DNA from: Anas platyrhynchos
Lineage: Eukaryota; Chordata; Aves; Anseriformes; Anatidae
Direction of reading: 5' to 3'
NCBI RefSeq assembly: GCF_047663525.1
Contig: NC_092611.1
Span: 6,051,001-6,115,000 of the forward strand
Length of the DNA: 64,000 bases
Shown: in pieces, positions 1 through 64,000 of the stretch
Layout: every line of letters begins with the position of its first letter
Numbering within the stretch: position 1 is the first letter of the stretch
Program-made: the position numbers and the translations under genes
The notes under the pieces: generated by a model
The model's input: the letters and a program-made list of their open reading frames with translations, nothing else
What the model was told of the DNA's origin: nothing
Databases searched by the model: none

Positions 1-20441
<20,441 letters not shown>

Positions 20442-20580
20442 GCTGGGAGCGGCGGCGGCGGCGGCTCCGGCCCGGCTCCGGCTGCGGCCCCGCGGCCCCG
20501 CCCCGCCCGGGCCCGCCCCCCTCAACCCCCGGCCCCGCTCCCGCCCCTCTCGTCACGGCCCGCGTCAGCCCGGGCGCGGC

Positions 20581-20594
20581 GTCGCCGTGGCAAC
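20581..20594. promoter_or_regulatory. RFX-type X-box motif upstream of SIK2
   Basis: GTCGCC-GT-GGCAAC is a full match to the X-box pattern GTNRCC, spacer 0-3, RGYAAC, bound by RFX factors. It lies about 140 bp upstream of the SIK2 start codon within the CpG island. The pattern match is seen directly; binding is inferred. Confidence 0.55.
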
Positions 20595-20600
20595 CGGGGC

Positions 20601-20612
20601 CAAAATGGCGCC
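20601..20612 (+). promoter_or_regulatory. YY1-like ATGGCG motif
   Basis: CAAAATGGCGCC resembles the YY1 core AAnATGGCG commonly found close to transcription starts in CpG-island promoters. It lies 7 bp from the X-box. This is a single-motif match only. Confidence 0.4.
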
Positions 20613-20822
20613 GGGGGGGGGAACAGGAGGGGATAAGGGGGAATGGGGGAATTTGGCCTCATGTGGGGGCCCTCCTGCAACGTGCCTCGCCGTGGTATCG
20701 CTGCTGTGTGAAAGCACCGTGGGGTTGCCGCCCCGCTCAGCCCCCACATGAAGCCCTGGTGGGGACTGAGGGGGGTTAGTCAGCCATCCACCCTTCCTGG
20801 TGGTGATGGATGGGGACGTGAG

Positions 20823-20867
20823 CAAGCTCCCCGTAATCAAGCTCCCCGTAATCAAGCTCCCCGTAAT
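20823..20867. repeat. 15-bp unit repeated three times
   Basis: Three perfect head-to-tail copies of CAAGCTCCCCGTAAT occupy 20823-20867, just outside the SIK2 CpG island. The copies are identical, so the expansion is recent. Confidence 0.95.
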
Positions 20868-23800
20868 CCTGCGTGCACCAAGCATTATGCAAGCCCGGGC
20901 TGCTGCTTGTGAAACTTCTCTCCTGCTCACCTACCTGACAACGCCTCGTGGCGGTTCCAGAAACCCCAGCCACCAGCCACTCAGTCATGCTAGCACCATG
21001 AAGCTCACGATGCTAAAAGTAGCTTTTTTATTCTAAATCTCTACATCGTGCTGCTCTGTACCACCGAAAGAAGGACAAAATATTGCCTGGTTCCTGTTCG
21101 CACTCACATATCTATACAAAATCTTACTAGTCAAAAGTTAACTTTATTGCCGCCCGCTCTAATCCATGTAAAACTTGACAACGTTGGCCCAATATCAATT
21201 ATAAAATATTTTTCATTTGCAACAGAAAACTTTGTTTGCAGAAACTTTCTCATGCCACACAGCGTAATGTCATTTCTGGCCCAAAAAGTCGGGTTGCAAA
21301 AGCGTTTCTTCATGCTGCTGCTGGAGGAACGGCAGTCACAAAACCACTCTTTGTCCAGAGCCACTAATGGCTTTTGCTGTGCTTCAAAGAAGGTAATTCA
21401 AGTGCTCCTCGGAACAAAATATTTTTTTTCTTGGACAAAATAAGAGGAGCACGTCCAGGCAATTTTCAACAGCCGACTGACAGCAACTGTTAAGCACATT
21501 TGCCCTCTAGTGGCTGCTGCTTCTGCCACATAACACTGCAGCTACGGTGCTCTGCTAATACCAGATGTCAAAGATCAGAAAATTACCTTTTCCTCACCCA
21601 GGTATCGCATTAGAACAAAAGCACTGCAGATGGATAAGTGAAGGAACGCACACTTCACTGCCCAGTAACATTTTATAGTATGAGGGGAAACAAAACGATA
21701 AAGGTTTGAGATAAATCTCCAGGGTGGATTAGGCACATAACCCAACACTACCCTTCAAAGTTAAGTTTAAATTCTCTTAGCTGGTTTATCCTTGGTGTGA
21801 TTTTAGGAGTGGATTTCAGCAGTGTGAATGGGAGTTTAATAGAACAGATTTCAACAGAGAAGCAGTTTCTTTGTATATCCTACTAAGGCTGTTTCATGGG
21901 AGATTTTCCTTTTATCAGGATTGAAGTTGTAAATGCAACTCACATTCTTGCAGACCCAACACTAGCAAGCACTCAATGCCAAAGAAATGATACCACCTAT
22001 CTGTATTTCTACAGGCAGATGCTTTTAATTTCTGGTTTTCCTTTGTGCACAAGGTTACGTGCCTAACAGAGGTTAGAGTGGCCTGTGGTATACGGAAACA
22101 AAGCCAGGTTAAGAACCAGCACTGCCATCAATAACTAAAGTGGTGGATTAGATGCATGCATTCTTACTTTCTCCTAATTCCAGTTCAGTCACTGGGTGGC
22201 ATCACTTCTGGCAGAGTCTGTAACCTTGGGCCACCTTTCCGATCTGTAAAATGGGGATAAGACACAACACTAAAGTAATCCATTTTCTCCCTAGGGCCAA
22301 ACTGGTACAAGACATCGTTCATCAGCAATGAAACTCCAGTGTGTTAGAACGCTGAATAACCTCCACAGTGACTCAGTGGAAAAGCCATTTCTTGGTGCTT
22401 AAAATAAGCATAAGAATGCTTCACCATCAGTAAGACATGTTCCAGGCAAACAAACTGCTGCGAGAATGTCATGTGCATGTTGAAGAATTTATAAGAAGAG
22501 AAATCAAGGAGACAGACTTCTCTGGTAAGTTACAAGTGCTGGAGTATCCAGCAGCTGATCTTTAAAGCGTTCTTGTTTTGTATTTTAATTTCAGTGTCAA
22601 TTTTCCTTGGTACCAATAGCAGGCTGTGTAGGGGATTAAGCCACTGACAATAATAAGAGTTGTATTCAAGGAACTGCAGTTTATTACAAGCTGCTTCGTA
22701 ACAGATTAGGGCAAAATTGTTCCAGATGGGAAAAGTAAAGCTGGCCAGAAAAGTTTATGGCACCATGTAAAGCAGAGAGAAAATTTCTCTCTATGATAAC
22801 TCAAAAGCTATGCAGTTTCCAAGTACGAAAGTACACTTTCTCAAGAAGTTACTATGAATGCATTTCAAAAAGAGACAAATATTACAGTTAACTCAATTCA
22901 TCAAGTTTTAGAGGCACTGGCAAGAGCTGATTTTTGGAGGAATGTTAAGTTTTGCATATCTGTCACTCCCTAGCCATCTCTTTCCACAAGATCTGTTTCG
23001 TGGTACAATCTGGCCACAGTCGCGTAAAAAACAATATCCCCAGAGAAACAGCAATGGGACATGGGTATTTCAAAGAATTTCAATTACCCTCATTTCAAAA
23101 AGAACTTTTTTTTTTCTCATCACAATCAGCTGTTCTGCACAGAAGATAGATTTTTATTTATTTTTTTTTATTTATTTTTTTTTTTACAATGAATTCAGAT
23201 AGGAGAGAAAACACTCATACTTCTGCTTACCTTTCTAATCTCAAAATCAGACAAGATCCCTGAGGTGAGAAAAGTAGTGACTGTGATTGGAGGCCATGGA
23301 CATTAACTTCCAGCGCAACACAATTTAAACAATAAAAGCCCTCTGAAATGTAAACTGCGTGCACAAAATAAGGAAAGGACATAAATAGCCTTACTCGGCC
23401 CCATTACTAATAAAACACTAATTTGGGTCACTTATGCATGACTTAATACCTACTTAATCTATCTCTGCAGCGAAGTAGCTGGCCTGACTTCAGAGACACT
23501 GAGCACATGCAGCTGAGTTTGCCTGACTTTGGTAAGTCAGCAGCTCAAAGACTAGGGCACACACTTAGTTGCCAAAATACGGCTTTACATGTTTACACAC
23601 CTAAGCTCCAACATCTGGCTTGAGGTTTTTTCTCTCATTTCCTGTTTTTCAATGCCTAAAAGATGCTTAGAGCCTGCCAAAAGGGGGGAGGGGTGGGGAG
23701 AGACAAAACACCGAGGCTGCTGGACTAGAAGTGGATACACACTCAATTGCTTAATAAAAAACACTGATCACTGCTTTAGAAAATCTGAAGATTGGTAGCA

Positions 23801-23879
23801 CCCGGCAACTCCCCTCCACCAGGATTTTGCTGCCCAGGAGACATGGTTAACTGGATATCATTTTCAAAACATGCAGAAG

Positions 23880-24488
23880 ACTTTTTTTTTTTTTTTTGAA
23901 GAATTACTTCTTTGTTTCAAGGCTTGATGCTGTACTGCTGCCTGCTGAAGGACCAGCTTCAGATTGGCGCACACACCGTTACGCTGCAGGTATGCAGGAA
24001 AAGTGTTGTGCACAAAACCCTTGCCTATAACATTCAGGAAGTGGGAGAAGCAGTTGTGGCAAATGACCGAAGTATTTCCACGCTTGCAATACACAGCAAT
24101 AGCACACAGTCCCAAAAATGTCTTCCTGAGTATTTGTATTGGCAGAGCATGCTCACAGCCATGTCCTGCACTCAGTTCTGCTGTTGTTTCAGTCCCGCAA
24201 AACACTTTCTGCCAAAGCTTTTGGCACATCTTTGCTTCCTGGTGGCCTGTGCAAATCGGTTTTGCTTCATTTTCCTATTTATTTATTTCCATACAACGAG
24301 GAACAAACTTTGAGCAAACTCCGTCAAGAGCTAAAATCATTTCAGATGCTTCACTGTTTGTAAGCAAAACCACATTATCAAAGTTGGGAATATTCACCTG
24401 CAGAGCAATAGGTGGATAATATTTGTGTTCCTGCTTGGCATGCCTTATTTGCTTGGTCATTCTCCCTCCATTACCTGGTCTCTAATGA
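23880..24488 (-). pseudogene. Possible relic coding stretch ending in an A-run (unidentified)
   Basis: On the minus strand one frame stays open from about 24484 to 23864 with a single TAG near 24275. The translation has coding-like segments such as VNIPNFDNVVLLTNSEAS before the stop and CHNCFSHFLNVIGKG after it. It runs into an uninterrupted A-run of about 17-18 bases at 23880-23897. This could be a decayed retrocopy with its poly(A) tail, or chance. Plus-strand frames are also unusually open here, which favours composition. I do not recognise the protein, and no target-site duplication was found by eye. Confidence 0.2.
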
Positions 24489-27400
24489 AAGAAAACAAAA
24501 GACTGATCCAAAACCAGGAGTTCAGAAAGCCCTTCAAAGTTCTTGATGTAAAGCAAGACAAAGCAGCTACAATATTCTATGATCTATATGTTCTGAATAG
24601 TTTTGGCCTCGGTAACCATTTCATAGCATCAAGACTGCCTCCATCTGATCCTTTCTTTTAGCTCTGCATTATATTCTTTATGCCCTCAGACGGAACTCAC
24701 CCAGTAGAAGCCTGGCACCTCACCACATCAGATCTACTGTCCGTCACTGTGTACACAAGGTATCCCAGACAAAGGAAATAGTCTTAATTAAAATATTCAA
24801 CCAGGAAAAAAAAAAAAAAAGAGATTAATGGAAATCTTTCCTTGCCACACTATTTCAGGCTGTTAAATAGGAGTGTTTGGCTGAGAAATGACCAAGAATT
24901 ACACGACAATCTTCACAACCGCTTAAGACCCCACTCGGTAACTCTGAACTAAAGATTTAACAGGGCTATAAAGCTTGAAATTTTCCCTAAAATCATAACA
25001 CTAAGGATAAACTTCAGTGACTAGTAGTTCCTACTGCAGTAAATACTGTGTTCAGAAGTTGTATTCTTGAGATCTATAGACAAAAGTTTTGTTGAAAAGC
25101 TGATAATCGCAACCAATACTGAATAGCAGATTATTATTATTATTTTTTTTTTTTTAGTCTAGTTAGGTAAATGGGAATTTACTATTTTTATTTAGCTTAT
25201 GAAAAGGTTGAACATGATCCAACAGAATAAAAACATGAATTGTTATACACAGGGTCAGGTAGCAGAACTGTTCAATCAAACCATGTCTTTAATCCAAAGT
25301 TTTTAATACCTAACGACTTAGTGCAGACACGCTTCAAAATTGCTCCACAGATCTGCTGGACAAGAAAAATTAAAATTCTGGCAATTATAAGGCCTTATTA
25401 CTGTAGTCTCAAAATCAGTTTGGAGTCGCTCATTTTCCAATTCCAAGCATTCCTGAAAGCCTGTGAAATGCTGTTATTTTCATTTTCCGCATGGAACCGA
25501 GGCACTGGGTGGCTAAGATCAGAGACAGTATAGAACTGAATCCAAGTGGCCCCAAATACATCAGAACGTCCTAACTGCTTTTTTCTTCAATGCAGATGTC
25601 CAGCTTCCCAGTGTTTGACATGGTTGTGTGACACTCCCACTTCTCTCGCAGTCCAATGGGATACGCTCAAATGAAAACACCAGTTAAGAAACATCTCCAT
25701 TGCTGGAGTAATTGAAAACAGAATAAGCGCAGACAAAGCAAAATGAGCTGCTTTACTCAAAGCTGAACATATTTGCCTTCAGAATATATTAAAGATGTAT
25801 GAAACAGCTGAGACATCAGAACAGACAGAACAGAAATGTTAATGGCCTAACCTCACAAAGCTTTCTACACACACAGCTATGAGCATGCAAAGATTTCCAG
25901 CAAAAATCTGTGCAGCTCTGAATGCAAGCCTCCGAGCATATTCCTGACTTCAGTATTAACAGCTGGACTCAATTCACATAAGAAACTCAGGCTAGTTTTG
26001 TACTTAAAAAAAATAATAATCCAGAGGCCATACTGCTATCAGTATAGCATGGCCACTGACTTGGCCTCAAAGTCTGCATAACTTGTGCTCCAAATCCCAC
26101 ACATTCATTTAGCACCGGTGTGTTCAGGTAAGGACAAACCTCTTTAAAAAGCAGAAGAGCAAAACAACACGGTGTTGTCTGTCTATTGCCTGGAGCAACT
26201 GGGTGCACAGGAATGGACCATGCCTTTTTGTTTCAGTGGGGGAGTCTTAGTGTATTTTCAGTTTTGCAAGCCTCATACCGACATCAAACATCTTACAGAA
26301 AATAGTCCTTTATGCAACTAGTGTGCTTATTTGATACATCTCAATTCCCTTCCCATTCCCTTGAAATTTACACATACTTCCAGCTTCCCACAAGCTAACT
26401 TTTACAGTTGCATTCAGCTAAAGCAAGGCCATATCCAGCAGCACATGGGATTTTGCCTTGAATATATTCAGCTCAATACATTGAGTTGAATTTATGTTTT
26501 TATCCAAACTCCTCTGCTACTTCACTGCACTGACAAACGACTTTGCCGCAGGAGTTCGCTGCAAGTTCCTATAGAGATTGTTGTAATAAGGCCTTACTTC
26601 TGAGACACAAACATTGATCTGACCATGTCTCGTGAACAAAACACGTCAGAAAGACCTCAGCAAAAACAAGTTAATTATGACCCCAGGTTGTCAGCACTGC
26701 TTCTGAGCCCCCATTCACAGTCTTTCTTCTCAAACATATACTGTGATGCTCTTTACTACGTGGCATCACAAATTAAAAGCCTGTATGGGTGATGCTGCTA
26801 TGTCCTCTTCCTCATGCACTGAAAATGAATCTCTGATTTGGAAATTTTTGAACTTTTTTTCAGGAAAATTCTCATTGCACCTGAGTTTATATTTAGTTAT
26901 GGCAGCTATACCCTCTTTTTCATTCATTTCTACTCCTTTAAATGTGTTGAAAATAGATACTTAATGTGGCTTCAAAACAATGCCTTGAAAACTATGTTAA
27001 AATACTATTTCTTCTCCCACTTCATGTGGGAATTTCATGAACCATCTCCTCAGTACTTCCCCTTGATACTTTTTTAATCTACATACTGGAATACATTAAG
27101 CCCCTGTAAATAGACAAGAGTTTATTATAACTGATTAGCACAATACTGTAGTTTGCCTATCAAAAATACTACTTTTAATCCAGTTTCATGTTCACCTACC
27201 TCTTGAAAAACTATTTGTATGGAGACTAACACCAGGATGTCAGTCTTTGGGGAATTCAGTATAGGTCTCAGGCCCAAGGCGGCAAAAAACCCTCCAACGG
27301 GCTATTTCTTTTACAAGAAAGGATCTGCTATTTGTCACTTCGGTCAAATTAGCACATCTCTAGACAGCTAAGTAGACTGCAGTAGTTTCCAATAACAATT

Positions 27401-27851
27401 TCCAAGACCAGAAAGCTTTGGAGTACTCCATGCTCTGCCTTGAGCTTTGGAGTGAAGTCCCCTGTTGCTTGCTTGGCAATTCCTTTTTCCAGAAAGATTA
27501 AGTGAGGGGACAACTTAGCCTTGCACTTACTGAGATTCTTTCAAAATCAACTTAAAGGTGCAAGTAACACAGTTCTGTGCTATGACTCATACACGCTACC
27601 TTGGCAGTAAGAACTAGGAGGAAAAGCAGTAGAAACCACAGTACTCCCCTAGTGAAGTGCCTGCCAGGGTCATATGGAAGCCACGCAGCTGGGACAGGCT
27701 GGCATAGGAAGAATGACCACCCTGCAACCACAGCAGCTCCCTTTAGGACACCTAGGAAAAAAGCAAGGTGTGCCCAGTGATTGACTTTCGACTTTCAGTG
27801 CCTCTGAAGATGTGCGGGTCAGTTTAAATAAATAGGTATTTTGTATTGTTC

Positions 27852-27857
27852 TTTAAT
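27852..27857 (-). terminator. Candidate LAYN poly(A) signal (ATTAAA)
   Basis: ATTAAA on the minus strand, about 285 bases past the LAYN stop codon. A canonical AATAAA occurs only at 27121-27126, about 1 kb past the stop. Either or both may be used. Confidence 0.35.
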
Positions 27858-28140
27858 TTCAAGGACATTAATACTTTCTTCTTTGGAGTGCAAGAAGTAT
27901 CAGGACTGGAGCTACTGCTGGGGCAAAATGGGGGTTTGATGCAGAGCAAGATATATAAATACTTTCCAGTTTGGATCTTTAAAACCCATATTCTTTCAGA
28001 GAAAAAGAAGAATACAGGGATGGTGCAAAACCTGTGTACCTCCCATATGCTATCTTTCAAACAAGTGCATGGGGAGGGCAGGTTAACTTGTGTTGACATT
28101 CACTTTGTCATCCACATCTCAGGCTTTTTTGTCCATTTCC

Positions 28141-31100
28141 TTAATATCCATAAATCTCATTCTCCACCCAGGCTGATTCCTTGCTCCTCCCCACACGATC
28201 TCCACACAGTTCATAGATATCATTGGTCACAAAGCCACTTTCAGTACTAGCCAACGTCACAAAGCCGCTCGACGTGTTCATTGCCACATCATCATAATCC
28301 CTGGAGAGGCTGTCGAGCACCTTCTCTTCTTGTGTGCGGAAGGAAGAGTTCTTAATGTCAGGCCTGGTTCCAGCCAGATCTGCTTCGGATTGCTTCTTGA
28401 TTACTTTGTAAATCTCCAGATTTGGACTGTTCCTCCTGTGGTTAGAGAGCCAGGCATCTTCCTCCTTGGGGCTTGCTTCCATTTGTTCCCTTCTCCTGAG
28501 GGATGGAGGAAAGAGGACAAGTCTAACATGTTCTTTTACAGAGGCAAACAAAACTATACCACACCACTCTTAAAATAATCTAAAGATGACCCTTCAGGAA
28601 AGCTGACATTCCGAGCCTGGACTCAGGATGACATTCGTTACTACTTAGAGTTCCAGGTGTGTGACACTGAGAGCTCAAGGCTGACACCCCAACACCGCAA
28701 CCACCATCCCCACCAAAGGGACTATGCACCCAGGGAAAGCAAGAAGAACTTGATCGATATTATTTGCTCCAACCACACACATCCTCCTATTTCTATTAGG
28801 TTTTCACTTTTGAAGGGGATCTTCTGATATTTCAGATCTCTACTTTAATAAAGAAGCTTAAAACAAAGTGATTTTGAAGGGTTAGCATTTATATTATTCC
28901 CTAATTACTATCTGTGAATAGAACACCACTTTTTTTTTTTAAATCTATAATGTTATTCATAAGTAACTTGGCCTGGAGAATCCATGCTACTTTTTTTGAT
29001 TAAAAGCAGTCAGCTCCAGAGCATCTGACAGAAGTCTGTAGCTAGCTGTAAAATTATTGCCAGGACAAGATATCACAGGTTCACTTATTACAGAACAATG
29101 TCACTTGCCTCTTTGCAAAAATCCAAAAACAGAAGATGGCTGTAATGACCATCAGGAGAAGCAGCACAGGAATGCTGGGAATGAGGATGTAGGCAAGACT
29201 CTGAACAGGTTCTGGGGTAAAAATGACATTCCGGATTTTATTCACTTCTAGTTGCATTTCACACACACAGAACTACATAGAAAAATTAAGTTAACACAAG
29301 GCAGCACCATCACACCTCAGTGGATTTCTAGTCTTGTTCATAATCTAGCATTTTCTACACCCTTGCAAAGCCAGCAACTCCAATAGACTGATCATCTCGT
29401 AACACAGGTTAAAATAAAATAAGCTCAAACCCACATGATGAGAAACTAACCCTTATTCTGTCTCACTGTGACAAGGCAACAGCAGTGCGAGTTAGGGATA
29501 TGCTGTCTTCTGAAAACTTACAAAGCAGAAGTTTCCAGAGACTGGAGTGTTATGATCTGTGAATTTGTAGGGGAAAGTCAGCATGGCAAGAACGAATAGG
29601 AAGTTTTTAATAGTTAATAATAAGCTTACTAACAAAATATTAACAATTCTGACCTTCAAGAGTGATTCAATAAATTTAAAGGATCTTTTTCAGACCTTAG
29701 GTACTTTGCTGTAGACTGGGAACATTTTGGTAGTGAAAGCAATCATTGAAGGTTTGTACTGGAAGAGAGTTGCAGGAAGGTGTCCCCTTTCCCCTTGAGA
29801 TGCAGTTGCCTAAATTCAGGCTTCTACATTTAAGGTCAAACACTTCAAACTGAAGTGCTGAGTGTTCACAGCCACACGTGAGATGTGGGCCTGCAGAGAC
29901 AGAGAGAGGCCAGGCCAGGTGTTGAATGAGCAGCGTACCTTTGGCTTCTTTAACTGTTACATTAGCATCTTGCTTATGGCGTTCTTCTGGGAATAGCGCA
30001 TTGAAAGGCTCTGTTGTGACATCTGGAAAGAAGCGTCTTAGTTAATATTGCAGGTGTTATTTGCAAGCGCTTAAGAAACATAAAAGATGAGGGTGAAAGA
30101 GGATGGGAGAGACTGCCAGGTGCCAAGTGTAAGGTCTACTGGTGCCCTTCTGCTGAGCTTTCTGCAGCGTGTCCAGTAGCCCCAGGTACTGCAGCAACAG
30201 CAGGACCACGCTTCTGCAGGCTGGGTTACAGAACGGTTGGAGGGACATGCAAACCACAAGGATGCCTCTTGCTCATGGGGCATGCAGTCTGTGAGGGTCC
30301 TTGACAATGAATGTTAACGAAGGATTTCTACTCAAAATTAGTACAGTGTTAAAAAAAGCCCTAAGCAAGTATCTGTAACTGACCTCTTGGAGAGTTCTCA
30401 ATTGGAGCAGTTGTTGGCTTCTCTAGAAGAAAAAAAAAAAAGTTTCTTGTAAGTTTGAGTAGGGATACCAAGTGTACAGAATATTGTCCAAGCAAGCACC
30501 CTTTTTATGTTCTCTCCCTCCCAGGCTCCATTTGAAATCTCAGATATTTTATAAAAATCTCAGAATTCATAAGTCACAAGGCAAGTACCTACAGATATTA
30601 GATACTGAGATTGTTTTTACATCGATACCATAATCTCCTCATACCTCCTCTTGGGAACTGGGAGCAGGTTGTTTTTTAAAACAGAATGACTCATTACCAA
30701 GAGAATATTTGCAAATGAAGTTATTTTTCATGTTGCATCTGTCGTCATTCCATTGAAACATGTAAGGACCTCCAACACCTGGTGGGGCAGATGGCTGGTG
30801 GTACATCACAACACAGATTTCACTCCCACAGGATGGCTCATCTACATACCAGTTCCTAAGAAAACACAACAAACATATCAAGTAAGACCTGAAGTTTCTT
30901 TCCATGATACTGCAGAAGCCCTGCAAGGCTGAGGAAAACTCAGAACTTTGACTTTCAGTGCACACTGTCAAAATAATTTTACTTTCTGGCATCAGTGCCC
31001 AATGCCTACAAAACTGACATGCAGTTACTAAGAAAATGAAATAGGTAAGACAGAATCTTACCTAAAACTAGGAAACTGCTAACATAAAATGAAGATTTTT

Positions 31101-34100
31101 TTAAAGACAGGCTGTAAGAAACTTCACCACTGAAAAACTTGGAAGGCCTTTCCACACGGGATGTAGGAAGTAGGCTTCACTATCTAACACTCTATAATAT
31201 AATCATTACTGAAAAGGCATTTTATGCATCTCTAAGAAGCACTTCTAAGGTTATATATCCTGATTTTGGAAAATGTTCAATACCCACTAATTTTGGAACA
31301 AGCAATATTCTGCATGCCAAGCACTTCTTGGAAGCTGATCTTATACCGTAGAAATACTTCCAGATATGCCAAGGTATTCAACATGAGGCAAAATCACATT
31401 TCAATCATATCCCTGTACTCCCTTTCCTCCCAACACAACCATTCTACCACCCCACTTCCCCCTCTCAAGAAAACTCATCTTCTCTTTGGCTCAGTTATTC
31501 AGTTTTATTCAGTTCTGTCCACTGCAACTAACATCTCTTATGGGTTCCCATAGCAGTTAGGTGACAAGTTGCTATAAAATATTTAATAACATTTGGGTTA
31601 TTTCATTAAATCCATGGTTCAAAGACTAAATGCAGCATGAAATTCACAATGATTAGTGAACGTTGTATAGGTACATTAGTTTGTTTTTCAAGACTAATTA
31701 CGGGTTTGATAGTAAACATCTACCAGGCAAAATTCTTGAGCCTGAAGTTCACTGTGGAGCTGGCACCTTATTGCCAAGGCTTTCCTCATCCCATCAATAT
31801 TTAGAGCAGATTCTCATCTATTTTGATACCACCAAGGCAGACCTTACATTCATGAATTTAAGAGTATCTTTTGTCTAGAAGACAGCGACTTATGCTTGAA
31901 ATTAAATCATAACTTGAGGCTAAACAAATTGGGGTTCAATGACGAAGTGTGCAAGCAGTGAGGACAGCTCCAGCAAATTTGGATTAATTATTGAATCACC
32001 TGGATAGGATGAACTGCTCTCTGGAGATACGACCACTCTTCAGTGACTACAGGAGGAGCATACATGACAGCTGGGACAAAATCACTTGATTCTTTTGAAA
32101 GAACCCTTCTTGATTGCTAAAGGCAAGTGACAATCCCTGACCAAGATGCTGCCCAGTCAGTCGCACTCCCCGGTACCTACCGGAACTTGGATGAGCTGCC
32201 ATCAGACCAGGAATAGAGGTTCTGACAGTCTGTGCTGTTGTCTACCTCTGCCTTTTTCCTTCTAAGACCTATCCAAAAATCTCCATCAGAAGCCATGAGA
32301 CTCTCAATAAATTTTTGAATCAATCCTTGCTCCGCTTCTGTTTCAATACTGACTAAGTGTCCACCGTCAGCTCTGCAGTAAAAGTGTGCTTCTTCATAGG
32401 TGACCCTGCGTGAAGCATCGTGAAAATAAACCGTTTTGTAGCACGGCCGCTGCGTTCCACCCCTGCAAACTGTCTGTCCTGCAGAAATGGAAAGAAACCC
32501 GTTATAGAAATCATACCTACTAATACCGAAAGTGGACACTACTGCTTTTATTTGGTTGAGCTTTGCACTTTGTGACTATTCACATGGAGAATACAACAGA
32601 GGTAAAAAGCCTCTTGTATAATTTGAATGACTAATGGTATCTTCAAACTTTTCTTTCTGGATGTAGCAGTTTCGGTAATGCTGCACAGCAGTGCTCATGT
32701 CCTGCACACCTCAATTTCCCTATGACTTTTCTGCAGTTTGAAGACTCCAGGATTTCCTTACAAAGAAGTAACATTGTGCCAGAGAACAAGCTGACCTATT
32801 ATGCAGCCTTTTAAAGAGACTTCCTTTACAAGAGTTCAAGAATGCATCTCCCTCTCTACCCTTCCAAAAAGTGGCTTCAAATCATTAAGATTAGAGACCC
32901 CCTTCTACATGCAGACCTAACAATCATTTAGCTTATGGGGTCTAATAGTTCCATGGAGCGTACTGCAGTGTAGCAAGGTGCATTCAGGCAGTCCGATTTG
33001 TAGGCAGCACCCTGCTTTGCAATGTTACTGACTGCCCAGTGCCTGTATCGTACTGTCATACAGCAAGGACACTCATGCATGAAGCAGCACGTCTTATGTT
33101 GATTATACGGAAAATAAAGATCAAAGCGAGAAGATACATAATCTAGAAATTATACACTTCTGTTTCTCAACATAAGAGTCCCAATATTTAGGCTACGGAA
33201 ACAAACAGTTTTGTTTTGCTTAGTAAATATTTATTTTCAAACACACCACAGACACAATCTGCTAACCTCCACGCTTTTACAGAAGAAAACTGTTTAGGGA
33301 TTACAAGAGAAAAGCGACATTTATCATGTACTCAAGAACATGCACAGACAGGTCATTAAAAACCCATCTACAGGATTTATGCTGGCTTTTCTTTACTCTT
33401 CCACGTCCTACCATGGCTACTCTGAGACTGGAACTTCCAACACCTTTCAAAGTGGAGCTTTTAAACAGTTAAGTACTCACAGAGTCTGCTAACATCTTAT
33501 ACAGAAATTAAAACTGGCTGTACTGCAAAAACAGCATTTAAAAAATATATCTTTAGGCAGAACCTGTGTTTCTCTTGGTCATTTAACACTCATGCATGCT
33601 TGGTGAAAAAGGCAAGAACCCTTACCTCTTCTGAGGGATGCATCCACTGCTATTGTGAAAGCCAGGAGGAAAGCAGAGATGGCACATTGTTACCATAAAT
33701 CTGCAGCAAGCCTCCAGAAATGGTGTTACAAACTACAGTTGGGCTCTTTTCTGATACACAAACACTTTTTTTTTCCATTAACTGGCAGAACATCTGTGTT
33801 TTATTAGCCAAACTCGCCATTGCTTTCAAATAAGGAAAAAATTCATGCAGTTGATCTCTGTCCAGACTTCATTGCTAGTTAACTTTCCGAACGCAGATTA
33901 GGATACACAGCCCTAACCAGTGCTAAAAGGGTCCCTCACATTCTCCCCTTACCTCCTCGTTGCTAACACGGGACCTGCCTCCATGCCTGCTGGCTCCAGG
34001 ACTAGGAAAGGCTCAGTTACATCAAAAGCAAGAGCTTGTGGAAGGAAAAATACATCACCAGCCCCAGAGCTCACTGCCCCAGAAGTCTTGCTGCAGCCAA

Positions 34101-34609
34101 GGACAGGGCAGAATTTTAAAAGAATATTTCTAGGTGTGAGTTGCTTTACGTGGGACTAAGGGAGCATCTCAGTGCTGACAGCGGCCAGGCTTTGGGCATC
34201 CCCCAGCACCCCAATCCCACGCTCTGCAGGCAGCTGACACCGCCCTGGGGGGGACACAGCCCCAAATCCTGCTGGTCACCCCGAGCTGCCATCCCACGAG
34301 AGGCGACCGAGCTAAAGACATGAGTGCTGAGAAATGAGCCGACTTGGCAGAGGAGCAGTCCCACATCCCAGCGCAGCCTGGGCGCAGCGCAAGGAAACCC
34401 CCGGGGTGCGGAGCCCTCCCCGGGCAGGACGGGCGGCTCGGGGAGGGGGAAAGCTCCGTGCCGGGGAGCACCCACCCACCCCCTACCCCTTGTTACCCCC
34501 TGCCCCTTGTCACCCCTTGCCCCTTGTCACCCCCAGCCTTACCGCCAGGCAGCCGGGTCCCCGTCGCCCAGCCCAGCGCCGCCAAGCCCAGCGCCGCAGC
34601 CGCCAGCAT
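28141..34609 (-). CDS. LAYN: Layilin, C-type lectin hyaluronan receptor (8 coding exons, complete)
   Basis: Type I membrane protein known to bind hyaluronan and, through its tail, talin, merlin and radixin. Exons: 34543-34609, 33626-33649, 32181-32478, 30698-30855, 30384-30422, 29939-30022, 29109-29211 and 28141-28495. They total 1128 nt, so 375 residues plus stop, and every phase matches. Residues 1 to about 17 (MLAAAALGLAALGW) form a signal peptide. The lectin domain runs from GQTVCRGGTQRPCYK to NFICKYS and includes GDFWIGLRR, EPSCGSE and a QWNDDRCN calcium-site WND motif. A low-complexity stalk follows over three small exons. The membrane helix is SIPVLLLLMVITAIFCFWIF. The tail carries SPNLEIYKVIKKQSEADL and two SGFVT repeats, ending VENEIYGY. 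Exon 2 is only 24 nt, and exon 7 ends in a GC donor. N-glycosylation sequons include NST and NVT. The neighbours SIK2 and HOATZ fit the conserved locus. Confidence 0.96.
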
Positions 34610-35060
34610 CGCCCCGGCTCCTCGCAGCGCCCGGCCGCGGCTGGAGCAGGGGTGGGATGGGGAGGAGCCTTCTTCTTCTCCTCCTCCTCCTCCTCCTGGG
34701 CTCGCAGTTCACCCCTTGCAGCCGCCCGGCCCCCGGCAAGGTGTGCGCGGCGCTGGCACCGCCACCCGCAGTGGGGAAGCGGCAGGAGCTCCCCCTGCAG
34801 CCCCTCCGCCGGCTGCTTTTTCAGAAACCGTCTGAAGACCGAAAACGGGAGAAAACTTGGCTTCCAGCAGCGGTGAATAACTGCTGAGCCGGCATTTCCC
34901 CCGCCTGGTTCCTGCTGGCGAGGAAACCGGTGCGCGCCTCTTTCCGGCATCCCTGGCTGTCTCCAGCTGAAGTTGTGCTCGGAGCCTTCTGCAGGCTGCG
35001 GGAAGGGGGAGAGCAGCAAGGAGACACCAAACAGGAGCTCCAGGGGCTACAGATTCCACT
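34610..35060 (-). promoter_or_regulatory. LAYN: GC-rich 5' flank / promoter of LAYN
   Basis: A GC- and CpG-rich zone extends from about 34.2 kb through LAYN exon 1 to about 35.05 kb, then composition turns AT-rich. It contains a TTC/TCC triplet run at about 34669-34697, which is GAA/GGA on the LAYN sense strand. There is no clear TATA box. Several overlapping open frames on both strands here come from base composition. Confidence 0.6.
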
Positions 35061-36546
35061 CAGATACCGATGTCAATAATTTAAGAATTTAATCTTTTTA
35101 TAACAATTCAAACCTATACCTACTTTTCACAATACAGTTGGAGAAACGATTTCTGAAATGAGTACCTTAAACAGAAAAAGATCCTTCAAAAAGCCATGCA
35201 GACATTCCCCTCCAGGTCACCAGGACTCGGAAAGTTCCTGGATATGAACTGAGGCCATAGCTTTGCAGTCTGTCATGCCTCTGAAACACAGAGCAATGGT
35301 TATCCAGGGCATACTTTTTGCAATTCCAAAATCCTTGGTGATCACAAGCATAGTTTAGTAAATACTTAAGCACTTTAGCAACTTTACAAATAGGAGCAAT
35401 TCTTCCCCAATTTACAGGGAAGAACTGAACAGTTCAACTGGCAGTAGCCTGGGTTTACGACTGAATTCATGCCTTTACCAGCCAAAGCTTCATCATCTTA
35501 AAGCTCTGCCAGTGCACAAGGTCTTTGAAGAATGCTTAGCACAAAGGACATCCTGTTTAGAGAGCTTTTTTCTTGTTTCACAGAAAATAAGCAACGTACT
35601 CACAAATAATTAGTGTTCCTTGAGACTAAACAAACTCTTTACAGCTGCAGGTATTGTCATAAAGCTTAAGCCCCCTGGCCCATCATTTTAGAAGTCTACC
35701 CTTTTTCTAGCATATATGCATACTAAATTCATTGGAAAACATTTCTGTAATGGCTCTGAAGGAAAACAAACAAAAATTGATATATATGCATGACAAGTAG
35801 TGGCAGCATTATAAACATTTTTTCTTGAATTAATGGTAAGTATTCTGCCACATGGCATTAGTTTCTTCCAGTCTGTCCCACATCAAGAGCAGAACTGGTG
35901 AACACAGTACCATAGAACCCCGAAGTGATTACCAAAGACCTCGCTCTTTTCAGCAGGAAAGTGCAGTAGCTGACAGAAGCCTCGTTGATCTTTTTATTAA
36001 AAGAGGTCAACTCCAACCACTCGAACACTACAGACACTTGATAACAAAGCTTGCTGTGTTTATTGCATAATCCTAACACTGTTACTAGCCACAGACTCTT
36101 CCTTTTGACCTCTTCCTTTTTGACCTCTACTTTTAAAGAGCAATTTCACAACAGAGGTAAAACACTTGCTCTCCATTTATAATTCTGGAGAACTGAGCAC
36201 ACAAAATGAATATATTCAATATAACAACCCTTCAGATCATAGAAGTGTACCATTTGAATGCTGACCAGTAAAGTACGTGAGTCTTCAAAGCCCACAAGTC
36301 AAAAATCCCAGGACCACTCTAGTCCATGGAAAACAAGTCTACTAGATGTTTGTTATGCCATCCCTTTGAATTACCTTAGGCAGCAGCATGGACAAGGACT
36401 TGGACAAGATTGACAAACAGCTACTCGCATACATTGTTTACTGCTGTAGTGCCAAGACAACAGAAAAATGTGAGGACAAACAGCACTTCCCAAGCCACTA
36501 CCATCACATTAGGACCTAACAGTTTAGTAAGTAAAGCAATTCAGCA
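35061..36546. other. Short spacer between LAYN and HOATZ
   Basis: AT-rich sequence without a recognisable gene or repeat. LAYN (start at 34609) and HOATZ (stop at 36769) are tandem on the minus strand, so any upstream LAYN control DNA has to share this interval with the HOATZ 3' end. Confidence 0.7.
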
Positions 36547-36552
36547 TTTATT
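36547..36552 (-). terminator. Candidate HOATZ poly(A) signal (AATAAA)
   Basis: AATAAA on the minus strand, about 217 bases beyond the HOATZ stop codon. Confidence 0.5.
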
Positions 36553-36768
36553 TCAACTTCAGCAAAACAAAGAAAATGATGGATAGGTTGCTGCAAGCCT
36601 ATCACAGCCTTTGTCCATCATGTTATGTCTCAGTATGAGCAACTAGAAATGTAGTCAAATTAGAAACGTACATTTATCGAAGTCCAGAGCAGCACAGTTC
36701 TGATAACAATTACTTTTTTTTTCTGGAGCAGAGAAACATTTCATTGTCTTCATCAGAGTTTAGCTGAA

Positions 36769-39700
36769 CTATTTGAGGGCCTTCACCGCTTCTTGATCCT
36801 GATGGTCTGCTTCAAACACATTCTGCCTGCTGGAAATAACAGAACCTTGTCAGAAAGTGATCTGTTGATGAGGAAAGTGCAGCTAATGTACAACAAGGAA
36901 TAGTGCAAGACAGCTGCCAGGGTACAGAGCTCTTTAACCCATTCTGTGTCTTAATATCACATCCTTATATGTGTATCTCTAAAGAGGGATGCCTTGTAAA
37001 TGCCTAACTACATGCGGAAAACAAATTTACAGAACACAAGTTCAGAGAATCCACACAAAGGAATACCCATATAAATACCAAAACTTACAGAGAAGTCTAT
37101 TAAGAAAAATCAAGCTAACAGAAAAACCACATTCCGTCAGGTGCACTACTGCACAGGATTCATATCCCATTCTGAATTTTTTTCTTGTCAAACTGAGGAG
37201 TTCTATTAAAATTGTAAGCACAAGAAAACACAGTACCCAAGCCTCACATGGAGCAGACTGCTCTGAAGATTTCACAGCTTTGGTGGAACTTGACAGCCAA
37301 AAGTTTGACAGTACTGGTGGTGAAAGGAGTTCCCAAACACTGATGGAAAAAAAGAGGAACTAAGAGGAAATTAGCTAGCAAGAAGCTGAGGTTTTGCCAC
37401 ACACTTAAATAAGTGGTGAGGCACATACTACTCGTTTCTCATAGGCAGGAAAAGAATCAAGTCTAGACCAAGGGGAAATAGACAGTTGATGTATAAAGGC
37501 AACGGGAACAGCCTACTCTAAGCAATTCTGCTTCCTTCATTGTACAAATCAGTGCAGTTGAACCTGAATGATCACATCTTCCCGAACACCTACAATGGCA
37601 TAGCACCCTGAATCTGAACCGGAGGACCACAGCAGGCAAAACCTTCTCTGACCTACACCAAAACAATACCAAATGTGACCTGTCAGACATGCTCGCAGAG
37701 GACTATAAATACAGGGCTAAGAATATCACAGCCTCACTTTGCAGCCCTCAGTACTTTCTATATTCAGGTTGGATTAAAAGCTTTCAACACACATAATATC
37801 TGTAGTGATAAACTCACGTAAATGTATAGTTTACTGGGATTTCTTCTTAAAACAATTCCAATATTATTCAAAATAGGTTGCAGTTATATATGTGTCAGTA
37901 TAGAGGTGCCTTATACTAGCTTAATGCCTTTCTCCATGGAATTTTTTTTCTTTTTATCAGTACATACAACTTTCCATTGATAGACCTGTATCCACTTGAG
38001 AGGATTAATTAAACTGTACATTTCAAGCAACACAAATTCAGTACAAAATCCCCAAGCTGCTAGTTAAACAAAGCCAAAAAAGCCAAACCACTGAATGATT
38101 TAGGCAATTTCCCCTGAACACGAGAAAAGAAGAAATCAGTATTTCTGTTTTTAAACACTTGGAAAGTGAAGGTCTATGAAAACACATGCACAAATCACGA
38201 GCCCGCTGAAATCAGGAATGGGACGAGAAATTACAAAAGAGAAGCTACTGAAGGAAGAAACAAACGGGAAGAGTCCATTTTCTGTGAAACATTTTGACAA
38301 ATGTAGCTCTTCTAGAAATCATATTTTCTCAGCTATTCATTGAGTTGCCTCTGGAAACAGGAATCATCCTGGTCAATACAGGTTATAAACCTCTTACAAG
38401 ACATTAGTAAAATTGGTATGATCATATTTCCCAGTAATGAGTGCTAACAGACCATTACAAAAACACAATTATTCTAATTAAATACAGCAATAATCAATAC
38501 CCTGTGCTCTGGGTGACTTTGCTTCAGTAAATAGTGATGCTTATTTTCCAAACATTAAAACATTTAAATGAAAAAAAAAAATATAACAGGATAATAAGCC
38601 AGAGTAGCTTTCTTCACAGGCCATAAGCTTCTATCTAAAACGTGAACCTCAATCCTACACCCGTACAAACAAGTATTGCTTAGGTGAAGAGCTCCAACAG
38701 CTGTCCTTGGCACAGGTTCAAGACAGCTTTGCCTTTTAGTACGTATCCTATGATGGTTGGAAGATTTGTGTGGATGTTCCCTTATGCCTACTCCCACAGC
38801 TGCTCACCTCAGCAGACGTTGACCTTCAGCCTTTTCACCTGTTCCAGATACTTCTGTTTTTCCTTTATAGCTAGCTCCAGAGGTAATAGTCTTGCTAAGA
38901 ATTAATTGTCTAATGCCCAGTGTTTTCCTGAGGCATTTGCTTTCAAAATGAATTGCTGACAGTCGTTTCTCGGCTTTCATATCCATATGGTAAGTTGGAA
39001 GGAAGATCTAAGCTGCAGATTCATTGCTTAGCCTTTAAGTTGTGGATGTTCAATGACACCACCTTGCTTTAACTGGTGCCAGTGCGAGAAAAATGGCCTC
39101 ACTTATATTATATAAATGCCATTCATTAAAAGGAAGAAATTGCTAAATCAAGGGCTGTGAGGTACCTTGTCAGCATTTTCAAAGATGAGATGGTTTTAAG
39201 AACAAAGAGCAACTTCTTAAAAAAAAAAAAAAAAGCTATACTTTTTAAACACTTATCACTGTACTAGACCCAAATGCATATTTAAAACTGACTTCACAGG
39301 TCCCGCCTGACTGACCCAACTATAGATGGGGCAGTGAAAGCAAAAGTAACTGTCTCAGCTCACAATTCAGAGCAGAAAGTATTAGTGATAAATGTGAAAA
39401 GAATCAGCTAGCCAGTAGTGAAAAAACAAACCACTAGCCCTGCCCTTCTGAAACTGAGAAGCAACTTGTTAAGACCAGTTAAACCACCCTTTAATCTGAA
39501 ACAGAGATCCCTTTTATGAAGGCAACATAAAGGGAAAGCAACTGCAACACTGGCAGTAGACAAAACATGCTGTTGTAGTTCTGCTGGGGCAGTTTTCCAA
39601 TCCTTCTCACTCCCAGACTAACACTAACAGCAGATGACCTTAAACTTGAGTTTCTGCTTGCATAGTACCCACCTGACAGTTGCGGGGATCCTGTTTATTT

Positions 39701-42700
39701 TAACAGATAGCTTTTGACACTGGAAAATAACAGTATTTACATCATCCAGGAGGCCACAGGCAAGTGCCAAAAAGGAAACTGTCTGACCTAACATAAACAG
39801 ACTGTCAGCAACCTCACGCCTAATGTTTACTGGAAGTTAAAAGAATCTTTCACCACCTGGTTTAGCAACTGTCACATCTACATCACCAGCCTCAAACAAT
39901 TCGTGCATTAAGGCTGACTTTCCCTGTTCCAGATCCTTTCCAGACTCATCTTCCACAGCATGACGTGCTGATGTAACATGCTATTATGGTGATCTTTCTT
40001 TGGATCTATAGCAGGGAAATAAACAAGGAGACTTGTTTATTAAAATGGGCAAAGTATAACCAAAGAAAGCATCCATACAGTGTGATGTGACTGACAAGGT
40101 CACACTCGTGCTTTTTCTCATTCAGACAAGATAGGCACTGGATATAAACAGCCTTTATGATATTTCCTGACTCTTTCAAAAATATAGAAGCCACTGACAA
40201 CTGATCTTTTTCCTGACTTCTGCATTTGAACCAGAATAGCAAAACTGAACTCTTCATGACTTTACAAAAAATGTCTGAGCTTCCACTTCCTTCCTCAACC
40301 CCTATCTAAAAATAAATGGAACACATAGAGAGTAAAGAAGTACAGAACAATAGCAGTAGTCGACTGTTCAGCCTTGCCTTTCCTAAGTTTTTTCATAATA
40401 GGTATTAATACAGGATAAAACAAACTTATTTTCAAAATAATAAGAGTAATTAAAACAGAGCATCTTTTCTCCCCAGATAGATCCTGACTATTTAGATAGA
40501 GGAAAACTTATTTTTGAGTATTTTCGTTACCTTATTTCATCAGCTTTGATCTTTGGTTTATGTGGACGAGAAATCAGTTCTTTCTAGAAAGAAAAAGACT
40601 CAATGATTATCACTAGCTCATTCTAAACTTACTGCTTATCCCGGAAGACAGCTTTATACAAACACTGAAAGATTATTCTAACAATAGTATGGGAGGTTTT
40701 TATGTGCTAATATCGTACCTGAGTAATCAGGAATAACAAATTTGTATGAGTTATTGTGTAAGAAGAACAGAGTCTCATGTTCTGTTTCAGGCCTAGCTTT
40801 AATGCATGGAATTTGGATAAAGCAGATATACTTGGGTCAGCATTTTAATGAACTTTGAGAAAAGCAAATATTTAATATTTACCAGTTTAAAAGCTTAAAT
40901 GAAAAAAAGAATGCTTTTATGTCCAAAATGAACACGTCATTTCTGGAAGTATCCTTTGAAATCTTGTTTTCTAAGTTACTTTTCAAATCACTACACTTAT
41001 CAGCTTAAAAATGTCAGTTCTACTCTCTTCTATCAAGTGTAATTAAATTGTATTAATCAGGATATGTAGTTTCTTCAAAAGAACAGATGTTTAACCTTAT
41101 ATGGGGCAAAACCTCATCTATCTCTGCTTTGTATCTTGTGAATTACAACTGAAAAAAAGGATTGCCTAATATAATACAGACCTCTTATTCTTCAATCTTC
41201 TTTTCCTGATAAACATCCGTCCATGCCACAGAAAAACATTATAAATCAGTAAATCTAGCATTCACTACTGATAGTAATAATAAAAAATCCCTAATTGGAG
41301 TTCTTCCTTTTAATGCTCAAATTCAGTTTAAGAAAGCTTTTTAGGGAGCAGAGCATGCCAAACCTACAGCCCGTTTTATAGCTCTATTCTAAACCAAGTT
41401 TTAACGTTTCAGTGAAAAAAAGCTTGAGACAACAATGGAAAAATAATCTAAGCAATAACATTTACAATGAACAGTCCATAAAGATTCTTTTGACAAGTTA
41501 AACTAAAAAAAATAGCCACTTAAACATAACTGTATTAAAGATGGTGTAATTTAAATAGCTAAAGTCCTGTCATTATGCATCTGTAAGTCCGTTTCCTCAC
41601 CACCATTCTGACAGCACTAGCTACTGCTTCTGCTGTATTTCTCAGTCCCATGTTGTTCCAGCATTTTTCCTTTTTCCTACCTGCCTCCACCAGTGAGGTC
41701 AGCTTCAGTTCCCAGCTGCTCCTCCCAAAAGCGTCTCCTCATTTTCTGTGGAAATTCTGATGTTCATAGTTGTTCCTTTGAGATAGCTTGTCTTGCAAGA
41801 CCATGCACAAGCTGGTCTCAAAGACTCTTCTATTTTGTTGTCTTGGCAAAAGGCCATCGTGTTGCAGCTGACTATATCACACATATACCCATACATAAAG
41901 CAGCATGGAAACCGTTATCTCCAAGCACTGTAAGATATTTATAACATCAACATCTTGCCACTTGAGGTTTTTCAGATTGTGGGTAGCCATAATAACTAGA
42001 TTCAGCTGCCTTGAACTTCTTCTAGCTTCCACACCTATTGCTTCCTACTGCCTGGCCTAACTCCTTCATGATCACACAGCTTACAGGATCCTCCTTGCTT
42101 TAGCAGATCATAAAATGTAGCCAACTTTTCTTCATGCTTAATCAGTTCAAACCAAGGTGTTTTTGCTATGCAAGACTACTGAAATCTTGCAACATGCCAT
42201 AAACCCTCATACATCGAATCATTGTCCTTGCAACGCTGTCCATCTTGTAAGGATGCACAAACCTTGAGATGCATCTAGAGCATAATCAGAAGAAAAACTT
42301 ACTGCAATCCTTTCTTCTCTCTGCTTCCTCAGCAAAGCTAGTATATCTTCTCTTTTCTTGGCCTGAAAAGAAACATCTACTACAATGAGCTCAGAAAAAT
42401 GAATTAAAAGCTTGTGCTTCATGGTAAACTTGAAAATCCTTACCAACCTAAGAACTAGCATGAGCATCTAGAGGTTATAAGATGGAGTTAATTCAAGGAC
42501 TTCCATCTGCATGATGACTCATTACAAAACCTTTTTTATCTGAAAGGTGCAACCAGAGATAACTTGTCATCACTATGCAGTTTTGGATTAAGCCAGTCTC
42601 TGATATTGTGTAGAAGTGATATCAAATGGTGATAATTTTAACATTTAACGATTCCTTTCAACCGATGGTCCAGGTTCTCCTCTCTACAAGAAAAGCACAC

Positions 42701-45700
42701 ATCCCAGAACTTTTTAAAGATCCTCTCTTTATACAGTTGAAGGAAAGAATGAATTTCTAAGGAACAATGCTTCAGTTCCTACTGAGAGTTTTTCTGAGTA
42801 TTCTGATTTCCAGACACTTCAGCACATCCATACATTGTTCTTTATGGAAGTAAACACCTTTCAGATACAGTGAGACACTCCTATTGAAGCTGAGTAAAAG
42901 TACATTACAGCATTTTCAAAAATTCTTGGTAAAACATTATGAACCAGACACTCCAAGAAAGAGTTGGACAACCCTACCAAGAAAGAACTGCAAACATACC
43001 TACCCACTAACTCAGGAAAGAGAGTCTAGGCCTGAGCTTACATGAGCTCTTGCCATAGGTGAAGAAGATCCCAAGGGAAGATGCTCATGCCCTTTAAGGG
43101 CTATTAGTACCCTCAGGCCCCTGCTGAGCACACCCAAAACACCTGATGATGAAATGAGCTGGTAGAGCATTACCTTAGCACTTACTAGCTAAAGATAGGC
43201 AAATAAGACCAATATCAAAAGGAGTGGCCAGAGTGGATAACCATCTAGTAATAATACACAGATCTAGTCAGATAAGTTAGGCGTTCCTATTTTAAATGGA
43301 TTACATTGATTATTCAGATTTACAGCATTTATAGTTTTGAAATCTTTATTAATCATGAAGCACCTTGTAAAGCCTGTGAGAATTAAACTGCAGAATAGCC
43401 CAATGTTCTAAAAGACAACAGCTATTTTGCCATGTGCTTCAGTCCTATTTCAGATGAAATTAGCTAATTAAAATAAGCATTTCTGTTAAAAAAAAATCTG
43501 TCAGTTTGTAAAATAAGAGTGTTAATGCAGCAAACATTTCCCTCTAAAAAACCCTGACCCTGTTCTACTGTGGAGCCAGAATTCACTTCCTGGACCCACA
43601 CAACAGGGTTTCCAGGTTTTGCTCACCTAGGGGCCATGCTGCAGGAACAGAATGCCCAAATCAAGTCTGAAAACTGGGCTTGAACAGTAAATGACACCTA
43701 TGCCTGATAATAACGTGTACATTATTCTTATTTCATTCAGTGCATTAATTTTCATTTTCTTAGAATATTTGAGGCTTATAGCATGTCCTGTAGTTCTAGA
43801 AAGTAATTTACTTACTGAAATTAATCAGCCATCCGTATAGCTGCCAGATGCCCAAAGCTGCAAAACCTTGCTATCATCTATTGTTACTGAATTAAAAAAA
43901 AAAAAATAAAAAATGAACGGAAGAATCAGGGAACTGTTGCTGTCTTTAGCCAGAATTTAGAAAGAAGGCTAATTGACGATAATGGATGAGATGCATTATG
44001 GTGTTATTAATTAGAAAAGGAGGATTGCTGAGTTGCAGGAAAGACTTGCAGACCTCAGCGCCTTTCTGCACCTCTTGCAGATTGCTCTCATCTGGCCTGC
44101 TTCCCGAATATAGGCTAGAGGCTTTTCAGTAAAAATGTGGAACATTTTGCTAAAATGAAAAAAATATAGTATCATTACGGAGCCAGGCTGACAATGTTAT
44201 CATATATTTATTACTAGTTTTTTTAGTTTCCACTACATATGTGAATTGTACTCATGATATATATGTGGAACATCAATTCATGATTTAGATTAATGGTGAC
44301 TTCAGGAAAAGTTTTTATCTACAGACTACATCAGTGCCTTGAAAGCAAGCACAACTGTTGTCTGCATCTTACAGCAAAGCAGTAGGAGAAACCCCAAGCT
44401 CTATATACAGTCCAACCCCACTGTTTTGGAGGAGATGAACATTGAAGATCCGAATACCATGTCACTTATTTTGCTTGTTTTCATAGTCAATTTAATGCTT
44501 GAGAAAACTTTTAAACATGAATCCTACCAATCTGGTGTAAATGGAGAGTGCATTTTATGAACACAAATATTGAATATCTACAGGAACCAATAACTAAAGT
44601 GCTGACTGGGTGGTGCCATGGCAGATTGATGTTTGCTTTTGTAAAACCCCACTGGATTCAGCAGCAGTCTGCAGCCCAGAAGAGTCCAGCCTGAAAGGCT
44701 CTACAATATCCCAGTTGCACCTTCATTTGGAAAGGCAGTGTCATCTATAAACGCAATTTTGATGTTACTTGCTAAAATCTAGTTTGTTCTGCAGCTGAGT
44801 AGTTTCTAGAAAACTTGTAATGGCTTGGTCAAGTAGCACATGAATTATACCAATAAAAATATCACCAAAACCTGTCCCAGAGTGACAGGCCAAGGCAGAA
44901 GCAGTCCTGTAGAAGCTGATTTAATAACCACTCACTACCAAGTTTCCCGCATCTCACACTCAATGAACTCTTGGCACTAGCTGCTGCTGGGCACAGAGTA
45001 ATGGAGATCTATTAATAACTAAGGTGACTAAGAAATTAACCTAACCTGCTTCAACGTCTGTATGCCAGGATTTTTTGTGTGAAAGTGCATGCAGCAGTAG
45101 ATTTCCCCCCCACCCCCAAATTATCCACTTTTGGATCTGGGAACTCTCAATTGGCTTCTATTAGATATTAAATCAGACCAGACATTATGTGCTTACTAGG
45201 AAGAAATTAACTATGCAGCCTACTCCTTTCAGCCCTGTCCCAAGCAAACTTATTCCCAACTGGGAATAAATTTAAGCTGAACATCAAAAAATTGGCTGCA
45301 TCATGCAAAGCTAACTGTGGGCCAGGCCCAGGCCATTTTTATTACTGTTCATAACTGCATTTCCAAAACTGCAGAATTCCACCAAATGGCGTACAAAGAA
45401 TGAACGGGAATATCTATGAGAAAAGAGTTGGGGTTACTGGCTCTTACCTGCTGAAGATATTTTTCTTTTACTTTAGTTTTCTGCACATCTTGAGCTTCGG
45501 AGATTCTCTCTTTCTCACTGCTTTGCTCACTTTCTAATTAGGACAAATGAGAGGCAAATGACCAAGTGCTCCTGCTACCACTGTCCTTTGCAGAGGGCAG
45601 CTGAACTGTAGCAGGCTATGGGGCTGTTCAGAAAGTGTCTGGATCCCCAGACAGCAAGTATCAGCTGAAATATCTGTCAAGCAGGAGCTGTGGCTCTTCT

Positions 45701-46429
45701 GTCACCCACAGCTTATTGGCATGACTTATTCATTCCTCCGAATTAATTCCTCACAGAAATTTAGGCAACTAAGGTTTCATGAGCTGGGGGCATACAGTAG
45801 CCATACTTACTGCGAGGGAGCAGCGGGCCCTGGAGAGAACTACTTCTCCCTGGAAAGAAAAAGGACATTAAGGGCACTTGGAAAGGTGGTGGGTGGTTGT
45901 GCAGGGTGGGTAGGGGCCCTAAGGAAGGTTTTGGGGACCCTGAGTTGAGCATGGGGCCCTAGGGTAGGTGTGTGGGGCAGGGTGTTTGTGTATAGGGCTG
46001 GAAAAGGCTTGCAGGCAGGGCCCCCTCATGAGGCTGGGTCCCTCATGGGGCTGGGTCCCTCATGGGGTTGGGTCCCTCATGGGGTTGGGTCCCACCAAGG
46101 AGCAAGGTTTCCCCATAGGGGGGGCAGGTCCCCCCCCTTCCCTCACGTCGAAGGGTGGCAGGGCCTAGAGAGGACTCGAGCGGCGGCGGGAGCGTGGCTG
46201 AGTTCCAGAAGATGCGGGCATGTTCCACATCAGCTGGGCTCGAGCCAGCAAAGACAAGGAGCCCATCGGGCGCTGTGGGGCACTGCCCAGGCTCTGTGCC
46301 CATGGCACCACTTGGGGCTGCAGCCTGGTGTCTCCTCTCCATCAGGTGGTCGTGATCAGCTTGACCTGCCCGCTCCTGGCCCATGGCCCCAAGGAAGAGA
46401 GAGGATGGCTGGACCCTGGTGCTGCCCAC
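36769..46429 (-). CDS. HOATZ: HOATZ, cilia- and flagella-associated protein (5 coding exons)
   Basis: Orthologue of mammalian C11orf88/HOATZ, needed for motile cilia and sperm flagella. Exons are 46147 to about 46429, 45448-45533, 42303-42362, 40531-40583 and 36769-36829. Phases agree throughout (1, 0, 0, 2). Exon 1 carries DGLLVFAGSSPADVEHARIF and WNSATLPPPLES. Exon 2 ends KVKEKYLQQ. Exon 3 is AKKREDILALLRKQREERIA, a basic helix. Exon 4 is KELISRPHKPKIKADEI. The last exon ends VFEADHQDQEAVKALK, an acidic tail like that of mammals. The start is uncertain: the open frame allows 46429 (180 residues), a middle ATG, or 46303 (138 residues). The 46429 start gives a length closer to mammals, but its first 40 or so residues look poorly conserved. 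Confidence 0.9.
36830..40530. other. HOATZ intron 4
   Basis: A 3.7-kb intron. It contains an open acidic stretch on the minus strand at about 39855-39982 that reads like an exon but does not fit the flanking phase; see the rejected items. Otherwise no gene or identified repeat. Confidence 0.7.
42363..45447. other. HOATZ intron 2
   Basis: A 3.1-kb AT-rich intron, with A-runs near 43893-43906. No other gene seen on either strand. Confidence 0.75.
46027..46095. repeat. 17-bp minisatellite, four copies
   Basis: Four head-to-tail units of CATGGGGTTGGGTCCCT, the first two with single substitutions, lie in HOATZ intron 1 about 50 bp past the exon 1 donor in the direction of transcription. The first unit starts CATGAGGC and the last ends CCCA. 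Confidence 0.9.
46118..46137. repeat. Perfect G7/C7 inverted repeat next to the HOATZ exon 1 donor
   Basis: GGGGGGG-CAGGT-CCCCCCCC forms a strong stem with a five-base loop. In the HOATZ transcript it starts about 10 bases after the exon 1/intron 1 boundary at 46147. Confidence 0.85.
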
Positions 46430-47500
46430 GCTGCTGACACGTTCCTGTCACCGTCACCTGCTGTGGTAGGTACCCGTCACCCCTCTGCTGGGGACCTTCC
46501 CTTTTCACGGGCATTTTTTGGGTGGCAGGAGGGGACACTGCAGCCAACTCAGGGGGATACAGCACCACAGATGTGCCCAGGGAGCCTGGGTCCAGCTGTG
46601 TGACACACTGCCTGTCACACTAAGCATGAGACACCAGAAGGCTGACAGCTTTGCACATCTCATTTCAAGTGTCTTCAGGCCATATTTCATTTACACCTAG
46701 ACACAGGCTTCTGTGGGACAGGGAATGCCTGTCACCACCCTCCCTCTAGTTCATCAGCTCCAGGTAGCCAGTTGCCCTCAAACCTGGTGGTCTCGAAACA
46801 TTCCACTAAAGTACTTTTTCCCAGGATGCTTATTCCAGACTACTGAATTTCTGGTTTAAAAACTTTATTTGCAAACGTCAGGTGAAGTCACAACTTCCTG
46901 CTGTATTTCTGTGGCTGATGTTATTAAAGCTCTTACGTAAAAGGGGAACGTGGAACTGGAAGCCAGTGAATTTACAAGTCCCATCCATGGGACTGTCCTT
47001 TCAGTCTGCACTTTTAGAGTGTCTAGCATAGAGCGATGCACTGACTAAAACAACATTCGTTTTCATTAAAAAATCGCAAAGCTGAATTTTATTTATTCAT
47101 TAAGAGTAAATGCAAGTGAATTTTGGCCACGGTGGCCTTAGGCAAGTGTAAGGCTGAGATGAGCACAATCAGAACTGGAGCTGATGTCTACAAATTTTAG
47201 AAAGAATAAAACTTCCAATTTGCTCTCATGTTTTTTGAGTGTTCTGTAGGCAAAACAATTGTGAATGAAATGTAACACACATTCAGGTGCATATGAACAG
47301 TTGTGCAACACTGCCTTGATAAATGCACTGAGGTCTCCTCCATGTGTGACAGGCAGTCCAGAACATCGCATTTGTTTTATTCCACTGCCCTGCATGTCTG
47401 TTAGGCCAGTGCTTCTTAGATGCTTCTTCAAAGAGGTCAGTCTGCCTGCCTTCTGCAGTCAAAATACCTGTGCGTCTGATTTCCACTGAGATATCTTCCA

Positions 47501-47577
47501 AGCCTTTTTACCTGGCTGTGTGGTTAGTGATTGTTACTTTTGGCAATCAGCTAACTACACTGCCTAGTAACTAGGCT
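47501..47577 (-). ncRNA. MIR34C: mir-34c precursor
   Basis: The minus strand contains the miR-34c guide at 47543-47565: AGGCAGTGTAGTTAGCTGAT followed by TGC. A short loop follows, then the star arm, which reads AATCACTAACCACACAGCC with one change from the mammalian CACACGGCC. The flanks AGCCTAGTTACT and GTAAAAAGGCT pair at the base. The 77-nt hairpin is the same length as in human. miR-34 family members repress cell-cycle and Notch-pathway targets and, together with miR-449, support multiciliated and germ cells. It lies 680 bp downstream of mir-34b on the same strand and probably shares its primary transcript. Confidence 0.97.
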
Positions 47578-48198
47578 GATCTAAGATACAGTTCCCTTCC
47601 AATTCCAACTTTTATGAAGACTGATTTTTTTGTTAAAAAACAAACAAACAAAACCCACAAAACCTATTATAACAGATTCTAACACTATGAAGGCTGTATT
47701 TTTCCCATTATTAAAACTGTTGGACATTAAGCAAAGTGATCATAGTAAAAAGCATTTATAGTATTCAGGGAGTTTAATATTTAATCATTGATTAGAAACT
47801 CCGTAACTTACTAGCTTGTTAAATAAGACATGAAAGCTAAATGAGAATTACTTTCCTTATACATGACAGATAAACTAAATGGCAGAACAGAACAAATTCT
47901 TAGCCCATTCCTGGTGCATAAACTATTAAGTATACCAAAAGTCTTAATGTGGCTAAACAATTTAAACACAGCAGACAGTATTCTTGCTCCAGGAACACTC
48001 CTAAGGATTTTAGCACCAATTCAGGAAATCTCAGATTTCACTTGATATTGGCAACATATAACACACACTTCTCTTGGACAGCTAGCATTTCTGGAAATAA
48101 AGCCGTAAACAAATAAACGTTATTAATATTTTTGCACTAGGAATAAAGATGTTGTAAGGCATGCAGCTTTCTGTAGCGAGGCTGTAGCAGGGAATCCT

Positions 48199-48282
48199 GT
48201 GCATTGTTTTGATGGCAGTGAATTTAGTGATTGTGAAGCAATGGATACAATCAGCTAACTACACTGCCTGCAAACCAAGCAC
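48199..48282 (-). ncRNA. MIR34B: mir-34b precursor
   Basis: The guide arm is at 48248-48270 on the minus strand (CAGGCAGTGTAGTTAGCTGA followed by TTG). The opposing arm reads CAATCACTAAATTCACTGCC, and the stem is closed by GTGCTTGGTTTG pairing with CAAAACAATGCAC. The 84-nt length matches the mammalian precursor. The guide lacks the mammalian-type GTCATTAG variant, so its core equals that of miR-34c here. It is oriented like HOATZ, about 1.8 kb upstream of HOATZ exon 1, and divergent from BTG4, as at human 11q23.1. Confidence 0.96.
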
Positions 48283-51200
48283 CACTCTTGTGATGGTGTC
48301 ATGGCATTCAAACCTGGAAAAAAAGAAAGCACTTTGATAATTTATATTAATTTAGTCTACCACATGACATGTTCTTATAGTGACAATCAATTGATAATAA
48401 TGGAAAACATTGGTCATACCATCCTTAGTGTTATTCCACTAAATCCTGCCTCTTTATATCACGAATTAATTATTCTAAATAATTAAAAAGTGCAGTGGAT
48501 GCATAACACAGATCATGTCAGGAATAGAAACAATGAAATACCAACTTTTAAATGATTACAGTGTGTCACAATGGAAAAAGGAAATGAGAAAAGCCTGGGC
48601 ATGCAGTCCTAGTTGCATGAATGCAGACTAAGTGGTAGCTCTGGTCAGAGCTGGATGTGCAAATACAGCTGCCAATTTTGGCTGAGACGAGATGTTCAAC
48701 AAGACCAGTAAACTACATGATTTACAGCATGTCAGATGTCAATGGTTATGGCACAGTGGTCCAACTTATTGTTGCATTCTAGGTTTCGTACAATTTTCAT
48801 TTCAAGATTTTCAGAAGAAACTGCATGTAACTACAGCAGAAGTAAGAGTGGTAGCATTTCACTGCTTCCCCGGCCTACAGAGAGCTCTCCTTCCTTTTCC
48901 CCAGTGGTACAGGAACCCCGTCTGTGCTGGCCGTCAGATGTCAGGCTGCTCAGACAGTTTGTGCTAGTCTGTGGTAGCTAAAGAAGTTAGCAAACCTGTT
49001 CTACAGAACAAAACTGGATATGTACAAGGAGTTATAAGTAATTATGCCTTGTGTCTAATATATGTGTATGCAATTAATAATTTGATAAAAACATTTTATG
49101 TAGATGTATCAGGCCATTCCTAATTCAGCAGTGAGACAGAGCCTGTGAAGTTACAAGAATGACTTTGCCTTCAAATTAATTTTTTCTTTTTTTTTTTTTT
49201 TTTGGCTAGCTTTCATCCGTAACAGCCTTATTCCTAAAATGCAGAAAAAATAATTCAGAAGCTTACCTTGTAAAAATCCTGATAAGGATTGAATTTATGA
49301 TAAAATGCTTAAGAAGATTTAAAGGAATAAGAAAAAAATGGATGTCTTCCCTCCTCGTTTCCTTCCTTTTTCCATCCACTGAGCACCCAGCAGGCTTTCA
49401 CAGGCAGATGTGTCTGTGGGGCTGGACCCGAAGGTGGCACCGGGGTGCCCCTCATCTCCCCCTGGCACTGCTGGGCTGGAGTGTCCCCAGCTTGGGCCGT
49501 GGGTCAGCCCCATGGCTGTGCCCTGTGTGTACGCTCTGTCGTCATGGTCACTTGGGGCTGGCACAGGGAGGAAGGGCCACTGCTTCGAACCATCCGGATG
49601 GCTCTTGCCATAGAAAGCTTTGTTGCAAAAGAGGTTTCTATGGGCAGAGTCAATACAGAGCGTGCACAGAGTTTCTGCCCTTCTCCTGGGGACAAATGGC
49701 TGCAGGTTTTGCCACAGCCATGGGGGGATCCAGGTTTTGGTGTTATGTGTGGCAGTCTGGGCTGCTACCTGGACTGTACAGCTCCATACCAGGAGCCTAG
49801 GTTCTATGGAAGGAGGGCCCCAAAAGACAGACAAACGGGTCTAGAGAACAGATGTCTTGTGCTCCTGGCACTGGGCTCCAGTGGGAGACACATGCTGCAC
49901 ATCTTCACCCACGGGTGTCGAGACCACTTCTCTCCCCGTTCCCTGGGGACCTAGCTGGCCATTTCTGTATGCTTGCTCTTGACCAGTTCAGCTCACTGCA
50001 GACTTCTCACTCCTTTGCATTTCAGGTCATGTTTCCCTGCTTAATTCTTTGCTCATTTCTTCCTGACAACCTGCACCAACATGACCTCAGCCTGTCACAA
50101 CTGACACGGGGAGCGGCAGGAGGCAGGTAGATAAGCCCGTATGGACTGTGCGCACTGCAGGATCTCCTTTGCTCCACACTGGAGGAGGAGAAAACTGTTC
50201 TGCATTGCTCTTAGTTGCGTGGGAGGTGGAAATGCAAGAGTAAAACAGCATGGTCCTCCCTGCTGCTTTAGCAAGACACGATGCTTAGCTGGTGATGTGA
50301 TCCACACGTGCGGTAGGGGTAAGAGTGTCTAGAGATTTGGGGTATCTCATTTTAGAGGAATGACTTGAGATGCTTTCAAAGAGCTTGTCCTTTAGAAATT
50401 TCGGTGCACCTCGCCCCCTTTGAGAACTGCCTACCTCTAGCAGGCCCATGTAAATTGTGTGGGTTAGTCCCCTCCTAATCAGTGTAATTAGCGCGGTCAT
50501 ATGTCCTATGTGCTTTGCATAATAAAATACAGTACTCATGGTAAAGTGTTTATGCAGAAAAATTATCTGTAAGTACCTGTCACTTAGGTGTTTACAGAAT
50601 ACCCACTGAGTTACTAAGCAATTAAGTAAAGATGAAAGCCTTAATCAGAACGTGATTCATTTCTTAAATAAATATTCTTAAGCTCTCTCATTAGGCCCAG
50701 AAAGTTTCTATTTATAAAAGGAAAAAAATTGTGAGCCATCAACATATTAAAAGTGCAGTTTGTGGCTTTGATCGGAATCACTGTGTTGTTCCATCCAAAA
50801 ATAAATCTTTGCACAGAGACTGCATGATGTGAATAAACATCACGCTTCCAGATACACGGCTTCATCTGCCCTCCAACATAGCAGAGCCAGCTGAATTGCT
50901 GCTGTGCTCCTGCAGCACTGCTGGTGCTCAGACATTGCTCTGGTGGTGCTTGCGAATGAGATTGGGTCAGGACCTAGCCTGACAAAAGAAAAGTGGAGTC
51001 TTTTTCTCTAAGAACGCTGTCATCTAGGATGTTTTCCCATACAGAAACAGTTCGCGCTCACTGCTCTTACATCAATAGTTAGGACTTCGGCTGCTTACCT
51101 GGAGAAGGCGTCTGGCACCGAGCATACACAAAACCCAAATGGCTTTTAGAAGGAAGATTCCCGCTAACAAGCTGTGTGTTGTTTTGTTGGCTCCACGAAC

Positions 51201-54200
51201 TCAATCCTGAAAAACAAGAAATCTGAAAAAAAAAAATCTTCAGGGGTAACTGTTGCTGGTAGTGTGTTTAGGGAAACTGCTCGCTCTTGGTTTGGCCCAC
51301 AGTTACTACAGAAACTGTGTCTGACTCTTTTCCCTTTGTAGTTCATGCCTAGGCTTGCCTGGTGACCCAGGAGACCCATAATTTAATCTAGCTAAGAATG
51401 CTTGTGCTGAGTTAGGGGCCTGATCTGATTCCCACTGAAGTCTTTGGACAGATTTCCATTGATTTTACAGAACTTTGGATATCACCCATGGATATCCAGG
51501 CACAGCAATGCACTGTTTTTTTCTTGTGTTTTTTTTTTTTTTTTTTCCTAATAATGTTTAAAGAAAAACAGCAGCACCCTTTAGCAAAAGGCATAAATGT
51601 CTGCTCATTTATCTCATACATCTTGCCAATCAGGACACTTGGCTATTCGTCATGGTCTTTGCAGAAGCTGCTGGGATGCTAACAATTTCTGTCAGGATGC
51701 AACAGGGAACAAGTGGGAGCACAGTTTGCTGAATTGCTAATGGGTCTCACGTTGGGATGGACTGCTCACATTTTCTTTCTGGTGCTTTGTTTCCCAGCTA
51801 TTTATTATCCAAATAGGGTACTCAAGGCTGCCTTCTCTTCAGGTCCATGACATCTGCCAGCATTATGAAGGATTTGTGTTCAGTGAATCTAGCTGATGTA
51901 AAGAGACAGCTTTTCTTGTCAGTGAAATGGGAGGCCAGAAGTACTCTGCTGTATCTGTCATTAGCAGAAGTACTTCTGAATTCCTGCATATTAAAAATAC
52001 TAAATTAAAAAGTTCTCACTGCCTTATTTCAGTGGCAATCTTTATAATTAGAGCCAACTGGATGGGTTGCCGGGATCTTTTCTTAAATTTCCCTTTTTTT
52101 GTTGTTGTTTTTTCCCTGTCCGATGCAGAAGTTGGTATGGTGTGTAAACAGCCTCTTAACTTCCAAGAAATACACCTTATTGCATGACTGATTGCACTGC
52201 TTCGTGGGGTTTCTCAGGTGAGCAGTTTGTTTACAGCTGACCTGTGCTTTATATGTTAGCTATGGGAACACCTAACTCAACAAAAGGAGGCGTTGTAGGG
52301 ATTCAGACTTCTCTTTGACTGTCCGTTGTGGAATCTGTTCCCTTCTTTTGTCACAGAATTTCCTAACTCACGGGGCCTGCCTGGGCAAGTTAGAGTTGGA
52401 GAAAGTAGGAAGGCAGCAGACAGTTCAACGACCCTGCAACTGACCCAAACCAGCTCGGCATTTACTGAAGGAAAGACAGCAATGGGATGATTCCTGAGAC
52501 CTTACTGTGTCAGATCCCACATGGAAACTGAAAAAATTAGGGACTTCAGTGGCAGGGGATGGACTCCGTAAGATGCCTGCTGCTGTTCTGCAGTGGGAAT
52601 GTTATTTTAGCCCTGGTTGTTTAAGAATAAAAGGAAAACAAGGTTTATAGGTAAAAGTCATTTCTTTTATTAGATTGTAATACGATAATGTGAAAAAATG
52701 ACGTGAAGACAAAGAAAGCAGACGAAGCTTTGGCAAGAAAGACAACATCATCCCTAGAGGATTCACAGTCTGTAGGTCTGTGAATGTGCATGAAGCCTTG
52801 AGTGGACTAAACTGTTATTTAGAAGAACTTGAACTATAATTATGTGCATTATCTATCATTTTTAGGAGGTAGATCTTGCTCTTATTTAATATTTTCCTGG
52901 ACACCACTTTGTCAGCAGAGCTGAAGGATCCAGATCTGTGGTAGCTGTTCCCAGCTGCATCCTCAGGGTTTACATGAGAATCAGAAAGAGAGACCCATCA
53001 ATTGCCTGACATTTTTAAAGCAAGTTTACTCTGTAAAATAACATTCCAGCCTCAGGCGTAAAAATCCAGTTTGCTTGCTCCAGCATTCTCACCTGTTACC
53101 CGGAGCTAATTTTGGTGTGCAGGCAGCAGACAGTCCGTGGCATGTCAAAATCTTCACAGGCTGCACGGAAAGGGGCGAACAACTCCTGAGAAGACCTTGT
53201 ATGGGAATTCTTTACAACAATGCCCAACAGAGATTTCCTGTTGTCCCCCAACTTTCTCCAGAAGCATAAAACAGGTTACCATTGCCTTCTTCTGCTGTGT
53301 ATGTAAGGGAAGGAATAACTCATGGCTTGCATATGGAACAAAGCCCTTATTTGTTGTAACAAGAAACTGAATGCAGTGCAGAGCACACGAGGGGCTGTCT
53401 TGTGGTCAAAACACTGGTGTATGACATTAAATCTCAACTCCTGGCACCGTTGTATGCTTTTCCTGAAGATTCATTATCTCAGCGTTTGATTTTCCTCTCA
53501 TTTGAGTGGTTACTGGAGGGTTCCTGTTGCTTGAGGAAGTATTTTGATAAGTCAAAAAAGGAAGGGGAAGACACTGTTTTTTTCCCTTTTATTACACATT
53601 CTCTAAAGCCAGAATTTCTCCTAAATGGCTTGGTAAGTCTGTTTTGTGATACTGAACAAAACTGTAAAGAGAAAGGAAGTAACTGTGTGGGTGGAGGAGA
53701 AGGGGAGTCCAGAAATAGCCAGAAATGCATGGATTGTGGTACACTTCTGCAAAGATGTGTACTTCTGCGATGTTGTGTCCTCATGCTTCATTTTGCTTAT
53801 CCGGTGTATTGTATCACAATATATTCACAAAACCAAAATGTAAGCACTTGAATTGCTTGGCTGCAACATCTACAATCAAATCAAGAGACGGTTTAAATAC
53901 TCAGCTCTTTTTACCTTAATTTGTCATTTTGTCTTGACAGTTCCTGATATCTGACACTGGTGGCACAACTTCCTGAGACAGCAAAAGGAAAAAAAGAACA
54001 CATCAGCTTTTCTCTGAATGTTCCCCCCTAATTATTGCCTGAAGTCTTAAACAGTGAAGCATTCATATTTGAGAAACTGCCTTTGTAAAAACCCTTTAAC
54101 AGAGCCATTTCCACTCTCCATAAAACGCCTCAAAAATTAAATGAAACTTTACTAATAACATGAACGTTTATACAGATCACTAGCAAGATTAATGTATGGT

Positions 54201-55144
54201 AAATACAGAGTCATACAATTTTCAAAATGAAGAGTACCAAATGTGAGGGCTTCATAGGGAAAGTAATAGCTGTGCAAAGGCAGCTAGTAGCAGTCAAGTC
54301 CAATTTTAAAAAAATATTAATAAGCCCGGTACTATTTTTCTCATGGTGAATATTTAACTTAAATATTAAACTGATGTTTATCTGATGGGCTCATGGACAC
54401 AGTAGTACACAGTGCTGATTTAAATATGCCTTAAAAGATGATGCTGATATTGGGATAACACCAAATAGCTTGGCAATACCTTTGAAACCAGCATGTTGAT
54501 AAGTGTAATGGTGCACACCTGAATATCGTTAAATTTCACAGAGCCCCTTGATTTTCCTCTTCTATATAAATCCGTAAGCAAGGTGTATTGTTTAGAAGAG
54601 GGGGAGAGAAATTGGGTGTTTGTGGGGTTTCTGTTAGGAAAAAAAACAAGCTAACAACTACATAGGTTCTTGTAGTATTAAATCTGTTTCCTTGGTGACT
54701 ATTTGGAGTTGTATGTAAAGTATATCTTAGATTTTCAGCAGCTTTGGTCTGAGAAGGTAATGTTTTTCATTTTCATTGTAAGTAAAAGAACTGTAAGTTC
54801 TATAAGAACTATAAGTATAGTAAGTAAGTACTGCTGCTTCATTATTGAAATGTGTATGTGATGTGTAATAAGGAATAATATTTTCTACACTCATTAATAC
54901 TTTAACAAGTGTAGTAGTGTGGGAGTCTTCTGGCAGTATGTTAAGCTGGTGTCAGTGTCCTGAACTGAGGTGACTGGTTGTTTAGCATCTGGGCTTATCT
55001 AGGCTTTATCTCATGTGGTTTATGCAGGTTTTGTAATATCTATCTTGGGAATTTTATACTGTCTTAGTGCTACCAAACTTATTTAGTGTAGTGTCTCATT
55101 TCTACTGATGGCTCTCCAACAGCACTTTGTGCACTTGATTTAAA
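48283..55144. other. Intergenic region between mir-34b and BTG4, expected to hold their promoters
   Basis: 6.9 kb between divergently transcribed units. There is a moderately GC-rich patch at 49.36-49.95 kb with many overlapping open frames but few CpGs. No island comparable with the SIK2 or LAYN promoters is visible. Non-coding first exons of BTG4 or of the primary miR-34 transcript may lie here but cannot be placed from sequence alone. A T-run occurs at 49185-49203. Confidence 0.6.
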
Positions 55145-56669
55145 ATGAAAGATGAAATTGCTGCCACGGTCTTCTTCATCACAAGGCTGGTGAAAAGGGA
55201 AGACAAGCTGAGTAAGCATAAAATTGAGAAATTTGCAGCTAAGTTGACAACAATACTGTTTGAGAAGTACAAGAATCACTGGTACTTGGACAATCCATCC
55301 AGAGGACAAGCCTTCAGGTAAGGATTCTTAGCAGAAGAGAAGGCAGACTGGAGTCTTTGCGTGGCATTGAAGATACAGCAAATGTAACTAAATGAAAGCT
55401 AGCTGTTAACTTGTTTAAAAAAAAAAAAAAAAAGAGAATTCTGAAAGTAGTTCCCTGGGATGTGTCTGGAGTTATCTAGAGAGCCAGGGTAGAAAACCAA
55501 AGGCAATGTACATACTCCTATGACTTCTTGAGCGCAGAACTTAAGTGGCCTTAATGACTCCGAATTGTAACAACTTAAAGTCTCCAAAAATGACCATTAG
55601 AGTGAGTTGCTGCATAATGTCTTAAAATGAACAAGTAACAGAGGCCTTGTTTGGACATACAAGTCAGCTAGTTATGTTAACTTGCTTCTTCAAGTTGTGA
55701 GAACTTCCATCAACAAGCTGTGTTAAATAAACTGTAGGGAACCTGATTGTATTTCTGGATGAGCAGAACTTGCGAAGCTGCATCTGGAATTCAATGTTCT
55801 ACCTGCCCTTGTACTCCTAACTAGGTGTATAAGGATAAACAAACATCAGACAAGAGATCCGCTGCTGGAGCAAGCTTGTGTGGAGAGTAATGTGGACTTC
55901 AGTAATCTTGGTTTGCCAAAAGAGATGACACTATGGGTTGATCCATTTGAGGTATGTTGCAGGTGAGTTGAGAACCTGTGACTAACATCATGCTGCGTGT
56001 TCTGTACTGACTTGATCTTTGCCAAACTTACGAAAGAAACTGTCTGAAGGTGTACTTCTGTATTAGTGTCAGGTGAGTAGTAGCAAATGTCTGTACTGCT
56101 TGTGCAGAACTGTGTGATACAAATACAGTTTCTTCCAGGTATGGTGAGAAGAACCGGCCGTTCACAATTGCCCACTTCGAGGGAGAGGAGAACCCAGAGC
56201 TCCCTCAGCAGATCAGCTATGCTGTTGACAGAGCAGCTCTAGACTATCAGTCTGGCACCTCTTCTGATGAGGAGAGCTTCATCAAGGAACCAAAAGCTAT
56301 CCCTACTGTCAGTAACCCTAACAGTATCTACCAGGTAAATATGGTCATGGAATGTAGCTTGTGGTCAGAGCTATCACCTGCCCTGCAGGTTCTGTTGTGG
56401 AGGAGTATGGTAAACTAACAGCTGATGGCCAGACTAGTCTCCCCTCTCTTATTCAAAAACATTTTAACTTCATCTCATTTCTTGTTGTTTAGTTTAGTGA
56501 CTACTGCAAGCCACCCATGCAGCACTGGTCGCAGTATCTTCATAGGAAGACATACATGACTGATGGCTCATACTATGCCCAGCACAGGGGTTACAAAACC
56601 TACAGGCCAACAGCTGCTTTCATAGGACCACGTGTTGATAGATACCACTGGATCAATACCAAGCGGTAG
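55145..56669 (+). CDS. BTG4: BTG4, BTG/Tob family adaptor (4 coding exons, complete)
   Basis: Oocyte and germline BTG/Tob protein that recruits the CCR4-NOT deadenylase to clear maternal mRNA. Exons are 55145-55317, 55825-55962, 56139-56334 and 56493-56669, totalling 684 nt or 227 residues; human is about 223. Phases 2, 2, 0 are consistent. The start [20 protein letters not shown] is the family-typical N-terminus. Box A covers [20 protein letters not shown] to the GQAFRCIRIN region. Box B is [20 protein letters not shown]. The C-terminal half ([11 protein letters not shown], then NHW-like YHWINTKR end) is variable in the family. Exon 2 has two donors 11 bases apart; the downstream one preserves FEVCCRYGEKN and is the correct choice. 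The poly(A) signal is at 56908-56913. Confidence 0.96.
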
Positions 56670-56907
56670 ATCTGTGGCTGCACATGTTAGAGGCTGTTGA
56701 AGCACTGAGCTATGGTATGGGATGAAGGCTGGCACTACAAAGCTTCATGAAAACAGAAAGCACTTACTGTCTGTTCCCTATCTCTTACTCTGTATATCTG
56801 GAACTTCGGGGTTTTATTATGTAACTTTTTAATGTTTTATTAATGTTAACATAAGACTGAAAATTAATGTGACTCTACTTGTAAGTTAAAAAGGAAATGC
56901 ATATATC

Positions 56908-56913
56908 AATAAA
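56908..56913 (+). terminator. BTG4 poly(A) signal (AATAAA)
   Basis: Canonical AATAAA 239 bases after the BTG4 stop codon, followed by a T-rich stretch (TCATGTTCTTTTAAAAG). Confidence 0.75.
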
Positions 56914-59326
56914 TCTAATCATGTTCTTTTAAAAGCTGTGTGATCTGCTATCAGTGCCCTGAAGGCAGTTAAAGCTTTTCAGTGAAGTCACAAGCAAGTC
57001 AAGGAAGATTTAAAAAAAAAAAAGTGAAAAGTGACTTGCCTTGAAAGGTAATCTGTGTCCTCCTGGCAAAAGTAGCAAGAGCAGAAGCATACTCTGTAGT
57101 TGCACATCTACACATCACAAGTGGTTGAGTGAAGCTTTGCTATTTGCAGCTGTGAAAGACTGCCTTGTGGCTCCAGCTGGGCTTCTGCTTCTTAGCCTGT
57201 AGCTTACCTGTCAGAAGAACACAGCCTTGTGGACAGGAGAAGAATGAATACATGGCATTGTAGCTTTCCACAGCTGTAAGTTAGCATAAGCTTGCCAGTC
57301 TGCAGTACTGTGTCCCCTGGGAAGCTTTTCCTGTAGCTGTGGGACAACTTGAATCACTTGAGCTGTTTTCCAACTAGTCCACAACACTGGACACATGGAG
57401 TCTACACTCCCAGTAGGAAAGATACTGGAGTCCTAAACTGTGTTCTAGGATATTGCTTGAAACACTTTTTTTTTACTCAGTGCTGGTACTAATTACATTA
57501 AACCCCTGCTTTTGTATTGATTTGCAGTATCTCTTCCTACTGACTCAATGTGTCTCCTATTCCACCCATTTGCTTATTAAACAGGGATGCGAGGGTAGCA
57601 GAAGCGATGTCAATAGCTTGTCTTGCTGGCTAATCTGTTGAAAATGCTCAACTTGTGTGTCAAAAATCAGTAGCTTGTGTAAATACATGGCTACTTCAGC
57701 TATTTCTACTTGCTCTACTCTACCTCTTGCTACCTAATAAACAATGATGGAAACAACTAAAAAACAGTCCTGAAAGAGAGACACTGTGAAAGCAGAAAGC
57801 TAGAGCCACTTCAAGAGCTGGAGGGCTGCCTGTGTAAGTGAAGCCAAACAAAAAAGTATTAAAGATAGCATGTAAATTTGAAGAAATCTCATAGTGTAAA
57901 AGATAATACTTGTATTAAATTTTATTGTATAAAGTCACAGGTGCTCAAACTGTATCTTAGTTACCCTTTTATTATAATGTACATATGGATGGGGGATAAT
58001 TAGGAGGCCAATTCTTGTAATGCTGTTCCACAATGAGGTGCTCTCAGTCATGCTTCACCATGACTTAGTCTGTATTTCTTAAGAACAAACCCACACTACT
58101 GAGTCACATGTACTTCTGCACAAGACTTCTTGCAATAAACTTTGTCAATAGGATTCAGTAGCTCACTCACACAAAAAATCAGTCCTACACTGCCTGTAAG
58201 TATAGAGAGTTTCTTTCTTAAAATACTTCTTTTTGAGGTCTGCTCTTTGTGTGAATGCTGTAATCTGTGTGATGTTGCATAAACTAAATAAATGAGATGA
58301 TGTAAGGTGGGAGGCTTCTTCATTACTGTGAGTCAGAAGCAGTGTTTCCAACTAATTCTTACAGCCCTGATAATAGAGCTTAGACTTGAGCAATTAGATC
58401 CATTTATTGTTATCAGTAGAGTGTTTTACCTAGCGAGGTCCAAGTAAGCATCTTTGTATAGGGTGAAAACGTGTATATTTGACTTCTCAATTCTGACAGA
58501 ATAGAATGAGTGTGCAATTTTTAAAGTTCTAATAGTCTAGCCACTTCTTAGTGTTGAATATTTGATGTTTAATGAGGTAACAGCATTAGTATGAAGTTAT
58601 TGAATTGATCATGAAATAACTCAAAGTTCTTGCTCTGTGCTTTCATGAATTGTTGTACTGATGGGGTGAGAAAGAACTCCTGTGACTTGTTACCTAAACT
58701 AGAGGCTGTGGTGGGCAGGTGCTTCACTTACTATTGGATGTCAAGTTCCCCATGCCTTTCAGGGCTTTGCTCTTTAATTTGGGAGGAGGAAAGTCTTGTG
58801 TCTCTAAGATTAAGGGTGGAGCTAGTCTTTGACAGCGTAGGGCTTGCATTCCTTTCTGGTTGGTACTACAGAGCAGTTGATGCATGGTGACATCAGGAAG
58901 AGTGAAGGTTGTCCAGACTGGGCAAGTTGCTTCTGGTGGTGGATGTTTTATTTTCTGTTCCTGTTGTGCAATTGTATGGGTACAGTTACTTGGGCTGATT
59001 ACGTCTATAGCTTTCCTTGTCTTAAAGTCTGAAGCATCAGTGTCAGCTGATGTCTGTAGAAGCTTCAAAACATGTAGCAAAATGATACTTGAGTTTAAAA
59101 TATATATACTTAATGAGACTTAAATACTGCTTCTAAATTTTGCTTCTGTTCCTGAAAGCTGGGGGTTTGGTGAGCTTTTACAACAGTGTTTGTCATTTCA
59201 CTACTTGGATGTAGTAATGTAGGCTAAAATCTTGTCACTTAAATTACTGTATTGCTTTCTCTCTCAATTTAATGAGCCTTTGGTATGAAGAGGAAAAACA
59301 TAGTCTCATAAAATGAAAACACAAGA
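56914..59326. other. Spacer between the converging 3' ends of BTG4 and the unrecognised gene
   Basis: 2.4 kb without a recognisable gene or repeat. The two neighbours are transcribed towards each other. Open frames at 58.6-59.1 kb on both strands have no coding character that I can recognise. Confidence 0.7.
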
Positions 59327-59332
59327 TTTATT
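59327..59332 (-). terminator. Poly(A) signal of the unrecognised minus-strand gene (AATAAA)
   Basis: AATAAA on the minus strand about 70 bases past the TAA at 59403-59405, consistent with a short 3' UTR and with that codon being the gene's normal stop. Confidence 0.55.
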
Positions 59333-59402
59333 TTGGTATAAAGCCTGAAGACAAAAGCAGAGGACCAATTTAGAACCAATTCTTGAAGTCTTCTGAATAT
59401 CA

Positions 59403-62400
59403 TTAAAACTTTTTACCTAAGGCTATCTTCTCTTCTAATGCCTGTATTTGTCGTACCAAATGGTTTTTTTCCAAACTAGTTAATTCAAGGTGGTCAAAAA
59501 GTAAGTCTTCACTGCCTTTACTCTTCAAAAAGCGGCGTTCACTTTCTATGATATCCACCAGCTCTTCACTTTATCCTCAAGTTCTGAAGAGGTCAAGTAA
59601 GTACAGCTGTCCTCTGCTGAGCTAAAGAAATGGAACGCTTAAAATCAGACAAAGTGACACTGATGGTGCTATCTGTAGACTTTTCACAAGACCAAGCCAG
59701 AAAGATCAATTTCACAGAAATTTAACTTCTGTTACTCAAAAGATGATAGCTTAGAGAGAAGCAATCAGTCTTTGTAACAAGCAGGCAACACATTCAGCCT
59801 GTCCTTTATACAGTGTCAGTAGACGTAGCAGGTTGTGGAAATTGGTTTTGTAGTGTAGAGTGAGGTCATAATGAAGAGGTGTCATGATTTGCTTCGTTTA
59901 CAACCCCCCAGATTGTTTGATTGTTGATATCTTAATACAAGAGTTCATAATACATCCTCTCAAATCATTCTTACCGTGTCCTCCATCCCAAACTGCCCTT
60001 TTCATAGCTGCTTAAGGCATGAAGGAAATGTTCTTTCATCTTCACAAACAACTTGCTATTTAGTGGTTCCTCAAATGTGTCATACAATAAGCACAGAAGT
60101 GGAGAGAGCAAATCAGTGTTAATTTTAAAAACCATTTATAGACTCCTTAAATATATTTTTTCATGGTGCTACGTTTTATACTGTCCTAGTGATTCGCATG
60201 AGGCCCAAAATCTCTTTCAGAAAGTTTTTTTCAGATAAAAATAACAGCCTCTGATATTATCTGTGTGGCTTTTAGATTCAAACAGTCACACGCTTGTCCG
60301 GACACCTATAAGCAGGTTTGAATTGCAATTTTGCAATGAAATCAGAATAAGGATGGTGAGTTTTCAACCAGACCAGGACTCACGACCTTTTTTATTACCT
60401 TCTCAAAGGCTTCCATCCCTGTGAAGCTTTTTGCTTTTACCTCAAAAAGTTGTGAGATCAGAGTTATTTCTTCCTTGGAGAATGGTTCTTCCTTTAGTAA
60501 CATCTGAGATATCCCAGAGGAGTTTTCACCCTGGAGAACTGTTGACAGCTGGAGCCTAAGAGAGAACATTTCACCAAGGCAAGTCTTTAGCGCCTAGAAA
60601 AAGAGAATACAGTTTATGGTGGATTTTTGTTGTTGTTGTTGTCTTGCTGTCTTACAGCTGGGGTGAAGCTGCATTATTTAATGTTGAATGTGAACCATTC
60701 TGTGAACAACCTTTGTGCAACAGTGATGGCAGTTCAGATAACAGCCTTTAACCATCTGTTTTTTCACCTTTGATTTTTGTTTTTAGAAGTTGTACAAAAC
60801 TGTTAAAAACACCTTCTTTTAAAAATGGTGCTTTTTGTCCTGACACTGCTGTGATGTAATTACATTTGGAACATATTGATGTACCTGATAAAAAAGCCTC
60901 AGAAAGATTGGGTTGGTGTCTTGGTTGAAGTCAGCGGCAGTGATATGAGCTAAACAGTGCACGAGGAGCAGGAGGAAGCTTCCAGCAGAACCCAGGCAAT
61001 CCCTTAGAATGAACAGCTTGTTCTCTGAATTCTGAGAAAAAACAAATATCCAGAGTTGAGATAAGAGCACAGCAGCAGTCAGCTCAGCTGATGCAACTCC
61101 TCCAAGGGTTGGTCTCAATTTTACAGAAGTTAAAAGACTCAAACTAGAGAATGTTGGTTGGTGAATATCCATATACTAAAGAAAGCAGCATTGTCATAAG
61201 GCTTTCTGTTTTCCTTTGTGTGAAATCTAGCATATTCTCACATGAGGTGTTTCTAGAGTTTTATTTTTGTATTGTGCGCTTTAGAAAACTCTCGATGTCT
61301 TGGAATTTTAGAAATATAGAATCTGACTATTTAGTATTATTTAATTATAGTATATAAAATGCTGATCGGCTGTTGACTTCTCTGAAGGTGACCTGTACAT
61401 AATTTGGTGTAACTTGAATATGAGAGACTAGGTAACCACAGCTTGTTTAATAAAGCATGCTTTGGGTATGACCGTCATACAAAACATTTCTTAAATCTCT
61501 GTATCCTAGAGTGCTCTATTAAGTTTACATTCAGAGATATCAATATAATGTCAATGGTATGCTTCAGATATTTTCCTAGAAAGCATCAAGCATACCCTGA
61601 CTTAAAAATATGAACCATTTCTGCAATCTCCTCCCTAGTTCTCTAATTTAATGGATATGAAAATATTACACAGACTGGTTAGACGTGAAGCTGACACACC
61701 TGATAAAAGTAGCAGTTTCTGAAGGCATTGCCTGTAGCATTACAGAGAGGTATGCTGGAGGCAACACACAGGTTAATTTCTGGAGCCTGCAAAGGGAAGG
61801 CAAATTGCTTCTGTAAAAAGTATGTATGCACATCAGATCTGCAAAGTAAGAGGGATTAATGGGTTATAAATTCATTTAAATGTCAGCTTTGATTTGCAGT
61901 CAGTACACAGAGCCAACAAATACCACAAGGAAATGGAGACTGTTTAAAAAACCCTTGCATATCACAGCAGTTCATCTTGCCAGTTCTCTAATTAAATAAA
62001 TGAAAGTGTACTCTTGCCCTGGAGCTCTGACTGTAGTCACCATTATTTTTATTATTATTTATTTGATATTTTTATGAAAGACCCTGCAGAGTCTACCTTG
62101 ACTGCAGCCATAATGTGCAAAGAACAGTAAAAAGAAAATGGGACTCCTTGCTCCAAATTACTAAAAATGAAAAGCTTTATCCTAATATTAGGCAGTCCTA
62201 GTATTATGCATATGCAGCAATTAGGTAATGCAAGAATTAAGTGATGTGCTCAAGAAAGATGGCACAAGAAATAAAAGAATGGATCGTGGATCTTGTGGGA
62301 CAGAGATTTGACTTCAAAGTTGTTGTGGAGAAAACAAATGGATTGCACTTCCTGATGCTCTCACACTAGTTATTCTCTGCTTGATCTTACTTGATAGTTG

Positions 62401-63908
62401 TTGAAAGATTTTTTGGGTACCTGTATTCTTTTAAAAGCACTGATCACTGAACACCAGTGTCTTAAGAACTTACATCAATGTGAAGTCTGAGAAATTGCAG
62501 GATGGAGATGCCGTACTGATATATGACAAACTCCCTTGTAGAAAGAGTTGCAGAATCAACTACTATTAGTTCTCCTTCTTGATCCATCAACTTATCTTGT
62601 ATACCCTGATAAGAATTTTCTGTTTCTACAAAGAACAGTAACATTTTGTTAAACTAAATAGTGTTTTTTTCATTTTGTTTGTCCAAGAGGGAACATTGCA
62701 ACACAAGCATGTAATATGCTGCATTTCTCACCTTTTAACACTTTGTCATTATTCAGTATAAAATTAAGCCCTTCTGATGCATTAGAAATTTTTTCAAGAG
62801 TCATGCCATGCTTTATTCTCATGCAACCCCCAAAACCTCCTTCTGAAATTTCAGATAAGGTCTAAAATAGCGAGATGACTTGTGTGCCTCTGATTTCATC
62901 AGCAGCAACAGCTGAGTGATTCTGGGTCTGTCTTCCACTGCTACAGCACTTTCTTCAGAGGACAGTAAATCTAAGTTGCCTGTCCAGTAAAATCTTATCA
63001 CAATAAAAACAAAATGAATGATAAAACCCAAATCATTACATTACATTCACCTTCTGACATTTCTTGTAAGAATGAGCAGAGATGAGGTTTACTTTTGTCC
63101 AGCTTTTGGCTTTGTAGTAATCCAGTTGCTGCCGCATGACTTTGGAGCTCATCATTGACATCTTTCAGAAGACCAAGAAGAAAAGAGGTTTCTAGATACT
63201 TAGTTTTATTACCACCTGTGTAAAGAAATAGAGAAATGCTGCTTTCTTAAACAATCCATCTCTAAACCATCATTCCAAAAAGGAATTATACAAGCAAGGT
63301 GAGATAGGTAAATAATTTTGCTGTTTGGAGCACAATATTGAAGTCTGGGCAAAGACATGTCAACATTTCAGAGAAAATCTCTCTTTCAAAAACACTTTAC
63401 AGTATTCAGTTGGCTAGTTCTCTCTCTTTTTTTCATGTACCTCAAATACTATATGGAAGTCTTTGTTTACACAGGGAGATGGTACTCTCAATATCAAAAC
63501 AAGCAAAAATTCAAAATCCTGCCCTCCCGCACCAAAAAAACAAAACCAAAAAAAAAAAAAAAACCAACATCAAAACAAGACCAAAACCTAAGTGCTTCTT
63601 ATTCCCACAGATTTTGGTTGGGCTTCTTACAGAACACTCCTGGCAATTTTTCCCAACAGTGTTGTGTTTGTTTCCAGTGTGTCTTTCTTGATGAAAAAAT
63701 AGATGATCTGCCTTTGAGTCTATAAATAATGTCTTTCTATTGCATATCTCACCTAATTGGTAGGATTTATTTTTTAACTAATGAATGCAACATTGATTGC
63801 AAAATAATTTAAACTTTTTACCATACAGAGGAGGTGTTGTGAACTGTGGATTCAGAAGAATAATTCTGGATGCCATCAGGTGTTCTGCCTGCTTCAGCAC
63901 CTTGATGT
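59403..63908 (-). CDS. Unrecognised multi-exon gene, 3' part (eight exons; 5' part off the right edge)
   Basis: I do not recognise this protein. Exons by splice consensus and phase: 63822-63908, 63051-63215, 62732-62842, 62474-62625, 61700-61786, 60885-61031, 60384-60593 and 59403-59679. The first seven join without a phase conflict and encode about 320 residues. Segments in order: IKVLKQAEHLMASRIILLNP; KYLETSFLLGLLKDVNDELQ; GGFGGCMRIKHGMTLEKIS; GELIVVDSATLSTREFVIYQ; APEINLCVASSIPLC; a hydrophobic LGSAGSFLLLLVHCLAHI; EITLISQLFEVKAKSFTGM; and a charged C-terminal coiled-coil-like LEKNHLVRQIQALEEKI. It looks like a mostly helical intracellular protein. The last exon needs two single-base corrections to stay open, so the gene may be decaying or the sequence imperfect. 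It converges on BTG4. I know of no human gene in the equivalent position between BTG4 and POU2AF1. Confidence 0.75.
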
Positions 63909-64000
63909 CTGTGAGAGTAGTATACACTAGTTAATAATTGCAAATAATTCCAGATGCTCCTAGCCATTCCTCTTGTTCCATAAGCTAGCCTTGATTTCTT
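63909..64000. other. Intron of the unrecognised gene at the right edge
   Basis: Sequence upstream of the exon at 63822-63908. That exon begins in phase 1 after a CTACTCTCACAG acceptor, so at least one further exon lies beyond the window. Confidence 0.7.

Follow-up and report, generated by a model that had tools for sequence, protein, structure and literature searches.

A candidate for an overlooked vertebrate gene: a large predicted single-pass membrane protein encoded beside BTG4

Proteins with ephrin-receptor-like (Ephrin_rec_like) and cEGF domains carry a Cys-rich ectodomain behind a signal peptide, and in the plakin and plectin repeats each unit of ~38–45 residues opens with the motif DPxTG. 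The protein predicted from the locus described here resembles the first group in having a Cys-rich ectodomain after a signal peptide, with the best-matching stretches at residues 75–106 and 126–144. The Pfam matches fall under the curated cut-offs of both families, with cEGF (PF12662) matched at E = 1.9e-5 and 24.9 bits (cut-off, 26.6; shorter query, 25.3 bits) and Ephrin_rec_like (PF07699) at E = 0.001 and 19.3 bits over two stretches (cut-off, 23.1; shorter query, 22.6 bits). The model differs from such proteins in that the searches found neither a kinase nor any other known cytoplasmic domain, and in that its ~1,640 later residues (exons 10–36) have chance-level Pfam matches or none. As in the plakin and plectin repeats, the units of the predicted protein open with DPxTG, a resemblance that would suggest a cytoskeletal linker role, whereas the unit is ~15 residues long here compared to ~38–45 residues there. 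The plakin repeat family was set aside, as Pfam returned nothing at E ≤ 1 for the repeat block (431 residues).

The first-pass annotation of the window (the whole stretch of 64,000 nucleotides that was analysed) had placed seven exons of a gene on the minus strand at 59403–63908, with good acceptors and donors and a poly(A) signal behind the last exon, and had advised extending the model rightwards. Neighbouring DNA was taken in as L002–L005 (added to extended coordinates as L002 +63000, L003 +73000, L004 +83000, and L005 +93000), the first 1,000 bases of L002 being a repeat of the window end, and exons were read by hand, aided by a simple splice-and-codon gene finder. The observation lies on the minus strand, and the 5′ part of the gene is therefore found beyond the right end of the window. 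Followed in that direction, the exons continue through the neighbouring DNA to L004 and number at least 43 in all. The minus-strand exons at 59403–63908 are the 3′ end, approximately the last fifth, of one much larger gene that reaches L004 (88487). In the 43-exon model, the gene begins on the minus strand with an ATG at 88487 (L004 5487), closes with a stop codon whose last base is 59403, and spans ~29 kb, with ~2,500 residues predicted from at least 43 exons. Strand, usable splice sites, and poly(A) signal of the original interval all hold, and the exon count rises to nine by the present reading (exons 35–43). Features at the 3′ end, along with the repeat block and the microRNA precursors discussed below, are as follows.

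L003 about 2000–5300, minus strand: Asp-Pro-x-Thr-Gly repeat units, without a Pfam match at E ≤ 1.
L002 1863–1671, minus strand: exon 34, with the junction to exon 35 in phase.
63822..63908, minus strand: exon 35, open (phase in 1, out 1).
63051..63215, minus strand: exon 36, open and in phase (1/1), the last exon ahead of the first frame break.
62732..62979, minus strand: exon 37, with a one-base frame shift between ~62861 and 62821 and preceded by an intron of 71 nt.
62474..62625, minus strand: exon 38, open in the frame that, once shifted, suits the exon 37 donor.
61700..61786, minus strand: exon 39, open (phase 0/0).
60885..61031, minus strand: exon 40, open (phase 0/0).
60399..60593, minus strand: exon 41, open (phase 0/0).
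59975..60069, minus strand: exon 42, whose weak acceptor ranks at the 53rd percentile of all the region's AG sites.
59403..59621, minus strand: exon 43, the last, in which the frame shifts again by one base between ~59570 and 59548; it holds the stop codon at 59405–59403.
59327..59332, minus strand: poly(A) signal AATAAA.
47506–47572 and 48206–48276, minus strand: two mir-34 precursors (Rfam RF00456), between HOATZ and BTG4.

As modelled, exons 1–36 comprise 6,388 nt and 2,129 residues with no stop codon, and all 35 junctions are in matching phase. Several exon boundaries were picked among alternatives, partly by phase (the acceptor of exon 9, the donor of exon 10, and ends of exons 2, 13, 14, 21, 22, and 42). 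Automatic gene-finder models disagree with the hand model in several exons, and some automatic exons in GC-rich stretches were discarded as false. The introns (n = 42) reach at most 1,371 nt, and the one between exons 36 and 37 (window 62980–63050, minus strand; 71 nt) is the shortest among them. An open, exon-like stretch of 28 residues with good-looking splice sites, including a strong-looking donor, occurs at L002 8691–8610 (minus strand) and is perhaps a cassette exon between exons 25 and 26; it was omitted from the model because its phase does not fit there. Overall, the locus very probably holds either a real gene or a very young pseudogene, and it is likely that a single gene of the proposed architecture is present. 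We regard the locus as a good candidate for a vertebrate gene that has been overlooked, although the case is unproven.

The gene adjoins BTG4, as had been noted at the outset. BTG4 was located on the plus strand at 55145–56669 (three predicted exons and one middle exon placed by similarity alone), so that the 3′ ends of the two genes face each other ~2.7 kb apart. Nearby on the minus strand are genes that we take, by eye, to be SIK2 and LAYN, as well as what is presumably HOATZ, matched with a human protein sequence. POU2AF1 was not found within the 103 kb examined using a human query, and the idea of a POU2AF2/POU2AF3-type gene was set aside on architecture alone. Upstream of the gene there are ankyrin-repeat exons (L005 about 8600–9900, minus strand; Pfam Ank, 5.1e-13). 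A published study assigns HOATZ to the genes of motile cilia and flagella (PMC7132099). Adjacency alone ties the HOATZ, mir-34, and BTG4 neighbourhood to the present gene, and a scan of L004 for the RFX motif, associated with cilia, returned one match with three mismatches compared to 3.4 expected by chance.

Searches of families, structures, genomes, and literature bear on how novel the gene may be. The residues of the 3′ exons, which the first-pass annotation could assign to no family, indeed match none in Pfam at E ≤ 10 (exon 36–42 query). Pfam returned no family for exons 20–36 at E ≤ 1 and, for the block from exons 10–14, five matches no better than chance (best E = 0.024), while a shorter query from the repeat block matched ANAPC3 only, again at chance level (E = 0.68). 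A PDB sequence search returned no match for any of four query sequences, and nothing in a literature search, judged mostly on titles and the openings of abstracts, was recognised as concerning the gene. Within the source genome (1.26 Gb, 42 contigs), all five matches of the repeat block and all eight matches of exons 29–36 fell at the present locus, establishing a single locus for both of these blocks at the level of sequence. Stop codons inside those matches (one for the repeat block; four across three matches for exons 29–36) occur because the alignments overrun the modelled exon ends. The repeat block had no pattern match among viral contigs, and of 54 pattern matches to exons 17–19 among genome contigs, none was confirmed by tblastn.

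The alternative that survives best is that the gene is already annotated in other vertebrates, named or not, which is compatible with the single large gene that we favour and which we consider evenly balanced between true and false. Automatic annotation would ordinarily pick up a gene so large in a conserved neighbourhood, and neither the literature nor the Pfam collection searched lists unnamed loci. Other annotations may well carry the gene as an uncharacterised locus. Against prior annotation stand the Pfam results for exons 10–36 (chance-level matches, or none at E ≤ 1) and for the exon 36–42 query, the empty PDB search, and the literature search without a recognised match.

The reading frame is broken twice near the 3′ end. 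The frame entering exon 37 hits a stop at 62821, and the frame compatible with exon 38 is open only past a stop at 62864; similarly, the frame entering exon 43 stops at 59548, and the one that finishes at 59403 opens only past a stop at 59573. If a single frame is carried on without a shift, stops occur in exons 37, 38, and 40–43. The ~320 continuous residues previously reported for the interval are thus not continuous, and the reported agreement of phases across its junctions stands in part: by phase arithmetic done by hand for exons 35–43, all eight junctions are compatible, but only given the one-base shift inside exon 37. A small intron as the cause of the exon 37 break was rejected by reasoning, as only ~40 nt are available, which is too short. 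The breaks in exons 37 and 43 point either to sequence errors or to recent damage to the gene, and the one in the last exon may alternatively be a natural earlier stop.

Recent damage would make the locus a young pseudogene of the present lineage, with 36 near-intact exons and two 3′ frame shifts that cut or alter the last 15–20% of the protein. One-base shifts inside the otherwise open exons 37 and 43 fit such a history, as does the weak codon signal in exons 38–42 (assigned frame, 0.2; other two frames, −7.6 and −17.8). We nevertheless consider it unlikely, since the preceding 2,129 codons are, as modelled, without a stop or frame shift, and neutral decay would be expected to scatter breaks over the entire gene. 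Two breaks would place the death of the gene at most a few million years ago, by a rough estimate based on mutation rates in birds. Furthermore, the stretch holding the first break contains a run of five G, and runs of G are a frequent site of sequencing error. The readable part of BTG4 next door (the three predicted exons and the middle exon found by similarity) has no break, though this is too little sequence for an estimate of the error rate.

Within the favoured model of one gene, the predicted protein fits a type I single-pass membrane protein, having a signal peptide assigned by eye and one internal segment defined by hydropathy. Residues 1–15, directly after the ATG at L004 5487, form a hydrophobic, signal peptide-like start, and in-frame stops lie upstream of this ATG. 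In exons 1–36, 19-residue windows with a mean hydropathy >1.6 start at residues 467–479 only, corresponding to a stretch at residues 467–497. The ectodomain ahead of this segment bears four N-glycosylation sequons, and the region right after it is helix-favouring. Further along, the repeat block (residues 772–1202; 431 residues) is composed of Asp-Pro-x-Thr-Gly units of ~15 residues, for example DPATEIEVPVLGVTI, HPHTGQKLTVGGTYL, and NPITGMLTPLEIGGPM, with the clearest unit starts at residues 894, 909, 924, 940, 956, 970, and 984. Self-comparison of a 213-residue stretch of this block gave two peaks, one at a lag of 47 that exceeded the 95th percentile of maxima from 200 shuffles and one at a lag of 15 that fell just short of it. 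The units are possibly a new repeat family. The 927-residue tail encoded by exons 20–36 is for the most part rich in helix-favouring residues and runs on into exons 37–43.

The same architecture could arise if two adjacent genes, one for a Cys-rich membrane protein and one for a repeat-bearing helical protein, had been merged by phase-guided joining. Composition does differ on the two sides of the membrane segment, with the 467 residues ahead of it holding 26 Cys and the 1,637 residues after it 21. However, the phase chain is intact over exons 9–12, where the model passes from membrane to cytoplasm, and no intron of the 42 is longer than 1,371 nt, so that a merger of two genes appears quite improbable. 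The intact chain is not independent evidence, as both the acceptor of exon 9 and the donor of exon 10 were selected from several options.

Coding signal was compared with chance by means of the gene finder's own optimum for the whole region, a less biased test than the hand model. Minus-strand scores for the whole region were 67.3, 115.1, and 164.9 at the three exon penalties applied, compared to 5.1, 29.3, and 52.8 on the plus strand at the same settings (the last, the laxest, with 21 exons). The maxima among 60 dinucleotide shuffles per setting were 0.0, 1.1, and 16.5, and none of the 60 reached the minus-strand score at any of the three settings. The interval 59403–63908 alone scored 0.0 at all three settings, the same as all 60 shuffles, indicating that by this test the stretch alone does not rise above chance and that the case for the tail exons depends on their being joined to the remainder of the gene. 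In exons 1–36, stop codons occur in none of the 36 assigned frames compared to 68 of the 72 alternative frames. Across the whole model, median splice-site ranks lie at the 95th percentile for donors (n = 42) and the 97th percentile for acceptors (n = 42) of the 1,446 GT and 2,284 AG in the region; phase agreement, stop counts, and ranks are all inflated because exon ends were picked by eye, partly to fit phases. Weak sites are also among those chosen, the weakest being the exon 42 acceptor. The codon score of exons 1–36 was 174.8 in the assigned frames compared to 101.2 and 21.3 in the other two, 26 of the 36 exons scored highest in their assigned frame, and GC content at codon positions 1, 2, and 3 was 53.0%, 38.4%, and 45.5%, respectively, compared to 37.4% in 35 introns. 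That chance open reading frames were strung together by eye is scarcely credible: although the exons were selected by eye and the interval scores zero when taken alone, the whole-region score lies far above the 60 shuffles at each setting, the assigned frames contrast with their alternatives in stop codons, and EGF-like and ephrin-receptor-like segments occur in the predicted first exons, making chance joining very unlikely for exons 1–36 as a whole.

The explanation that we hold to be likely is one large host gene encoding a type I membrane protein, most likely as a linker or scaffold from the cell surface to the cytoskeleton. The coding structure of exons 1–36 and the membrane topology were read from the sequence itself; expression, the binding of a ligand and of a cytoskeletal partner, and use in a particular cell type are inferences. 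The Cys-rich ectodomain, with its EGF-like and ephrin-receptor-like segments, would bind a partner outside the cell. A single transmembrane helix would lead into ~2,000 cytoplasmic residues made up of helical segments, the block of repeats in ~15-residue units, and a long helical tail. Repeat block and tail would then hold partners inside the cell, coupling the surface to an internal scaffold. Taken by itself, the linker role is a tentative and somewhat doubtful assignment for the predicted protein. Use in motile-ciliated or germ cells is a reasonable guess but no more than that, made because the neighbours are HOATZ, mir-34, and BTG4.

The broadest interpretation, which we consider rather unlikely, is that the locus represents an ancient vertebrate gene family that mammals lack, encoding a giant receptor-like linker with a short repeat of a new type, used in motile-ciliated or germ cells and kept beside HOATZ, mir-34, and BTG4. 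If expressed, the gene would provide a surface protein of ~2,500 residues, of which ~1,640 modelled residues (exons 10–36) lie outside the families searched and include a repeat type that remains unplaced. If the gene is absent from mammals, a whole cell-surface function has perhaps been overlooked, as human annotation would give no anchor for it. If it has been freshly damaged in the present species, the locus would record a recent gene death that may be dated by means of sister species.
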